Positions 1-64,000 of a DNA stretch of 64,000 nucleotides are shown here, one piece after another (position 1 is the stretch's first letter; each line of letters opens with the position of its first letter). Below the pieces are notes generated by a model, which worked only from the letters and a program-made list of their open reading frames with translations, made no database searches and was not told the origin of the DNA. Both the position numbers and the translations under genes were made by a program. This stretch comes from Altererythrobacter sp. KTW20L (GTDB lineage: Bacteria > Pseudomonadota > Alphaproteobacteria > Sphingomonadales > Sphingomonadaceae): assembly GCF_023501975.1 (NCBI RefSeq), contig NZ_JAMFLH010000006.1, positions 62,001 to 126,000 on the forward strand, in the 5' to 3' direction.

Positions 1-387
1 TAGATTTGCGTGCATCCAAGAGCTGAGTCGCTGCTCAGAAGGGGCGTCCAACCCCCATGTGTCCGGCGAATTTGGTTTCGGTATCAAAATGGGGATGAGT
101 CTGAGCTGGTCCATCAACAGGGCCGAGAGACTTTTGCGCGGAGAGTGGTTTCGGGTCCTACCGGCGAAATGGCACCTTCCGAGCAATCCCTTTCGATTGG
201 CGGCAAGGCCAATGTAAGCAAGACCGAACGGGCCCGGCACCACGCCGGGCAAATCAGCGCCCTCTCGAAGAAACAAGGCGTAAACGCCCTTATCTGTGCT
301 CAGAGTGATGCTGGACCTAGGTCCCCTGTGCCAGGTTTCCAGTGCTGTCGGCATAGATGGTCGCTCCCAAAATCCCCTTACGCCCTG
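1..387. other. Left-edge stretch without a recognisable gene
   Basis: No gene is recognised. A frame on the plus strand is open from base 2 to a TAA at 215-217 and could be the last 71 codons of a gene entering from the left, with a plausible end (FRLAARPM), but I recognise no family. The remainder up to the TIR gene start at 388 shows no further supported feature. Base composition is visibly lower in GC than the region after 3900, as for the rest of this accessory tract. Confidence 0.3.
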
Positions 388-732
388 ATGGCAGATATAT
401 TCGTAAGTCATGCAACCGCCGATAAGGCGCTGGCCCGCCTGCTCGTGGATTTGCTGAAGGAGGGCATCGGAGTGCCTGGCAGCGCGATATTCTGTAGCAG
501 CCTCAAAGGACATGGAGTCCCATTTACTGCCGACTTTAACCATTACATGAAGGATCAGATCCAGCAGCCCAAGTTGGTCTTCCTGCTGATGACGCCGGCC
601 TATTTGGAAAGTTCCTTTTGTCTGATGGAGTTGGGAGCAGCGTGGGCTAAATCGCTCAAGGCTTTGGCGATCGTCGTGCCACCAGTAGGGTTCGACGTGG
701 TCACCAAAACGTTGGGCTTGAAAGCAGGCTGA
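388..732 (+). CDS. TIR-domain protein, probably shortened by a frameshift
   Basis: The 114-residue product starts with the first beta strand of a TIR-like domain (DIFVSHATAD, residues 3-12) and contains SSFCLMELGAAW (75-86), where Glu81 sits at the usual catalytic glutamate position of NAD-cleaving TIR proteins. TIR proteins in bacterial islands commonly act in anti-phage defence through NAD+ hydrolysis; that role is inference here. The start ATG at 388 was chosen because the upstream part of the longer reading frame is not TIR-like. The frame stops abruptly after KTLGLKAG at 732. Dropping one A from the AAA at 720-722 would continue with about 24 plausible residues ending SFWEYHLDL at 788-790, so a one-base insertion or a recent frameshift is likely. 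No partner effector or sensor domain is visible in the fragment. Confidence 0.65.
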   Translation: MADIFVSHATADKALARLLVDLLKEGIGVPGSAIFCSSLKGHGVPFTADFNHYMKDQIQQPKLVFLLMTPAYLESSFCLMELGAAWAKSLKALAIVVPPVGFDVVTKTLGLKAG

Positions 733-853
733 TGGAGTACCGATGGAAGCTGATGACCTTAGCTTCTGGGAGTATCATCTCGATTTGTGACGACAGGTGT
801 CGTTCCCCAGATCAGAGGGTAAAGCTGTGGGAAGGAAAGTACACTCAGGCGAG

Positions 854-1432
854 GTGAAAAACGGGCTCGATAAGGCGTGGGCGCAGATCGTTTGGATTCG
901 TGATAACCTTGTCGGCATTGAGATGAAAGGTGATCATCGACATCGCATCCCGTCGCAGCTCCTTGATTTAGCAATTGAACACGCCACGGGCATCCTTAAT
1001 CTAATCGCGGCGAATATCTCTGCGAGTGCTTTTGCGTTGGTGCGCAGTGAGTTCGAGTGTTTCGTACGCGGGGCTTGGCTGTACCATTGCGCCAGCGACG
1101 CCGAGATCGAGACCTTCATCGCCAAGGATCGGATCGACCCATCATTTGGGGCTATGATCGAGGCGATCGAGCAAAAGCCGGGCTTCGACAGCAAGTTTCT
1201 GTCGATGGTTAAGGACAGCGCCATGAAGGCAATGCACGGCTACCAGCCGCGCCACCCAGCTGGTCTTGCCGCACCCTTGCTCGCCCTGGAGCGTGAGTAC
1301 GCCTCTCGACTTGAACCCGCTTGGCTTCAAGGGATTGCCTTGGGAAGTTGCGCTGTTGCAGCGCTTGCCGGAACGCGCTCGGAAGTCTCTATCGGTCGTG
1401 ATGCCGGATGGCGTTCTCTTTCGGGAGACTAA
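854..1432 (+). pseudogene. DUF6988-like gene, 3' part lost
   Basis: From GTG 854 (frame open from GTG 797) the product resembles the DUF6988 family of small alpha-helical proteins of unknown function: IRDNLVGIEM, then ASAFALVRSEFECFVRGAWL and a following polar stretch to about residue 130. The similarity ends near MKAMHGYQP (about base 1250); beyond that the frame runs on as Arg/Ala-rich sequence that looks non-coding, while a different frame begins to resemble a DNA methylase. I therefore read this as the 5' two-thirds of a gene truncated by the same rearrangement that broke the neighbouring restriction genes. No good ribosome-binding site precedes GTG 854, so the exact start is uncertain. 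Family recognition is from memory of the conserved RPxFEAFVRGxWL-like motif. Confidence 0.5.
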
Positions 1433-1506
1433 AGCGGAGTCCGATTTGCGAAGGTGTCTGGTGGAAGATCACGGCGTGACCGTCATGAGTTTGCCGCCCG
1501 GGGTTT
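1302..1506 (+). pseudogene. hsdM fragment (type I DNA methylase remnant)
   Basis: In the frame with codons starting at multiples of 3, about 65 residues resemble the C-terminal part of the N6-adenine methylase (HsdM) catalytic domain: LGFKGLPWEVALLQRLPE, then VVMPDGVLF and VMSLPPGVL, which correspond to the xVVPDGVLF and ISLPxGVF strands following the NPPF/NPPY motif. The NPPF motif itself, the AdoMet-binding FxGxG motif and the target-recognition partner are absent. The fragment is entered from the truncated DUF6988 reading frame and ends at about 1504, where similarity jumps to hsdR in another frame. It cannot encode an active methylase. It is evidence that a full type I restriction-modification locus once lay here. 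Confidence 0.55.
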
Positions 1507-2265
1507 TACGAATGGTCCGAGGTGGAGGACTTCGCCATGCGCTATTTCGGAAACGAGGATGCGCAGAAGCTGAGCGTGATCATTGATGTGGCGGCCAGCC
1601 GGTTTACCAGCGGGTTGGAGCTGGAAATCGACGCCCAGATTGACTTCAAGATCAAGGCGAAGCAGTTCGTAAAGATCTACGGCCAGATGGCATCTATCAT
1701 GCCGTTTGAGGTTGTCGCCTGGGAAAAGCTGTTCTGGTTCCTGAAATTCCTGATCCCCAAGCTGAAGATCGATGACCCAACGCAAGTGACGCTCGACGCA
1801 TTGCTGGAAGCCGTTGACCTGTCATCATACGGGCTAGAACGGGTGAAGCTTAATCACGCCATCGGGCTGGACGCTTCTGAAACTGAGCTCGATCCGCAAA
1901 ACCCCAACCCGAGAGGGGCGCATGAGACAGATGAGCAGAAGGACCCGCTAGATGAAATCGTGCGCAGCTTCAATGAACGCTGGTTTCAGGGTTGGAGTGC
2001 GACGCCCGAAGAGCAACGGGTGAAGTTCGTCAACATCGCCAACAGCATCAAGGCTCACCCGGATTTCGCCGCCAAATACGAAAACAATCCCGATCCGCAC
2101 AACCGGGAATTGGCCTTCGAAAAGATGCTCAAGGAGGTGATGCTGATGCGCCGCAAGGACGAGTTGGAGCTATATAAGCTGTTCGCCAACGATGCGGCGT
2201 TCAAGGCTTCATGGCAGCAGAGTTTGGAGCGATTGGTCAACCAGCCGACGTCAACTCGGATATGA
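1489..2265 (+). pseudogene. hsdR 3' fragment (type I restriction subunit C-terminus)
   Basis: About 255 residues match the C-terminal helical region of type I restriction endonuclease HsdR: IYGQMASIMPFEVVAWEKLF, LSSYGLERVKLNHAIGLD, ETELDPQNPNPRGAH, then SFNERWFQGWSATPEEQRV. The protein runs cleanly to a TGA at 2263-2265, so this is the genuine C-terminus. The nuclease domain and both helicase motor domains (Walker A, DEAD box) are missing; an intact HsdR is roughly 1000 residues. The frame opens at 1489, just after a stop, with no ribosome-binding site in an appropriate place; the first ATG is 1522. It cannot cut DNA. The fusion of an hsdM piece to an hsdR tail without hsdS between them points to one large internal deletion. 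Confidence 0.75.
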
Positions 2266-2320
2266 TTGAGCCTACGCCTGATCTTACCCACTCTCGCACT
2301 GAAATTCACCAAGGTGATAT

Positions 2321-3394
2321 ATGAAACTAGTACGCGACGCTCGAACGTTGAAGACAAAAGCAATAGGCTCGTTGCGAACCGCCATGACTGCTTTCAATAG
2401 CTACGACGATGAAGGCCGTGTCACCCTAGTTCTCATGAATTTGCAGCACGCCTGTGAGATGCTGCTGAAGGCCGTCCTGGTTCAGAAAAAGGCAAAAGTC
2501 TTCGATAAAGGGACTGGTCGTTCCATCGGCTTTGAGAAATGCCTCGGTCTGTGCCAGGCTAGTCACGGGCTGACCAACGACGAAGCAGGTATTATGCGCG
2601 CGATCGATGCCTTGCGCGATGCCGCTCAGCATTGGTTCGTGTTTGTATCCGAAGACCTCCTCTACCTCCAGACACGTGCTCTAATCACTAGCTTTGACGC
2701 CTACCTCCAGCGAATTCTCGATGATGCACTCGCCAACCATATCCCTCCTCGTGTGCTGCCTATCTCAACGATGCCTCCCGGCGACTTCGAATTCCTCATC
2801 GATAAAGAATTTACCCTCGTGGTGGAACTTCTGAAGCCGGGACGTAGGGCACGTGATGAGGCACGAGCTCGAATTCGATCAATGTTGGCAATGGAAGCCA
2901 TCGTCACTGACGAGGTGGAGATTTCGGAACGGGATATCGACCGAATTGAGAAGGCCATGCGCGGCGGTACGGAGCTCAAGGCCGTGTTTCCTCGCCTTGC
3001 GACCGTTGGGACGACTACCAACGGCGAGGGCGTCAACCTAACTGTCCATTTCAGCAAGAAGCATGGCGCACCTGTGCAGTATGTCGGTGGAGATGACCCC
3101 TCCGCTGCTGCTGCCGTTCGAGAAATCGACCTGAGAAAGAAGTTTCACCTTCAAGCCAAACCTTTGGCAGCCAAGGTAGGCTTGACCCCGCCAAAGGCAA
3201 AAGTCCTTCGAGCGTTCCTCGGGATTGATGAGGACCCAGCCTGCATTCACGTCTTTGAATTTGGGTCCCAGAAAATTTCGTGCTTCTCGGATAACGCGGT
3301 CACGAAAATGAAGGCAGCTATGGCTGAAGTCGACATGGCAGAACTCTGGGCAAACCGAAAAAATCCCGCCACGGCAGCGCCCTTAGCCCCCTAA
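2321..3394 (+). CDS. DUF3644 domain protein, defence-island type
   Basis: This 357-residue protein is intact and has an AAGGTG sequence just before its ATG. The N-terminal part (about 10-130) carries the DUF3644 pattern: SLRTAMTAFNSYDDEGRVTL, LQHACEMLLKAVLVQ, ALRDAAQHWF, LYLQTRALITSFD. The family is helical, HEPN-like in appearance, and is frequently found beside restriction-modification genes; its biochemical role is not established. The C-terminal half is charged and unfamiliar to me. It lies 55 bp after the hsdR remnant and is the last gene before the tRNA-Thr boundary. It is the only clearly undamaged gene of the tract, so it may still be expressed and selected, or simply have been hit later than its neighbours. 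Confidence 0.65.
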   Translation: MKLVRDARTLKTKAIGSLRTAMTAFNSYDDEGRVTLVLMNLQHACEMLLKAVLVQKKAKVFDKGTGRSIGFEKCLGLCQASHGLTNDEAGIMRAIDALRDAAQHWFVFVSEDLLYLQTRALITSFDAYLQRILDDALANHIPPRVLPISTMPPGDFEFLIDKEFTLVVELLKPGRRARDEARARIRSMLAMEAIVTDEVEISERDIDRIEKAMRGGTELKAVFPRLATVGTTTNGEGVNLTVHFSKKHGAPVQYVGGDDPSAAAAVREIDLRKKFHLQAKPLAAKVGLTPPKAKVLRAFLGIDEDPACIHVFEFGSQKISCFSDNAVTKMKAAMAEVDMAELWANRKNPATAAPLAP

Positions 3395-3601
3395 AATTGG
3401 TTCAATGCTGTTCTCTCTTGCGCGTGAGCGCGCCTCGCTATCGCAAGGGAAGACAGTTAAGGGGCGAACGTAGGCGACGCCTGCAGTAGCCTTCCGTTCG
3501 GCGATTTAGCAGCACCCACTGCCTAGGTTTTACCGTGGGTTCAGCGCGGATTTCAAGCCAAAGCGCCCCAAACAGTACCCATTTGGCTCCCAAGCCGAAA
3601 G

Positions 3602-3641
3602 CACTTTCAGCAGCAAGTCTCGGGATTTCCTACTGAAAGTG
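3602..3641. repeat. 9-bp inverted repeat at the tRNA-Thr 3' flank
   Basis: CACTTTCAG at 3602-3610 is repeated as its exact reverse complement at 3633-3641 with a 22-nt spacer. It begins one base beyond the CCA end of tRNA-Thr. It could be a processing or termination hairpin of the tRNA transcript (although no T-run follows on that strand) or recombinase arm sites at an integration boundary. The 200 bp between this element and the DUF3644 stop contain nothing else I can name. Confidence 0.5.
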
Positions 3642-3642
3642 A

Positions 3643-3718
3643 TGGTGCCGCTTACAGGACTCGAACCTGTGACCCCCGCATTACGAATGCGATGCTCTAC
3701 CAACTGAGCTAAAGCGGC
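3643..3718 (-). tRNA. tRNA-Thr (CGT)
   Basis: A full cloverleaf on the minus strand, 76 nt including an encoded CCA. The acceptor arm GCCGCTT pairs with AAGCGGC, the D arm carries TAGCTCAGTTGGTAGAGC, the anticodon loop TTCGTAA gives anticodon CGT, and the T arm contains GGTTCGAGTCC. Its 3' end faces the accessory tract at 1-3640, the usual geometry for an element integrated at a tRNA gene. The gene itself is intact. Confidence 0.95.
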
Positions 3719-3778
3719 TCACCATCATGCCTGCCGCGCCCATATCGTCCGCCGGGGCGGGGTGCAATGGGCGGGGAA

Positions 3779-3852
3779 TGGAGGCCCGAGCCGGAATCGA
3801 ACCGGCGTGCAAGGATTTGCAGTCCTCTGCGTAACCACTCCGCCATCGGGCC
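3779..3852 (-). tRNA. tRNA-Cys (GCA)
   Basis: A 74-nt cloverleaf on the minus strand with encoded CCA. The acceptor arm is GGCCCGA paired with TCGGGCC, the anticodon loop CTGCAAA gives GCA, and the T loop is GGTTCGATTCC. It lies 60 bp upstream of tRNA-Thr on the same strand, so the two may be co-transcribed. Confidence 0.95.
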
Positions 3853-3965
3853 TCGTATTCCCATGCGACAGAGCGCGGGCAACTAGCGAATGGGCACCCG
3901 CGTTGCAATCTGAATCGTTGGCTGTGATAGGGGGCAGCACGAACTATGGAGTGGACTGCGCCGAT

Positions 3966-5459
3966 ATGGCCGACGACAAACCCAAGCTGCAACGTGTGGA
4001 AGGCCACAGCGAGGAGCGCTTTCTTGGCTCCGACGTCTTCGAGAGCAATGCGCGTAACTTGCCGCCGCCCAACGGTTCGGGCACCGTGCGCGAGGAGGCG
4101 CGCGACATCGCGGTCTATCACAAGTGCGACGTGGCGGTGATCGGCGGCGGCCCTGCGGGCTGCGCGGCGGCCTGGGCGGCGGCGAAGTCCGGGGCGGATG
4201 TCACGTTGGTCGAGCGCTACAACTGCCTGGGCGGGCTTTCCACCGGCGGGCTCGTCATGTGGATCGACCGGATGACGGACTGGCATGGCAACCACGTGAT
4301 CCAGGGCTATGCCCGCCACTTCATCGACCGCATGCCGCCCGAGGCCGTGGCCGGCCCTCCGCGCGAGGACTGGGGCAGCAATGATGTGGACAAGTTCGAA
4401 TATTGGCGCAACCGCACCACGGCATTCCATGGCATCGTCCAGTGGGCGCCGACGCTCGACCCCGAGCGGATGAAGCTCAACAACCAGGAGATGCTGCTGG
4501 AGGCGGGCGTGCGGATCGTGTTCCACGCCTGGGCGGCGCGGCCGCTGGTCGAGGACGGGGCGGCGAAGGGCGTCATCTTCGAAAGCAAGATGGGCCGCCA
4601 CGCGCTGCTCGCCAAGGTGGTGGTCGACACCACCGGCGATGGCGACATGTTCGCCCGCGCCGGGGCGGAATTCGATACCGATATCGAGGAAGGCGATGTC
4701 CACCATTCGATGAACACCGGCTGGGTGCTGGGCGGGGTCAACATGGACCGGTGGATTGACTGGAAGGTCCATCATCCGGACGAGTTGCGCCAGTTCATGG
4801 AGCGCGGGCGACAGGAGCTGGGCTATTTCCAGACGCCCTATGTCAGTTGGCGGCCGGACATCGCGCTATTCCTTGGGCCGCGCCAGTCGGGCCTCAGCGC
4901 GCTCGACGTGGATGACCAGACCGAGGTGGAAATCCGCAGCCACCGGCTGATGGAAGGACATTGCCAGTTCTTCCGCCGCCATGCGCCCGGGTTCGAGCAT
5001 GTTTACAGCCTCCAGAGCGCCAGCCAGCTTGGCGTGCGCCATACGCGGCGGCTGGCGGGGCTGGGGCGGATCGAGCGCAAGGACTGGCCGCGCGGCACGC
5101 CTGCGCCGGACGAGGTCGGCGTCTCGCCTTCGATCAGCCCCAAGTTCCCGGTGGTCTCCGTGCCATACGGCGCGCTGGTGCCGCGGGCGCTCGATGGCCT
5201 GCTGGTCGGCGGGCGTCATGTGAGCTGCGATGCGAACAGCCACGGCTTCATGCGCGAGATCCCGCAGTGCTGGCTGACCGGCCACGCGGCGGGGGTTGGC
5301 GCGGCGCTGGCAGCTGATGCGGGTATCGAGCCGCGCGCGGTCAAGGTCGATGCGATCCGCAAGGTGCTGCGCGAACAGGGCGCACACCTGACCGACGACG
5401 CGGCGGTCCATGATGCGCGCGCAGGCGAGGCTGCACTCGCGGGTGAAGGGGCCGCCTGA
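3966..5459 (+). CDS. FAD-dependent oxidoreductase
   Basis: A 497-residue flavoprotein of the FAD_oxidored type. A dinucleotide-binding fold starts near residue 54: VAVIGGGPAGCAAAW with the glycine cluster at 60-65 and an acidic end of strand two (TLVER, 80-84). A conserved CLGGLSTGGLV stretch follows at 87-97, a VVDTTGDGDMFARAG strand in the middle and GLLVGGRHVS toward the end, which closes the FAD site. There is no signal peptide or membrane segment, so it is cytoplasmic. The substrate cannot be told from sequence. ATG 3966 was chosen because upstream codons run through the tRNA-Cys gene. The gene stands alone: tRNAs on one side, repeat copy A and a convergent cold-shock gene on the other. 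Confidence 0.8.
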   Translation: MADDKPKLQRVEGHSEERFLGSDVFESNARNLPPPNGSGTVREEARDIAVYHKCDVAVIGGGPAGCAAAWAAAKSGADVTLVERYNCLGGLSTGGLVMWIDRMTDWHGNHVIQGYARHFIDRMPPEAVAGPPREDWGSNDVDKFEYWRNRTTAFHGIVQWAPTLDPERMKLNNQEMLLEAGVRIVFHAWAARPLVEDGAAKGVIFESKMGRHALLAKVVVDTTGDGDMFARAGAEFDTDIEEGDVHHSMNTGWVLGGVNMDRWIDWKVHHPDELRQFMERGRQELGYFQTPYVSWRPDIALFLGPRQSGLSALDVDDQTEVEIRSHRLMEGHCQFFRRHAPGFEHVYSLQSASQLGVRHTRRLAGLGRIERKDWPRGTPAPDEVGVSPSISPKFPVVSVPYGALVPRALDGLLVGGRHVSCDANSHGFMREIPQCWLTGHAAGVGAALAADAGIEPRAVKVDAIRKVLREQGAHLTDDAAVHDARAGEAALAGEGAA

Positions 5460-5478
5460 ACCGGATCGGCGCTACCCG

Positions 5479-5672
5479 AAGGTGACACAAGTGACACCCT
5501 GTCACTTTTATCCGGTCGCCTGGCAGGCGGGCAAAATGGCGCATTTGTGCCGGTTTGCCGCCTGTCTCACCCTGCGCGGACAAAGTGACACCGGGGTGGG
5601 AGAAACACGCCGAGGCAGACTGTTCAAAGAGCCTCGCCCCGCTGGCACAGGCCCTGCCCTGTAGGAAAGTGC
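5479..5672 (+). repeat. Dispersed intergenic repeat, copy A
   Basis: Starts 20 bp after the oxidoreductase stop. It has four blocks in order: AAGGTGACACAAGTGACA followed by a CCC loop and TGTCACTTT (5479-5508), CGCGGACAAAGTGACACC (from about 5575), CAAAGAGCC (about 5625) and CCTGTAGGAAAGT (about 5658). The same blocks recur in the same order on the minus strand at 60921-61124. GTGACA/TGTCAC makes a small hairpin. No protein is encoded. Together with the terminator at 5690-5727 it accounts for the 323-bp gap between the oxidoreductase and cspA. Confidence 0.75.
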
Positions 5673-5689
5673 CCCCGCGCCCAGGCACG

Positions 5690-5727
5690 AAAAAGGGGTG
5701 CGGGAAGCCGAAGCTACCCGCACCCCT
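5690..5727 (-). terminator. Intrinsic terminator of cspA
   Basis: AGGGGTGCGGG (5694-5704) pairs perfectly with CCCGCACCCCT (5717-5727) around a 12-nt loop; on the minus strand the stem is followed by TTTTT. It lies 56 bp beyond the cspA stop and is oriented for it. Confidence 0.9.
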
Positions 5728-5782
5728 GATTGTCTTCGCCCAATTGGATTGGACGGGCCTGTTGGCCCTCGAACGTCGGCCC

Positions 5783-5989
5783 TTAGGCGTTCGCGAGGTT
5801 CACGGCCGAAGTCTTGCCACGCTGGTCTTTCTCCAGGTCGTAGGAAACGCGCTGGTCCTTATCCAGCGTGCCCATGCCGGCACGTTCCACGGCCGAGATG
5901 TGCACGAAAGCATCGTCCCCGCCGCCCTCGGGCGCAATGAAGCCGAAGCCCTTGTCAGGGTTGAAGAATTTTACTGTTCCGATAGTCAT
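5783..5989 (-). CDS. cspA: Cold-shock domain protein
   Basis: A 68-residue single cold-shock domain: GTVKFFNPDKGFGFIAPE contains the RNP1 motif KGFGFI and DAFVHISAV contains RNP2 (xVHIS). The protein binds single-stranded RNA and DNA and acts as an RNA chaperone. The start at 5989 was chosen because it gives the family's standard MxxGTVKFF N-terminus and is preceded by AAAGGA with 7-8 nt spacing; the longer open frame upstream is leader. A long leader with a strong hairpin (6019-6047) precedes it and a strong terminator follows, so it is probably monocistronic with post-transcriptional control, as is typical of the family. Which paralogue of the csp family it is cannot be decided. Confidence 0.93.
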   Translation of the reverse strand: MTIGTVKFFNPDKGFGFIAPEGGGDDAFVHISAVERAGMGTLDKDQRVSYDLEKDQRGKTSAVNLANA

Positions 5990-6018
5990 AACGGGTATCC
6001 TTTGTCCGTTGTTTATGT

Positions 6019-6047
6019 CGGGCATGCACCAAGAGCGGTGCATCCCG
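6019..6047 (-). promoter_or_regulatory. Hairpin in the cspA leader
   Basis: ATGCACC (6024-6030) pairs with GGTGCAT (6037-6043) around a 6-nt loop, extended by CGGG/CCCG with one bulged base. It lies 30 nt upstream of the cspA start codon on the same strand. A leader hairpin next to a cold-shock gene could act as a temperature-sensitive or stability element; this is inference. Confidence 0.5.
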
Positions 6048-6098
6048 GCTATGAGAGGCTAGAAAGGGACAAGGAGAAGTCTTGAGCTACCCGATATC

Positions 6099-6112
6099 CG
6101 TCGCATGCGACG
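6099..6112. promoter_or_regulatory. 14-bp perfect palindrome, possible operator
   Basis: CGTCGCATGCGACG is a perfect palindrome lying in the 250-bp divergent region between cspA and the histidine kinase gene. It has the form of a dimeric repressor or activator site. No regulator is assigned to it. Confidence 0.35.
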
Positions 6113-6241
6113 TAAGCTTAACGTATATGGGGAGATATTGGCCGATAACAAGGGGCGGGATTGGCACAGTACGATAGGTCGGATAATGACCGCGCGCTGC
6201 TCTCCCGCCGCCCTCGGCCGGACTGCGTGGGAACAGGTGCA

Positions 6242-7207
6242 ATGGACTGGCTGATCGAGCGTTTCCCCGTACTGAAGCGGGCGATCCTGGCGGATCATCC
6301 GTTCCACTCGGCGCTGGGGTGGAGCGCGCTGGCCGTGCTGGTCCCGCTGGCCCTGCGGCTGGCGATCGACGGGGGCACCTCGGGCGTGCCGTTCACCACC
6401 TTCTTTCCGGCCGTGCTACTGGTGGCCCTGCTGCTCGGCTGGCGCTGGGGCGCGGTAGTCACTCTCGCCAGCGGAATCGCGGCCAACCGGATCCTGATGT
6501 ACGAGCCGCTGGATGTGCTGGCGCCGGTGGACCTCCTGCTGGTCGGCCTGTTCTTCCTGTCCTGTGCAGTGCTGCTGGCCACGGCGGAATTCGCCCGCCG
6601 GCTGGTGCGGCAGGTCGAAGCGGCCAAGGCGCGGGAGGAAATGCTCAAGTACGAGTTGCTTCACCGGGTAAAGAACATGCTGGCCACGGTGGGTGCGATT
6701 GCGGCCATGACTTCGCGCCATTCCCCGCCCGACCAGTACCGCACGGCGCTGACCGGGCGGCTCGAAGCCTTGCAGCGGGCAACCAGCCTGCTGGGCACCG
6801 AGGCCGGGCAGTTGAAGTCGCTGGCAAAAGTGCTCGAATCGTCGCTGGCACCATTTCGCGCGGCAGATAACTTTGTGCTGGAAGGCCCGGCCTGCCAATT
6901 GCCCAGCAGGTCCTGCGTTCCCCTGTCGCTGGCCCTGCACGAGTTGTGCACCAATGCGTCAAAATACGGCGCGTTGTCCGCGTCCGAAGGACGGGTGGAA
7001 ATCAGTTGGCGGATCGATCCGGCGAAGCATCACTTGCAACTCGAATGGCGCGAGCGGGGCGGGCCACAGGTCCAGACACCGACGCGCCAGGGCATGGGGT
7101 CGCAACTGCTGCGCCGCCAGCCCGAGCTGACCGAGGTTACGCTGGATTTCGCGCCCGATGGCCTGGTTTGCCATCTGACGGTCAGGGATGTCTCGCCGCA
7201 GTCCTGA
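6242..7207 (+). CDS. Membrane-anchored HWE/HisKA_2-family sensor histidine kinase
   Basis: A 321-residue kinase. Residues 25-115 contain about four hydrophobic segments resembling the DUF4118 sensor region (LALRLAIDGGTSG, FFPAVLLVALLLGWRWG). The phosphoacceptor motif is LLHRVKNMLATV with His141, the HisKA_2/HWE form of the H-box. LALHELCTNASKYGAL (about 226-241) is the N-box of the ATPase domain, and a short C-terminal part completes it (GMGSQLL as the G-box). Such kinases often feed single-domain receivers or PhyR in alphaproteobacteria; phyR and a lone receiver lie at 23 kb, but no sequence link proves that they are partners. ATG 6242 was chosen as the first start giving a membrane N-terminus. 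The gene is divergent from cspA. Confidence 0.85.
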   Translation: MDWLIERFPVLKRAILADHPFHSALGWSALAVLVPLALRLAIDGGTSGVPFTTFFPAVLLVALLLGWRWGAVVTLASGIAANRILMYEPLDVLAPVDLLLVGLFFLSCAVLLATAEFARRLVRQVEAAKAREEMLKYELLHRVKNMLATVGAIAAMTSRHSPPDQYRTALTGRLEALQRATSLLGTEAGQLKSLAKVLESSLAPFRAADNFVLEGPACQLPSRSCVPLSLALHELCTNASKYGALSASEGRVEISWRIDPAKHHLQLEWRERGGPQVQTPTRQGMGSQLLRRQPELTEVTLDFAPDGLVCHLTVRDVSPQS

Positions 7208-7232
7208 GCCTGGCCTGAGCCCGCTTGTAGGA

Positions 7233-8882
7233 CTATTCGGGCAACAGCACACCGCCGGTATCGAGCGGCCGCACCACATCTCGGAAATTGGCGAGGTAGC
7301 CGGTGGCAGGCGTGCGGTATCCCGGCCCATCGCGCGTGGCCAGTTCGTCTGCGGGTACGTCGAGGTCAATCGAGCGGTTCTGCACGCTGATGCGCATTAT
7401 GTCGCCATCGCGCACCTTGCCGATAGGGCCGCCGGTCGCCGCTTCCGGGCTGACTTCGGCCACGGTGAGACCTTTGAGACAGAGCCCCGATAGCTGCCCG
7501 TCGGTGACGAAGGCGGTGGTCTTGGCGAGGCCCGCCGCATCGAGCGCGAACAGGATCAGGCTGGCTCCGCCGCCCATGGCCGGACCGCCCTTGAGGCCCT
7601 GGTTGCGGCTGATGACCACGTCGCCCGGCTGGATCACGCGATCCTCGATGGCCTGCATACAGTCGGCCGTGCTCTCGAACACGCGGGCCGGGCCTTCGAA
7701 CTCCTCGGGTCGCGAACCGTCGCGCACGCCCAGGCGGACTACGGCGCTGGTGGCGAAATTGCCTTTGAGGATGGCGATGGCCGGGCCGGGACCGACGGGG
7801 TTTTCCATCGGCACGATCACGTCCGGCCCTTCGATTTCATAGTCCGCCAGGTTTTCCGCCAGGGTCTTGCCAGTGCAGGTGAGGGCATCGCCGCTGATGC
7901 GCGGCAGCAGGCGTTTGAGCACGGCCCGCGCACCGCCGGCATCCTCGAACTGTTCGATCCGGACATCGCCGGTGGGGCGGACAGCGGACAGCACCGGCAC
8001 GTCGCTCATCTCCTCCCACAGGGCGAAGATATCGAGATCCATTTCCGCTTCGATGGCGGTGGCCTGGAGGTGCTTGATGGCGTTGATCGATCCCGACACG
8101 CCGAGCACGGTGGCGACTGCGTTGCGGAAGGCTCCCTCGGTCATGATCTGCCGGGGACGCAGGTCTTCGTGGACCATTTCCACGATGCGGCGTGCGGCGG
8201 CACGGGCGTTGTCCTGCATCTTGGGGCTGTTGGCGCGGACCGGCGCGTGGCCGGGCAGGGCCATGCCGAGCGCCTCGACCACCGAATGCATCGTGTTGGC
8301 CGTGGCCATTCCCGCACAGACGCCGGGGCCCATGATGGCGTTTTCGGCCATATCGGCCACGGGGAACTTGGGCTTCTTGCCGAACCGCTCACCGATCTGG
8401 CCCGACCAGACATCCTCCACGTCCACCGGCTCGCCATCGATTGCGCCTGCCTGCTGGTAGCCGCCGATCACCAGGATGGTTGGCAGGTTGAGGCGAGCGG
8501 CCGCCATCAGGTGGCCGGGCGGGGTCTTGTCGCAACTGGTCAGGCAGATCATGCCATCCAAGAGCGCGGCTTCCACCTGCACTTCGATGTCGTTGGCAAT
8601 GATGTCGCGCCCCGCAAGGATATACGAACCGGCCTTGGCCGCGCCGGTGATGAAATCGCTGGGCGCAGCGGTGCGCACTTCGAACGGCATGCCGCCTGCC
8701 TCGCGGATCGCTTCCTTCACAATCTTGGCGATGCCATCGAGGTGGGCATAGCAGATCGCCAACTCGCTGGAGGAATTGACCACCGCGATCTTGGGCTTGA
8801 GCATGTCTTCCGCCGACAGGCCCAGCGCCTTCCAGTTGGCGCGACGGCCGGGCGAGTTGGCGGCGAGCGAACGCAGGGTCAT
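7233..8882 (-). CDS. IlvD/Edd family dehydratase
   Basis: A 549-residue Fe-S dehydratase of the IlvD/Edd superfamily, which dehydrates dihydroxy acids or sugar acids. The cluster cysteines are visible: ICYAHLD (Cys44), SCDKTPPG (Cys117) and GVCAGMATANTM (Cys189). The C-terminal barrel motifs KGGPAMGGG and TDGQLSG are present. The first two cysteine motifs differ from canonical IlvD (TPCN, GCDKT), so branched-chain synthesis is less likely than a catabolic role such as a sugar-acid or hydroxy-acid dehydratase. It lies 12 bp downstream of an MFS carrier of the aromatic or organic acid type on the same strand, which suggests uptake and dehydration of one substrate. Substrate unknown. Confidence 0.8.
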   Translation of the reverse strand: MTLRSLAANSPGRRANWKALGLSAEDMLKPKIAVVNSSSELAICYAHLDGIAKIVKEAIREAGGMPFEVRTAAPSDFITGAAKAGSYILAGRDIIANDIEVQVEAALLDGMICLTSCDKTPPGHLMAAARLNLPTILVIGGYQQAGAIDGEPVDVEDVWSGQIGERFGKKPKFPVADMAENAIMGPGVCAGMATANTMHSVVEALGMALPGHAPVRANSPKMQDNARAAARRIVEMVHEDLRPRQIMTEGAFRNAVATVLGVSGSINAIKHLQATAIEAEMDLDIFALWEEMSDVPVLSAVRPTGDVRIEQFEDAGGARAVLKRLLPRISGDALTCTGKTLAENLADYEIEGPDVIVPMENPVGPGPAIAILKGNFATSAVVRLGVRDGSRPEEFEGPARVFESTADCMQAIEDRVIQPGDVVISRNQGLKGGPAMGGGASLILFALDAAGLAKTTAFVTDGQLSGLCLKGLTVAEVSPEAATGGPIGKVRDGDIMRISVQNRSIDLDVPADELATRDGPGYRTPATGYLANFRDVVRPLDTGGVLLPE

Positions 8883-8894
8883 TGTGGTGGTATC

Positions 8895-10322
8895 CTATTC
8901 GGCAGGCTGGGGAGTGGTTTTGGCGAGCCGGTCACCATCGCGCATGCCGCGCGCGAACCAGGCGAGCGCCAGCAGGCAGACGATAATGCCGAACAGGCAG
9001 CCTGCGGTGAAAACATAACCATCCAGTGCGCCCTGTTGTCCGGCGAGGAACTGCGACCCGAAGATGGGGGCCGCCACTGCGCCGAACTTGGCCATGAAGC
9101 TGGCCCAGCCGCCGCCCGACGATCTCACCGCGCTGGGATAATAGATCGTGGTGATGGAAATCACCGCCGCATGGCCCGCGCCCACCATGGTCGCGCTGAT
9201 CAGCAGCACGGGGATGAAGGCAGGCCCGCCCAGCACGTACCCGAAGCCGATCAGCAGGGTGAAGGGAATCCCGATCAGCGGGGCAATGGTGATCCAGCCA
9301 GGCCCGCGCCGCTCGGTCATGGCGAGCAGCAAGACGCCGCCCAGCGCACCGGCGATCGAGGTGATCATCCCCAGCCATGCCGCGTTCTGCCGCATGATGC
9401 CGAGGTTCTCGAGGAAGATAACCCCATAGGCGCTCTTGAGGTAGATGGCGAAGCTGGAGAAGAAATAGGCCGCCCAGATCAGCAGGGTGATGAACAGCAG
9501 GCGGCCGATGAACAGCTCGCTCATGCGCACCCAGTATTGCTTCACCATGCGCACCAGCACGGTGTTTTCGGCATAGTCCTTCACTTCCACCTTGCGCTCA
9601 TCTCCCAGGACGAACGCGGCGTAACCGCTGGAATCGAAGCCGGGGGAATAGCGCGCAAGTTGCGGTGCGATCCTGCTGGCCGGTTTGCCCTTGGCCACCA
9701 TCCAGCGGGTGCTTTCGGGCAGGGTAAACAGCAGGATGATGGCGAAGACACCGGTCATCGCGCCGCAGACCCAGAAAATGCCCTGCCAGCCCAGTACAGG
9801 GGCTACCCAGTTGGCAATCGGCGCGGCGCTGGCACCGCCAAAGGAAAAGCCCATCATGATGATGGTGACCGAGGTCGCGCGCATCGACTTGGGCATCGAT
9901 TCCACGCTCAACGCCCAGACCGGAGCGAGCAGACCGCCGATGGCGAGGCCGGATATGAAGCGCAGGGCGATCAGTTCTTCGGCGCTGGAGGCAAAACCGA
10001 CCATCGTGGTGAAAACGGCGCTGCCGATGGTGCACCACAGGATCACCGGACGGCGGCCGAAGATGTCACCCAGGTACGATCCGAACAGCGATCCGATCAT
10101 CTGCCCCAGGAAGGCGGCCGAGCTGACATAGCCGGTCATGTCGTTGGTCAGCCCCATGTCATCGCGCAGATAGGGCATGGCATAGGCGAGGGCGGAGAAA
10201 TCCTGCCCGTCGAAAAACGTCACCATGCTGCACAGGATCAGGATGGAGACGTGATAGCGGTTGAACTTCAGACCCTGAAGGAACTGGGCGACATCGAGTG
10301 TCGCACCGCGCGTGTCGGCCAT
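8895..10322 (-). CDS. MFS transporter, aromatic-acid:H+ symporter type
   Basis: A 475-residue inner-membrane carrier with 12 predicted helices. FFDGQDFSALAYAMP in helix 1 has the acidic residues typical of the AAHS (PcaK/BenK-like) branch, and GDIFGRRPVI between helices 2 and 3 is the MFS signature loop. PESTRWMVAKGK follows helix 6, again as in sugar or acid symporters. An extended charged loop (about residues 230-270) separates the two halves. GAGGAT-like sequence precedes the ATG. It forms an operon with the downstream IlvD/Edd dehydratase and probably imports its substrate. The promoter should lie in the 60 bp before the start. Confidence 0.8.
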   Translation of the reverse strand: MADTRGATLDVAQFLQGLKFNRYHVSILILCSMVTFFDGQDFSALAYAMPYLRDDMGLTNDMTGYVSSAAFLGQMIGSLFGSYLGDIFGRRPVILWCTIGSAVFTTMVGFASSAEELIALRFISGLAIGGLLAPVWALSVESMPKSMRATSVTIIMMGFSFGGASAAPIANWVAPVLGWQGIFWVCGAMTGVFAIILLFTLPESTRWMVAKGKPASRIAPQLARYSPGFDSSGYAAFVLGDERKVEVKDYAENTVLVRMVKQYWVRMSELFIGRLLFITLLIWAAYFFSSFAIYLKSAYGVIFLENLGIMRQNAAWLGMITSIAGALGGVLLLAMTERRGPGWITIAPLIGIPFTLLIGFGYVLGGPAFIPVLLISATMVGAGHAAVISITTIYYPSAVRSSGGGWASFMAKFGAVAAPIFGSQFLAGQQGALDGYVFTAGCLFGIIVCLLALAWFARGMRDGDRLAKTTPQPAE

Positions 10323-10382
10323 ATTCGATCCTCATCCCACCAACTCTTATGGCGGGACGATAGAGCCAGCCGCCGCGCTTAT

Positions 10383-11156
10383 CTAGCTACCATTTTGTGC
10401 CAGAGTGTCGCCGTCTGCGGGAATGGCGGGGCTCTGTCCCGCAGGCCAGTCGATCTGCCGCAGGTAGCGGTCAAGCTGGTCGCTTTCTGCCAGGGCACGG
10501 GCAAACATGAAGGGAACCGCCCCGCTTGCCAGCCGGTATCCGCCCTGCGGCACGGTCTCCACCAGCCTGTCGCAGCCCGCCGCCGCCAGCTTGGAGCGCA
10601 GGCGCGAGACGTGGACTTCCACGCTGTTTGTCCCCGGATCGTGGCTCAACCGCCACACATCGGCGAGCAACTGGCTGCGGGTCACGGCTTCGCCCGGCCG
10701 GTCGGCCAACCGCCACAGCACGCCGAATTCACGTGGGTGGAGGTTGAGCCAGCGCGAGCCGACGCGGATGTCACGGTGGAACAGGTCGAGCGTCAGCGGC
10801 CCGACCGAACGCCAGCGCGGCAGAAGGCCGAACATTTCGTCCACGCGGCTCGCCCGCGCGCTCAATTCGCGCAAGGGCACGGCGGCGGGCAGGGCTTCGG
10901 CACAACCGATCGACAGCAGTTGCGCCCGCTCGCCAGGTTCTTCCACCCCCAGCAGGATCAGCCGCCAGGCAGGCCGGTCGGCTTCGGCCAGGCCGACCCG
11001 CTGGGATTGCGACAGGTGACGCACGTCGCACAGAAGCACATGCTTGCAATCGGCCCTGTTGCCGTGTTCGCCATGGCACAGGTGCCAGCCGACCTGCCGC
11101 ATGTCCCAGCAGCACGGCGGTTCTTCCACAGCGGCCACCCAGCCGAAGGTTTTCAC
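10383..11156 (-). CDS. OmpR-type winged-helix regulator with degenerate receiver
   Basis: A 257-residue DNA-binding protein. Residues about 115-215 form the OmpR/PhoB winged helix: LNLHPREFGVLWRLADRPGE, VTRSQLLADVWRL, TNSVEVHVSRLRSKL and an ETVPQGGYRL wing. The N-terminal 110 residues have the approximate layout of a receiver (a candidate aspartate in VLLCDVRHL), but the acidic pair at the start and the conserved lysine are not visible, so phosphorylation-independent control is likely. A 30-residue tail follows the wing. No kinase gene adjoins it. It lies 60 bp downstream of the MFS gene's start, both reading left, and may regulate the dehydratase-transporter pair. Confidence 0.75.
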   Translation of the reverse strand: MKTFGWVAAVEEPPCCWDMRQVGWHLCHGEHGNRADCKHVLLCDVRHLSQSQRVGLAEADRPAWRLILLGVEEPGERAQLLSIGCAEALPAAVPLRELSARASRVDEMFGLLPRWRSVGPLTLDLFHRDIRVGSRWLNLHPREFGVLWRLADRPGEAVTRSQLLADVWRLSHDPGTNSVEVHVSRLRSKLAAAGCDRLVETVPQGGYRLASGAVPFMFARALAESDQLDRYLRQIDWPAGQSPAIPADGDTLAQNGS

Positions 11157-11263
11157 TTTGCCACTCCCGCCGCTTGTCGGCTTGTTGATGGCAAGGGCAA
11201 ACAGGAAGCGGATTCAACTCCGTATCATTCCCCCCGATCCCCCTGAACCTCTCCCCGAAGGTG

Positions 11264-12463
11264 TCAGGCGGCTGTCGAATTCACACCCATGCTTTGCAGA
11301 TAGCGTTTGATATTGCGCGCAGCCTGCCGCAGCCGCTGCTCGTTCTCGACCATGGCGATGCGCACGAAGCCCTCCCCGTCCTCGCCATAGCCGACGCCCG
11401 GCGCCACGGCCACTTCGGCATGGGTGAGCAATTGCTTGGAAAACTCCAGGCTGCCCATGTCCTTCAGCGCCGGCGGCAGCGGGGCCCAGGCAAACATCGA
11501 GGCTGGCGGGGCGGGGATGTCCCACCCGGCGCGTCCGAACGCCTCCACCATCACGTCGCGCCGCTTGTGGTAGAGCGCGCGGTTGTTCTCCACGATATCC
11601 TGCGGGCCATTGATCGCCGCCACGGCGGCGGCCTGCATCGGGGTGAAGGCGCCATAGTCGATATAGCTTTTCACCCGCGTCAGCGCCGAGATCAGCGTGG
11701 GATTGCCCACGGCAAAACCGATCCGCCAGCCGGCCATCGAATAGGTCTTGGACAGCGAGGTAAACTCCACCGCCACGTCCTTGGCACCCTTCACCTGCAG
11801 GATCGAAGGCGTCGGCTTGCCGTCGTAATAGAGTTCCGAATAGGCCAGGTCCGACAGGATCCACACCTTGTGAAAGCGCGCCCAGTCCACCAGCTTTTCA
11901 TAAAACGCCAGGTCCACCACTTCGGCGGTGGGATTGCTGGGGTAGTTCACCACCAGCACCGTGGGGCGCGGAACGGTGAAGTTCATCGCCTTTTCCAGTT
12001 CGGCCCAATAGCGCGCATCTGGCGTGGTCGGCACGCTGCGGATCGAAGCGCCTGCAATGATGAAGCCGAAGGTGTGGATCGGATAGCTAGGGTTGGGTGC
12101 CAGGATCGTGTCGCCCGGCGCGGTGATCGCGGTGGCCAGGCTGGCGAGGCCTTCCTTGGAGCCAAGGGTGACGACCACTTCGCTTTCGGGATCGACCTCG
12201 ACCCCGAAGCGCGTCTGGTAATAGTTCGCTTGGGCGCGGCGCAGGCCGGGAATGCCCTTGGACTGCGAATAGCCGTGGGCATCGGGGCTGCGCGCCACTT
12301 CGCACAGCTTGTCGATCACATGCTGCGGAGGCGGCAGGTCGGGATTGCCCATGCCCAGGTCGATGATGTCGCGTCCTTCCGCACGGGCGGCCGCGCGCAT
12401 CGCATTGACTTCGGCGATGACATAGGGCGGCAGGCGCTTGATGCGGTAGAATTCGGTGTCCAT
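11264..12463 (-). CDS. alaC: AlaC-type aminotransferase
   Basis: A 399-residue class I/II PLP aminotransferase that closely follows E. coli AlaC along its length: RIKRLPPYV, DLGMGNPDLPPPQHV, HGYSQSKGIPGLRRA, VTLGSKEGLA, NPSYPIHTFG, and SLSKTYSMAGWRIGF with the Schiff-base Lys239. AlaC makes alanine from pyruvate and glutamate; related alphaproteobacterial genes are often labelled LL-diaminopimelate aminotransferase, so the annotation could be either. I favour AlaC because of the collinear motifs. Cytoplasmic. The gene is divergent from phaC with 150 bp between them. Confidence 0.8.
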   Translation of the reverse strand: MDTEFYRIKRLPPYVIAEVNAMRAAARAEGRDIIDLGMGNPDLPPPQHVIDKLCEVARSPDAHGYSQSKGIPGLRRAQANYYQTRFGVEVDPESEVVVTLGSKEGLASLATAITAPGDTILAPNPSYPIHTFGFIIAGASIRSVPTTPDARYWAELEKAMNFTVPRPTVLVVNYPSNPTAEVVDLAFYEKLVDWARFHKVWILSDLAYSELYYDGKPTPSILQVKGAKDVAVEFTSLSKTYSMAGWRIGFAVGNPTLISALTRVKSYIDYGAFTPMQAAAVAAINGPQDIVENNRALYHKRRDVMVEAFGRAGWDIPAPPASMFAWAPLPPALKDMGSLEFSKQLLTHAEVAVAPGVGYGEDGEGFVRIAMVENEQRLRQAARNIKRYLQSMGVNSTAA

Positions 12464-12516
12464 CGATCTGTTTTCTTTGTCTCGTTTCTGCTTACGGTTA
12501 GGTCGGCGTGAGTGGC

Positions 12517-12554
12517 GCGCAATGTGGCCGAATCCGGCCGCAAGCGCAATGTGG
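12517..12554. repeat. 11-bp direct repeats between alaC and phaC
   Basis: GCGCAATGTGG occurs at 12517-12527 and again at 12544-12554, 27 bp apart, flanking GGCCGAATCCGGCC, itself an imperfect dyad. The arrangement lies in the divergent promoter region and could be a regulator-binding site for alaC, phaC or both. Confidence 0.4.
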
Positions 12555-12612
12555 GCGCATACAGAGGCAAGGGGTGTCTCCCAAATGCCAAATTAGCCTC
12601 TATGGTGGTTTC

Positions 12613-14514
12613 ATGGCGAAGAGCGGAAAAACTGGACCCAAGAGTGAAGAGGTCACCGACATCTTCACCGAAATGCTGCGTATCCAGGGCGAAGCGGCGC
12701 GGCAGGTGATGCAGGCTTGGGCGCCCGAGGCCGTGCCAGCCCTGCCCGATGAAAAGGATATCGCCGAACTGGGGCAGGCCATGGTGGCCTTCCAGGAAAA
12801 CTGGTTCCGCATGAATACCCGGCCCGATGGCCACGGCGGCACGTTGCCCGCTCCGCTACTGGCCGATCCGGCGCAGTGGCTGGACCTGATGCAGCAGATG
12901 TACTGCCAGATGCCCGCGCTCGATCCCGCCCGCCAGCAGGAATTGTGGAACGAAGGGGTGGAGCTGTGGGAACAGATCCTCACCCATTTCACGCCCGAGG
13001 GCGAGGAGGAGGACGAGCGGAGCGCCACCGATCCGCATTTCCCGCGCTTCGATCGCCGCTTTGCCGATCCCGCCTGGCGCGAACAGCCGGTCTTTGCCCT
13101 GCTGCACCAGACCTACCTGCTGCTGGCCGAACGCATAGCGCAGAGCGTGGACGAGGTCGAGGGGCTGGACGATGACGAGCGGGCGCAATTGCGCTTTGCC
13201 ACCCGCGGCGTGCTGGATGCGATGAGTCCGTCGAACTTCCCGCTGATGAACCCGGTGGTGCTGGAACGCACGATCGAAAGCCAGGGGGAGAACCTGGTCA
13301 AGGGGATGGAACGGCTCGCCGCCGATCTCGACAAGGGGCAGCTGACCCACACCGACGCCAGCAAATTCGTGCTGGGCGAGAACGTGGCCACAACGCCGGG
13401 CAAGGTGGTGTTCGAGACCGAGCTGTTCCAGCTGATCCACTATACCCCGACCACGGATGAAGTGCTGGAGGTGCCGCTGGTGATCTTCCCGCCGTGGATC
13501 AACCGGTTCTATATCCTCGACCTCAACCCGAAGAAGAGCTTCGTGAAATGGGCGGTCGACCAGGGCGTGAGCGTGTTCGTGGTCAGCTGGCGCTCGGCCG
13601 ACGAGAGCCTGGCCCACATCGGCTGGGACGATTATGTCCGCGCACAGCTTCAGGTGATCGACGAGGTGCGGCGGCGGATGAAAGTGCCTGCTGTCCACAC
13701 TGTCGGCTATTGCGTGGCCGGAACCACATTGGCCGCGACGCTGGCCGTGCTGGCGAAACGGGGCGAGGGGGACAAGGTGGCGAGCGCGACCTTCTTCACC
13801 GCGCAGGTCGATTTTTCCCACGCGGGCGAATTGAAGCTGTTTGTCGATGATGCCCACCTTGAGCTCATCAAGCAGGCGAGCCAGGGGGGCTTTCTCGACG
13901 GGCGTTATATGGCGGCCACGTTCAACCTGCTGCGCGGCAGTGACCTCATCTGGAACTATGTGGTCAACCACTACCTCTTGGGCGAGGACTATCCGGCCTT
14001 CGACCTGCTATACTGGAACGGCGATGTCACCAACCTGCCCGCAAAATGGCATGAGGCGTACCTGCGCGATTGCTACCGCGACAACCTGCTGGTGGTGCCC
14101 GATGCGCTGAGCGCCGATGGCACGCCGATCGACCTGACCCGGATCAAGGTGCCGGCCTATGTGCAGGCCGGGCGCGAAGACCATATCGCGCCGCCCGACA
14201 GCGTGTTCATGCTGCCGGGCCTGCTCAACGGGCCGGTGCGGTTCGTGCTGGCGGGCAGCGGCCATATTGCCGGCGTCATCAATCCACCGGCGGCGGGCAA
14301 GTACCAGTACTGGACCGGCCCTGACCACGCCGCCTCGCTGGCAGATTTCGTCGCGGCGGCCAGCGAGCACAAGGGCAGCTGGTGGCCCGACTGGCTCGCA
14401 TGGTTGGAAGGTATCGCGCCCGACCGGGTTGCGGCCAAGGGGCGGCGCGTGCCCGGCGGCAGGGGCAATTCCGCGATCGAGGATGCGCCGGGACGCTTCG
14501 TCCGCCTGCGCTGA
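12613..14514 (+). CDS. phaC: Class I polyhydroxyalkanoate synthase
   Basis: A 633-residue PHA synthase that polymerises hydroxyacyl-CoA on granules. The N-terminal domain (to about 270) precedes an alpha/beta-hydrolase catalytic domain. The lipase-like box is GYCVAGTT with the nucleophile Cys367; GREDHIAP and GSGHIAGVINPP carry the catalytic Asp and His. IFPPWINRFYILDLNPKKSF is the conserved class I stretch. It is somewhat longer than the usual 580-600 residues because of acidic insertions near 130-140. ATG 12613 was chosen since upstream codons are not PHA-synthase-like. The phasin gene follows 115 bp downstream with its own promoter. No phaA or phaB is in the window. Confidence 0.95.
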   Translation: MAKSGKTGPKSEEVTDIFTEMLRIQGEAARQVMQAWAPEAVPALPDEKDIAELGQAMVAFQENWFRMNTRPDGHGGTLPAPLLADPAQWLDLMQQMYCQMPALDPARQQELWNEGVELWEQILTHFTPEGEEEDERSATDPHFPRFDRRFADPAWREQPVFALLHQTYLLLAERIAQSVDEVEGLDDDERAQLRFATRGVLDAMSPSNFPLMNPVVLERTIESQGENLVKGMERLAADLDKGQLTHTDASKFVLGENVATTPGKVVFETELFQLIHYTPTTDEVLEVPLVIFPPWINRFYILDLNPKKSFVKWAVDQGVSVFVVSWRSADESLAHIGWDDYVRAQLQVIDEVRRRMKVPAVHTVGYCVAGTTLAATLAVLAKRGEGDKVASATFFTAQVDFSHAGELKLFVDDAHLELIKQASQGGFLDGRYMAATFNLLRGSDLIWNYVVNHYLLGEDYPAFDLLYWNGDVTNLPAKWHEAYLRDCYRDNLLVVPDALSADGTPIDLTRIKVPAYVQAGREDHIAPPDSVFMLPGLLNGPVRFVLAGSGHIAGVINPPAAGKYQYWTGPDHAASLADFVAAASEHKGSWWPDWLAWLEGIAPDRVAAKGRRVPGGRGNSAIEDAPGRFVRLR

Positions 14515-14540
14515 ACACAGACCGCCTCTGCCGCTTATGG

Positions 14541-14597
14541 TGCAGTGCAACATTTTCCCTTGACCTTCGCATATGCGATGGCTATTTGTGCACTGCA
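14541..14597 (+). promoter_or_regulatory. Phasin promoter with PhaR-type inverted repeat
   Basis: TGCAGTGCA (14541-14549) and its exact complement TGCACTGCA (14589-14597) flank a sigma-70-like promoter: TTGACC at 14560-14565, 17 nt, TATTTG at 14583-14588. The second arm abuts the -10 box. TGC-rich palindromes of this kind upstream of phasin genes are bound by PhaR, the PHB-sensing repressor, in Paracoccus and relatives; the assignment here is inference and phaR is not in the window. Confidence 0.6.
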
Positions 14598-14629
14598 GCA
14601 TGATGCTGTGAGCATGAATTCGAGGACTT

Positions 14630-15457
14630 ATGGCAGAACCGAAGGACCAGCCCCGGGAAGAACCCAAGGCACCCGCCGCCAGCGCGCCGACCCCTGCGGT
14701 CAGTGCCGCGCCGGAGCCGAAGGTTGAGGCGGTAAAGCCTGCAGCCAAGCCGGAACCTGTTCCGGCCCCGGCAAAAGCAGCGGCTCCAAAGGCTCCTGCT
14801 CCCACGGCACCCAAGGCAGCGGCTCCCGCCCCCAAGGCAAAGCCCAAGCCGGTCCGCAAGCCCGTTTCCCGGCGCAAGCCAGCCGCCCAAAAAGCCCCGG
14901 CAGAAGCGAAGAAGGCCACCCACCGGCCCGCTCCTGCCCCCACCAAGACTCACACTGTTTCAGAATTGAAGGAAAAGATCATGGCTACCAAGAACAGCTT
15001 CACCAGTGCCTTCCCCGGCATGCCCGCCGATTTCTCGGACATGGGCAAGTCGATGACCGATGCCGTCAGCGAAATGCAAAGCAAGGCCCAGGCCGCCTAT
15101 GAAAAGGGCACCGGCATGGTTTCGGAAATGACCGACCTTGCCAAGGGCAACGTCGAAGCGCTGGTCGAAAGCGGCAAGATCGTCGCCACCGGCCTGCAGG
15201 ACATGGGCAAGACATATGCCGATGAAGCCAAGTCGGCTTACGAAACCATCTCGGCCGACCTGAAGGAAATGGCCAGCGTGAAGAGCCCGACCGAGCTGTT
15301 CCAGCTGCAGGGCAAGATCATGCGTCGCAACTTCGACATGCTCGTCGCCACCGGAACCAAGGGTTCGGAAGGCGCGATGAAGCTGGCGAACGAGGCGATC
15401 GCGCCGATCTCGGCCCGCGTGAACCTGGCAGTCGAAAAGCTGTCGAAGGCGGCCTAA
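14630..15457 (+). CDS. phaP: Phasin with Ala/Pro/Lys-rich N-terminal extension
   Basis: A 275-residue granule-associated protein. Residues 1-110 are Ala/Pro/Lys-rich and disordered, similar in composition to histone-like tails of PhaF-type phasins, which bind DNA. Residues about 118-275 are a helical phasin_2-type domain ([38 protein letters not shown]). The ATG at 14630 follows GAGGA with only 3 nt spacing. A second ATG at 14981 (MATKNSF) is preceded by GAAGGA with 7 nt spacing and would give a 158-residue phasin of ordinary size without the tail. Both forms may be made. It lies downstream of phaC behind its own promoter and ends in a strong terminator. Confidence 0.85.
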
Positions 15458-15503
15458 CTCTCTCTCGCCGGACTCTCCTCTCCTCTCCCTCCGGCGAAAC
15501 GAG

Positions 15504-15540
15504 CGGGCCGGGCAGGCAACTGCCCGGCCCGTTTGCGTTT
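15504..15540 (+). terminator. Intrinsic terminator of phaP
   Basis: CGGGCCGGGCAG (15504-15515) pairs perfectly with CTGCCCGGCCCG (15520-15531) around a GCAA tetraloop, followed by TTTGCGTTT. It lies 46 bp after the phasin stop. Confidence 0.9.
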
Positions 15541-15662
15541 GCTCCGCTTGCCTTTGGGCGGTATTTTCGCATGCCGCATCTTGCACCACGTCCGTCCGAT
15601 ACGATATTCCCCCCTTCATGGTCAGCCACGTCCCACATCCCGCGCCGCTTCGCGCCCCGCAT

Positions 15663-16025
15663 ATGGCGGGTGATGACGATGATCGTCCGGGCGAGGGCGG
15701 CACCCCCGGGGATGGCGATGATGGCGGTTCCGGTCAGGTCGGCCTCGCCACCCGCACCCGCACGCGCCCCAAGAAGCCCAGCCGCTACAAGGTGCTGATG
15801 CTGAACGACGACTACACGCCGATGGAATTCGTCGTGCTGGTGCTCAAGCGCTATTTCCGCATGGACCTGGAACAGGCCACCCGCGTTATGCTCCACGTCC
15901 ACCAGCGCGGCGTGGGCGTGTGCGGTGTCTTCCCGCTGGAAGTGGCCGAAACCAAGGTCAACCAGGTGATGGATTTTGCCCGCGAGAACCAGCACCCGCT
16001 GCAATGCACGCTGGAGAAAGCCTGA
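15663..16025 (+). CDS. clpS: ATP-dependent Clp protease adaptor ClpS
   Basis: A 120-residue adaptor that hands N-degron substrates to ClpAP. The ClpS core starts near residue 37: [20 protein letters not shown] with the NDDYTPM substrate-pocket motif, then [13 protein letters not shown]-like sequence and QPLQCT-like end ([10 protein letters not shown]). The N-terminal 35 residues are acidic and Gly-rich, a disordered arm as expected for ClpS. Neither possible start (ATG 15618 or ATG 15663) has a clear ribosome-binding site; I chose 15663 because the extra 15 residues look like leader. clpA is not in the window. Upstream is the phasin terminator and downstream lptF. Confidence 0.92.
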
Positions 16026-16138
16026 GCGTTCAGCTTCCAGCCAGTAGCGGCTGCCAAACAAGCACATGACCTCTGGCGCGAATGCGGCTAAGGCCACCAC
16101 ACAGCAACCCGCCCCAAGCCTGAGCGAGCCTTTCCCGA

Positions 16139-17386
16139 TTGTCCCGCTTCATTACCGCCACTGACCGCTACATCTTCCGGCTCGTGATGGTGCCGATGAT
16201 CGGCATCTTCGTGCTCGCGGCCAGCCTGCTGCTACTGGAAAAGATGCTGCGGCTGTTCGAATTCGTTTCCACCGAAGGCGGGCCGATCCAGGTCGTGTTC
16301 CGCATGCTGATGAACCTGATCCCCGAATATGCCGGGCTGGCGATCCCGCTGGGCCTGATGCTGGGCATTCTGTTCGCCTTCCGCCGCCTTGCCACCACCA
16401 GCGAGCTGGACGTGATGCGCGCGGTCGGCTGGTCCTACCTGCGGCTGCTGCGGGTGCCCTACCTCATCACCATTGTGCTGCTGGGCCTCAACTTCGTGAT
16501 CGTCGGCTATCTCCAGCCCAAGGCGCGCTTTGCCTATGAGGAGATGGAGTTCGAGCTGCAATCGGGCGCGCTGGGTGCATCGATCCGCGTGGGCGAGTTC
16601 GTGGCGATCGAGGACCGCATGGCCCTGCGGATCGAGGAGAGCCGCGAGGACGGGCGCAACTTGCGCGGCATTTTCGCCCGCGTGGCAAACGACAGCGGAC
16701 AGGTGCTGTCGATCTCGGCCCGCGAAGGCCGCTTCCTCGCCAACCGCGAGGACCGCAACACCATCGTCCTGCGCCTCACCGATGGGACGATCATCCACGA
16801 CGTACCCAATGGCACCCCGCGGGTGCTCAGCTTCAGCCAGCACGACCTGCCGATCGACCTGCCCGCGCTGGAACGGTTCCGCGACAGGGGCGAGGACGCG
16901 CGCGAATTCGTCATCCCCGAACTCCTCGAAATCGGCTGGAGCCGCGATGCCACGCCGGAAGAACGGACCGGCAGCTTGGCCAATTTCAATTACCGCATGG
17001 TCGAAGTGGTGATGATGATCATGCTGCCGCTGCTGGCGGTCGCGCTGGCTGTGCCGCCCAAGCGCTCCACCTCGGCGCTCGGCATCTTCCTGTCGATCGT
17101 GATCGTGGTGTCATACCACAAGATCAACCAGTATTTCGAAAGCGTGGCCCAGCTTGGCCGGGTCGATCCGTTCCTGGCCCTGTGGGGGCCGTTTGCCATC
17201 ATGTTCGCGATCATCGCCTGGATGTTCTACCAGATCGCCTTCGTGCCCGGCGGGCAGCCGATCGGCGGGCTGGAGAACATCTATGCCAAGCTGGCGCGGC
17301 AGGTGAAGCGCCTGTTCGCCCGCCGCCGCAGGATGAAGGACGAGCCGCTGGACGATGAAGAGATGGAAGTGCCTGCCAGTGCTTGA
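16139..17386 (+). CDS. lptF: LPS export permease LptF
   Basis: A 415-residue inner-membrane permease of the LptB2FG transporter, which extracts lipopolysaccharide from the inner membrane. It has hydrophobic segments near 15-35, 60-85 and 100-125, a periplasmic beta-jellyroll-like domain (about 130-270), then three more helices (about 290-365). RYIFRLVMVPM and IPEYAGLAIPLGLMLGIL are family features. The start is TTG at 16139; the first ATG lies too far inside helix 1. The charged C-terminal tail is long. The gene overlaps lptG, showing translational coupling. Confidence 0.93.
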   Translation: MSRFITATDRYIFRLVMVPMIGIFVLAASLLLLEKMLRLFEFVSTEGGPIQVVFRMLMNLIPEYAGLAIPLGLMLGILFAFRRLATTSELDVMRAVGWSYLRLLRVPYLITIVLLGLNFVIVGYLQPKARFAYEEMEFELQSGALGASIRVGEFVAIEDRMALRIEESREDGRNLRGIFARVANDSGQVLSISAREGRFLANREDRNTIVLRLTDGTIIHDVPNGTPRVLSFSQHDLPIDLPALERFRDRGEDAREFVIPELLEIGWSRDATPEERTGSLANFNYRMVEVVMMIMLPLLAVALAVPPKRSTSALGIFLSIVIVVSYHKINQYFESVAQLGRVDPFLALWGPFAIMFAIIAWMFYQIAFVPGGQPIGGLENIYAKLARQVKRLFARRRRMKDEPLDDEEMEVPASA

Positions 17387-18476
17387 TTTTTTCCCCTCGT
17401 GGCGGCTGACGATCTACCTCGCCAAGATGTTCATCGTGCGCATCGTGGCGGTCCTTGCCATGCTGGTGCTTGTGCTGCTGATGCTCGACTTGCTCAGCCG
17501 CACGGGCGATATCCTGGCCTTTCCCGGCAACGGCCAGGCCGAGCTGCTGGAATATGCCTCCATGCGCGCCCCGCAACTGGTGCGGCGCTTCCTGCCCTAC
17601 TCGGTGCTGCTGTCCACTATCATCACGCTCGCCACGCTGAACCAGAATTCGGAAGTCACCGCGATGAAGGCGGCAGGGCTTTCGGCCCACCAGATCCTTG
17701 CCCCGCTGCTGCTGACGGCTACCGTGGTGGCGGGCATCAGCTTCACTTTCAACGAGCGGGTGGTGACGCGCGCCACGGCCACGCTGAAGGCCTGGGAAGC
17801 GGTCGATTACGGCGTGGTGCCGGACGATCCCGATACCCGGCTCAATGTCTATTTCAACGATGGCAACGACGTGCTGATGGCGCGCCAGCAGACAGGGCTG
17901 GGGGCCGATACCGTGCTGACCGGCGTGACCTTCTATCAACGCGACGACACCGGCATGATCTCGCGCCAGATCACCGGCAGCCGGGCTACTTATGCCGCGC
18001 CCGGGTGGCTGGTGGAGGATGCGCAGATATTCTCCGTCGCCACCACGCGAACGGTCGAGGCGCCGGAGCCCGTGATGGTGGCGCCGGGCACCACGTTGGA
18101 CCAGCTGACCCTTCGCCGGGTCGATCCCGATGCCGAGACGCTGGGCCAATTGGCGCAGTCGATCGCCGCGCTCAAGGCGGCGGGCCGCCGCACGGCGGAA
18201 CTTGAAGGCCGCTGGTGGGCCAAAATTTCAGGCCCCCTGTCCTCGATCCTGATGCCGTTGCTGGGTGCGGTGGCAGGCTTTGGCCTCGCGCGCAGCGGCA
18301 ACCTGTTCATCCGCGCGGTGATCGGCATGGCGCTGGGCTTTGCCTATTTCGTGGTCGAGAACGCGGCACTGGCGCTGGGCAGTTTCGGCGGATACCCGCC
18401 GCTATTGGCCGCATGGTCCCCATTCGTGCTGTTCTTCCTGGTTGGCGAGACCGTGTTGATCAGGACCGAGGAATAG
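17379..18476 (+). CDS. lptG: LPS export permease LptG
   Basis: The second permease of the LPS transporter, 365 residues from GTG 17379 (an ATG at 17355 in the same frame would add 8). GTG was preferred because it gives the usual LDFFPSWRLTIYLAKMF start and overlaps the lptF stop by 8 bases. Helices lie at about 20-40, 65-90 and 105-125 and three more after residue 270, around a periplasmic domain. NSEVTAMKAAGLS matches the conserved coupling-helix region that docks on LptB. lptB is not in this window. The short overlap makes 1:1 synthesis with LptF likely. Confidence 0.92.
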   Translation: MLDFFPSWRLTIYLAKMFIVRIVAVLAMLVLVLLMLDLLSRTGDILAFPGNGQAELLEYASMRAPQLVRRFLPYSVLLSTIITLATLNQNSEVTAMKAAGLSAHQILAPLLLTATVVAGISFTFNERVVTRATATLKAWEAVDYGVVPDDPDTRLNVYFNDGNDVLMARQQTGLGADTVLTGVTFYQRDDTGMISRQITGSRATYAAPGWLVEDAQIFSVATTRTVEAPEPVMVAPGTTLDQLTLRRVDPDAETLGQLAQSIAALKAAGRRTAELEGRWWAKISGPLSSILMPLLGAVAGFGLARSGNLFIRAVIGMALGFAYFVVENAALALGSFGGYPPLLAAWSPFVLFFLVGETVLIRTEE

Positions 18477-18480
18477 CGCG

Positions 18481-20016
18481 CTACCTCGGCACCAGCGCCA
18501 CCGGGCCATCGACATCGTACTGCACCGGGCAACCCATGACATAGCGCCCGCCCCCTTCTGCCGTGGCGCAATATTGCACCGCTGCGGCGATCTGGCGGCG
18601 GGTGTTGGCCAGGGTCTCGTCAATCGACAGCGCACCGGTGCCGTGAACGGCGACGTTGCGCGCCGGATCGATACCGCGATGGGCAATGTTGGCGCGATAG
18701 GCGCTGCCCCACCAGTGGAGCTGCCAGGCCTCGTCCCCCAGGTCGCCTTCCATCATCAGGCGCTCGGCTGGCAGATAGGCGAAGACCGCATCGGGCATGT
18801 GGCCATGTTCGATCACGCGGTAAATCTCCAGCCGCCGCATGGCGTCTTCCAGCACAAGCACATCATCGACCGGGGTGAATTGCAGCACCTGCGGATTGCG
18901 CGCCAGGGCATCTGGGAAATGCATGGCCGGGCGGGTCGCCATGTCGCGGATGATCCCCTCGTTGCCCCGGTGCGAGATCACCTCCAACCCGCGCGAAACT
19001 GCTGCACGCAGGCCGCCAGTGTGGTCAAAGTGGTGGTGGCTGACGATGACCGCCTCCACCCGTTTGCCGGGGACGAGTTCATTGGCCGCATCTATCCTGA
19101 GCAGCGTCTGAGCCCCGCCGCCATAGGCTTCGAACATCACCAGCCGGTCGGCGAATTCCATCACTGGCCCGCCCGCGCCGTCCACCCTCACGTCCCACAC
19201 GCCGGGGGCCAGCGCGGTGACCTGAGCCTGAGGGGGCGGGGTGCGTTCTGCCAGCATTGGCAAGGGGAACCTCGGCAGATGCTCTGGCACCACGTTCACC
19301 CGGTAGGAATCCACCTGGAACATCAGGTTGGTCGTCCTCCGCCAGTCCAGTTCCTGCCGCAGCCCCATCGGCAATTGCACGCCCGCGAACGGCAGGTATC
19401 CGGAATACCACGCGGTGGTCGTCAGGTCGCCAAGGTTGGCGTGGCCGCTGACCCAGCGCGAGAAGCGCGGCAGGTGCGTGACTGGATCGATCGCGAGCCA
19501 CGCACGGGTGCCGCCATTGGACAGGGTGAAGGGCACGACCAGCAAACCGTCCTCTTGCGTGAACTGTCCCAGCGTGGTGCTCGAATGGAGCGCGGCGAGC
19601 AGGGCTGGCAGCGGATGGTCGAGCAGTTCGCGATGGAGCTGCATCGTGGTGCGCCGCTCAAAGTTCAGACCGAAGAAACCGGCGAATGGGAATTCCTGCC
19701 CCCAGCGTTCCTGGTACAGGGCACGGCCACCGGGCCAGGGTCCGCTGGCAAAATCGAATGTCCGCTGCACATCGACCAGCTGCTGCCACTTCATCGGCGC
19801 CTGCGGGTCTCCGGTGATGTTGCCGCCGCCCTGATAGTATGCGCGCTGGCCGAAGCCGGTATAGACGACATTGTCGAGGGCCTGCAGCCGCTCCAGCCCG
19901 CCCATTGCCTCGGCGGCCTGTTCCAGCACTTCGCGGGCTTCCGATTGCGCCCAAGCCGATGCGGGATTGAGCATGGCCAGCAAGGCCGCAACCATTACTA
20001 TGACCCTGTGGCCCAT
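18481..20016 (-). CDS. Exported metallo-beta-lactamase-fold hydrolase
   Basis: A 511-residue protein with a Sec signal peptide (ending near AWAQS, residue 24). The N-terminal half (25-260) is a lipoprotein-carrier-like beta region of unknown role. The C-terminal half is an MBL fold with SHHHFDHTGG as the HxHxDH metal motif, VIEHGHMPDAV and LMMEGDLGDE providing further ligands. It is likely periplasmic. The substrate is unknown; related large exported MBL proteins are annotated simply as MBL fold hydrolases. It converges on lptG with a 4-bp gap. Confidence 0.8.
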   Translation of the reverse strand: MGHRVIVMVAALLAMLNPASAWAQSEAREVLEQAAEAMGGLERLQALDNVVYTGFGQRAYYQGGGNITGDPQAPMKWQQLVDVQRTFDFASGPWPGGRALYQERWGQEFPFAGFFGLNFERRTTMQLHRELLDHPLPALLAALHSSTTLGQFTQEDGLLVVPFTLSNGGTRAWLAIDPVTHLPRFSRWVSGHANLGDLTTTAWYSGYLPFAGVQLPMGLRQELDWRRTTNLMFQVDSYRVNVVPEHLPRFPLPMLAERTPPPQAQVTALAPGVWDVRVDGAGGPVMEFADRLVMFEAYGGGAQTLLRIDAANELVPGKRVEAVIVSHHHFDHTGGLRAAVSRGLEVISHRGNEGIIRDMATRPAMHFPDALARNPQVLQFTPVDDVLVLEDAMRRLEIYRVIEHGHMPDAVFAYLPAERLMMEGDLGDEAWQLHWWGSAYRANIAHRGIDPARNVAVHGTGALSIDETLANTRRQIAAAVQYCATAEGGGRYVMGCPVQYDVDGPVALVPR

Positions 20017-20099
20017 GCCCGTTCCTCCACCAGGAATTTCTTATGGGAGGGAATTGACCAGCAACGGAGTGGCGATGCAACTGTCTTGCGATTTCAGGC

Positions 20100-20423
20100 C
20101 TAGCGCACAGCGCAGCGCGCTGCCGAGCTTGTCACCACCGCCAGCGCCCGGGGATCGTTCCAGTCGCCTACGTGGCCGATCAGCCTGCCCACGGTCAGCC
20201 GCTCGTCCTCTTCGCGAACGGCGTTGGCAAAACGCTGGATGCCGCGGATCTGGTCAACCGACAGGTCATCCGCCCAGATTTCGGCCATGCAGGAGGCAAG
20301 GCTGACGGGAAGGCCGGCTTCGACCAGTCCGGTCTCCACGCGGTTCTCGACTACGGTCGAACAGGCTGCGAGCAGGGTAGTAAGAGCAAGGCTTCCGGCG
20401 AGTGAGGCAGTTTTCAGGTGCAT
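20100..20423 (-). CDS. Small lipoprotein
   Basis: A 107-residue protein with a lipoprotein signal: a basic start, a hydrophobic run and the lipobox LLAAC with Cys21. The mature part (about 87 residues) has two further cysteines (SCMAEI and AARCAV) that could form a disulfide, and no recognised domain. It lies between the exported MBL protein and the desaturase, all on the minus strand, with 80-90 bp gaps. Function unknown. Confidence 0.7.
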   Translation of the reverse strand: MHLKTASLAGSLALTTLLAACSTVVENRVETGLVEAGLPVSLASCMAEIWADDLSVDQIRGIQRFANAVREEDERLTVGRLIGHVGDWNDPRALAVVTSSAARCAVR

Positions 20424-20515
20424 TTCGTCTCCATTGGCCCCCGCTCCGTCCTCTGCCGGATTGAACGGGCGAACACGCCGATGGTTCTCTTCTCTGGAGG
20501 AATGGGCGTCAGGCC

Positions 20516-21598
20516 CTAGCCCCGGCGCATCGTGCTGCGGGCGATCTTCATCACCAGCACGCCCATACCTGGATGGATCGCGCCGTGATAGGTCGCCTGC
20601 GGCTCGGCGAAGTGGGCGGAAATGCGCCGGTGCGCTTCGTGCAGCGAGTGGTAGGGCAGGCTGGGAAGCAGGTGGTGCGTGGCATGATAACGCAGGCCTA
20701 CCGGCGCCCAGAAGCCCGCCACCACGCCCGGCACATTGACCGAATCGAGGTATTGCGCGGTCACGCTGAGGCGCTCACCATCGTTCTCCCACAGGTGGGC
20801 GACGAGGGTGCGCAGCTGGTTGAACACCGCCACCAGCGAGGTGATGGCGAGCGCCACCAGCAGCGGCTTCCAGCCCAGCCAGAACGGCGTAGCCAGCAGG
20901 AACAGTGCCCAGACACTCGCGCCCGCCTGTTGCCAGGCGAACCAGCGGCGCTGCTCCTCTGTCTCGGGGGCGCGGCGGCGGAATGCGGGGTTGATCGACA
21001 GCGACGAGAACCGCTCCCACGCCATCTTGCGCACGGCCGGGAACAGCGCGCCCAGTGGCGCAAGAATGGCCCAGCGCACCAGCAGGCCGATCGGGGCGAG
21101 CAGTGCGACAAGGATAAACACCGGCAGGCTCCACGGCTTCATCAGTGCCAGCGGCAGGTATTCCGGATCTTCCGCCGTGCCATAGCGCATGCGCGAATGG
21201 TGGATCGTGTGGACCTGTTCATACAGCAGGCTGGGGGTCAGCAGAGGAATGCCGACCAGCACATTCCACGCGGTGCGGAAGCCGGGCAGGGCTTTTTTGT
21301 GCAGATGGGTAATCTCGTGGATGAACAGCAAGGCACGATAGAGCGCCATCACGCTGATCGCGCCGCTCAGCACGACCAGCCAGACAGGCTCCAGCAGGAT
21401 CGCACTCGCCAGGGCAGCATAGCCCACTGCGGTAGAAAGCAGCATGTCGGGCCAGTAGATCCCCGGCCTCGCCACGCTGATGTCGCGGGTCAGCTCGGCC
21501 GCGGCGCGCAGCAGGTCCTTGTCATCCGGAATTTCGGACTTGCGCAGCAAGGCCGCAGGGGCATCTTGGGCCGGGATGATCGTCTGGATGGCGGTCAT
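20516..21598 (-). CDS. Membrane fatty acid desaturase
   Basis: A membrane-bound di-iron desaturase, 360 residues from ATG 21598 (MTAIQ); the frame also has an ATG at 21646, but MTAIQ gives a more typical N-terminus. The three histidine boxes are visible: HEITHLH, VHTIHHSRM and YHATHHLLPSLPYHSLH. Four or more hydrophobic segments surround them (about 45-85, 150-175 and 210-250). It introduces a double bond into an acyl chain or hydroxylates a lipid or carotenoid; the substrate cannot be told. Divergent from the acyltransferase-like gene at 21743. Confidence 0.85.
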   Translation of the reverse strand: MTAIQTIIPAQDAPAALLRKSEIPDDKDLLRAAAELTRDISVARPGIYWPDMLLSTAVGYAALASAILLEPVWLVVLSGAISVMALYRALLFIHEITHLHKKALPGFRTAWNVLVGIPLLTPSLLYEQVHTIHHSRMRYGTAEDPEYLPLALMKPWSLPVFILVALLAPIGLLVRWAILAPLGALFPAVRKMAWERFSSLSINPAFRRRAPETEEQRRWFAWQQAGASVWALFLLATPFWLGWKPLLVALAITSLVAVFNQLRTLVAHLWENDGERLSVTAQYLDSVNVPGVVAGFWAPVGLRYHATHHLLPSLPYHSLHEAHRRISAHFAEPQATYHGAIHPGMGVLVMKIARSTMRRG

Positions 21599-21742
21599 GG
21601 CAAAAGGACTTGTAGCGAACTCCGTTATGGCCGCCTTGTCGCACATCAAGCGATCTTGGGCGGCATCATTGACACTTGGCCCAAAGCATAAGCAGGGCTA
21701 ACCGCGAATGAACAGGCAGATCGGCATGAGGGCGGTAAAGCG

Positions 21743-22903
21743 GTGGTTTCGGCTAAAATAGTTATCGCACCCGTTTCGGGCAAGGGCGACCTTACTGCGT
21801 TCATAGAACTGGCTTACCGGCTGAACGCCGACGATCCCAACTGGGTGCCGCCCCTGCGCGCCGACATGGTCGAACTGCTCACCCCCGGGCGCAACCCGTT
21901 CCACGAACATGCCCGCGTGCAGTATTTCCTCGCCCGCCGCGATGGCAAGGTGGTGGGGCGCATATCGGCCCATATCGACGAACTGGCGCTGCAGCAGCCG
22001 CCCGAACAGGGCATGGGTCCGGGCACCGGCAACTGGGGCCTGCTGGAAGCGGACAACGAGGATGTGGCGCTGGCCCTGATCGCTCGGGCGGAAGACTGGC
22101 TGCGCGGCGAGGGGATGACCCGCGTGCTCGCCCCGATCAGCCTCTCGGTGTGGGAGGAGCCGGGCCTGCTGACCCACGGCCACGACCATCCGCCGATGAT
22201 CATGATGGGGCATCACAAACCGCACTACCAGGGCTGGATCGAGAGTTTCGGCTATGATGTCGCCAAGAAGCTCTACACCTACGACCTTCATTCGGTCGAA
22301 AAGGGTTTTCCCGAACTGGTCAACCGCATCGTGGCGCTGGGCGAGAAGGGCAGCAAGATCCGCGTCCGCCCGGTGGACAAGTCGCGCTTTGACGAGGAGG
22401 CGGCGGTCATCCTGTCGATCCTCAACGAGGCATGGTCGAGCAACTGGGGCTTCGTGCCCTTCACCGAGACCGAGAAAGCCTATGGCGGTAAGAAGCTGAA
22501 GCCAATTATCCTGGAAGGCGCCAACATGATCGCCGAGGTGGATGGCGAGCCTGCCGCTTTCATGCTTGCCTGGCCGGACGTGAACCAGAAGCTGATCCAC
22601 ATGAACGGGCGGCTGTTCCCGTTCAACTGGGCCAGGCTGCTGTGGTGGCTACGCAATCCGCAGAGCCCCAATTTCCGCGTGCCCCTGATGGGCGTGGTGA
22701 AGAAATACCAGAACAGCCGCATGGCCAGCCAGCTGGCCTTCATGATGATCGAATATATCCGCCGCTATGCCGTGGAAAAGCACGGCGCGCGACGGGCAGA
22801 AGTGGGCTGGGTGCTGGAAGACAACCAGGGCATGGTCGCCATTGCCGATGCCATCGCCGCGAAGATGAACCGCGAATACCGGATCTATTCCAAGGCGCTG
22901 TAA
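21743..22903 (+). CDS. GNAT-like N-acetyltransferase family protein
   Basis: A 386-residue protein resembling the YghO/GNAT-like group. The N-terminal part reads FIELAYRLNADDPNWVPPLR and YFLARRDGKVVGRISAHID, a GNAT-type strand pair; the C-terminal part has GVVKKYQNSRMASQLAFMMI and GWVLEDNQGMVAIADAI, like an acetyl-CoA-binding end. Such proteins are often near lipid genes, and a desaturase lies divergently upstream, but no substrate is known. The start is GTG at 21743. The 94-bp divergent region should hold both promoters. Confidence 0.7.
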   Translation: MVSAKIVIAPVSGKGDLTAFIELAYRLNADDPNWVPPLRADMVELLTPGRNPFHEHARVQYFLARRDGKVVGRISAHIDELALQQPPEQGMGPGTGNWGLLEADNEDVALALIARAEDWLRGEGMTRVLAPISLSVWEEPGLLTHGHDHPPMIMMGHHKPHYQGWIESFGYDVAKKLYTYDLHSVEKGFPELVNRIVALGEKGSKIRVRPVDKSRFDEEAAVILSILNEAWSSNWGFVPFTETEKAYGGKKLKPIILEGANMIAEVDGEPAAFMLAWPDVNQKLIHMNGRLFPFNWARLLWWLRNPQSPNFRVPLMGVVKKYQNSRMASQLAFMMIEYIRRYAVEKHGARRAEVGWVLEDNQGMVAIADAIAAKMNREYRIYSKAL

Positions 22904-22920
22904 ATCGCGACGCAGCAATG

Positions 22921-22946
22921 GGAACCGGAGAGCGGCAGGCAGGGTT
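22921..22946 (+). promoter_or_regulatory. Possible EcfG-type promoter of the lone receiver gene
   Basis: GGAAC at 22921-22925, 17 nt, GGTT at 22943-22946, 43 bp upstream of the response-regulator start. The EcfG consensus is GGAAC-N16/17-CGTT, so the -10 element has one mismatch. Given the two exact matches nearby at phyR it is worth noting but weaker. Confidence 0.4.
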
Positions 22947-22988
22947 TGAACAGGCAGGTGGGGGCAGCCACTGTCCCCGGGGGTTCCG

Positions 22989-23420
22989 ATGGTAAGCGCA
23001 ATTGCGACAAAACGGTCAAAGCGAGGCGGGCAGCGGGTGCTGCTGGTCGAGGACGATCCCGTGCTGGCGCTGGACCTTGAAGCGGCCCTGCTCGATGCCG
23101 GCGCACGCGAAGTGGTCATTTGCCCCACCATGGCGGCTGCCCTCGCTTATCTCGAACAGTCGCGCCCCGATGCGATCATCCTTGATGTGCATCTGGCCGA
23201 CCGGGACGATGGCTGGGCGCTGGCCGAACTGGCGGGCATGCTGGCCACGCGCCTGCCGCGCATCGCCTTCTCCACCGGATCGCCGGAGGACATCCCGCCC
23301 GCCATCCGCGAGCTGGGGCCGGTGTTCGAAAAGCCGTATGATTCGCGCCACCTCGCCGATGTCCTGCTCAACCAGAAGAAGACCGGCCTGATCGAGCGCC
23401 TGCGCGACGCGTTGCGGTAA
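22989..23420 (+). CDS. Single-domain response regulator
   Basis: A 143-residue receiver domain without an output domain. QRVLLVEDDP (16-24) holds the acidic pair, IILDVHLAD (63-71) the phosphoacceptor Asp66, FSTGSPED the conserved Thr/Ser and FEKPYDS the lysine. Single receivers next to phyR often act as phosphate sinks or modulators of the general stress response in alphaproteobacteria; proximity (314 bp) and a possible EcfG promoter support that here. There is no kinase next to it. ATG 22989 follows GGGGG-rich sequence. Confidence 0.88.
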   Translation: MVSAIATKRSKRGGQRVLLVEDDPVLALDLEAALLDAGAREVVICPTMAAALAYLEQSRPDAIILDVHLADRDDGWALAELAGMLATRLPRIAFSTGSPEDIPPAIRELGPVFEKPYDSRHLADVLLNQKKTGLIERLRDALR

Positions 23421-23476
23421 CGCGTAGCCGAGCCCGCACCCGCCATAGTTCCGCCTCGCCCATCCAAAACGAACAA

Positions 23477-23564
23477 AGAAAAAGGCCCCCGCTCGGTGGA
23501 GCGGGGGCCTGGGGATCGTGTCACCGTCGGCTTGGACGGGAGGGGGGTGTCTCGGCGGTGACAT
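23477..23564 (-). ncRNA. Candidate EcfG-dependent small RNA, C-rich loop
   Basis: Minus-strand interval of about 88 nt that starts 7 nt after the -10 element of an exact EcfG-type promoter (23571-23595) and ends at a perfect 12-bp terminator (23479-23510). Its 5' end folds into GTCACCG/CGGTGAC (23556-23562 with 23520-23526), a 7-bp stem whose large loop exposes CCCCCCTCCC (complement of 23538-23547). A C-rich accessible loop resembles the anti-Shine-Dalgarno seed of other alphaproteobacterial sRNAs such as Caulobacter GsrN. No open reading frame of note lies inside, and no coding gene on this strand would need the terminator. Confidence 0.7.
23479..23510 (-). terminator. Intrinsic terminator on the minus strand
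   Basis: AGGCCCCCGCTC (23483-23494) pairs perfectly with GAGCGGGGGCCT (23499-23510) around a 4-nt loop. The run of five A at 23479-23483 becomes TTTTT on the minus strand, while the plus strand has no T-run after the stem. It therefore terminates leftward transcription and belongs to the candidate sRNA rather than to the receiver gene. Confidence 0.85.
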
Positions 23565-23570
23565 AGGGAT

Positions 23571-23595
23571 AACGGCAACGTCGGTGCGGGGTTCC
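23571..23595 (-). promoter_or_regulatory. EcfG-type promoter of the candidate sRNA
   Basis: On the minus strand GGAAC (23595-23591), 16 nt, CGTT (23574-23571): an exact match to the EcfG (sigma-EcfG/sigma-T) consensus GGAAC-N16/17-CGTT. The predicted start is near 23564. Confidence 0.75.
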
Positions 23596-23673
23596 CGCAG
23601 GGCACCAAAAATTTCGCAAAAAATTCCTCTCCCATCACCTCTGCCCACGAATGTCCTGTTCTGTCTTGCTTTT

Positions 23674-23698
23674 GGAACCGTTGCGGCGCTTGTGCGTT
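23674..23698 (+). promoter_or_regulatory. EcfG-type promoter of phyR
   Basis: GGAAC at 23674-23678, 16 nt, CGTT at 23695-23698, an exact consensus match 36 bp upstream of the phyR ATG. It implies positive autoregulation of phyR by the general stress response, as in other alphaproteobacteria. Confidence 0.85.
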
Positions 23699-23733
23699 TG
23701 AAAGGCGACCATCTGACCGGGAAGGGTATAATC

Positions 23734-24525
23734 ATGTCTATTGGGGCCGAAGTAGCCGCTCATCTTCCGTTCCTGCGGCGCTATGCGCGCGCGCTCACGG
23801 GTTCGCAGTCCACTGGCGATGCGTTCGTCAAAGCGACGCTGGAGGCCGCCCTGGCCGATTCTGCACTGGCTGACAGCCTGCGCGGCGGGCGCGTGCCGCT
23901 CTATGCCGCATTCACCAAGCTGTGGGCCAGCGCCTATCTGGAAACTGTCGGCGATCCGCGCGATGCTTCGCTGCACGAACTGGCGGCACAGGGCCAATTG
24001 AGCAAGATCACCCCGCTCAACCGCCAGGCGCTGTTGCTGACCACGGTGGAGGATTTCGCGCCTGCCGAAGCAGCCAAGGTGATGGAAGTCAGCGAGGACG
24101 AAGTGCGCGAACTGGTGCGCGAGGCCGTGGCCGAGATCGACCGCGAGAGCACCACGTCAGTCCTCATCATCGAGGACGAGCCGCTGATCTCGATGCAGCT
24201 GGAAGATCTCGTTTCCTCGCTGGGCCACGAAATCTGCGGCACGGCGGCCACCCGCACCCAGGCGGTCGAAGTCGTGTCCAGGCAGACGCCGGGCCTGGTG
24301 CTGGCCGATATCCAGCTGGCCGATGGCTCGTCCGGCCTTGATGCAGTGGACGATATCCTGGCGATTGCCACGGTGCCGGTGATCTTCATCACGGCCTATC
24401 CCGAACGCCTGCTGACCGGCAACCGGCCCGAGCCGACCTATCTCATCACCAAGCCGTTCCAGGAAGACACGGTGAAAGCCGCGATCAGCCAGGCGCTGTT
24501 CTTCGGATCCAGCCGCCCGCTCTGA
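23734..24525 (+). CDS. phyR: General stress response anti-anti-sigma factor PhyR
   Basis: A 263-residue protein with the PhyR architecture. Residues 1-135 are a sigma-factor-like domain (HLPFLRRYARALTGSQ, LNRQALLLTTVEDFAPAEAA, a region-4-like helix-turn-helix at about 110-130). Residues 142-262 are a receiver: VLIIEDEP (acid pair), LVLADIQLADG with the phosphoacceptor Asp192, FITAYPE and ITKPF with the lysine. When phosphorylated, PhyR binds the anti-sigma factor NepR and releases EcfG. The ATG follows GGAAGGG with suitable spacing. nepR and ecfG, often adjacent, are not in this window. The gene converges on a MATE exporter with a 4-bp gap. Confidence 0.95.
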   Translation: MSIGAEVAAHLPFLRRYARALTGSQSTGDAFVKATLEAALADSALADSLRGGRVPLYAAFTKLWASAYLETVGDPRDASLHELAAQGQLSKITPLNRQALLLTTVEDFAPAEAAKVMEVSEDEVRELVREAVAEIDRESTTSVLIIEDEPLISMQLEDLVSSLGHEICGTAATRTQAVEVVSRQTPGLVLADIQLADGSSGLDAVDDILAIATVPVIFITAYPERLLTGNRPEPTYLITKPFQEDTVKAAISQALFFGSSRPL

Positions 24526-24529
24526 CCAC

Positions 24530-25894
24530 CTAGGTTCCCTGTCGTGCCGCCGCCGCCTTGGCGCGGTGCGACAGGAAATACCACGCCAGCCCCATCGACA
24601 CGGCGCCGCCCAGCAGGTTGGCGAGCAGTTCCGCGCCATAGACCGCGTCTGCTCCCCACAGGGGCTGGAACAGCATGGCGAAGGGCACCATCACCAGCAG
24701 CACCCGCGCCAATGACAGCCCGAGTGCGGTGGAAGCATGGTCGAGCGCATTGAACGCACCGTTGCCCATGATGAACAGGCCATAGGCGGCATAGCCCCAG
24801 ACCGCGATCTCAAGGTAGCGCATGGCGGCGGCAATGGTGGCCGGATCGTCGCTGAACTGGGCGGCCAGCCAGCCCCGCCCGGCATAGAGGGCAAGGGCGG
24901 CGATAAGGCCATAGACCACGCAGAACGCGCCCGCCTGGACCATGGCCAGCCGCGCCCGGTCGGGCATTCCCGCGCCCCAGTTCTGGCCCACGATGGCCCC
25001 GATGGAGCCTGACAGGCCGAGCAGTGGCACTACCGCCAGCACCTGCAACCTGCCGCCCACGCCGAAGCCGCCCACGGCCGCCTCGCCCGCGCCTGCGAGG
25101 AAGGCGGTCATCACGGCAAGGCCGATGGGGTTGATCGAATTGGTGAAGGCGGCGGGCAGGGCCACGCGTAGCACCTGACGCACGCTCGCCAGCCAGTGGC
25201 CGCCTGCCAGCATGGCCGGGCGGAACGGCACTTCGCCCTTCTGCACCATCCACAGCCCCACGCCCGCGCCTACGATCCACCCGCCGATCGTGCCATAGGC
25301 CGCGCCCGCCATGCCAAACGCCGGGATGCCGAAACCGCCGCGGATGAACAGCGGGGTCAGCGCCACATTGGCGGCGGCAAAGGTGATCGAGACCATGGTG
25401 CTGCGCGTTGCCGCGCCCTGTGCTCGCAAAACCCCGTTCATGCCGGAAATGGTCAGCAGCAGCGGAAAGCCCAGTGCATAGGGCAGCATATAGGCCGAGA
25501 TATGCCGCAGCATCTCACCGTCTGCCCCCATCAGGCCGAACAGGTTGTCATGCAGCAGCGCCAGCAGCACGGCGATGGCAATACCCGTGACCAACCCCAG
25601 GACGATGCCGAGCGCAGCGCAGCGGTGCGCCCGCTGGTCCTCGCCCGCCCCGATGGCGCGGGACACGACCGAGCTGGTGCCCGCCATCACCCCCACGCCC
25701 AGGCTGGACAGCGCGGCGGTGGCGGGAAAGATGAAGCTCATCGCGGCCAGTTCGGTCGGGCCGAGCCAGCCGGTGAAATAGGCATCGACCAGTCCGATCG
25801 ACATGATCGCGGTCACGCCCACGATCATCGGCACGGTCTGGCGCACCAGGTGTCCGGCGATGGAGCCGCGCGTCAACCGCGCCTTCTGGCTCAT
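24530..25894 (-). CDS. MATE family efflux transporter
   Basis: A 454-residue inner-membrane antiporter of the MATE (NorM/DinF) family with 12 predicted helices in two similar halves. VGVMAGTSSVVSRAIGAG near residue 70 and AAVGGFGVGGRLQ in the second half match the MATE repeats. It exports cationic or amphipathic compounds using H+ or Na+. It is the last gene of a ten-gene leftward train that starts at 33409, 19 bp behind an alcohol dehydrogenase, so it may export an intermediate or product of that pathway. Confidence 0.88.
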   Translation of the reverse strand: MSQKARLTRGSIAGHLVRQTVPMIVGVTAIMSIGLVDAYFTGWLGPTELAAMSFIFPATAALSSLGVGVMAGTSSVVSRAIGAGEDQRAHRCAALGIVLGLVTGIAIAVLLALLHDNLFGLMGADGEMLRHISAYMLPYALGFPLLLTISGMNGVLRAQGAATRSTMVSITFAAANVALTPLFIRGGFGIPAFGMAGAAYGTIGGWIVGAGVGLWMVQKGEVPFRPAMLAGGHWLASVRQVLRVALPAAFTNSINPIGLAVMTAFLAGAGEAAVGGFGVGGRLQVLAVVPLLGLSGSIGAIVGQNWGAGMPDRARLAMVQAGAFCVVYGLIAALALYAGRGWLAAQFSDDPATIAAAMRYLEIAVWGYAAYGLFIMGNGAFNALDHASTALGLSLARVLLVMVPFAMLFQPLWGADAVYGAELLANLLGGAVSMGLAWYFLSHRAKAAAARQGT

Positions 25895-25913
25895 CGCAGG
25901 ATCGGGCGTGTGG

Positions 25914-26915
25914 TCATGGGGCGATCATTACCTTGCATTGCTCGGTGCGGCGCTTGAGGCTTTCGTAGATCGTCGGCACATCTGCAAGGCTGATCGTGTC
26001 GGTCACCATTATGCGGGGCTCGACCGCGCCCTGTTCCAGTGCTTTCAATGCCGCCTCGTATTCCGGCACGGTGAAGAAGGCGCTGGTGACGAGGCGCACC
26101 TCCTTGCTCAGCATGGCGAAGGAATTGAACGTATCGGGTTTGGTGCACAGGCCCAGCAGCAGGATCGTGCCGCGCGGGCGCACCTGGTCCACCGCTTGGG
26201 CGATGAGGCCGGGAATACCGACGCATTCGAACACGATGTCGGCCTTGCCGCCCAGCGCGCGTTCGGCGCTGCCCACCGGGTCTGCCGGATCGACCACGAA
26301 GGCATCGGCCCCCATGTCCCCGGCCCGGCCCTGCTGGAAGGGAGAGATGTCCTGCACCGCCACGCGGCCTGCCCCCATGCGCCGCGCCCAGTAAGCGACC
26401 GCCAAGCCGATGGGGCCTGCACCCAGCACCAGCACCTTGTCACCCGCCTTCAGGCCCGACAGGTTCACGCCGTGGAGCGCAACAGCCAGCGGTTCGATCA
26501 GCGCGCCATCGGCCAGGGTCAGGCCCGAAGGCAGCGGCACGCACTGGTTTGGACGGGTCACGGCATATTCGGCATAGCCGCCGCCCTGTAGGCCGAAGTT
26601 TGCGCACCATTGGACCTCGCCCTTCAGGCAGTGCTCGCAGGTGCCGCAGCTCTTCAGCGGAATAACGCTGACGAGGTCGCCCACCTTGGGTCCAGCGGTG
26701 CCCTTGCCCAGCGCCACCACCTCGCCCGCGAATTCATGCCCCAGCACGTCGCCCTTGCTGCAGCCATAGGCGGCGTCCTCGGTCATGTGCAGGTCGCTGC
26801 CGCAGATGCCGCAGCGGCCGACCTTGACCACCAGCTCGCCCGCACCGGGGGTTGGGTCGGCAATCTGCTCGAACGCCAGCGGCGTGTGCAGGCCTTGGAA
26901 GGTGACGGCCTTCAT
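25914..26915 (-). CDS. Zinc-dependent alcohol dehydrogenase (first copy)
   Basis: A 333-residue medium-chain dehydrogenase. The catalytic zinc ligands are Cys35 (GRCGICGSDLH), His60-Glu61 (VLGHEFAG); the structural zinc site is CGTCEHC plus a fourth cysteine (Cys90, 93, 96 and 104). VLVLGAGPIGLAVA is the NAD(P)-binding motif. It oxidises an alcohol or polyol, or reduces the carbonyl, in the cytoplasm. It lies 43 bp downstream of the MBL gene and 19 bp upstream of MATE in the catabolic train. The sequence resembles the sorbitol/threonine dehydrogenase branch more than the second dehydrogenase of this cluster does. Confidence 0.85.
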   Translation of the reverse strand: MKAVTFQGLHTPLAFEQIADPTPGAGELVVKVGRCGICGSDLHMTEDAAYGCSKGDVLGHEFAGEVVALGKGTAGPKVGDLVSVIPLKSCGTCEHCLKGEVQWCANFGLQGGGYAEYAVTRPNQCVPLPSGLTLADGALIEPLAVALHGVNLSGLKAGDKVLVLGAGPIGLAVAYWARRMGAGRVAVQDISPFQQGRAGDMGADAFVVDPADPVGSAERALGGKADIVFECVGIPGLIAQAVDQVRPRGTILLLGLCTKPDTFNSFAMLSKEVRLVTSAFFTVPEYEAALKALEQGAVEPRIMVTDTISLADVPTIYESLKRRTEQCKVMIAP

Positions 26916-26958
26916 GCGCCAGGAATCCTTTTGCCAGTCTTATTCGGTTTAGATCGGA

Positions 26959-27861
26959 CTATTCGGCCCAGATCGGCTGTTCGCCTTTGGCCACTTCGGT
27001 GGAATTGACCAGGATGAAGTTGTCCAGCACGTCTATCGTGGTGGGGAACGCCGCGCGCACGCGGGCCTGCATATCTGCCGCAGAGTTCGATTGCGCGACC
27101 AGTTGCGGCCAGGCGGCAAGGTAACGCTGCGTGAAATGCAGCCCGGACACATCGTCAGGCAAGCCGGGGCGGGCGTGGCCGGCCACCACGATGGCGGGAT
27201 CGAGCGCCAGCAATTGCTCCACCGTATCGCCCCATGCCGCAACGGCAGTGGCATCATGCTCGCCCAGCCACAGGTGGACCTCGTTGAACACGATATCGCC
27301 TGCCACGAGGGCGCGGATGGCCGGAATCCACAGGACGGTGGAATGGCGGTGGTCGCCCTGCATCGGCCCCAGCACGCGCAACTCGTGCCCTTCCAGCAGG
27401 ATCACATCGCTTTCCAGCGCCTGCGGGGCGGACGGGTAGGCCGGACCATTGGCTCCCAGCATCGGACTCCAGCGGACAACCTTGAACGGCAGCGAACGCC
27501 AGATGTCGGCCACCACTGTGGGGTGGGCCACGACGCGGGCATTAGGGAATGCTTCTGTCAGCACTTCCATGGCGAAGAAGTGATCGGGATGGTCGTGGGT
27601 GACGAAGATGTGGGTCAACACCTTGCCGCTATCCAGCACCATTCCCGCCACCCGGTGGGCATCGGCCAGGGTGAACGGCGGATCGACCAGCACGGCCTCC
27701 CGCTCACCCATGATGAGCGCGGAATTGACGTGGAGCGAACCTTCGCTGGTCCGCAATATTTCCAATGTCAGCGGCGGCGCGGCTTGCTGCGCGGTGGCGG
27801 GTGCGGCCAGCAGCAGGGCTGCCAGCGTCAGCAGCGCCCGCCCGACCAGCCGCCCGATCAT
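26959..27861 (-). CDS. Exported MBL-fold metallo-hydrolase
   Basis: A 300-residue protein with a Sec signal peptide (cleavage near APATAQQ, residue 25). The MBL fold carries THDHPDHFF as the HxHxDH motif, a QGDHRHST ligand region, VAGDIVFNEVH and VVAGHARPG. Periplasmic by prediction. It might hydrolyse an ester or lactone before uptake, or be a general detoxifying hydrolase. It overlaps the upstream dehydrogenase gene by 4 bases (ATGA), so it is translated with it. The substrate is unknown. Confidence 0.82.
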   Translation of the reverse strand: MIGRLVGRALLTLAALLLAAPATAQQAAPPLTLEILRTSEGSLHVNSALIMGEREAVLVDPPFTLADAHRVAGMVLDSGKVLTHIFVTHDHPDHFFAMEVLTEAFPNARVVAHPTVVADIWRSLPFKVVRWSPMLGANGPAYPSAPQALESDVILLEGHELRVLGPMQGDHRHSTVLWIPAIRALVAGDIVFNEVHLWLGEHDATAVAAWGDTVEQLLALDPAIVVAGHARPGLPDDVSGLHFTQRYLAAWPQLVAQSNSAADMQARVRAAFPTTIDVLDNFILVNSTEVAKGEQPIWAE

Positions 27862-28976
27862 TCGGCCGAAATCCGCAACACGGGCTTCACCACATGGCCC
27901 GCCTCGCTCGCCTCGATCGCCTCGTTGATCTCGCTGAAGTCGAAATGGCCGATCAGCTTGTCGAACGGGAAACGTCCCGCCAGGTGATGGTCGAGCAGTT
28001 CGAGCAGGAACGGAGCGCCATCGCTGTTGCCGCCCAGGATGCCCATCACTGTGCGCCCGCCGCCCATGAAGGCCGCTTCGTTGAAGGTCAGGTTGTCCGC
28101 CGGATCACTCGCGCCGACGATGCCGCAGATGCCCTTTGGCGCGAGGAGGTTCCACGCATCCTCGATCACCTTGTTGATGCCGGTGGTATCGAAGGCATAG
28201 CCGAGGCCCTGCGGCACCAGCTCCTTGATCTTGCCCACGGCATCGTCCCTGGCATTGAAGGCATGGGTCGCGCCCAGTTCCTTCGCCAGCGCCAGTCGCT
28301 CGTCGTTCACGTCGACCGCGATGATCGGGTTTGCGCCGACAATCTTCGCCGCCATGATCGCCGCCATGCCCACCGTGCCGCTGCCGAACACGGCAATCGG
28401 CAGGCCTGCGCGCACCTGCATGGCGTTGAGCACGGCGCCAGCGCCCGTCATCAAGCCGCAGCCGATGGGGGCAATCATGTCGAGCGGGATGCCATCGAAG
28501 CGTGACGGCAGGACAAAGGTGTTGCGGTCATGCGCAATGGCGTGGCTGGCGAAAGTGGACTGGCCGAAGAAGTTGGCCGCCATCGGCTCGCCCTTGTAGC
28601 GCATCGTCGGCGTGCCATCGGCTCGCGTGCCGCTCCAGTTGTGCGGGAAGAAGTTGTAGCAATAGGTCGGCGCGTCGACATCGCAACTGGGGCAGGTGCC
28701 GCAGGAATTGAAGCTCATCACCACGCGGTCGCCCGGCTTGGTTCCGGTGACCCCGCTGCCCACGGCTTCCACGATGCCTGCGCCCTCATGCCCCAGCACC
28801 ACCGGCAGCGGCACCGGCAGCTGCGCATCGCGCACGGCAAGGTCGGTGTGGCAGATCCCGCAGGCGACCACGCGCACGAGGATTTCGTCCGCCGCAAGGT
28901 CCGCCAGTTCAACGGGTTCGATGGTGAAGGGATGGTCGTGCCCGCGGCAGATGGCGGCATTGGCGGTGGTGGTCAT
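27858..28976 (-). CDS. Zinc-dependent alcohol dehydrogenase (second copy)
   Basis: A 372-residue dehydrogenase of the aryl/class III-like branch. The catalytic zinc site uses Cys39 (VACGICHTD) and His63-Glu64 (VLGHEGAG); the structural zinc site CGTCPSC plus Cys106 is intact. AVFGSGTVGMAA is the coenzyme motif, with NPIIAVDVNDERLALAKELG following and an acidic residue that favours NAD. It probably oxidises an aromatic or medium-chain alcohol. It is followed by the MBL gene with a 4-base overlap and lies 10 bp downstream of the SDR gene. Confidence 0.87.
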   Translation of the reverse strand: MTTTANAAICRGHDHPFTIEPVELADLAADEILVRVVACGICHTDLAVRDAQLPVPLPVVLGHEGAGIVEAVGSGVTGTKPGDRVVMSFNSCGTCPSCDVDAPTYCYNFFPHNWSGTRADGTPTMRYKGEPMAANFFGQSTFASHAIAHDRNTFVLPSRFDGIPLDMIAPIGCGLMTGAGAVLNAMQVRAGLPIAVFGSGTVGMAAIMAAKIVGANPIIAVDVNDERLALAKELGATHAFNARDDAVGKIKELVPQGLGYAFDTTGINKVIEDAWNLLAPKGICGIVGASDPADNLTFNEAAFMGGGRTVMGILGGNSDGAPFLLELLDHHLAGRFPFDKLIGHFDFSEINEAIEASEAGHVVKPVLRISAE

Positions 28977-28986
28977 TGTCTTGTCC

Positions 28987-29841
28987 TCAATCGTTCAGCG
29001 GCTTGACGGAGCCAAGCTGCATGCCCCCGTCGATCATTACGTGGGCGCCGGTCATGTAACTGCCTGCATCGCTCGCCAGCAGCAGGGCGAGCGGCTTGAT
29101 CTGGTAGGTTTCGGCCATGCGGCCCACCGGCACCATTTCGTCCCATGCGGCCTTGGCGGCGGGGTTCTTCTTGACCCAGCCATCGCCGATATTGGTCACG
29201 AAGGGCCCGGGCGCGATGGCGTTGACGCGGATGCCATAGGCAGCCAGTTCATAGGCGGCATGGCGCATGAAGTGCTTCACGCCCGCCTTGGCCGCCATAT
29301 AGGGCACGCCGACAATCGCCTCGTTCACCTCGGCCGCATTGCTGCTGGTGATGACGATGGAACCTCCCCGCCGAGCCGTATTTGCCTTCATCACCCGCGC
29401 CGCCTCGCGCACGGTGTGGAACACGCCGTTCAGGTTGATGCCGATGGACTTGTACCAGCGGTCAGGATCGTAGACATCGATCTGGCCATCGGGATTGCGC
29501 GCGCCTTCGGGCGTCCAGAAGCCGTTGCCGACATCCAGCCCGGCATTGGCAAAGGCAATGTCGCATCCGCCATAGGCCGCTACGTGATGGTCGAAAGCGC
29601 GGGCGACTTCGGCCAGCTTCGACACGTCGCAGCTATCCCACCGCGCATCATAGCCCTGGTCCACCAGCCGGGCACATTCGCGCGCCGCACCCTCGGCATC
29701 GATATCGGTCAGGGTGACCTTCGCCCCCGCCTCGGCCAGCACTTCGGCATAGGCGAGGCCGATGCCCGACGCCGCGCCAGTAACAAGGCCCGAACGGCCG
29801 GTCAGGTCGAACTGGTCGAGGGTCTTGGGTTCGCTGCTCAC
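28987..29841 (-). CDS. Short-chain dehydrogenase/reductase
   Basis: A 284-residue SDR from GTG 29841, chosen because GTGA overlaps the stop of the preceding cupin gene. TGAASGIG (21-28) binds the coenzyme, LTDIDAEGA ends with an Asp that favours NAD(H), AFANAGLD is the NAG motif, ITSSN and the YMAAK triad supply Ser, Tyr and Lys. A 15-residue insertion around FWTPEGARNPDGQ lies after the NAG motif. It probably interconverts a hydroxy group and a ketone in the pathway; ketone substrates would suit the cupin oxygenases encoded immediately upstream. Confidence 0.88.
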   Translation of the reverse strand: MSSEPKTLDQFDLTGRSGLVTGAASGIGLAYAEVLAEAGAKVTLTDIDAEGAARECARLVDQGYDARWDSCDVSKLAEVARAFDHHVAAYGGCDIAFANAGLDVGNGFWTPEGARNPDGQIDVYDPDRWYKSIGINLNGVFHTVREAARVMKANTARRGGSIVITSSNAAEVNEAIVGVPYMAAKAGVKHFMRHAAYELAAYGIRVNAIAPGPFVTNIGDGWVKKNPAAKAAWDEMVPVGRMAETYQIKPLALLLASDAGSYMTGAHVMIDGGMQLGSVKPLND

Positions 29842-30407
29842 AGATAGAGCTGCCGGTTGATCTCCAGCCCGTTCTCTTTGCAGTAGGTCTCGTAGTGGTT
29901 CATGAACCACCACACATCGAGCGTTTCGACGAAGTTGCCCTGGTCGTCGTAGAACTCGTTGGCGCCCTGCATCCAGAAGAAGGCCTTCATGCCATCGGGC
30001 TCGTCGGTGACGAGGGTGTGCGCGTGGCCGGGGAATTCGGTGATGAATTCGCCGGGGCGGCAGACCCAGTCATATTCGAGATAGCGGAAGCTGCCTTCCA
30101 GCCCGATCGCCCAGACCATGCCGCGATGCTTGTGCGTGCCGATCACGCCGGGGCTCTTGATCCACAGCACGTTGGCATAGACGTTGTTGCGCACATCGAA
30201 GGCCAGGTGACGGATGGCGGCGTTGTCGCCGAAGGGAACCCACGGGCTCTCCTCCTCCGACAGGCCGACATAGGTGCCCGACACGCAATACTTGTCGAGC
30301 ATGTTGGCGTGGGGCTCGGGCACCGAAACGATCTTGAACGCGCCCGAAGGCGGGGCCTTGATTCCGCCCAGAGATGATTTGGGCTTGGATTTTTCCTGCG
30401 TGGCCAT
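29838..30407 (-). CDS. Cupin, 2,4'-dihydroxyacetophenone dioxygenase-like (A)
   Basis: A 189-residue cupin. The predicted iron ligands are all there: GTHKHRG (His92, His94), RYLEYDW (Glu111) and GHAHTLV (His130), the 3-His/1-Glu set. This matches the 2,4'-dihydroxyacetophenone dioxygenase family, which cleaves an aliphatic C-C bond of an aromatic ketone; whether this copy does so is inference. GGAGAA precedes the ATG; a longer frame upstream is leader. The C-terminus WWFMNHYETYCKENG parallels that of copy B. It overlaps the SDR start by 4 bases. Confidence 0.75.
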   Translation of the reverse strand: MATQEKSKPKSSLGGIKAPPSGAFKIVSVPEPHANMLDKYCVSGTYVGLSEEESPWVPFGDNAAIRHLAFDVRNNVYANVLWIKSPGVIGTHKHRGMVWAIGLEGSFRYLEYDWVCRPGEFITEFPGHAHTLVTDEPDGMKAFFWMQGANEFYDDQGNFVETLDVWWFMNHYETYCKENGLEINRQLYL

Positions 30408-30420
30408 GTTTGCTTCTCCC

Positions 30421-30960
30421 TTACAGGTACAGCTTGGGGTTGAGCGGGATGCCGTGTTCCTTGCAGTGGTTCTCGTAGTGTTCGATGAACCACCACACAT
30501 CGACCGTGTCCAGGTAGGTGCCCTGGGCATCGTAGAATTCGATCGGGCCGTTCATCCAGCCGAACAGCTTGCAGCCTTCGGGATGTTCGGTGACCAGCGT
30601 GTGCGCCTCGCCCGGGGTCTCCAGGATCAGGCCGCCCGGCGTGCCGAGCCAATCATATTCCAGATAGCGGACCGACCCCGTCAGCGTGACCATGGTCACC
30701 GTGCCGCGATGCAGGTGGGTGCCGATGGTACCCGGGCCCTTCATCCACAGGATGTTGGAATAGGTGTTGGTGCGCACATCGAAGCTCAGGTGCTTGATCG
30801 CGGCATTGTCGCCGAAGGGAACCCACGGGGAATCCACATCGGTCTCGGCATCGACATAGCGTCCGCCGGGGCTGAGGCGGGCCACGGTCTCGCGATAGGC
30901 CCATGGCACATCGACGATTTCCTTGGTGTCGGACGGCGGGGCTTTCAATTTGGTAGCCAT
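30421..30960 (-). CDS. Cupin, 2,4'-dihydroxyacetophenone dioxygenase-like (B)
   Basis: A 179-residue paralogue of the neighbouring cupin. Ligands: GTHLHRG (His82, His84), RYLEYDW (Glu101) and GEAHTLV (His120). SPWVPFGDNAAIKHL and the C-terminal WWFIEHYENHCKEHG are nearly the same as in copy A, so the two arose by tandem duplication. GGGAGAA lies 7-8 nt before the ATG. Gaps to its neighbours are only 13-14 bp. The two copies may form a hetero-oligomer or have diverged in substrate. Confidence 0.75.
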   Translation of the reverse strand: MATKLKAPPSDTKEIVDVPWAYRETVARLSPGGRYVDAETDVDSPWVPFGDNAAIKHLSFDVRTNTYSNILWMKGPGTIGTHLHRGTVTMVTLTGSVRYLEYDWLGTPGGLILETPGEAHTLVTEHPEGCKLFGWMNGPIEFYDAQGTYLDTVDVWWFIEHYENHCKEHGIPLNPKLYL

Positions 30961-30974
30961 TGCAGGATTCTCCC

Positions 30975-31508
30975 TTAGCGGATCAATGTATCGACATAGT
31001 CGGCACCGATGCCGACAGCGTCGTAATGGTCGCGGGCCATCTTCATGTAGTCGAACACGTCGAAATGGCCGACCGTGTTGCCCTGTTCGTCGAGCCACAT
31101 TAGCGGGCCTGACACGACGAAAAATACCTTCATCGGGTCAGGGTGCTCGTAAGCGACCAGGGTGTGGCTTTCGCCGGGTGTCTCGTAGATGAAATCGCCC
31201 GCCGTGGCGGTCCAGTCGTGCTCCAGATAGGCCCACTTGCCGCTGATGGTGTAGGCCCAGATGGGCTTGGGGTGATAATGCCGGTTCACGATGCACGGCT
31301 TGGTGGCCATCAGCACGTCGGCCCACATGTTCAGCGTGGGACTGATCCACACGGGCTTGGAATAGACATCGTCCACGATGGGCACCCAGTACTTGGGATC
31401 ACCCTCGGCAATCTTGGCCATATAGGCTTCGGGCATGGCACCGGGCCGCAGGGAATGCGGAACGGGCGGGGTACCGGCCCACGGCTCGGTAGTGGGTGCT
31501 TCAGGCAT
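30975..31508 (-). CDS. Cupin, 2,4'-dihydroxyacetophenone dioxygenase-like (C)
   Basis: A 177-residue, more divergent member of the trio. Ligands: NRHYHPKP (His77, His79), AYLEHDW (Glu96) and GESHTLV (His115), a spacing practically that of the characterised dioxygenase. It lacks the WWFxxHYExxC C-terminus of A and B and ends DVFDYMKMARDHYDA instead. GGAGAG precedes the ATG. It is the first of the three cupins to be transcribed and follows the MFS gene by 64 bp, so it is probably the ancestral or the main oxygenase. Confidence 0.75.
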   Translation of the reverse strand: MPEAPTTEPWAGTPPVPHSLRPGAMPEAYMAKIAEGDPKYWVPIVDDVYSKPVWISPTLNMWADVLMATKPCIVNRHYHPKPIWAYTISGKWAYLEHDWTATAGDFIYETPGESHTLVAYEHPDPMKVFFVVSGPLMWLDEQGNTVGHFDVFDYMKMARDHYDAVGIGADYVDTLIR

Positions 31509-31572
31509 GTGCGCTCTCCTATCGGTCCCTTTGGCGGGACTCGCTGTTATTCAGCCGTCACCCTAACAGCCG

Positions 31573-32850
31573 TTACGATGCGACGGAAGGGAGTCCTCGC
31601 TTTGCCAGCACGGCAGGTGCCGTTTCCTTCAGGCCCATGGCGACAAAGCCGCTGACCAGCGCCAGGCCCATCAGCACCCACAGGAAGGTGGGCAGGCCGA
31701 AGGTATCGTTGAGCATGCCTGCGACCGGCGGGCCGAACACGCCTCCCAGCACTTCGCAGCTACCCATGGCAAGGCCCAGCACCGTGGCATGGTGGCGGGC
31801 GCTGAAGGTCTCCGAAGGGATCGTGGCCATGAAGATCGGGAAGATGCCGTTGACCGCCCAGCCGACGAAGAAGATCGCCACCAGGATCAGCACCGGCCCG
31901 TCGAAATAGAGCGCGCCCAGCGGGCCGGCGATCGACAGGAACGGCAGCACCACCATCACCGGCTTGCGGCCGATAATGTCCGACAGGCCCGAAATGACGA
32001 TGGAATAGATCGCCGCAGCAATGCCGAGGCTGCCCATCACCCAGCTCATCGTGGTGGGATCCATGCCTTTGCCCTGAACCAGATAGAGCGGCATGAAAGC
32101 CCAGGTGATGACGAAGTGTGCCACCATCAGCACGCCCACGACCACGCAGATCCACATGTTGCGGACCTTCAGCGCATCCATGATCGACAGCTTGTCGGCG
32201 GCTTCGGCTGCCGTGGGGGTGGGGGCGGGCTCGGGCTCGCGCAGCATGAACCAGATCAGTGCCGCCGACACCAGGCCGGGCAAGGCGGCAAGGTAGAACG
32301 CCTCGCGCCAGCTGAACATTGTGGCAAAGGCGACCAGCACCACCGGCGCGGCAAAGCTGCCCAGCAGGTTGGAACCAAGGTTCTGCGCCACGCCCTGCGC
32401 AAGGCCACGCCGCGCCGGGTTCACTTCGCTTGCCACCATGGCATGGCTGATCGGCATCACGCCACCTTCGGCCGCGCCCATCAGCAGGCGGGCGGCAAAG
32501 AGGAACAGGAAGCTGGTGGCCAGGCCCGACAGGAACGAACAGAGCGAGAAAGCGATGGTGGCGATGATCAGCAGGATCTTGCGCTTGCCCAGGCTGTCAG
32601 ACAGCTTGCCCACGAAGAAGGCGGCGATGGCCCAGCTGAAGCTGAGGCCGCCGGCCAGCAAGCCGATCTGGGTGCCCGACAGCCCCAGCTCTTCCTCCAC
32701 CCCCATCGGCATCAGCACATTGAGCGCCTGCCGGTCGAAGAACACGATGCCGAAGTTGATGCTCAGCAGGAATACCAGCAGGAACTGGTAGCCGGGCGAA
32801 TTCTTCTGCCAGTTGGCCTGGCGTGGTGCGGTGTCGGTCGTGGTGGCCAT
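31573..32850 (-). CDS. MFS transporter
   Basis: A 425-residue carrier with 12 predicted helices. INFGIVFFDRQALNVLMPMG in helix 1 and GKLSDSLGKRKILLI between helices 2 and 3 place it near the anion:cation symporter (ACS) branch, which moves organic acids such as hexuronates and phthalate-like compounds. It lies 13 bp downstream of the VOC gene and just upstream of the cupins, so it is the likely importer of the cluster's substrate. The C-terminus is short, with no binding-protein partner. Confidence 0.85.
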   Translation of the reverse strand: MATTTDTAPRQANWQKNSPGYQFLLVFLLSINFGIVFFDRQALNVLMPMGVEEELGLSGTQIGLLAGGLSFSWAIAAFFVGKLSDSLGKRKILLIIATIAFSLCSFLSGLATSFLFLFAARLLMGAAEGGVMPISHAMVASEVNPARRGLAQGVAQNLGSNLLGSFAAPVVLVAFATMFSWREAFYLAALPGLVSAALIWFMLREPEPAPTPTAAEAADKLSIMDALKVRNMWICVVVGVLMVAHFVITWAFMPLYLVQGKGMDPTTMSWVMGSLGIAAAIYSIVISGLSDIIGRKPVMVVLPFLSIAGPLGALYFDGPVLILVAIFFVGWAVNGIFPIFMATIPSETFSARHHATVLGLAMGSCEVLGGVFGPPVAGMLNDTFGLPTFLWVLMGLALVSGFVAMGLKETAPAVLAKRGLPSVAS

Positions 32851-32863
32851 GTTTCTTGGGTCC

Positions 32864-33409
32864 TCAGGCGAAAGGTCGGATGGGGTCGCGGCCGTCCCAT
32901 TGGCGGCTCGCTTCCCAGAAGCGGGTGAAGGTTTCGTCCATGCCGGGGGTTACCGGCAAGAGTTCGATGAAGCCGAGCGATCGCCCGGTGCCGTTGTCGA
33001 GATAGACCACTTCGCCGCCCGTCGGCACGGCAGCGCGATAGGCTTCGACATAGCCACGCTGCTGGTATGCGCGGCTGGCGGCCTCCACATCGTCGCAGGC
33101 AATGCCGACGTGGTGATAGCCGTACCCACGCAGCGCGATGGTTTCGCGATAGACGCTGGGGTTGTCGTCCAGCGGCTGGATCAGCTCGATCATCATGTGG
33201 CCGGCAAAACCCATGGCCAGGGTGACATCGGCGGTGCTCGGGCTTCCGCGATAGGTCTGGCCCGGCACCAGCAGGTTGGGCAACACGAAGAACGGCCCCG
33301 CGCCCATGTCGGCCACCCAGTGGCAGATCGCGGTGGGGAGATCGGGCACGATAAAGGCCGTCTGCGCGACGCCTCCCATCGGCTGGCCGAAGCCCAGCTC
33401 TGCTGCCAT
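32864..33409 (-). CDS. VOC family protein (glyoxalase/dioxygenase fold)
   Basis: A 181-residue vicinal-oxygen-chelate protein of the Glyoxalase_4 type. GGVAQTAFIVPDLP opens the first beta-alpha-beta-beta-beta module, MMIELIQPLDDNPSVY closes it with the metal-ligand Glu, and YHHVGIACDD opens the second with a His ligand. SLGFIELLP supplies another Glu near the end. It may isomerise, epimerise or oxygenate a pathway intermediate. It is the first gene of the leftward train; the 120-bp gap to the divergent aldolase gene should hold both promoters. Confidence 0.78.
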   Translation of the reverse strand: MAAELGFGQPMGGVAQTAFIVPDLPTAICHWVADMGAGPFFVLPNLLVPGQTYRGSPSTADVTLAMGFAGHMMIELIQPLDDNPSVYRETIALRGYGYHHVGIACDDVEAASRAYQQRGYVEAYRAAVPTGGEVVYLDNGTGRSLGFIELLPVTPGMDETFTRFWEASRQWDGRDPIRPFA

Positions 33410-33528
33410 CGAATCCTCCCCTGCCGCCGGTATTTTCCGGTCAAGCCTCCCCGTGGCTCGCCAATCGCGCTGACAAAGTCAATCTCGCTGTGCTAACAAC
33501 GCGGCAGGAGAGTAGAGGAAAGATGCAC

Positions 33529-34302
33529 ATGGCCACCCAGTTGAAACCCGCAACCGACAAGCCGCCGATGGATTGTTCCGCCGAAGAATGGCAGGCGCGG
33601 CTGGAGCTTGCCGCCTGCTATCGCATCTTCGATCACATGGGCTGGTGCGAAGGCATCTACAACCACATCACCCTGCGCATTCCGGGAGAACGCGATGCCT
33701 TCCTGATCAACCCTTTCGGCCTGATGTGGGACGAGGTGACCGCGTCGAACCTCATCAAGATCGATGGCGAGGGCAACAAGCTGGCCCCCAGCGAGCACCA
33801 TGTGAACCTGGCCGGTTTTACCCAGCACGCCACCTTCCACAAGGCGCTCGACTGGGCCCATGCCATTGTCCACACCCACACGCCCGATACCATGGCGGTA
33901 TGCTGTTCGAAGGAAGGGCTGCAGCCGACCAATTTCTATTCGTGCTTCTTCGAGGGCCTCGTCGGCTACCACGATTTCGAAGGCATCACCGTGCGCGCGG
34001 AAGAGGGCGAGCGGCTGGTGCGCAACCTTGGCAACCGGCAGGTGCTGATGCTGCGCAACCACGGCCCGGTGCTGATGGGCAAGACCATCTACGAGATGTT
34101 CTTCCTTTATTACATGTTCCAGCGCGCCTGCGAGGTGCAGGTGAAGACCCTGTCGATGGGCGAGGCGATTACCGTGCCGCCCGAAGTGATCGAGGTCCAC
34201 CAGCGCGACCGCGACCTGATGCTGGTGGACGATTTCGGCAAGCTTGATTTCAAGGCCTGGACCCGGCGGATCGACAAGATCGATTCCTCCTGGCGCAACT
34301 GA
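33529..34302 (+). CDS. Class II aldolase/adducin family protein
   Basis: A 257-residue zinc-dependent aldolase-fold protein. ATG 33529 was chosen because GAGGA lies 9 nt upstream, better than ATG 33523. GWCEGIYNHITLRIP is the family's substrate-phosphate-loop region, APSEHHVN follows, and IVHTHTPDTMA supplies the HxH zinc ligands, with LRNHGPVLMG providing the third histidine. Members cleave or decarboxylate hydroxy-keto acids (fuculose-phosphate aldolase, HpaI-unrelated decarboxylases). It faces the cupin operon divergently and probably works in the same route. No phosphate-sugar genes are near. Confidence 0.8.
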   Translation: MATQLKPATDKPPMDCSAEEWQARLELAACYRIFDHMGWCEGIYNHITLRIPGERDAFLINPFGLMWDEVTASNLIKIDGEGNKLAPSEHHVNLAGFTQHATFHKALDWAHAIVHTHTPDTMAVCCSKEGLQPTNFYSCFFEGLVGYHDFEGITVRAEEGERLVRNLGNRQVLMLRNHGPVLMGKTIYEMFFLYYMFQRACEVQVKTLSMGEAITVPPEVIEVHQRDRDLMLVDDFGKLDFKAWTRRIDKIDSSWRN

Positions 34303-34319
34303 GGCAAGCCTGACTCGCG

Positions 34320-34883
34320 ATGCCTGCGCTCACCGTCAACGACCGGCCGGTCATGTTCGACATGGATTCGCAGACGCCCCTGTTGTGGGCGCTGCGCGAT
34401 GCGGCCAACCTCACCGGCACCAAATACGGCTGCGGGGTGGGCGACTGCGGCGCCTGCATGGTGCTGATCGATGGCGAGGCACTGCGTAGCTGCCTTGTCA
34501 CCCTGGCCGAGGCGGAGGGGCGGTTTGTTACCACCATCGAAGGCCTGAGCCGCGATCGCAGCCATCCGGTGCAGCAGGCCATGGTGGCCGAACAGGCGAT
34601 CCAGTGCGGGTTCTGCACGCCGGGCATAGTGATCGCGGCGGCGGGGCTACTGGCGCGCAATCCCTCGCCCAGCGAGGAGGACATCGTGGCCGCCGTGCCC
34701 AACCTGTGCCGCTGCGGAGTCTATCCCCGGCTGGTCTCTGCAATCCAGCGCGCCGGGCGGGTGGCGCGTCGGCGCGAACGGATCAGTGCCGCGCCCGCTC
34801 CCGGCATCGATCCGGCTGATGCCGCCCGCGCGGTCCCGGCGATGGGAACGGGCGATGCAGCGTCGATGGAGGAAGCAGAATGA
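34320..34883 (+). CDS. [2Fe-2S] subunit of a xanthine-oxidase-type hydroxylase, orphan
   Basis: A 187-residue iron-sulfur protein. YGCGVGDCGACMV plus a fourth cysteine (Cys38, 43, 46 and 58) hold the plant-type cluster; IQCGFCTPG and LCRCG (Cys96, 99, 130 and 132) hold the second. This is the small subunit of molybdenum hydroxylases such as isoquinoline 1-oxidoreductase. The molybdopterin subunit that normally follows is absent: arsC starts in a 4-base ATGA overlap. The C-terminal 40 residues are an Ala/Arg/Pro-rich extension. The partner may be encoded elsewhere, or the protein may have lost it. Confidence 0.82.
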   Translation: MPALTVNDRPVMFDMDSQTPLLWALRDAANLTGTKYGCGVGDCGACMVLIDGEALRSCLVTLAEAEGRFVTTIEGLSRDRSHPVQQAMVAEQAIQCGFCTPGIVIAAAGLLARNPSPSEEDIVAAVPNLCRCGVYPRLVSAIQRAGRVARRRERISAAPAPGIDPADAARAVPAMGTGDAASMEEAE

Positions 34884-35221
34884 AAGCGACCATCTGGCAC
34901 AATCCGCGCTGCAGCAAGTCGCGCAATGCGCTGCAATTGCTGCGGGACAACGGATACGAGGTGGACGTGATCGAATACCTGCGCGATCCGCCTACGCGCG
35001 CCACTCTGGCCCGGCTCTATGCATCAGCGGGGATGGAACCAGCCCAAGGGCTGCGCATTACCGGCACTGATGCAGTGGCGCGTGGCTTGCCAAACGCCTC
35101 GGCTGACGAGGTGCTCGATGCCATGGCGGCAGATCCGTCGCTGATCGAGCGGCCCTTGGTAGAGACGGGCAAAGGCGTGCGGCTGGGCCGTCCGACCGAA
35201 CAACTGCAGGAGATCATGTGA
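34880..35221 (+). CDS. arsC: ArsC-family (glutaredoxin-type) reductase
   Basis: A 113-residue thioredoxin-fold protein. HNPRCSKSRNAL carries the catalytic Cys11 and RPLVETGKGVRLGRP carries the arginine-rich substrate loop of glutaredoxin-dependent arsenate reductases. No arsenite exporter or arsR is adjacent, so it may be one of the YffB/Spx-like members with another role. Its start overlaps the [2Fe-2S] gene by 4 bases, so it is the last gene of the aldolase transcript. 120 bp separate it from the methyltransferase gene. Confidence 0.82.
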   Translation: MKATIWHNPRCSKSRNALQLLRDNGYEVDVIEYLRDPPTRATLARLYASAGMEPAQGLRITGTDAVARGLPNASADEVLDAMAADPSLIERPLVETGKGVRLGRPTEQLQEIM

Positions 35222-35340
35222 CTGTCTTTCGGGACAGATCGCCGACAAGCCATTGCCAAGCGGCTGCACATTTGCAATCTCGCTGGCAATCCTCATAGGC
35301 GCACAGGCGTCGACACGTTGCAGGAGCAGGCAATTTTCCT

Positions 35341-35967
35341 ATGAATGGCAATGAACTGGCCGAACAGCGGGTGTTGCCGCGCCTGCTGGGCAGGATCACG
35401 CGTGCGATGGGCCCGGCAGGGGTTTTCTTCCAGGGCTTCCTCGAGCATCCGCGCATGGTCGGCGCCATGCTCCCCTCTAGCCCGGCGGTGGTCAAGGCCA
35501 TGCTGTCGCGGGTCGATTGGCCCAGCACCCGCCTGTTCATCGAATATGGCCCCGGCGTGGGCACCTTCTGCCAGCCGGTGCTCGACCGCCTGCCGCGCGA
35601 CGGCGAACTGCTGGTGATCGACACCAACCCGCTATACATTGATTATCTGCGCCGCACGATTACCGACAGCCGGTTCCACGCAGTGCTCGGTTCGGCCGAG
35701 GATGTGGAGGAAATCGTCCGCTCGATCGGCCACGACAAGGCGGACTACGTGCTGTCTGGCCTGCCGTTTTCCACCCTGCCGGATGGCGTGGGACAGGCGA
35801 TTGTCGCTGCCACGGCGCGGGTCATCCGCCAGGGCGGGGCCTTCCTGACATACCAGTACAGGCACTCCGCACTCGAGTTCACCATGCGCCATTTCCCGCG
35901 CGTGGAAACGGCCAAGGTCTGGGCCAATATCCCGCGCTGCCTGCTTGCCTGGGGCTGGCAGGACTAG
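35341..35967 (+). CDS. SAM-dependent methyltransferase, phospholipid N-methyltransferase-like
   Basis: A 208-residue class I methyltransferase. FIEYGPGVGTFCQPVL is motif I (the AdoMet glycine loop), LVIDTNPLYIDYL motif post-I, and ADYVLSGLPFSTLP motif IV. The N-terminal FFQGFLEHPRMVGAMLPSSP matches the PmtA-like group, which methylates phosphatidylethanolamine toward phosphatidylcholine. The short length fits PmtA. The ATG is preceded by AGGAG a few bases upstream. A divergent role, for instance on another amphipathic substrate, cannot be excluded. Confidence 0.75.
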   Translation: MNGNELAEQRVLPRLLGRITRAMGPAGVFFQGFLEHPRMVGAMLPSSPAVVKAMLSRVDWPSTRLFIEYGPGVGTFCQPVLDRLPRDGELLVIDTNPLYIDYLRRTITDSRFHAVLGSAEDVEEIVRSIGHDKADYVLSGLPFSTLPDGVGQAIVAATARVIRQGGAFLTYQYRHSALEFTMRHFPRVETAKVWANIPRCLLAWGWQD

Positions 35968-35993
35968 GCTGGTTTAGCCGCCAGTCGAACAGC

Positions 35994-36833
35994 CTAGTCG
36001 AACACTGCGGTCGCCCCGCCAGGGACAGCGCCGGACAACTGGCGGTGGATCGCTGCCAGCACCGCGACCATTACTGCCACCAGGCCCATGGTCAGCACCC
36101 CGCCGCCGACCGCGCTGACGATCAGTCCGACTTCCTCGCCCAGTAGTGAAGCCGCCGCGAACACCATGCCGGCAACTAGCGAAATGACGAGGAACGCCAC
36201 GATCAGCAGCAGGATGAAGCCGAAGATCCTCAGCGAGTTGCTCTTGGTCAGCCGCCACGATCGCTTGAGCGCGGTGAGCGGGTTCATCTCGCGTTCGATC
36301 CCGATGACCGGCGTTACCAGGATGAGCTTGATCATCGCATAGACCAGGCCGACCAGCAGGATCAGTCCCGCGATGCCAGCCGCCACCGGCGAGGCCGATG
36401 CCAGCAGCAGGAAGACCATGGCCAAGGCCAGGTAGCCGAAGACGATGATAAGCTGGGTGGCGATGTAGGTCGGCAAGGCGCGCAGGCCGAAGCCCAGCGC
36501 TTCGCCCACCGTGGGGCGGGAGCGGTCGGTCAGCAGGGCCAGCAGGCCAATGGTGCCGATGGCCTGCGCCAGGCCGATCAGAAGGAACATCCACCATACG
36601 TCCTGGAACCAGGCGCCCATCTCGGCGGAAAGCTGGGCCATGACCTGATCCGGGTTGGCCTGAACGCCCGGAGGGGGTGTTGCCGCAGCTGGTGCCTGCG
36701 GAGCGAATAGCGACATGGCGACGTTGGGCAGCAGGAAGAACACCCCTGCAACGACTGCCACGACCTGCCGGTTGGCGGAAAGCATGGCGACCGCATCATT
36801 CCATGCCCGGCCCATGTCCAGCTTGATTGCCAT
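35994..36833 (-). CDS. Multi-pass membrane protein, GPDPase-membrane-domain-like
   Basis: A 279-residue protein with about six hydrophobic segments (25-45, 85-105, 120-145, 150-175, 200-225, 235-260). An amphipathic N-terminus (AWNDAVAMLSANRQ) and NPLTALKRSWRLTKSN before helix 5 recall the membrane domain shared with glycerophosphodiester phosphodiesterases and related YciC-like proteins. No catalytic domain is attached. Function unknown. It is divergent from lipB. Confidence 0.65.
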   Translation of the reverse strand: MAIKLDMGRAWNDAVAMLSANRQVVAVVAGVFFLLPNVAMSLFAPQAPAAATPPPGVQANPDQVMAQLSAEMGAWFQDVWWMFLLIGLAQAIGTIGLLALLTDRSRPTVGEALGFGLRALPTYIATQLIIVFGYLALAMVFLLLASASPVAAGIAGLILLVGLVYAMIKLILVTPVIGIEREMNPLTALKRSWRLTKSNSLRIFGFILLLIVAFLVISLVAGMVFAAASLLGEEVGLIVSAVGGGVLTMGLVAVMVAVLAAIHRQLSGAVPGGATAVFD

Positions 36834-36907
36834 TGTTCATTCGTCCCTTCGATCGCCTTTGCGCTTGATAAGCCGGTCAACAGGTTGCACGCAACAGGCA
36901 GCCTGCC

Positions 36908-37558
36908 ATGATGCACGATCTTCCCTTTCCCGAATGGCGCGTATCGCCCCAACAGGTGCCCTATCGCGAGGCGCTGGCCGAACAGGAAGCGCGGGCGGCC
37001 GCCATCCGCAGCGGCTCGGCGGGCGAACTCATCTGGCTGCTGGACCATCCGCCAGTCTATACCGCCGGGACCAGCGCCGACCCCGCCGAAGTGCTCGATG
37101 CGCGGTTCGACGTGGTGGAGACCGGGCGCGGCGGGCGGCATACCTATCACGGGCCGGGCCAGCGGGTGACCTATGTCCTGCTGGACCTGGCCAAGCGCGG
37201 GGGCGACGTGCGGCGGTTCGTCCACGGGCTGGAAAGCTGGGTGATCGCCACGCTCGGCAACTTCGGCGTGGAAAGCTGGGCCGTGCCCGACCGCGTCGGC
37301 ATCTGGACCCGCGACATCGACGGGCGCGAGGCCAAGATCGGCGCCATCGGCGTGCGCGTACGGCGCTGGGTGACGATGCACGGCTTTGCGGTGAACCTGT
37401 CGCCCGATCTCACCCATTTCACCGGCATCGTGCCCTGCGGCATCGCCGAATATGGCGTCACCAGCATGGAACGGCTCGGCATTGCCCTTGCGCCGGGGGA
37501 ATGGGATGAGGCATTGCGCAGCACCAGCGGCGCCTTCCTTGCTGCTTTGGGAGAATGA
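36908..37558 (+). CDS. lipB: Octanoyltransferase LipB
   Basis: A 216-residue enzyme that moves octanoyl from acyl-carrier protein to lipoyl domains, the first step of lipoate synthesis. [31 protein letters not shown] and [18 protein letters not shown] (conserved Lys) are the family motifs; GIVPCGI carries the catalytic cysteine. Two ATG codons in tandem (36908, 36911) are possible starts. Its stop overlaps the following lipoprotein gene by 4 bases. lipA is not in the window. Confidence 0.95.
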
Positions 37559-37866
37559 CTGTGATGACCGCCCCGCGCCTGTCCTACCTCGCTCCTGCTG
37601 CGGCACTGCTCGTGCTGCTGGCCGCCTGCACGGACGATGCGCCGGTAGAAGAGACGGGCGGCAGCGCTTCGGGCGAGATCCTGCCCGGCTCGATCAGCGA
37701 TGAAATGATCGCATCCGACACCCTGCAATCGCAGCCGCCGCTGATGGCGGACGAACCGCGCTCGACCGGCACGGCTGGCGGCGGTGCGGCGGATGAGGGT
37801 GCGGAGGGCTCGGAAGAGGGCGCGGCCGAAGCTGTGTCTGCGGTCGAAGAGGCCGAAGCCGAGTAG
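37555..37866 (+). CDS. Small acidic lipoprotein
   Basis: A 103-residue protein with a lipoprotein signal: hydrophobic [14 protein letters not shown] with the lipobox cysteine near residue 25. The mature part is Glu/Ala/Gly-rich, strongly acidic at the end (AVEEAEAE) and probably disordered. The start overlaps lipB (ATGA), an alternative ATG lies at 37564. Function unknown. The gene converges on the CitE-like lyase gene with a 5-bp gap. Confidence 0.65.
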
Positions 37867-37871
37867 GCTAG

Positions 37872-38753
37872 TCAGACCTGCCCCAGCAGCCGTTTCGCCC
37901 GCTGCAGGTGCGGCGTTTCCACCATCCGCCCGTCCAGCGCCAGCGCGCCCGCGCCCGGATTGGCGGCGAACAAGTCCACCATGGCGCGCGCTTCTGCCAG
38001 TTGCCCTGCCGATGGAGTGAAGGCGGCGTTGATCACCGGCACCTGGTCGGGATGGATTGCCAGCATCCCGGCGAACCCGTCGGCAAAGCTGTCTGCAGCA
38101 AGGCGCTTCAGCGTGTCGAGATCCCGGTATTCGGCATGGAGCGTATCCACCGGCGCCAACCCGCGGGCATGGGCGGCCAGCAGAACCTGGGCGCGCACCA
38201 TGCGGAACACGTCGGTCCAGAGACCTGCACCGTCGCGCTTGCGGCTCGCGCTCAGCGCAGCGGCAAGGTCTTCCGCGCCCCAGGTGAGACCGGCAAGACG
38301 CGGCATGTCCTCGCGGGCGAATTCGCCGATGTTCAGGGCCGATTGCGGGGTTTCGCCCAGCATCGGCAGCACGCGGGTGGAACCGGGCTGGATACCGCTG
38401 CGCTGCTCCACTTCATAGATTTCGGCCGCCAGCATCCGCATCTCGTCCATTCCCAGCGCCTTGGGCACCACCAGACCATCGGGCCGCGCGCGCATCACTT
38501 GCGCCAGGTCATCGCGCCACAGGTGCCCGCCGACCGGATTGATCCGCACCCAGCGCTGGAACTGCCCGCCCGACACCACCTGCTGGCGGTGCGCGTTGAG
38601 CCACTGCACCACCATTTCGCGCGCCAGCCCCTTGGACTGCGGGGCGACCGCGTCCTCCAGGTCCACCACCACCACATCGGCGCCGCATCCGGCCACCTTG
38701 GCCAGCTTGGCTTCGCTGTCGCCGGGGACGAACAGCCAGGAACGGGTCTTCAT
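37872..38753 (-). CDS. HpcH/HpaI aldolase family, CitE-like CoA-ester lyase
   Basis: A 293-residue TIM-barrel protein. The start at 38753 gives the standard MKTRSWLFVPGDSEAKL opening and follows GGAG by 8 nt; the longer frame upstream is leader. VVVDLEDAVAP is the Mg-binding Glu/Asp motif, VRINP the CoA-phosphate motif, LPMLGETPQSALN has the second Glu, and LTWGAEDLAAAL the Asp ligand. It cleaves or hydrolyses a (3S)-malyl-, citramalyl- or similar CoA ester. No citrate lyase alpha or gamma subunits are near, so it is a stand-alone CitE homologue. Confidence 0.85.
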   Translation of the reverse strand: MKTRSWLFVPGDSEAKLAKVAGCGADVVVVDLEDAVAPQSKGLAREMVVQWLNAHRQQVVSGGQFQRWVRINPVGGHLWRDDLAQVMRARPDGLVVPKALGMDEMRMLAAEIYEVEQRSGIQPGSTRVLPMLGETPQSALNIGEFAREDMPRLAGLTWGAEDLAAALSASRKRDGAGLWTDVFRMVRAQVLLAAHARGLAPVDTLHAEYRDLDTLKRLAADSFADGFAGMLAIHPDQVPVINAAFTPSAGQLAEARAMVDLFAANPGAGALALDGRMVETPHLQRAKRLLGQV

Positions 38754-38836
38754 AGGCAATGCTCCGGGGCCAGCAAATTGGGGCCAGCGCGACACTCGCT
38801 GCGGCTGATACCAGAGCGGCCCTTAGGGGCAAAACC

Positions 38837-40168
38837 CTAAGAGCTTGGTGAAAGTGCGCGGTTAAAGGCGGTAAAGCTGTTTTCGAGCGTGGCGAGGTCC
38901 GGGCCGGTCAGCACGGTGCGGGCCTGTTCGATCAGGCGGCGGCCTTCCAGCCGCAGCACTTCGCGCCTGGCTGGCGAGGCGATCGGGGCGGCGGCATTTT
39001 CCAGGCAGTCGAACATCACCATGGCGGCGATGCGGCTGGTTGCCGCCGCAGAACGGAAGGCACCGAATCCGCGCGCAACGTAATGGGCGAAATCGTCGGT
39101 CAGGGGCCATACGCGGCATGGCTCGCCATCATCCTCGCCGATCCGCTTTTCGAGGCTCCGGGTGCCCAGTTCCGCCGTAGCCGCGCCCAGCCAGTGCAGC
39201 GCGGTGATGGCGGTAAAGGGATCGTTGATGCCCGGCGACAGGGCGCGCAGGCCGATCTCGACCAGTTCGTCGATCAGGAACTGCGCATCCTGTTCGGGCG
39301 TGCGTGATGCACCCAGCGAGAAATGCTCGTGGATCGCACCGCACAGATCGTCGGTCGGGCCGATGCCGCACAGTTCGGCCATCACTACACCGGGATGGAC
39401 GAAATCGCCGGTCCGCACTTTCAGTACGATGTCGCGGTCCGCCTCGCGCCCCAACCGGTCGAGCGCGGCAAAATCGACCAGTTGGATATAGCCCGCCTTG
39501 TTGGCATGGACCGGCACGCCCGTGGGGCGCGCGCCATTGGCGTCGCCATCGCCCTGTTCGGGATAGGTCTTGTGCACGGCCTCGATCAGCCGCTTGCCGA
39601 TACCTTTCAGCACGTTGTCGATGCGGATGCCCGATGGCACATGGTTGAGGAAATAGACCAGCACGCCGATCGCCACGGCCAGTAGGATATAGGCCACCAG
39701 CAAGCTCAGCTGCGGCACGAAGCCGGACTGGACGGTGGCATCGGCAGCTTCGGCAAAGATGCTTGCCGTCTCGTCCTCGCCGCGCACCGCGCGCAGCACG
39801 GTGATGGCATAGACGAAGGTGCCGATGAAGGTGGCTAGGGAGAACTGGTTGCCCTTGTCCTCCATGAAATTGGTCAGCAGGCGCGGGCCATAGGTGCCGC
39901 TGGCATAGCTCACCGCCACGATGGTGATGGAAAACACGGTGGAGGCGACCGCGATCATCGCGCTGGCCATCACCGTCAGCGTGCGGCTGGCGCCATCCGG
40001 CCGCGCCTGGGTGAACCACGACAGGTCATCGAGGAAGTCGGCCGCCCCGCTGCGGTCGATCCACACCAGCAGGAATGCCAGCGCCGCGCCGATCACCGCG
40101 AACAGAGCAGGATAGAACCAGTAGTTCGCGTTCAGGCGGGCCCAGAGCCAGCGGATTTGAGCTGTCAT
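38837..40168 (-). CDS. DUF2254 membrane protein
   Basis: A 443-residue predicted inner-membrane protein. Hydrophobic segments lie near 16-38, 62-88, 108-128 and 148-170, with a large soluble C-terminal part that includes LSPGINDPFTAITALHWLG, a strongly conserved DUF2254 stretch. Function is unknown; the family is widespread. It is transcribed leftward from nadA's side, 42 bp after the nadA stop. Confidence 0.82.
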   Translation of the reverse strand: MTAQIRWLWARLNANYWFYPALFAVIGAALAFLLVWIDRSGAADFLDDLSWFTQARPDGASRTLTVMASAMIAVASTVFSITIVAVSYASGTYGPRLLTNFMEDKGNQFSLATFIGTFVYAITVLRAVRGEDETASIFAEAADATVQSGFVPQLSLLVAYILLAVAIGVLVYFLNHVPSGIRIDNVLKGIGKRLIEAVHKTYPEQGDGDANGARPTGVPVHANKAGYIQLVDFAALDRLGREADRDIVLKVRTGDFVHPGVVMAELCGIGPTDDLCGAIHEHFSLGASRTPEQDAQFLIDELVEIGLRALSPGINDPFTAITALHWLGAATAELGTRSLEKRIGEDDGEPCRVWPLTDDFAHYVARGFGAFRSAAATSRIAAMVMFDCLENAAAPIASPARREVLRLEGRRLIEQARTVLTGPDLATLENSFTAFNRALSPSS

Positions 40169-40209
40169 AGGTTAAGGAACGCCCGGGCGCCCGGAAAGTT
40201 GCTGCGGGT

Positions 40210-41196
40210 TCACGCCCGCCCCAGATCACCCTTGCCCACGGTGCCTGCGGCCATCTCCAGCATGGCATCCAGGCTCTTCTTGGCCTGCAACCGCAGCCCT
40301 TCCTCGATCTCGATCCGCGGCTGCAGGTCACGCAGGGCGATGTAGAGTTTTTCCAGCGTATTGAGCGCCATATAGGGGCAGATATTGCAGTTGCAGTTGC
40401 CGTCCGCACCCGGCGCGCCGATGAAGTTCTTTTCCGGCAGGGCCTTTTCCATCTGGTGGATGATGTGCGGCTCGGTCGCCACGATCAGGGTATCGCCGGG
40501 GAAGGTCTTGGCGAAGTTGAGGATGCCGCTGGTCGATCCGACATAGTCGGCATGGTCCACGATATGTGGCGGACATTCCGGGTGCGCGGCCACGGGTGCA
40601 TCGGGATGCTGTTGCTTCAGCTTGATGAGTTCGCGCTCGCTGAACGCCTCGTGGACGATGCAGACGCCCGGCCACAACAGCATCTCGCGGTCGAACTTGC
40701 GGTTGAGATAGCCGCCGAGGTGACGGTCGGGGCCGAAGATGATCTTCTGGTCCTTGGGGATCTGGCTGAGGATCGTCTCGGCGCTGGAACTGGTGACGAT
40801 CACGTCGCTCAAGGCTTTAACCTCGGTCGAACAGTTGATGTAGGTCAGTGCGATATGATCCGGGTGCCGTTCACGGAAGGCGGCGAATTTTTCGGGCGGA
40901 CAGGAGTCTTCCAGCGAACAGCCGGCGTCCATGTCGGGCAGGACCACGATCTTGTCTGGCGACAGGATCTTGGCAGTCTCGGCCATGAACTTCACGCCGC
41001 AAAAGGCGATCACTTCCGCATCGGTATCGGCGGCCTTCTTGCTCAGTTCCAGGCTGTCGCCCACGAAGTCTGCCAGGTCCTGCAATTCGGGGCGCTGATA
41101 ATAATGGGCCAGGATCACGGCCTTGCGCTCCACCCGCAGGCGGTTGATTTCTTCGAGCAGGTCCACGCCGGCGGGGATCTTGGTATCGACGCTCAT
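40210..41196 (-). CDS. nadA: Quinolinate synthase A
   Basis: A 328-residue [4Fe-4S] enzyme making quinolinate from iminoaspartate and dihydroxyacetone phosphate in NAD synthesis. AHYYQRPELQDLADFVGDSL is the first domain motif, FCGVKFMAETAKIL, AHPECPPHIVD and CNCNICPYMALNTL supply the three cluster cysteines. A GATHGR-like region is represented by TGSTSGI-type sequence (YVGSTSGILNF). It overlaps the upstream DUF4230 gene by 4 bases. nadB and nadC are elsewhere. Confidence 0.95.
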   Translation of the reverse strand: MSVDTKIPAGVDLLEEINRLRVERKAVILAHYYQRPELQDLADFVGDSLELSKKAADTDAEVIAFCGVKFMAETAKILSPDKIVVLPDMDAGCSLEDSCPPEKFAAFRERHPDHIALTYINCSTEVKALSDVIVTSSSAETILSQIPKDQKIIFGPDRHLGGYLNRKFDREMLLWPGVCIVHEAFSERELIKLKQQHPDAPVAAHPECPPHIVDHADYVGSTSGILNFAKTFPGDTLIVATEPHIIHQMEKALPEKNFIGAPGADGNCNCNICPYMALNTLEKLYIALRDLQPRIEIEEGLRLQAKKSLDAMLEMAAGTVGKGDLGRA

Positions 41197-41864
41197 TCGC
41201 TCGTTTCTCCATCGAAGCGGACATTTACCGTAACGTCGCCATAGCCTGCGACCTGCAGCGGTATAGCCAGATTTTGCCGGATTGCATCCCTTGCCGCCGT
41301 GCGCGCCAGGGCAAGGATCTCGGGGTTGCGGGCAAAGGCCACTGCGTTGCGTTCGGCCACTTGCGAATTGCTGCGGCTGAGCGCGGTCGAGGCAGTGCGG
41401 CTTACGAACACGCCTTCGGTGAAAATGCGTGCCCGCGCTTCATCGAGGTTGGGACGCGAGATGCGCAGGGTGGGGATGGTCACATCGAGCACCTGCTCGT
41501 CCGCCGACCAGCGGAAGCTGTCGCGCGTCATGTCCGACAGGTCGATGCGGTATTCCACCGTGGCGGGCACCAGCATGGCCTGGCGCGAGGCGAGCAGGTC
41601 CACATCGAACGGGCCGACGCTGGGGGTATTGGTGCTTTCGGCCACCACTTCGAACCGCGAGCTGAACACGGTGAGCGAATTCTGCCGCTCGAACGCGATC
41701 ATCGCGCTGGTGATGACATCGCCCTCCTCCTCGTGGAAATAGGCCCGCCAGGTCAGCCAGCTTGTCGCCACCAGCAGCACCGCCACGATGATCCACGGAG
41801 CGCGGCGAAGCGGCGCGAGTTGCTGTTCCAGTGTCCGGCTGGCGGGAGGGGGGTGATCGTCCAT
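41193..41864 (-). CDS. DUF4230 membrane-anchored protein
   Basis: A 223-residue protein from ATG 41864 (the frame opens earlier, but MDDHPPP gives a better start). One membrane anchor (PWIIVAVLLVATSWLTW, about 22-38) precedes a periplasmic part with SSRFEVVAESTN and VPATVEYRIDLSDMTRDSF, which is the DUF4230 pattern. Function unknown. It is translationally coupled to nadA (ATGA overlap), which is conserved nowhere I know of, so the link may be just operonic. Confidence 0.7.
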   Translation of the reverse strand: MDDHPPPASRTLEQQLAPLRRAPWIIVAVLLVATSWLTWRAYFHEEEGDVITSAMIAFERQNSLTVFSSRFEVVAESTNTPSVGPFDVDLLASRQAMLVPATVEYRIDLSDMTRDSFRWSADEQVLDVTIPTLRISRPNLDEARARIFTEGVFVSRTASTALSRSNSQVAERNAVAFARNPEILALARTAARDAIRQNLAIPLQVAGYGDVTVNVRFDGETSE

Positions 41865-41872
41865 GCAGTCCT

Positions 41873-42775
41873 CTACGGTTCGCGCGCTTGCGGCGTTCCG
41901 GTGGCCGCCCATGTCTGCCCCGAAATTGTGACTGTGCCGCGTCGTTCAAGCTCGATCAGGTGGGCGTGCACGCTTTGTGCGGCGGCGGGCCAGAGAAATT
42001 CGGCGACACCCTTGTACATCACCGGCACCAGTTCGCCGATGGTCTGCGGGCGTGCGGCGAGCAGCTTGACGATCTGCCGTTCGCGCTGGCGGCGGTGGCC
42101 GATCATGCCGCGCACCAGTTGCTGCGGCTTGGTCACCGCCGGGCCGTGGGCGGGGTAGTAGATGCGGTCGTCGCGTTGGTAGAGCTTGTCGAGGCTGGCC
42201 AGGTAGTCCGCCATGTCGCCATCGGGCGGCACGACCACGCTGGTGGACCAGGCCATCACGTGGTCGCCGGTGAACAGCGCCGCGCTTTCCTCAAGGGCAT
42301 AGCACAGGTGGTTGCTGGTATGGCCGGGGGTGGCGACGGCGGTGAGGGTGAAGCCGGGCGCGGTGATGCTCTCGCCGTCGGCCAGGACCTTGTCGGGCCG
42401 GTAGCCTTTGTCGAACGGCGCATCGACACGAGGTGCATCGCTGTCGATGCTCAGCGCGGCGCAGCCGACGATCGGGGCGCCGGTGCTGTCGGCCAGTGGC
42501 GCGGCGGCGGGCGAGTGGTCGCGGTGGGTGTGGGTGCAGCAGATGGCCACCACCGGGCGGCCCGCGATGGAGGCCTCCAGCGCGGCAAGGTGCGCCGGAT
42601 CGTCCGGCCCCGGATCGATAACCGCCAGCCCGCGCGCATCGCCGACCAGGTAAGTCTGCGTGCCGGTGAAGGTGAACGGAGAGCCGTTGGGCGCCAGCAC
42701 GCGGGCGACCAGCGGTTCGATTTGCTCACAAGTGCCCGTGGGCCAGGGTTGCGGGGGGAGGGCCATCGCTTGCAT
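41873..42775 (-). CDS. MBL-fold hydrolase, LACTB2-like
   Basis: A 300-residue cytoplasmic protein. CTHTHRDHSPAA is the HxHxDH zinc motif, VATPGHTSNHLCY and LFTGDHVMAW add ligands, and YPAHGP the last histidine. The C-terminal 70 residues (HRRQRERQIVKLLAARPQTI) form a winged helix as in LACTB2-like nucleases/hydrolases. Start candidates are ATG 42775 and ATG 42766; neither has a clear ribosome-binding site. It is divergent from glpK, whose start is only 25 bp away. Confidence 0.8.
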   Translation of the reverse strand: MQAMALPPQPWPTGTCEQIEPLVARVLAPNGSPFTFTGTQTYLVGDARGLAVIDPGPDDPAHLAALEASIAGRPVVAICCTHTHRDHSPAAAPLADSTGAPIVGCAALSIDSDAPRVDAPFDKGYRPDKVLADGESITAPGFTLTAVATPGHTSNHLCYALEESAALFTGDHVMAWSTSVVVPPDGDMADYLASLDKLYQRDDRIYYPAHGPAVTKPQQLVRGMIGHRRQRERQIVKLLAARPQTIGELVPVMYKGVAEFLWPAAAQSVHAHLIELERRGTVTISGQTWAATGTPQAREP

Positions 42776-42800
42776 ATGGGGCAGGAGAGAGGGGAATGCC

Positions 42801-44279
42801 ATGACCGACAAACTGATCCTCGTCCTCGATGAAGGCACCACCAGCACCCGCGCCATGCTGTTCGATGTGCGGGGGCAGGTCCACGGCGTCGCCCAGCGCG
42901 ACCTGACGCAGCACTATCCACAAGCGGGCTGGGTGGAGCATGACGCGGGCGAAATCTGGGACCGGACGCTCGCCTGCGCGCGCGACATGGTGGACAAGGC
43001 CGGCGGGGCGGGGCGGATCGCCGCCATCGGCATTACCAACCAGCGCGAGACATTGGTGGCATGGGATCGCCAGACCGGCCAGCCGCTCGCACGCGCCGTC
43101 GTGTGGCAGGACCGGCGCACTGCTGACATGTGCGCCGCGCTGAAGGAAGCCGGGCACGAGGGCGAGGTGCGCGGCAAGACCGGGCTTTTGCTCGACCCCT
43201 ATTTCTCCGCCACCAAGATGCGCTGGCTGCTCGATAACGAACCCGATGTGGCGCGGGCAGCGGATGATGGCAGGCTGACTTTCGGCACAATCGAGAGCTG
43301 GTTGCTGTTCAAGCTCACCAATGGCAAAGCGCACCTGACCGACGCCAGCAACGCCAGCCGCACCCTGCTGCTGGCATTGGACGGCGCGGACTGGGACGCG
43401 GAGCTGTGCGACCTGTTCGGCGTGCCGCGCGCTGCCTTGCCGCAGGTGTGCGACAATGTGGGGCATTTCGGCCTGACCGACCCGGCGCTGCTGGGCGCGG
43501 CAATCCCGGTTTGCGGCATGGCGGGGGACCAGCAATCGGCCACCATCGGGCAAGGATGCCTTTCGCCCGGCGAGACCAAGGCGACTTATGGCACCGGCGC
43601 TTTCGTGCTGGCCAACATGGGCGGCGGCATCCCGCAGTCGGCCAACCGTCTGCTCGGCACGGTGCTGTGGCAGGTGGACGGCAAGCGCTGCTACGCACTG
43701 GAAGGATCGGTCTTCGTGGCCGGGTCACTGATCAAGTGGCTGCGCGACGACATGGGCCTGATCGCCAGTGCTGCTGAAACCGAGGCGCTGGCGCGATCGG
43801 TTCCCGACAGCGGCGGGGTGGCGCTGGTCCCGGCGCACAGCGGCCTCGGCGCGCCGCACTGGCGGCCCGAGGTGCGCGGGATCATCAGCGGCCTCAGCCT
43901 GGGAAGCGGCAAGGCGCAGGTGGTGCGCGCCGGGCTGGAAGCCATGGCCCACCAGACCCGCGACCTGGCACATTGCTTTGCCGCCGATGGCGCGCCGTGG
44001 TTATGCCTGAAACTGGATGGCGGCATGGTGGCGAACGACTGGATGGTCCAGGACATTGCCGACCTGCTGGAGATCGCGGTGATCCGCCCGGCCTTTGCCG
44101 AAACCACGGCGCTTGGCGCGGCCATGCTGGCAGCGGTGGGGGCGGGTATCCATCCGTCGCTGGACGATGCGGCGGAAGCAATGATCGGCGAGACCAGCCG
44201 CTTTGAACCGCAGATGGACGAGGCGACGCGGGCAGCGCGGCTGGCGTGCTGGGAAACGGCGCTGGCGCGGGTGCTTTAG
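42801..44279 (+). CDS. glpK: Glycerol kinase
   Basis: A 492-residue FGGY-family kinase phosphorylating glycerol to glycerol 3-phosphate. LILVLDEGTTSTRAMLFD is the phosphate-1 motif, IGITNQRETLVAWD, FGTIESWLLFKLT and GMAGDQQSATIGQ (catalytic Asp) follow, and LKLDGGMVANDWMVQ the adenosine loop. The ATG follows GAGAGGGGAA. The upstream open frame to 42660 is the shadow of the divergent MBL gene. glpD, glpF and a regulator are not adjacent, so regulation is unclear. It converges on the rcdA-like gene. Confidence 0.95.
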   Translation: MTDKLILVLDEGTTSTRAMLFDVRGQVHGVAQRDLTQHYPQAGWVEHDAGEIWDRTLACARDMVDKAGGAGRIAAIGITNQRETLVAWDRQTGQPLARAVVWQDRRTADMCAALKEAGHEGEVRGKTGLLLDPYFSATKMRWLLDNEPDVARAADDGRLTFGTIESWLLFKLTNGKAHLTDASNASRTLLLALDGADWDAELCDLFGVPRAALPQVCDNVGHFGLTDPALLGAAIPVCGMAGDQQSATIGQGCLSPGETKATYGTGAFVLANMGGGIPQSANRLLGTVLWQVDGKRCYALEGSVFVAGSLIKWLRDDMGLIASAAETEALARSVPDSGGVALVPAHSGLGAPHWRPEVRGIISGLSLGSGKAQVVRAGLEAMAHQTRDLAHCFAADGAPWLCLKLDGGMVANDWMVQDIADLLEIAVIRPAFAETTALGAAMLAAVGAGIHPSLDDAAEAMIGETSRFEPQMDEATRAARLACWETALARVL

Positions 44280-44287
44280 GCGGAGCT

Positions 44288-44755
44288 CTAGAGTCCGCCC
44301 ATTGCCGCGCCCAGCCTGCTGCGCAGGCGGTGGACCGCTTCGGGTTGCATGGCGAACCTGTCGCGCCAGGCGCGATCGAGGCGGGCGACGCGTTCGTAGA
44401 AGCGGCGGGAGCGGTGGACCAGGTTCTGCAAGGCCGGGTCCAGCATGGCGAGCTGTTCGGGATCGCTGTCAGGCTGGGCGGCGGGCAGGCGGCCATGGCG
44501 GCGCAGCTGGAATTCGCTCAGCTCGCCGGCGAAATAGGCGCGGTGGTTGAGCAGCCAGGCCAGGGCATGCATCATCCGCGTGGTAGTGCGCAGCGCCTCG
44601 CACGACAGGGCAATGCGCGACATTTCCTCGCTCGCCCCGACAAGGTCGAGCCGGCCCGACATGTCGAACGCGGCGCGCGCCTCGTCGGCCAGCGCCAATG
44701 CATCGCTGTAAAGGGCCTCCACAATGGCCGGGCTGATATCTGCTGGGTCCCCCAT
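44288..44755 (-). CDS. rcdA: DUF1465 family protein, RcdA homologue
   Basis: A 155-residue helical protein. SCEALRTTTRMMHALAWLLNHRAYFAGELSE corresponds to the three-helix core of DUF1465, the family of Caulobacter RcdA. RcdA is an adaptor that, with CpdR and PopA, delivers CtrA and other substrates to ClpXP during the cell cycle. That function is inferred from family membership only. The disordered C-terminal tail of RcdA is here Arg-rich. Nearby genes do not add information. Confidence 0.7.
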   Translation of the reverse strand: MGDPADISPAIVEALYSDALALADEARAAFDMSGRLDLVGASEEMSRIALSCEALRTTTRMMHALAWLLNHRAYFAGELSEFQLRRHGRLPAAQPDSDPEQLAMLDPALQNLVHRSRRFYERVARLDRAWRDRFAMQPEAVHRLRSRLGAAMGGL

Positions 44756-44879
44756 GCCTTGCTGGCTAGCTTGCGAGCGGGCTCTGCGCCAGAGCCAGGA
44801 TGGTTAATTTCCAGTTTCCTGTAACGCTGTCCCGCCAAGGTACGATTTGTGTCCGGCGGGGTTTTCGGCGGGGCGGCTT

Positions 44880-45077
44880 TCAGGCGATGATGTCGGGCGT
44901 AAGATAGTCCTCGATCAGGGCGATCTGGTCGCGCAGGGCCAGCTTGCGCTTCTTCAGGCGGGCGATCTGCAACTGGTCGGGCCCGCCCGAAAGGGTAAGC
45001 GCAGCAATGGCCGCGTCGAGATCGCGGTGCTCGATCTTCAACTGCGTCAACCGCTTGCGCATTTCCTGTTCGGTCAC
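44880..45077 (-). CDS. DUF465 (YdcH-type) small protein, first copy
   Basis: A 65-residue coiled-coil-like protein from GTG 45077. TQLKIEHRDLDAAIAAL and ARLKKRKLALRDQIALIED are the two helices of the DUF465 family. An AAGGGG sequence lies upstream. A conserved Lys/Leu pattern supports a helical hairpin. The function is unknown. A second family member is transcribed divergently at 45271. Confidence 0.8.
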   Translation of the reverse strand: MTEQEMRKRLTQLKIEHRDLDAAIAALTLSGGPDQLQIARLKKRKLALRDQIALIEDYLTPDIIA

Positions 45078-45270
45078 CCGGCCACCCCTTCTGAACTCTA
45101 TCCGGCCCGGCCCAGCCCGGTTAAGCCACGTTCCGTAGCAGGCCTTCATTGCCGATAAAGGGGTTCTGTGTTTTTATGACAATTGCGCGGCTCGAAAACG
45201 AGTTTGCGAGTCGCGTTTGTGATCGTTCAGGTGCTCCATCTTGGGGCCCCATTACGACAGGAGAACGCCA

Positions 45271-45426
45271 ATGGAATCCTCACATGTCGCCGCTCTTCAG
45301 GCCAAGCACGAAGGGCTGGAACGCAAGCTCAAGGACGAGTTGAGCCGCCCCGTACCCGATATGTCGATGATCCAGTCGCTCAAGAAACAGAAACTCCGCC
45401 TCAAGGAGGAACTGTCGATCAACTGA
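45271..45426 (+). CDS. DUF465 (YdcH-type) small protein, second copy
   Basis: A 51-residue helical protein: LQAKHEGLERKLKDELSRP and IQSLKKQKLRLKEELS repeat the DUF465 layout. The ATG follows CAGGAG with 7 nt spacing, a strong site. Paired divergent copies of this family are common in sphingomonads. It shares the kkqKLrLKeel pattern with the first copy but has a shorter loop. Confidence 0.8.
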   Translation: MESSHVAALQAKHEGLERKLKDELSRPVPDMSMIQSLKKQKLRLKEELSIN

Positions 45427-45454
45427 TCGCATCTGTCATGTGATTGAGCACTGA

Positions 45455-45500
45455 CCGGACGGCGGGGCAGGCCGTAATGCCTGTTCCGCCTTAGGTCCGG
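45455..45500 (+). terminator. Long composite hairpin downstream of the DUF465 gene
   Basis: GGCGGGGCAGGC (45461-45472) pairs with GCCTGTTCCGCC (45479-45490; two G-U pairs) around CGTAAT; an outer stem CCGGAC/GTCCGG (45455-45460, 45495-45500) encloses it with a TTAG bulge. No T-run follows, so it may act as a terminator or 3'-end stabiliser of the small DUF465 transcript. Confidence 0.5.
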
Positions 45501-45556
45501 CCCCCGATTTGTTCCAAGCGTTTTGCAAAGCGCAAATAATGCGTTAGTCCTGCCCC

Positions 45557-47830
45557 ATGCCAGGAGCCGCCGCAGCCGCCAGATCCATTCTTACCCAGCT
45601 GCACGAGGTCATGGCTGCGCGCAGCAATGCCCAGGCAAAGCTCAACCGTGTCGTCGATATCATCGGCGAATCGCTCGATAGCGAAGTGTGCTCGATCTAC
45701 CTCCTGCGCGAGGGGATGCTGGAGCTTTACGCCACGCGCGGGCTGGAACAGGGGGCGGTCCATGTTACCCGGCTGGGCATCGGCGAAGGGCTGACCGGTA
45801 CGATTGCCGCCAACACCGAAACGCTCAACCTCGATGAGGCCGCAACCCACCCTGAATTCCAGTACCGCCCCGAAACGGGCGAGGAGAAGTTCCATTCCTT
45901 TGCCGGCGTGCCGATCGTGCGGCGCGAACGGGCCATCGGCGTGCTCACCGTCCAGCATGTCGAGCCGCGCCGCTATGAGGATGTCGAGCTGGAGGCGCTG
46001 CAGACCGTAGCCATGGTCCTGGCCGAACTGATCCACAACGCCGGCCTGGTCGATGGCGAGGATCTGGGCCAGCGGTCCGGCGCGCAGAGCGGGCAGCAGG
46101 TCTTGCAGGGGCTAGGGCTGGTCAAGGGGCTGGGCGTGGGCAAGGCGGTGTTCCACCAGCCGCGCGTCACCATCGAACAGACCGTAGCTGAAGATACCGA
46201 AGCCGAGCGCCAGCGGGTCTATCTCGCCTTCGACAAGATGCGCGAGCAGATCGACACCATGACCGGACAGGCCGAATTCGGCATGGGGGGCGAGCACGAG
46301 GAGGTCATCGAGACCTACAAGATGTTCGCCTATGACGAAGGCTGGAGCCGCCGGATCAACGAGGCGATCGACAGCGGCCTGACCGCCGAAGCCGCGATCG
46401 AGCGCGTCCAGCAACGCACCCGACAGCGCATGCGCGAGATTTCCGATCCGCTGCTGGCCGACCGGATGCACGACCTGGAAGACCTGTCTAACCGACTGCT
46501 GCGCATCGTCTCGGGGCAACTGGGCACGGCGGCGAGCATGGGCCTGCAGGGCGATACGGTGCTAATCGCCAAGAACCTGGGCCCGGCAGAACTGCTCGAA
46601 TATGACAAGCGGCGGCTGAAGGGCGTGGTGCTGGAAGAAGGCAGCCTGACCGCCCACGTTGTGATCGTGGCTCGCGCCATGGGCGTGCCGGTGATCGGCC
46701 GCCTGCGCAACCTGCGAGGGCTGGTGCGCGAGGGCGACGAGGTGATGGTCGATGGCGATAGCGCCACCGTCACCCTTCGCCCGGCACAGGGTGTGCTCGA
46801 CGCCTTTGAAACGCGGGTCGGGCGCAAGAAGCAGCAGCTGGCCGAATATGCCAAGCTGCGCGATGTCGAACCGTTCACCCGCGATGGCGAGCGGATCGAA
46901 GTGATGATCAACGCCGGCCTGCGCGACGACGTTGCCATGCTGGCCATGACCGGGGCCGACGGGATCGGGCTCTACCGCACCGAATTCCAGTTCCTGGTGT
47001 CCGCCCAGTTGCCCCAGCGCGAACGGCAGACGCGGCTCTATCGCGATGTGCTGGAAGCGGCGGGCGACAAGCGGGTGATCTTCCGCACGGTCGATATCGG
47101 CGGCGACAAATCGCTCCCCTACCTGTCCAGCGAAACCAGCAAGGGGGACGAGAACCCGGCCATGGGCTGGCGCGCGCTGCGGCTGGCGCTGGAACGCGAA
47201 GGCCTGCTCAAGGTCCAGGCGCGGGCCCTGCTCGAAGGCGCGGCGGGGCGCGAATTGAACGTGATGTTCCCGATGGTCAGCGAGCCATGGGAATTCGACG
47301 CCGCCAAAGAGGTGTTCAAGGGCCAGCTCGATTTCCTGCGCAAGCAGCGCAAAAAGCTGCCCAGCGCGATCCGCTATGGCGTGATGCTGGAAGTGCCCTC
47401 GCTGGCAGAGACGCTCGACCTGCTGCTGCCGCGCGTGTCGTTCATCTCGATCGGCACGAACGACCTTACCCAGTTCCTGTTCGCCGCCGACCGGGCCAAT
47501 CCGGCGCTGGCCGAACGCTATGACTGGCTGAGCCCGGCGATCCTGCGGTTTTTGAAGCGGGTGCTGGTCAATTGCGCTGGTTCGCCGGTTGATATCGGCG
47601 TCTGCGGCGAGATGGGTGGGCGGCGGCTGGAGGCCCTGGCGCTGATCGGGCTGGGCATCCGCCGCCTGTCGATCACGCCTGCCGCAGTGGGCCCGATCAA
47701 GGAACTGGTGCGCAAGATCGACACGCGCGAAATCGCCCTTGCGATGAACGGCTGGCTGGCCAGCCCGCCCCCTTCGATGCGTGCCACTTTGCAGGAATGG
47801 GCAGCGGAACGCGGAATCGACGTGGAATAG
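45557..47830 (+). CDS. ptsP: PTS phosphotransferase EI-Ntr
   Basis: A 757-residue enzyme I of the nitrogen PTS, which passes phosphate from PEP to NPr. Residues about 15-160 are a GAF domain (EVCSIYLLREGMLELYATRG). The EI domains follow: LEEGSLTAHVVIVAR with the phosphoacceptor His367 (the usual TSHAAI is TAHVVI here), then GADGIGLYRTEFQFL and the PEP-binding barrel IFRTVDIGGDKSL, GVMLEVPS, FISIGTNDLTQF and VCGEMGG. No PTS sugar permease is near, so the role is regulatory. The following gene is RodZ-like, 121 bp away. Confidence 0.95.
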   Translation: MPGAAAAARSILTQLHEVMAARSNAQAKLNRVVDIIGESLDSEVCSIYLLREGMLELYATRGLEQGAVHVTRLGIGEGLTGTIAANTETLNLDEAATHPEFQYRPETGEEKFHSFAGVPIVRRERAIGVLTVQHVEPRRYEDVELEALQTVAMVLAELIHNAGLVDGEDLGQRSGAQSGQQVLQGLGLVKGLGVGKAVFHQPRVTIEQTVAEDTEAERQRVYLAFDKMREQIDTMTGQAEFGMGGEHEEVIETYKMFAYDEGWSRRINEAIDSGLTAEAAIERVQQRTRQRMREISDPLLADRMHDLEDLSNRLLRIVSGQLGTAASMGLQGDTVLIAKNLGPAELLEYDKRRLKGVVLEEGSLTAHVVIVARAMGVPVIGRLRNLRGLVREGDEVMVDGDSATVTLRPAQGVLDAFETRVGRKKQQLAEYAKLRDVEPFTRDGERIEVMINAGLRDDVAMLAMTGADGIGLYRTEFQFLVSAQLPQRERQTRLYRDVLEAAGDKRVIFRTVDIGGDKSLPYLSSETSKGDENPAMGWRALRLALEREGLLKVQARALLEGAAGRELNVMFPMVSEPWEFDAAKEVFKGQLDFLRKQRKKLPSAIRYGVMLEVPSLAETLDLLLPRVSFISIGTNDLTQFLFAADRANPALAERYDWLSPAILRFLKRVLVNCAGSPVDIGVCGEMGGRRLEALALIGLGIRRLSITPAAVGPIKELVRKIDTREIALAMNGWLASPPPSMRATLQEWAAERGIDVE

Positions 47831-47951
47831 GCCTTGTTGGGCGCCACTGTCCTTGACTTGTCACCCCTGCGTTGCATTGTGTTGCCATACTTCTAACTCA
47901 GGTTAAGAGGCTGGGGCCAACCCCGGGACGACCTGGGTCAACGGAATTGCA

Positions 47952-48776
47952 ATGACCGAACAAATTGAAATGCCGGAGGAATTCACGGCTCCGCGCGGGG
48001 CGGGGCCGCAACTGCGCCTGGCGCGCGAGAAGCTCGGCATCAGCGTGGAGCAGATGGCCCTGCGCACGCGCATTCCACTGCGCCAGATTGCCGCGGTCGA
48101 AGCGGGCGATTTCGCTGCCCTGCCGGGCCGCGCCTATGCTGTGGGTTTCGCCCGCACAATGGCGCGCGAAACCGGGCTGGACGAGGAAGTGATGGTCGAG
48201 AAAGTGCGGGCCGAGCTCGACAGCTCCGGCCCCAGCCAGCGCGAGCATCGCGAAACCTACGAGCCGGGCGATCCGGCGCGGGCACCCACGCGGCGGCTGG
48301 TGTGGTTCTCGATCGGAGCGGTGGTCCTGCTGCTGGCGGGCCTCTATGCCATGTCGCGCGTGCTGTTTGCCCCTGCCGCCGAACTTCCCTCGCTGGTCGA
48401 GGACGAGGCGGAAAGCGCGCAGGTTGCCGGTGCACCTGCCGAGGGTGATGCCGCACCTGCTGCTGATCCTGCGGGTGCGGTTACCTTTACCGCGCAAGGA
48501 ACGGTCTGGGTCCGGTTTTCCGATGCCGACGGTCGCCGCCTGATGGAAGGCGAAATGGACGAAGGCGAGAGCTTTACCGTGCCCGCTGATGCCGAAGGGC
48601 CGCGCATTATCACCGGCCGTCCGGACCTGCTGGCTATAACCGTGGGGGATCGCGCCGTACCGATGCTGTCAACCGATCCGGTGACGGTGAGCAATGCGCC
48701 GGTTGATGCTGCCTCGTTGCTGGCCCGGCCTGCTCCGGCAGCCACGCCCACCACAAGCACGGCACCACCGCGATAA
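47952..48776 (+). CDS. RodZ-like helix-turn-helix membrane protein
   Basis: A 274-residue protein. Residues 18-90 are an HTH_25 domain (LRLAREKLGISVEQMALRTR, LRQIAAVEAGDF), residues about 116-137 one membrane helix (RLVWFSIGAVVLLLAGLYAM), followed by an Ala/Glu linker and a DUF4115 beta domain near 175-250 (VRFSDADGRRLMEGEMDEGE). This is the architecture of RodZ, which links MreB to the envelope; sphingomonads carry several such proteins, so the assignment is tentative. Glu/Ala-rich segments surround the TM. ATG 47952 follows GGAAT sequence. Confidence 0.75.
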   Translation: MTEQIEMPEEFTAPRGAGPQLRLAREKLGISVEQMALRTRIPLRQIAAVEAGDFAALPGRAYAVGFARTMARETGLDEEVMVEKVRAELDSSGPSQREHRETYEPGDPARAPTRRLVWFSIGAVVLLLAGLYAMSRVLFAPAAELPSLVEDEAESAQVAGAPAEGDAAPAADPAGAVTFTAQGTVWVRFSDADGRRLMEGEMDEGESFTVPADAEGPRIITGRPDLLAITVGDRAVPMLSTDPVTVSNAPVDAASLLARPAPAATPTTSTAPPR

Positions 48777-48906
48777 GTAACCGCCACGGGGGATTTCGCC
48801 TTGCGGCGGCTCCCCGCGACGTGGTTAATCGGCTATTCGGGTGACGAAATGCAAAGGTAAGCCGAACGCCCCCTCGCGGGCAGGCGAGCGATTTGGAAGG
48901 GACACG

Positions 48907-49878
48907 ATGGCACGCGACTTGGCTAGATTGAATCGATGGGGCGGAACGCTGGTGCTGGCGGGCCTGGCGCTGGGCATGATGCCTCAGGTGGCCCAGGCCC
49001 AGGCGCAGACGGCGGATGAGCGGCTGGCCCGGATCGAAACCCAGTTGCGCGCTCTGCAGCGGCAGGTCTTCCCCGGCGGCGACCAGCGCTTCTTCGAGCC
49101 CGAGATCACCGCCCCGCAAGGTGGTGCGCCCAGTGGTGCGGCTTCTACCGTGGCAGATACCAGTGCGCTGACCGGCGTGCTCGGCCGCCTTGAATCGATC
49201 GAGCTGCAGCTTGCAAGGCTGGTGGCTGCGACCGAGGTGAACGAGAATTCGCTGATGCTGCTGGAAGCCCGCGTGGTGGCGATGGAAATGGCGGCTGCAG
49301 CCGCTGCCGCCCCTCCACCTCCGTTTGGCACGGCCACGCCCTCTGCTACTCCTGCCACGACAGGTCCTGCACCGACCGGCGTAATCTCCACTCCTGCAAC
49401 GACGCCTTCGGCTCCGGCCCAGGCCACAGCCGCCCCCACGCCGGAACGGCTGGCGGCAGTCCGCGCGATCCTCAAGCCCGCCACCGATGATGCGGGCGAT
49501 GATGAATATGTCTATGGCTTCCGGCTGTGGGAAGCGGGCTTCTACCCCGAGGCGCAGCAGCAACTGGCGCTGTTCCTCGAACGGCACCCGACCCATTCGC
49601 GCGTGACCTTCGGGCGCAACCTGCTGGGCCGGGCCTTCCTCGATGCGGGCGAACCGCGCCGCGCGGCGACCCATTTCTTCGAGAACTACCAGGCCAACAA
49701 GCAGGCCGCCCGCGCGCCCGACAGCCTGCTGTACCTCGCCGAAAGCATGATCCAGCTGGGCGACACCAGCCGCGCCTGCATCGCGCTCGCCGAATTCGGC
49801 GAGACCTACCCCGCGCTCGCCATTGGCCGGTTGCAGAGCCAGTATGATGCGAACAGGGGCCGTGTCGATTGCCAGTAA
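48907..49878 (+). CDS. TPR-repeat protein, YbgF/CpoB-like
   Basis: A 323-residue exported protein. ATG 48907 follows GGAAGGGAC; the Sec signal peptide ends near QAQAQTADE (residue 34). Residues about 36-55 and 100-145 are helical coiled-coil-like, a Pro/Thr-rich linker (150-200) follows, then TPR-like repeats (YGFRLWEAGFYPEAQQQLALF, NLLGRAFLDAGEPRRAATHF). The layout resembles YbgF/CpoB of the Tol-Pal system, though tol-pal genes are not visible. It overlaps tilS at its 3' end. Confidence 0.72.
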   Translation: MARDLARLNRWGGTLVLAGLALGMMPQVAQAQAQTADERLARIETQLRALQRQVFPGGDQRFFEPEITAPQGGAPSGAASTVADTSALTGVLGRLESIELQLARLVAATEVNENSLMLLEARVVAMEMAAAAAAAPPPPFGTATPSATPATTGPAPTGVISTPATTPSAPAQATAAPTPERLAAVRAILKPATDDAGDDEYVYGFRLWEAGFYPEAQQQLALFLERHPTHSRVTFGRNLLGRAFLDAGEPRRAATHFFENYQANKQAARAPDSLLYLAESMIQLGDTSRACIALAEFGETYPALAIGRLQSQYDANRGRVDCQ

Positions 49879-50833
49879 TGCCCTGCCGCCGGAACTGGTG
49901 GCACGGTTCAAGGCGGCGCTCGACCGGCTGAACCCCGAGGGCGGCAAGATCGGCCTTGCCGTATCGGGCGGGCCGGATTCGATGGCCATGCTGCTGCTGG
50001 CACATGAAGCGATTCCCGGTGGGTTCGAGGTGGCGACGGTCAACCACGGCCTGCGGCCAGAGGCGGCGGACGAGTGTGCGCTGGTGGAGCGCGCTTGTGC
50101 CGAGCGGGGGGTGGCTTGTGCGGTGCTGGCGGCATTCTGGAACACAATGAAAAACGTTCAGGCATCTGCACGGAGGGGACGATACCAAGCCTTGGGCGAG
50201 TGGGCCGAGCAACGCGGGCTTACCCATGTCGCAACTGCTCACCATGCCGATGACCAGGCAGAGACCCTGCTGATGCGATTGAACCGCGGCAGCGGCGTAG
50301 CCGGACTTGCCGGAGTACGAGAGGACAGCTGTATCGACGCATGGCCGGAAATCGGGCTGATTCGGCCGCTTCTGACCTTTCGCCGTCAGGAACTGACACA
50401 GGTCGTCGAGTGCGCCGGAGTTCCAGTGGTCCTCGATCCTTCCAACAGCGATGACCGCTATGATCGGGTCCGCATTCGCAAGGTGCTGGCCGATGCGGTT
50501 TGGCTCGATCCCGTGGCGCTGGTCCGGTCAGCCTCAAATCTTGCCGATGCAGAAGACGCACTTGATATGTTTGGACGCGAACTGTGGGGTCGGCACATCA
50601 CGCTTGATGATGGAGCATACCGCTTTTGTCAGCCATATGTTGGCACGGAGATGCAGATGCGGTTGGTGCGGAGGATTTTCGCCTCGTTGGGCAGTGAACC
50701 ACGCGGTTCGGAATTGGCGCACCTCATCGAGCGTCTGCAAGCACACAAAAGCGCCAATCTCGGCGGCGTCCTCGCTACAGTCGAAGGCGATGACTGGCTC
50801 TTCCGCCCCGAACCCCCGCGCCGCTCGGGCTGA
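49844..50833 (+). CDS. tilS: tRNA(Ile)-lysidine synthetase
   Basis: A 329-residue enzyme that converts the wobble C of tRNA-Ile2 to lysidine. GLAVSGGPDSMAMLLLA is the PP-loop, VNHGLRPEAADE and ATAHHADDQAETLLMRL its other ATP/tRNA motifs, and NSDDRYDRVRIRKVL the conserved region before the C-terminal domain. ATG 49844 and GTG 49862 are both possible starts; AGGGG just before 49862 favours the latter slightly. It overlaps the TPR gene by up to 35 bases. From about 50130 to the end the sequence is visibly lower in GC and differs in codon choice from the flanks. Confidence 0.93.
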   Translation: MMRTGAVSIASNALPPELVARFKAALDRLNPEGGKIGLAVSGGPDSMAMLLLAHEAIPGGFEVATVNHGLRPEAADECALVERACAERGVACAVLAAFWNTMKNVQASARRGRYQALGEWAEQRGLTHVATAHHADDQAETLLMRLNRGSGVAGLAGVREDSCIDAWPEIGLIRPLLTFRRQELTQVVECAGVPVVLDPSNSDDRYDRVRIRKVLADAVWLDPVALVRSASNLADAEDALDMFGRELWGRHITLDDGAYRFCQPYVGTEMQMRLVRRIFASLGSEPRGSELAHLIERLQAHKSANLGGVLATVEGDDWLFRPEPPRRSG

Positions 50834-50836
50834 GGC

Positions 50837-51574
50837 TCAGCTCTTCAGCGGCGATCCGATCGTGGCCATCTTGCCATCGGTGATGATCACCACGTCGCCG
50901 ATCCGTGCTTCGGCATAGATGCGGCTGGCGAAATCATCAGGCACGCCGATGCAGCCGTGGCTAGCATAGCCGCGTTCGACGGTCGATCCGCCGTGGATCG
51001 CCACGCCGTCCCACGTCAGACGCAGGGTCCAGGGCATGGGGGCATTGTTGTATTTCTCCGACACATTGTGCCGTTCCTTGGTGAGGATCGGGAAGGTGCC
51101 GAGCGGCGTGGGGTGGCTGGGCGCGCCGATCAGGGCAGCCGCCGCGCCGATCTCGTAGCCGTTGCGGAACACGCTGATCACGCGGGCCTGCAGGTCCACC
51201 GTCACCACCAGCGGCCCTTCGGGAATGCCTTCATCGTCCCAGTGCCATTCGCCATAACGGATTGGGCCTTCGATGGGCAGGATGCGCTTGATGACGAAGG
51301 GATTTTCGGGGTCATAGGCCGGGGTGTCCTGCACCACCGGCTCGGACACGAATTCAGGCACCACGTCGGTCCGCTGGTCAAGCGCCAGGTCGATACCATC
51401 GAGCGAGCCAGCCAGCGGCGCTTCCTCGCCCAGCACGTCTTCAAGCACCAGCCAGGTGGCCATTTCGTCCGTCGTGCCCTGCGCCACCAGCGCATTGCCG
51501 CCAAACACCAGGGTGCCGATCAGCACCAGCACCACCAGGGTCGATCCCCCGATCCATTTCACCAGAGCGTTCAT
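50837..51574 (-). CDS. L,D-transpeptidase, YkuD-type
   Basis: A 245-residue exported or anchored enzyme: an N-terminal hydrophobic segment (8-28, WIGGSTLVVLVLIGTLVFG) precedes the YkuD domain. GVAIHGGS (His194) and RGYASHGCIGVP (His206, Cys208) are the catalytic residues. It cross-links peptidoglycan via 3-3 bonds or attaches proteins. The start MNALVKW is at 51574; the frame extends 12 codons further without a plausible start. It converges on tilS with a 3-bp gap. Confidence 0.88.
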   Translation of the reverse strand: MNALVKWIGGSTLVVLVLIGTLVFGGNALVAQGTTDEMATWLVLEDVLGEEAPLAGSLDGIDLALDQRTDVVPEFVSEPVVQDTPAYDPENPFVIKRILPIEGPIRYGEWHWDDEGIPEGPLVVTVDLQARVISVFRNGYEIGAAAALIGAPSHPTPLGTFPILTKERHNVSEKYNNAPMPWTLRLTWDGVAIHGGSTVERGYASHGCIGVPDDFASRIYAEARIGDVVIITDGKMATIGSPLKS

Positions 51575-51677
51575 GCCAGCATAAATGCGGCATCTTGCGC
51601 GCCAAGCCAAGTGTTGAGCGGGACCAGTCCCGAAATTGGACGCAGGTCGGGGGTGCGATTAACGGCCCAAATCGTGT

Positions 51678-54449
51678 TCAGCCGTGCGCGCCGAAAATGT
51701 TGGCGATGGCCGTGGTCACCCGCAGGCTGAGGCCGTGGGCCGCCTCGATCGGGTCGATGAAATCGCGGCGGATGGCGGCATAGCCGTGGTCCTCGCCTTC
51801 CGGGTAATCGGTCGGCTCGTCCAGGCTGAAATCGGTGATCTGCGGGAAGCTGGTGGGATAGGCGCGGCGGAGCTGGGCCAAGGCCTCGTCGATCCTGAGC
51901 GTGAAGACCATCTCCAGCACATCGTCGCGGCTCACATCGTTGGCGCGGCTGAAGGCTGGCACGCTGACAGCGCGGATGAACATGTGCTGCAGCAGGGCCA
52001 GCCGCAGCGCCTGCAACACGCCGATGGTGCGGCGCAGGTCCTCGCCGTGTTCGGCAGGTTCCTCGGCAGGCACCAGCGCCAGCAGGCGGTGGAGCTTCAG
52101 CGCATCGACCCGCAAGCGGCTGGCGAGGCGGCGGAACACGCCCACCCGGTCATCCTTGACGAGATATTCGGCCAGGTATTCGCAGGCCCCCGCAAGGTGG
52201 CTTTCCATGCCGCGATAGGGACGGCTGGCCCAGTAGGCGGAATTGAACAGTTCGCCATAGGCGGCCACCGTCTTGACCGAAGCCAGGGCATTGGCGGCGC
52301 GCACCAGCCGCAGCAATTGCCGCCCGCGCTCGCTGCCCTCAAGCATGGCGGCCACTTCCTCGTAATTGCCTTCCGCCGCATGGCCGACCCCGGCGATCAC
52401 GTTGACCGGATAACCCAGTTGCTGGAGCACGGCATTGTGCGGGATGGCGCGGATCTGGCGCAGGCTCATCTCGCGGTCGGCGGAAACGTCGCTCTGCCGC
52501 CGGCTCACCCGGCTGCCGGTGGAATTGAGCATGCCGAGCCCGAAGGCTGTCACTGCGCGGGCATAGGTCCGGCTTTCAAGATGCTCATGCTGGTAATCGC
52601 GGATCGCGCGGTAGAAATCGAGGCTGAGGTCCGTCCGCTGGTAGAACACGTCCTTCGGAGCATCGGGATCGGCGGCGGCAGGGGCCAGTTCGGCAATGCG
52701 GGTGAGGGTGGCAAGGGCAAGGTCCGGCGTGGCGAACCACAGGTAGCCGTCGCCGCCCTGGAAACTGACTTCTGGCTCCAGCGCGATGCCCGCCCTGGCA
52801 AAGCGCCGCCGCGACCAGGGGCTCAATGGCCAGGCCAGCCGGTCGTCCAGGCTGGACGGGTGCGCGCCGCGGCCCATCGATTCGCCGTGGGTGTTGAATA
52901 CCAGCGCGGCGAGGTCGGTCAGGCCGTTCTTCGCCATCGCCTCGGCCAGCCGTCCCTGCAGGCGTTCGATGGCCAAACTGGCGGGAAGCTGGCCGACAAA
53001 GCGCCCGGCATCGGAAAAGCCGGTCTGGATCGCCACGCGCCCGCGCACCTTGGCGTAATCGGTATAGATCGGCTCGGCCAGCAGCTCGTCGAGGAACCGC
53101 CCGCCGTGCTCCAGCGCGCTTTCGGTTTCGAACAAGGGCGAGATATCGACCTTGTCGGCAATGCCGAACAGGCGCGCGAAATAGAGCGCGGCGAGGATCG
53201 TGGCGGGCTCCTCGCATTCGGCGATCAGCATGCGGATCGGCGCATCGCCATCCACGTGGTGGAGGATTTGCGCCATGGCGAGGAACTGGCGGATTGCCGT
53301 GCTGCTCTCGATGGCGAGGGCGGCAAAGTTGGAGCGGTGCGGAGCCAGCTCCTCTATCGCTCGGCGCAGGTGGACGATGGCGCCCTTGCTGGACAAGTCG
53401 ATCCCGCCTTCCGGGTCGAGCTTGCGGCGGATGGCGTTGCCAAGCTGCTTGGCGTTCACCCGGAAGTGGATCCACCCCATGCCGAGCCCGTCGGCGCGCA
53501 TCGCGGCGGCCAGTGTTTTCAGCTCGACCGCGCGGGCAGTGTCAGTCGCGGCAGCCTCGGCTTCTAGCGCGTCGATATAGGACTTCAACGAAAGGAGCTT
53601 GCGCGGATCGCGCGCGGTCAGGCGGTTGGCGGCCACCGACAGGGCGGCAGGATCGGTCAGGTCGGCGGCGAAATCGGCGGCGCGGTCGGCAGCATAGTCG
53701 GCGGCGGGCTTCAGTTCGCGCAGCAGGCGGTGGGCCGGATCGATCGCGGCAAGCTGGCGGGCATAGAGCGCCAGCCGCTCGGCCTTTTCCGCCAGCCGGA
53801 AGCCGATGGAGGCCGACCAGGTGATATCGGTTCGCCCGTCCATGTCGTAGCCGACCCACGAGGCAAAGCGGAACGGCAGCGGTTGCAGCGCGTGCCATTC
53901 ATCGGGCCATTTGGCGGCTGCATGGGACAACAGCGCGCGCACCAGCACGTCGCGCGCGCCTTGCGCATGGGCGATGGCCTTCATCGCCTCGGCATGTTCG
54001 TGGGCCAGGGTAATTTGCGGGCGTTCGCCTGCCAGCGTGTCGCGGTCGATCCCGTCGCCGGTCGAGGCAGCAGAGGCCACGGCGGCGGTCTCTGCCGGGG
54101 TCAGCAGGAAGGTGGGGTGCGCGGTAAACACGGCGTGCAGTTGCGGGCGCTGCCAGCGCGCGGCGAAGGCGGGGTAGTCGCTTTCGGTGAAACAGGCCTG
54201 CAAGGCCTCGCAATTGGCGCTGGTCCCCACAGGCTCGACCAGGTGGCGCAGCCTTTGTGCCCGCGCGCCAAGGGCCGTGGCTTCAAGGTCGCCGATCATC
54301 GCGGCGCAGTCATCCAGCGACAGCTCGCCCTTCTCGATCAGGCGCGACAGGTCGAGCGAGAGCTGGAAGACGGGGTTGAACAGCGGTGTTTCGGCGGTGC
54401 GCCGGTGGTGCTCCTGCAGGCGGGCGTGGAGGTCGGCGACCGACCTCAT
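51678..54449 (-). CDS. PEP-carboxylase-family protein with altered active site
   Basis: A 923-residue member of the PEPCase family, full length. Conserved parts include FTAHPT (His111), RAIPHNAVLQQLGYP, and an LRVTTAIANIFGAHG end. The canonical active-site motifs are changed: GGDRDGNP reads GYDMDGRT (200-207); the lysine motif GYSDSxKD reads GFSDAGRF (477-484); FHGRGGxxGRGGxP reads FNTHGESMGRGAHP (518-531), keeping the Arg of GRG but losing the preceding His and Arg. Activity as a PEP carboxylase is doubtful. It is the last gene of the zwf-edd-glk-eda operon, overlapping eda by 4 bases, so a role at the PEP/pyruvate node is the obvious hypothesis. Confidence 0.72.
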   Translation of the reverse strand: MRSVADLHARLQEHHRRTAETPLFNPVFQLSLDLSRLIEKGELSLDDCAAMIGDLEATALGARAQRLRHLVEPVGTSANCEALQACFTESDYPAFAARWQRPQLHAVFTAHPTFLLTPAETAAVASAASTGDGIDRDTLAGERPQITLAHEHAEAMKAIAHAQGARDVLVRALLSHAAAKWPDEWHALQPLPFRFASWVGYDMDGRTDITWSASIGFRLAEKAERLALYARQLAAIDPAHRLLRELKPAADYAADRAADFAADLTDPAALSVAANRLTARDPRKLLSLKSYIDALEAEAAATDTARAVELKTLAAAMRADGLGMGWIHFRVNAKQLGNAIRRKLDPEGGIDLSSKGAIVHLRRAIEELAPHRSNFAALAIESSTAIRQFLAMAQILHHVDGDAPIRMLIAECEEPATILAALYFARLFGIADKVDISPLFETESALEHGGRFLDELLAEPIYTDYAKVRGRVAIQTGFSDAGRFVGQLPASLAIERLQGRLAEAMAKNGLTDLAALVFNTHGESMGRGAHPSSLDDRLAWPLSPWSRRRFARAGIALEPEVSFQGGDGYLWFATPDLALATLTRIAELAPAAADPDAPKDVFYQRTDLSLDFYRAIRDYQHEHLESRTYARAVTAFGLGMLNSTGSRVSRRQSDVSADREMSLRQIRAIPHNAVLQQLGYPVNVIAGVGHAAEGNYEEVAAMLEGSERGRQLLRLVRAANALASVKTVAAYGELFNSAYWASRPYRGMESHLAGACEYLAEYLVKDDRVGVFRRLASRLRVDALKLHRLLALVPAEEPAEHGEDLRRTIGVLQALRLALLQHMFIRAVSVPAFSRANDVSRDDVLEMVFTLRIDEALAQLRRAYPTSFPQITDFSLDEPTDYPEGEDHGYAAIRRDFIDPIEAAHGLSLRVTTAIANIFGAHG

Positions 54450-55069
54450 GCTGCGCCCGAGCCTCCCAGCGGTGCCGCTTCTGCCGCCAGCGCGCGGATG
54501 GCCTCAGGCTTCGCACCCGGCGGCACGATCCAGCTTCCACCCACGCAGAGCACCTGTTTGTGCGCCAGCCATTCGGGGGCATTGGCAGCGGTGATCCCGC
54601 CGGTGGGGCAGAACTTCGCCCCGAAGAACGGCGCGGCCAGGGCCTTCAGCGCAGGCAGGCCGCCTGCCGCCGTGGCGGGGAAGAACTTGAACTGCTCCAG
54701 CCCCATGTCCATCCCGCGCATGATGTCGCCTGCGGTCGCCACGCCCGGCAGGAACGGCACGCCCACTTTCTGCGCGGCGCGGGTGAGTGGTTCTGTCAGG
54801 CCGGGCGAGACGATGAATTCCGCGCCTGCCGCCATGGCCGCATCGAGCTGGTCCTTGTTGGTCACCGTGCCCGCGCCCACGATGGCGCCTTTCACCAGGT
54901 TCATCCGCCGGATCACGTGCAGCGCCTGTTCGGTGCGCAGGGTGACTTCGAGCACTTTCAGCCCGCCTTCGACCAGCGCCTCGGCAATCTCGCGCGCCTC
55001 GCCAGCATCCTCCACCACCAGCACGGGGATGACCGGCGCGGTGCGCATGATTTTCTCTATCGCGTTCAT
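54446..55069 (-). CDS. eda: KDPG aldolase
   Basis: A 207-residue class I aldolase that cleaves 2-keto-3-deoxy-6-phosphogluconate to pyruvate and glyceraldehyde 3-phosphate. APVIPVLVV, EVTLRTEQALHVI (Glu/Arg site), GAGTVTN and LEQFKFFPATAAGG with the Schiff-base lysine, then FCPTGGI, are the family motifs. The start MNAIEK is preferred over an upstream TTG. It overlaps glk at its start and ppc at its end by 4 bases each, so the operon is tightly coupled. Confidence 0.95.
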   Translation of the reverse strand: MNAIEKIMRTAPVIPVLVVEDAGEAREIAEALVEGGLKVLEVTLRTEQALHVIRRMNLVKGAIVGAGTVTNKDQLDAAMAAGAEFIVSPGLTEPLTRAAQKVGVPFLPGVATAGDIMRGMDMGLEQFKFFPATAAGGLPALKALAAPFFGAKFCPTGGITAANAPEWLAHKQVLCVGGSWIVPPGAKPEAIRALAAEAAPLGGSGAA

Positions 55070-56037
55070 GAGCAATGCTCCGCCTTGAAAGCAGCCGCCG
55101 CGCCGAACAGGCCGGGCTGGGGATGGGTGATGAGTTTCACGGGGATATCGGCCATCATGGCTTCGAACCGGCCCTTGGCGCGGAACCGCTCGGCAAAGCC
55201 CGATTTGGGCAGCAGGTCGCGCAGGCGATAGCCGAGCCCGCCCGCGATCACCACGCCGCTCGCCCCCTGGGACAGGGCCGTATCGCCTGCCACAGAGCCG
55301 AGACTGAGGCAGAAGCGATCCATCGCGGCGGCGGCGAGGCTGTCGCTGCCGTCCATCGCGGCGGTCCAGATCGCCACGTCGTCTTGACTGTGGACCGCGC
55401 GGCCCTCCATCGCGGCAAGGGTGTGGTAGATTTCGACGATTGCCGGGCCGGATACGACCCGTTCTGCCGAAACGCGCAGGTGGGCCTTCCTCAGGCGCAG
55501 GAGAATGGCGTCCTCGATGGGATCGAGCGGGGCAAAATCGACGTGTCCCCCCTCGGTTGCCTGGACATGGGCGAATCCCTTGCCATCGCGCCTGAGCCAG
55601 GCAACGCCGAGCCCGGTGCCGGGGCCGAGCACGCTGATCACGCCCTTTTCGGGCAGCGGCCTGTCCGGCCCGGCGAGGTGCAGGAAGCTGTCGTCGGCAG
55701 CGGCGGCAACGGCATGGCCGATGGCCTCGAAGTCGTTGACCAGGGTATAGGCCGAAGCGCCAAGTTTCTCGCCGATCAGGGCGGGGCGGATGATCCAGGG
55801 GTTGTTGGTGAAGCGGATGACCTCGCCGCCGACCGGCCCGGCAATGGCAATGGCCACCTTATCAGGCAGCTCGCCGCCGGCGCGGGTTCGGAATTCCTCC
55901 CACGCGGTCTGGAAGCTGGCGTGATCCTCGGTGTGGAGAGTGACCGGCTCGTCCAGTTCTATCGCGCCGTCCGCGCCGATGGTGGCCAGTGCAAAGCGGG
56001 CATGGGTGCCGCCGATATCGACAGTGACGAGGTCCAT
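55066..56037 (-). CDS. glk: Glucokinase
   Basis: A 323-residue ROK-unrelated bacterial glucokinase. LVTVDIGGTHARFAL is the phosphate-binding motif, NDFEAIGHAV, GPGTGLGVAWL and EGGHVDFAP the substrate and ATP motifs. The ATG at 56037 follows GGGGAGGATGTG. The start lies 25 bp downstream of edd, and the frame's longer N-terminus in the upstream gene is spurious. It phosphorylates glucose for entry to the Entner-Doudoroff route together with zwf, edd and eda. Confidence 0.95.
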   Translation of the reverse strand: MDLVTVDIGGTHARFALATIGADGAIELDEPVTLHTEDHASFQTAWEEFRTRAGGELPDKVAIAIAGPVGGEVIRFTNNPWIIRPALIGEKLGASAYTLVNDFEAIGHAVAAAADDSFLHLAGPDRPLPEKGVISVLGPGTGLGVAWLRRDGKGFAHVQATEGGHVDFAPLDPIEDAILLRLRKAHLRVSAERVVSGPAIVEIYHTLAAMEGRAVHSQDDVAIWTAAMDGSDSLAAAAMDRFCLSLGSVAGDTALSQGASGVVIAGGLGYRLRDLLPKSGFAERFRAKGRFEAMMADIPVKLITHPQPGLFGAAAAFKAEHCS

Positions 56038-56062
56038 CACATCCTCCCCGGTTCGGGGAGGA

Positions 56063-59303
<3,241 letters not shown>

Positions 59304-59339
59304 TCCATTCCCTCGTGCTGCCTGATCTGCATAGCCTAT

Positions 59340-59368
59340 GTTATCCCCCCGTTTATGTTGCGCTGCAA
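59340..59368 (-). promoter_or_regulatory. Likely zwf operon promoter
   Basis: On the minus strand TTGCAG (59368-59363), 17 nt, GATAAC (59345-59340), about 37 bp upstream of the zwf ATG. Spacing is optimal; each hexamer has two differences from the sigma-70 consensus. Confidence 0.4.
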
Positions 59369-59467
59369 TAGGGGCCTTGGCAATTGCGACCCCTTACCCC
59401 ACCGAAAATCCTTGGGAACGTTAACAGCCATGCCCGCCACTGAAAAGGGCGAGCTTTCCGGCGCACC

Positions 59468-60268
59468 CTAGCTGCTGTGGGAAACCCGCACTTCGTGGTC
59501 GCCATAGTCGGCCTCGCCGAACACGGTCATGAAGCTGACATCGGCGGCATCGTGGCCCACGCCGATCTTGGCGGTGGTGGCAGGATCGGCCATGCCGGTG
59601 GCATCGACCATGTACCACGCCCCGCCGCCCGGCGTGGCGGGATCGGCCAGGAAGACCTCGGCCACGGCGTGGAAATCGGGCGGCTCCACGCCGGGCGAGA
59701 AGCACGAGACATAGCGCGCCGGGATGGCGCTGGCGCGGGCGAAGGCGATCATCACATGGGCGAAATCGCGGCATACCCCGCGCCGCTCCACGAAAGTGTC
59801 GAGCGCGGTGGTTTCGGCCGTGCTGCAGCCGCCCTCATAGGCGATCTCGGCGGCGATCCAGTCGCGCATCAGGGCGATCCGCGCGCCGCCTTCCTCGCCC
59901 CCGAACCGCGTGGTGACGAAGCTCTGCAGCTTGTCCGCCTGGCAATAGCGCGAATCGAACAGGTAGCCGACCACGGCGCCGGGCAGTTCATGCGGTTCCA
60001 GCGCGGCCAGTGTGGCGACATCGGCCAGTTGCCGCTTCACCTCCACCTGGGCGCGGTAATTGACCGCAAAGGCACCTTCCGCCCGCAGCAGGATCCGCTC
60101 GCCGATCATGTCGGTGGCGGGCACGCGGGCCATGTGGAGCGCGGGTGACAGGATCGTATTGGCGGACAGCACCGTCTGTTCGGGCAGCATGGCGGCTTCG
60201 AAATGCAGCAGCACATCGGTTGGCCGGTCGAGCCAGAAGGTGAAGCGGGCGGAAATGTCGAGAGGCAT
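59468..60268 (-). CDS. Transglutaminase-like cysteine protease-fold protein
   Basis: A 266-residue cytoplasmic protein. A beta-rich N-terminal domain (RFTFWLDRPTDVLLHFEA, about 5-100) precedes the transglutaminase core with GVCRDFAHVMIAF (catalytic Cys), DFHAVAEVFL (His) and YMVDATG (Asp). Such proteins act as peptidases or amidases; the substrate is unknown. ATG 60268 was chosen because it opens with MPLDISARFTF; earlier codons are leader. It lies 34 bp downstream of yjbQ's stop, both leftward. Confidence 0.82.
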   Translation of the reverse strand: MPLDISARFTFWLDRPTDVLLHFEAAMLPEQTVLSANTILSPALHMARVPATDMIGERILLRAEGAFAVNYRAQVEVKRQLADVATLAALEPHELPGAVVGYLFDSRYCQADKLQSFVTTRFGGEEGGARIALMRDWIAAEIAYEGGCSTAETTALDTFVERRGVCRDFAHVMIAFARASAIPARYVSCFSPGVEPPDFHAVAEVFLADPATPGGGAWYMVDATGMADPATTAKIGVGHDAADVSFMTVFGEADYGDHEVRVSHSS

Positions 60269-60302
60269 GTTCCGCTCCAATGGGTGAGATGATGAGGCGT
60301 TC

Positions 60303-60719
60303 CTACTCGCCGACCAGATGCACCACAACCTGCCTGTTATGCGGCATTGCGCGATGTTCGGCCAGGTAAATGCCCTGCCAGGTGCCCAGCACCATGCACC
60401 CGCCCGCCACCGGAACCTGCAGCGAGACTCCGGTCAGCGCGGCGCGCAGGTGGGCAGGCATGTCATCCGGCCCCTCGTCATCATGTTCGTACCCCGCATT
60501 TTCCGGTGCGAGGCGATCAAGCCAGCGCAGCAGGTCGCGCTGGACGGCGGGCGCGGCGTTCTCGTTGATCAGCAGGCTGGCCGAGGTGTGGCGGCAGAAC
60601 AGGGTGACAAGGCCGGTGTCGATGCCCGTCGCGGCGATCCAATGGGCCACGTCATGGGTGAACTCGACCAGCGCCTTGCCGGGCGTGCGGATGGTGAGCT
60701 GGGTCTGGTGCTGGTGCAT
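60303..60719 (-). CDS. yjbQ: YjbQ/UPF0047 family protein
   Basis: A 138-residue compact beta-barrel protein of the UPF0047 family. VTLFCRHTSASLLINEN is the signature with the His, and AHLRAALTGVSLQVPV and LGTWQGIYLAEHR follow, with GTWQ in the conserved end. Some members have weak thiamine-phosphate synthase activity; the physiological role is unclear. The start MHQHQTQL at 60719 was selected over the longer frame, which is repeat-derived. Confidence 0.88.
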   Translation of the reverse strand: MHQHQTQLTIRTPGKALVEFTHDVAHWIAATGIDTGLVTLFCRHTSASLLINENAAPAVQRDLLRWLDRLAPENAGYEHDDEGPDDMPAHLRAALTGVSLQVPVAGGCMVLGTWQGIYLAEHRAMPHNRQVVVHLVGE

Positions 60720-60774
60720 GGGTGCAAGTTGTAGCGGGGGAAGGGCGATGAGGCGAGGGATTGGCCTCACTTCT

Positions 60775-60912
60775 CCCCTCCCGCTTGCGGGAGGGGTTGG
60801 GGGTGGGAATGAGCCGGAACGGCCCACCGACGCAGTACCGCGCCCACCCCGCTGCGACTGGGCCTCACCTGCGGTTCGGCAAGTCTCGCGCCCCTCGCGC
60901 AGGCGGGAGGGG
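60775..60912. repeat. REP-like inverted palindrome pair
   Basis: CCCCTCCCGC TT GCGGGAGGGG (60775-60796) is a perfect palindrome; CCCCTCGCGC AG GCGGGAGGGG (60891-60912) is a 9-of-10 copy 116 bp further. GGGGGTGGG after the first and CCCACCCC before the second form a wider dyad. This is the form of a REPIN-like pair; similar pairs are common in alphaproteobacteria. It occupies the first part of the 397-bp gap between yjbQ and rimO. Confidence 0.65.
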
Positions 60913-60920
60913 GATCGGTG

Positions 60921-61124
60921 CTTTCCTACAGGCGCAGCCCTGTGCTCAACCGCAAGGCGGCTCTTTCACACCGTCGATCCTCCACCACCACGCAAGCGCC
61001 CGTGCGCGGGAATTGCGCGAGTCTCCCGGGGCGGTGTCACTTTGTCCGCGAGGACATTTTTCAATGCATAACAGCAATATGCGGCGAAAAACGAAAGTGA
61101 CACCCTGTCACTTGTGTCACCTTT
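60921..61124 (-). repeat. Dispersed intergenic repeat, copy B
   Basis: Reverse-orientation counterpart of 5479-5672. On the minus strand it reads GGTGACACAAGTGACA, a GGG loop, TGTCACTTT; then GCGGACAAAGTGACACC; then GAAAGAGCC; then CCTGTAGGAAAG, in the same order with similar spacing. It begins inside the rimO stop codon. The hairpin loop is CCC in copy A and GGG here, consistent with inversion of the stem-loop. The remaining sequence between blocks is diverged. Confidence 0.75.
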
Positions 61125-62487
61125 GTCCGGTGATCACCCCGTAAAGGTCGTGCGCGTCGGAATCCTCGATCTCCACGTTCACGAAGTCGCCCGGCGCAAG
61201 GCTGGCGGGCACGTTGCGCAGGAAGACTGCGCCATCGATCTCCGGCGCGTCGGCCTGGCTGCGGCCGGTGGCGCCGATGTCGCCATCCTCGTCGGGCTCG
61301 CCTACTTCATCGATGATCACCGGCAGCGTGCGGCCCACCTTGGTGGCGAGCTTGGCCGTGCTGATCCGCTCGGTCACTTCCATGATCCGGGCGTAGCGTT
61401 CTTCCTTCACCGCGTCGGGCACATGGTCGGGCAGCGCATTGGCCCGCGCGCCTTCGACCGGTTCGAACCGGAAAGCGCCCACGCGGTCAAGTTGCGCTTC
61501 TTCCAGCCAGTCGAGCAGGTATTTGAAATCGTCCTCGGTCTCGCCCGGAAAGCCGACCACGAAGCTGGAGCGCACGGCGATATCGGGGCAGATGTCGCGC
61601 CAGTTCTTCAGGCGTTCGAGCACCTTGGCCTCGTTCGCGGGGCGCTTCATTGCCTTCAGCACCTTGGGGCTGGCGTGCTGGAACGGAATGTCGAGATAGG
61701 GCGTCAGCAGGCCCTCGGCCATCAGCGGGATCACCGCATCGACGTGCGGATAGGGATAAACGTAGTGCAGGCGGACCCACGGCGTGTCACCCTGCGGCGT
61801 CTTCAACTGGCCCAGTTCGCGGGCAAGGTCGGTCATGTGGGCGCGCACCGGATGGCCCTTCCACATGCGCTCCTCGTGCCGGGTATCGACGCCGTATGCG
61901 CTGGTATCCTGGCTGATAACCAGCAGTTCGCGCGTACCGGCGGCGACGAGCTTTTCCGCCTCGCGCAGCACGGCATCGATCCGGCGGCTGGCCAGCTTGC
62001 CGCGCAGGTCCGGGATGATGCAGAACGAGCAGGCGTGGTTGCAGCCTTCGGAAATCTTGAGGTAGCTGTAATGGCGCGGGGTCAGCTTTACGTCACCCAG
62101 CGTCAGATCCACGAACGGCCCTTGCGTCGGCGGCGCGGCGGCGTGGACGGCTTTCACTACGTCCTCGTACTGGTGCGCGCCGGTGATGGCGAGGACCTGG
62201 GGGAAGCGGGCGCGGATGAGGTCCGCCTCCTCGCCCATGCAGCCGGTCACGATCACGCGGCCGTTCTCGGCAATGGCCTCGCCGATCGCCTCAAGGCTCT
62301 CCTCCTTGGCGCTGTCGAGGAAGCCGCAGGTGTTGACCAGCACCACGTCGGCCCCCGCATAGTCGGGCGATATGGCATAGCCATCGGCCCTGAGCGCGGT
62401 GAGGATGCGTTCGGAATCGACCAGGGCCTTGGGACAGCCAAGGCTGACGAGGCCCACGCGCTTCTGGTCGGGAATAAGGGTTGCCAT
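61117..62487 (-). CDS. rimO: Ribosomal protein S12 methylthiotransferase
   Basis: A 456-residue radical-SAM enzyme that methylthiolates Asp88 of ribosomal protein S12. [25 protein letters not shown] and VIVTGCMG provide the auxiliary cluster cysteines, [13 protein letters not shown] the radical-SAM CxxxCxxC, and a C-terminal TRAM domain with [18 protein letters not shown] ends the protein. The usual PKN in the first motif is PKA. The stop codon lies at the edge of repeat copy B, whose sequence supplies the TGA. Confidence 0.95.
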
Positions 62488-62560
62488 GATGCAGCGGCCC
62501 CTACACGCGATAGCGGCGATAGGCTAGTATCCGCAGGCTCAAGGCGAAGGGGAGGCGATT

Positions 62561-62959
62561 ATGGGTCCGGTGAACTGGCTGGCGGTGGTGCTGGGCGCCC
62601 TAGCGTTCTTCGTGGTTGGCGCGGTGTGGTATGGCGCACTGTTCGGCAAGGCATGGCAGCGCGAGGTCGGCCTGTCGGACGCGCAGTTGCGGGCATCGAA
62701 CATGCAGCTGATCTTTGCCGCCTGCTTCGTGCTGGAACTGGTGGTGGCCTGGATGCTGGCCCACCTCATCGCCCGGACCAGCCCGGCGCCGCACGTGGTA
62801 ATGATGTTCGCCTTCGGCTTCGGGGCATTCCTGATGACGCCCGCGGTGGGCATCAACTACCTCTACCAGCGCAAGTCGCTCAAGCTGTTCGCGATTGATG
62901 CCGGGCACTTCATTGTTGGCATGGTGGCGATGGGCGGGGTCTTCGTGGCGCTGGGTTAG
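62561..62959 (+). CDS. DUF1761 membrane protein
   Basis: A 132-residue inner-membrane protein with four hydrophobic segments (8-28, 48-70, 78-98, 108-130). VVGAVWYGALFGKAWQREVG after the first helix is the DUF1761 signature. Function unknown. The stop codon overlaps the convergent potassium-channel stop (TTAG at 62956-62959). Confidence 0.8.
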   Translation: MGPVNWLAVVLGALAFFVVGAVWYGALFGKAWQREVGLSDAQLRASNMQLIFAACFVLELVVAWMLAHLIARTSPAPHVVMMFAFGFGAFLMTPAVGINYLYQRKSLKLFAIDAGHFIVGMVAMGGVFVALG

Positions 62960-64000
62960 GCTTTCGGACGTTTGCCGTTGCCGCCATTGCCCTTGCCATT
63001 ACCGTTGCCCTTGCCATTACCGTTGCCGTTGGGTTCGGTAGGCAGGATTTCCACCACGATGTCGCCGTCCATCAGGATCGTCGCCTCGTTCTCCCAATAG
63101 CCGAAGGCGGTGCCCTGGCGGTAGATGCGCAGGCCTTTGCCGCCGGAGACCAGCTCGCTCAGCGGGCGGCCGACTTCCTGGGGCGAAACCACCCGTTCGA
63201 CCAGTTGGACCCGGCCCGTCACGCTGGCGAGGTCGGCGAGGTAATCGGAGATGTGCGCCCCCTGCGCGCTGCCGGCCAGCAGCAGGCCGGTAAAGCGAAC
63301 CGGGTTGATCACATTGTCCGCCCCCGCCTGCCGCGCCAGGATCTCGTTGTCGGCCGCGCGCACCACAACGCTGATCGGCACCTTGGGGGCGAGGTGGCGC
63401 ACGGTCAGCACGATCAGGATCGAGCTGTCATCGCGCCCGGCCGACACCAGCACGCTGGCCGCCTCGGCGATGCGCACGGCTTCAAGACTTTCATCGCGCG
63501 AAGCATCGGCGGCGATCACGTTGCAGCCCAGCTCCTCGGCCAGGCGCAGGCGGTCCTCGCCCGGGTCCATGACCACGATGGACGTGGGATCGGCCCCGCG
63601 CTCGATCAGCTCGCGCACGGCTTCCGAGCCCGATACGCCGAAGCCGAGCACCACGATGTGGCCGGTCAGGTTCTTTTGGATGCGAGCCATGCGGAACTTC
63701 TCCCAGCTTCTCTTGATAAGGAACGAGTATGCGGCGCCAACAAAAATGAAGAGCACCGCGATCCGCACCGGGGTGACGATCACCGCCTCCACGAACCGCG
63801 CCGAATTGCTGATCGGCGCGATGTCGCCAAACCCCGTCGTGGTGATCGAGATCATCGTGAAATAGACCACGTCGAGGAAGCTGACATGGCCATCGTGATG
63901 ATCGATCAGTCCGTCGCGGTGGAACCAATGGATCATGATCACCATCAGGATCAACAACAGGGCAAAGCCGAGCCTGAGGCCCAGGTCGCCCCAGACCGGT
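62956..64000 (-). CDS. Potassium channel with TrkA-N domain, 5' end off window
   Basis: The frame is open to the right edge, so the gene continues beyond 64000 and at least 348 residues are visible. Two helices flank the pore: YFTMISITTTGFGDIAPIS holds the selectivity filter as TTGFGD rather than TVGYGD. HIVVLGFGVSGSEAV begins the TrkA-N (RCK) domain, with VVMDPGEDRL and AADASRDESLE, followed by a TrkA-C domain. The C-terminal 25 residues are an unusual GNGNGKGNG-type repeat encoded by near-identical 18-bp units (about 62980-63035). Confidence 0.88.
   Translation of the reverse strand, partial: PVWGDLGLRLGFALLLILMVIMIHWFHRDGLIDHHDGHVSFLDVVYFTMISITTTGFGDIAPISNSARFVEAVIVTPVRIAVLFIFVGAAYSFLIKRSWEKFRMARIQKNLTGHIVVLGFGVSGSEAVRELIERGADPTSIVVMDPGEDRLRLAEELGCNVIAADASRDESLEAVRIAEAASVLVSAGRDDSSILIVLTVRHLAPKVPISVVVRAADNEILARQAGADNVINPVRFTGLLLAGSAQGAHISDYLADLASVTGRVQLVERVVSPQEVGRPLSELVSGGKGLRIYRQGTAFGYWENEATILMDGDIVVEILPTEPNGNGNGKGNGNGKGNGGNGKRPKA

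Follow-up and report, generated by a model that had tools for sequence, protein, structure and literature searches.

A candidate small RNA gene divergent from phyR and tied to the general stress response

What does the minus strand encode in the interval between phyR and the response regulator gene upstream of it? Stress frees the sigma factor EcfG from NepR through PhyR, and GsrN is, to our knowledge, the only small RNA of the general stress response of Alphaproteobacteria that has been studied well. In the window, by which we mean the whole 64,000-nt stretch of Altererythrobacter sp. KTW20L DNA that was analysed, an earlier note had read the interval as an EcfG-dependent small RNA gene. The features on which the answer turns are these:

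23734-24525, plus strand: phyR, encoding the anti-anti-sigma response regulator of the general stress response (Pfam, NCBIfam)
23674-23698, plus strand: divergent predicted EcfG promoter of phyR, GGAAC-N16-CGTT (sequence and phyR leaders)
23607-23614, minus strand: A/T tract AAATTTTT, UP-element-like, upstream of the −35 box (sequence and homologues)
23571-23595, minus strand: predicted EcfG promoter of the small RNA, GGAAC-N16-CGTT (sequence and homologues)
23477-23565, minus strand: predicted small RNA of about 89 nt, its unmapped 5' end placed from the −10 box
23519-23563, minus strand: 5' hairpin presenting the C-rich loop (fold and helix 1 pairing)
23534-23547, minus strand: loop CCCCCCUCCCGUCC, the candidate seed (fold and alignment)
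23511-23518, minus strand: single-stranded linker CGAUCCCC, the second invariant unpaired stretch (fold and alignment)
23478-23510, minus strand: intrinsic terminator, a 12-bp stem and U-run (fold and helix 2 covariation)
22989-23420, plus strand: single-domain response regulator gene, a convergent neighbour and not part of the RNA (Pfam Response_reg, 7.3e-9)

On the minus strand the unit runs in order from the promoter (GGAAC at 23595-23591, a 16-nt spacer, CGTT at 23574-23571) through a hairpin with a C-rich loop and a linker to a 12-bp terminator stem and a U-run. The segment 23477-23565 has a fold energy of −41.7 kcal/mol, whereas its shuffles average −23.5 and none of 200 equalled it (z −5.74). 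In this fold the outer stem of the 5' hairpin comprises 8 bp (23563-23556 with 23526-23519) and exposes the loop, whose C-rich motif is CCCUCCCGUCC, while the terminator stem is unbroken over 12 bp across 23510-23483 and is followed by the U-run. Both parts bear out the earlier note, which had described a transcript of about 88 nt with a 5' fold exposing a C-rich loop and a perfect terminator at its end. Its remark that this terminator serves no minus-strand gene also stands, both neighbouring genes being on the plus strand. A leader of a downstream minus-strand gene was rejected, the next gene in the window lying on the other strand, as was a protein-coding reading: the C-run varies from 5 to 9 nt, an ATG occurs near the 5' end in just 81 of 169 loci, and no start is conserved. 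At gathering score Rfam matched two tRNAs in the whole window and no family at the RNA; at E up to 1, eight loci gave four sub-threshold matches, two of which (ctRNA_p42d) lie over the terminator. With its own predicted promoter, no reading frame, a conserved unpaired stretch and a terminator, the unit has, as judged from its sequence, the features that define an intrinsically terminated small RNA.

What in this unit exceeds chance? The promoter string by itself is not significant and is not enriched in the genome: GGAAC-N16/17-CGTT occurs 40 times and its reversed control 85 times, and the four matches to GGAAC-N16/17-CRTT in the window, where 1.71 were expected, were equalled by 10 of 100 shuffles. 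The evidence that exceeds chance is conservation and not the promoter match. A search with a 102-nt query recovered the RNA from 38 of the 40 genus members examined, its own genome among them (E no worse than 1.1e-5), and a covariance model, R1, was built from 37 of those 38 sequences, one near-duplicate being left out. R1 matched 118 of 298 genomes of the family at E 4.4e-12 or better, with 40 genera counted among the matches listed; at E 0.01 it matched 166 of the 298, the weaker ones probably being for the most part chance or terminators. In the window R1 covers 23476-23566 at 90.3 bits, a score to be read with the window's own sequence among those that built the model. All strong matches in 296 genomes of the order fell within the window's family, with five genomes outside it at 5.9e-4 or worse. 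The four strong matches in 337 genomes of the class belong to the same family; two others were weak (1.6e-5 and 3.1e-5), look like plain gene terminators and were rejected as homologues.

A pattern scan returned at least 119 stretches, and 91 of the 100 searched with R1 matched at E 5.2e-15 or better; the other nine (Methylocystis, Rhizobium, Kiloniella and others), with no strong R1 match and no GGAAC upstream, were discarded as chance. The carrying genera include Novosphingobium, Erythrobacter, Porphyrobacter, Qipengyuania, Croceicoccus, Croceibacterium, Tsuneonella, Pontixanthobacter, Aurantiacibacter and others, and the named Erythrobacter carriers are E. cryptus (L182), E. fulvus (L175), an E. 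sanguineus MAG (L139), E. rubeus (L165) and E. donghaensis (L188). The sampled loci are related, so that counts are not independent events. The earlier note had held that relatives keeping the promoter without a conserved hairpin and terminator would speak against the RNA, and the covariance search did not find that pattern. We found no earlier description of the RNA in the open-licence literature searched, and the words sRNA, ncRNA and small RNA are absent from the paper on the Sphingomonas melonis EcfG regulon (PMC6599016).

The alignment of these homologues separates covarying helices from fixed unpaired sequence. In 89 distinct rows, from 90 sources picked to limit redundancy and in an alignment that leans towards structure because it was fitted to the model, 97.8% of helix cells are paired against 89.9% in shuffles, 149 helix cells are double-changed against 35.5, and 16 of 21 pairs are changed on both sides against 7.9. 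When the partners are slid by one column, pairing falls to 50-51%. Helix 2, the terminator, holds most of the covariation (12 of 13 pairs changed on both sides); in helix 1, the 5' hairpin, 98.2% of cells are paired and 4 of 8 pairs are changed on both sides. The fold z lies below −2 in 43 of 43 homologues (every fourth of 169). Within the loop, UCCCGUCC is 99-100% identical per column over the 89 distinct rows and the C-run ahead of it, variable in length as noted above, is 92-100% identical; in the linker, CGAUCC is nearly invariant and GAUCC is 100% identical in the 89 rows. Invariant unpaired sequence carried on covarying helices, in a unit that has a promoter and a terminator to itself and lacks a reading frame, points to a trans-acting RNA. 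Variant loops do occur: one genome of genus g96 has a more divergent C-rich loop, and four members of the genus (L034, L036, L037, L038) combine a lengthened loop, CCCCCCUCUUCCCGUCC, with a different phyR ribosome site, AAGAGGGAA, possibly a linked change and at most one event.

Does the RNA belong to the stress response? The product of the divergent neighbour matches Pfam PhyR_sigma2 (1.1e-22) and PhyR_sigma-like (2.2e-22) and the NCBIfam PhyR family (360.5 bits; cut-off 240), and nepR, with a CGTT promoter, lies about 62 kb off on the same contig, outside the window. phyR was found in 160 of 170 distinct loci and is upstream and divergent in 160 of 160, its distance from the loop having a median of 213 nt and spanning 138-1566 nt; the remaining ten loci hold 904 nt or less upstream. 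In Qipengyuania proteolytica (L150), a gene at 3727-4473 that by eye resembles a Crp/Fnr regulator stands between the RNA and phyR. On the other side, 162 of 170 sRNA loci share a downstream gene, on the strand opposite to the RNA, for a GNAT-like protein (386 aa; window 21743-22903). The best NCBIfam match of the response regulator at 22989-23420 is the PhyR family at 51.6 bits, below the cut-off of 240, and this regulator may act in stress signalling.

Loss of the RNA was traced in five genomes of carrying genera (G019, G029, G208, G258, G175), picked among the genomes listed with no full tally (unlisted genomes without a match number 112 in the family and 141 in the order), where R1 matches are no better than 4.3e-5. 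NepR was not found in any of the five and is present in five RNA-bearing comparison genomes. PhyR-domain matches are lacking in G019, G029 (86% complete) and G208; those of G258 and G175 (29.6 and 41.9 bits, above the Pfam cut-off) were rejected as PhyR, being ECF sigma factors that lack a receiver domain. In ten other genomes compared, the phyR adjoining the RNA scores 60-83 bits for the PhyR domain; a contig end truncates the RNA in G297 and G304. The PhyR-NepR system has apparently been lost in these scattered genomes. PhyR was found in 23 of 33 genomes, most of which had been selected for a poor RNA match or none. G321, one of the 23, carries the divergent RNA; beside the phyR of the remaining 22 no promoter-plus-terminator unit was detected by a rule that misses stems without a T-run, as at L207, L209 offering one distant candidate unit. 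Across the order, then, the RNA does not belong to the core of the response. We regard the tie between the predicted sRNA gene and the general stress response as strongly supported, given its conservation, its covarying helices, its synteny with phyR and its absence together with PhyR and NepR.

The two divergent promoters are built differently. Each of the 172 distinct homologous loci has a GGAAC no more than 75 nt upstream of the loop (from 181 distinct upstream regions examined, nine without GGAAC were left out as chance pattern matches), and CATT or CGTT follows 16-17 nt later in 158. The −10 box is CATT in 141, CGTT in 17 and another sequence in 14 (ten of them CGTA; at L126, one of the deviating 14, the nearest GGAAC is oddly placed). 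The exact EcfG consensus claimed in the earlier note is therefore present in this genome but atypical, most homologues having CATT. Among 163 phyR leaders, by comparison, CGTT was found in 135, CATT in 1, CTTT in 1 and no promoter in 26. In the two bins 20-11 nt upstream of GGAAC, A/T content averages 83% and 86% at 169 sRNA loci and 46% and 43% at 136 phyR promoters, and an upstream A/T run of at least 6 occurs at 99% of the former versus 31% of the latter. This architecture, CATT with a UP-like tract set against the CGTT of phyR, should give different strength or timing. In Sphingopyxis granuli, EcfG promoters are reported to vary in the −10 box, with CATT among the commoner variants within the EcfG regulon, EcfG polymerases to transcribe a CATT promoter in vitro, and a change from CGTT to CATT to lower output in vitro (PMC7083833); CATT is thus compatible with EcfG, as a weaker −10 box. 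On the promoter sequence and these published tests, we predict that the RNA is EcfG-dependent. Two divergent promoters for which one sigma factor is predicted offer a natural contrast between an A/T tract with CATT and a CGTT box.

How would such an RNA act? We propose that it is probably a trans-acting, EcfG-driven small RNA that works like Caulobacter GsrN. As promoter conservation and shared loss suggest, EcfG RNA polymerase would transcribe phyR one way and the RNA of about 89 nt the other way. According to the alignment, the 5' hairpin would hold out the nearly invariant loop, followed by the invariant unpaired CGAUCC, and the terminator would end the transcript. The loop would most likely pair with G-rich sites at the translation start regions of mRNAs, with blocking of translation somewhat likelier than activation. 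Our commitment is to a mechanism class, a base-pairing sRNA of the stress regulon, with no target named.

Pairing was scored against three sets of leaders. In 28 katG leaders of the genus, with mRNA ends assumed, the loop had a mean rank of 0.57 against shuffles and the linker 0.51, each with 0 of 28 at 0.05 or better; a wider stretch of the RNA formed single strong duplexes with katG (e.g., L258, L279) that are not common to other leaders. For the first 60 distinct phyR leaders the mean rank of the loop was 0.44, with 0 of 60 at 0.05 or better for the loop and 3 of 60 for the linker, and 60 GNAT control leaders gave 3 of 60 (loop) and 5 of 60 (linker), again not beating shuffles. In the RNA's own genome, the 9-mer complements GACGGGAGG occur near an ATG four times against three for the control, none convincing. 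The loop as a seed against Shine-Dalgarno sequences, an idea of the earlier note, thus stays plausible, but the katG, phyR and GNAT leaders pair with it no better than shuffles do. Several katG leaders (L258-L287) carry GGATC some 57-65 nt ahead of the start codon; it is complementary to the linker, not significantly so, and is probably part of the katG promoter region.

The ribosome-binding site of phyR (window 23718-23737) could be a target, and we treat it as a lead. It takes the unusual form CGGGAAG in 56 of 157 distinct leaders with the RNA (L001-L205) and similar G-rich forms in many other RNA-bearing loci; in PhyR-bearing genera without the RNA the site is, by eye, mostly of the GGAG type. 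The only copy of CGGGAAGGG in the window is at phyR, and (C)GGGAAGGG of the phyR site can pair with CCCCUCCCG of the loop with one mismatch. Duplexes between the standard loop and the phyR site reach −15.7 to −18.8 kcal/mol in four examples from Aurantiacibacter, Qipengyuania and Novosphingobium. Other Aurantiacibacter gave −14.7 and −11.9, two examples of Erythrobacter type −13.5 and −5.8, and two genera lacking the RNA −11.4 and −6.2. We consider it unlikely that the RNA feeds back on the gene divergent from it and so tunes PhyR synthesis.

Other readings of the locus differ in what they ask of its conserved parts. If no functional RNA were made, the hairpins would insulate divergent and convergent transcription units, and the terminator does lie between the convergent response regulator gene and the phyR region. 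A terminator, however, needs no invariant loop, linker or promoter of its own, yet those are the most conserved parts, and no T-run follows the stem on the plus strand, which makes insulation highly improbable. A real RNA might instead be read mainly by another sigma factor, given CATT in 141 of 172 sRNA loci against CGTT in 135 of the 137 phyR promoters found; but the GGAAC −35 box and 16-nt spacing are features of EcfG promoters, the RNA is absent together with PhyR and NepR, and CATT promoters are reported in the Sphingopyxis granuli EcfG regulon, one of them transcribed in vitro (PMC7083833). We think it very unlikely that a different sigma factor is the main one.

The remaining alternatives concern what the RNA does and where it comes from. 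Proteins could bind its two fixed unpaired stretches, the leaders tested yielded no mRNA partner, and an RNA sponge is reported in Caulobacter (PMC12559287), all of which would fit an RNA that binds protein or sponges another RNA instead of pairing with mRNAs. We nevertheless consider that quite unlikely, as the C-rich loops of GsrN are described as pairing with G-rich mRNA sites (PMC5869019) and the anti-Shine-Dalgarno motifs of NfeR1 as pairing with mRNA sites (PMC10746234). The RNA could also be a true GsrN orthologue that has diverged beyond sequence recognition: its position by the core stress locus, EcfG-type promoter and C-rich 5' loop are those of reported GsrN candidates, and the GsrN target sites given are G-rich, implying pairing by a C-rich loop (PMC5869019). 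Beyond the window's family R1 matched nothing strongly, either among 337 class genomes, however many Caulobacteraceae these include, or among 296 order genomes; this weighs weakly against orthology, which we hold to be doubtful. The reading that we favour is the base-pairing, EcfG-driven small RNA.

For a large group of bacteria, among them Erythrobacter, Qipengyuania, Novosphingobium, Croceicoccus, Aurantiacibacter and others, the RNA is a candidate stress sRNA. Its fixed loop and place by phyR make the repeated gain of C-rich-loop RNAs in stress responses testable in cultivable bacteria.

The comparison extends to other RNAs with C-rich unpaired sequence. NfeR1 is reported to block translation through anti-Shine-Dalgarno motifs, and the alpha-r14/NfeR1 RNAs share with the RNA described here a C-rich unpaired motif suited to Shine-Dalgarno sequences; unlike it, with its one such loop, they are described as having three hairpins, each with CCUCCUCCC (PMC10746234). 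CCUCCUCCC occurs in 0 of 169 homologues, and with no Rfam match at gathering score we do not place the RNA among the alpha-r14/suhB RNAs. The putative GsrN-like RNAs of Rhizobiaceae were likewise proposed because they lie close to the stress locus and have an EcfG site and a C-rich loop, there with transcription data in addition (PMC5869019). As far as that account goes, those candidates come from a handful of species, whereas conservation, covariation and shared loss were here measured in one family, and we liken the two by description.

GsrN itself offers the closest parallel. Its transcript is processed into a stable 5' form, and the full-length molecule depends on Hfq. In Caulobacter its C-rich loop is reported to act on the katG leader and to enhance KatG expression, and GsrN candidates were recognised or noted because they lie close to the core stress genes, have a promoter of EcfG type and carry a C-rich loop in their 5' part (PMC5869019). 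An exposed cytosine-rich 5' loop, described as the most conserved part of GsrN in Caulobacteraceae (PMC5869019), is found here by fold and alignment alike. GsrN is made by an EcfG-type sigma factor, as is predicted from sequence for this RNA, and its gene is typically near core stress genes in Caulobacteraceae, Caulobacter crescentus excepted (PMC5869019). The differences are that the loop here is CCCCCCUCCCGUCC, that katG leaders show no pairing with it beyond shuffles, and that R1, in a one-way search of 337 class genomes whose Caulobacteraceae share is unstated, found nothing strong outside the window's family. Erythrobacter litoralis, an outgroup in that work, is said there to have no apparent gsrN-like gene (PMC5869019), and several other named Erythrobacter carry the RNA found here. 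The logic comparable to Caulobacter GsrN that the earlier note saw is borne out by the exposed C-rich 5' loop, the predicted EcfG-type promoter and the locus by phyR, as a likeness that implies nothing about descent. On present evidence the RNA would work like GsrN, a likeness of kind for which we claim no membership.
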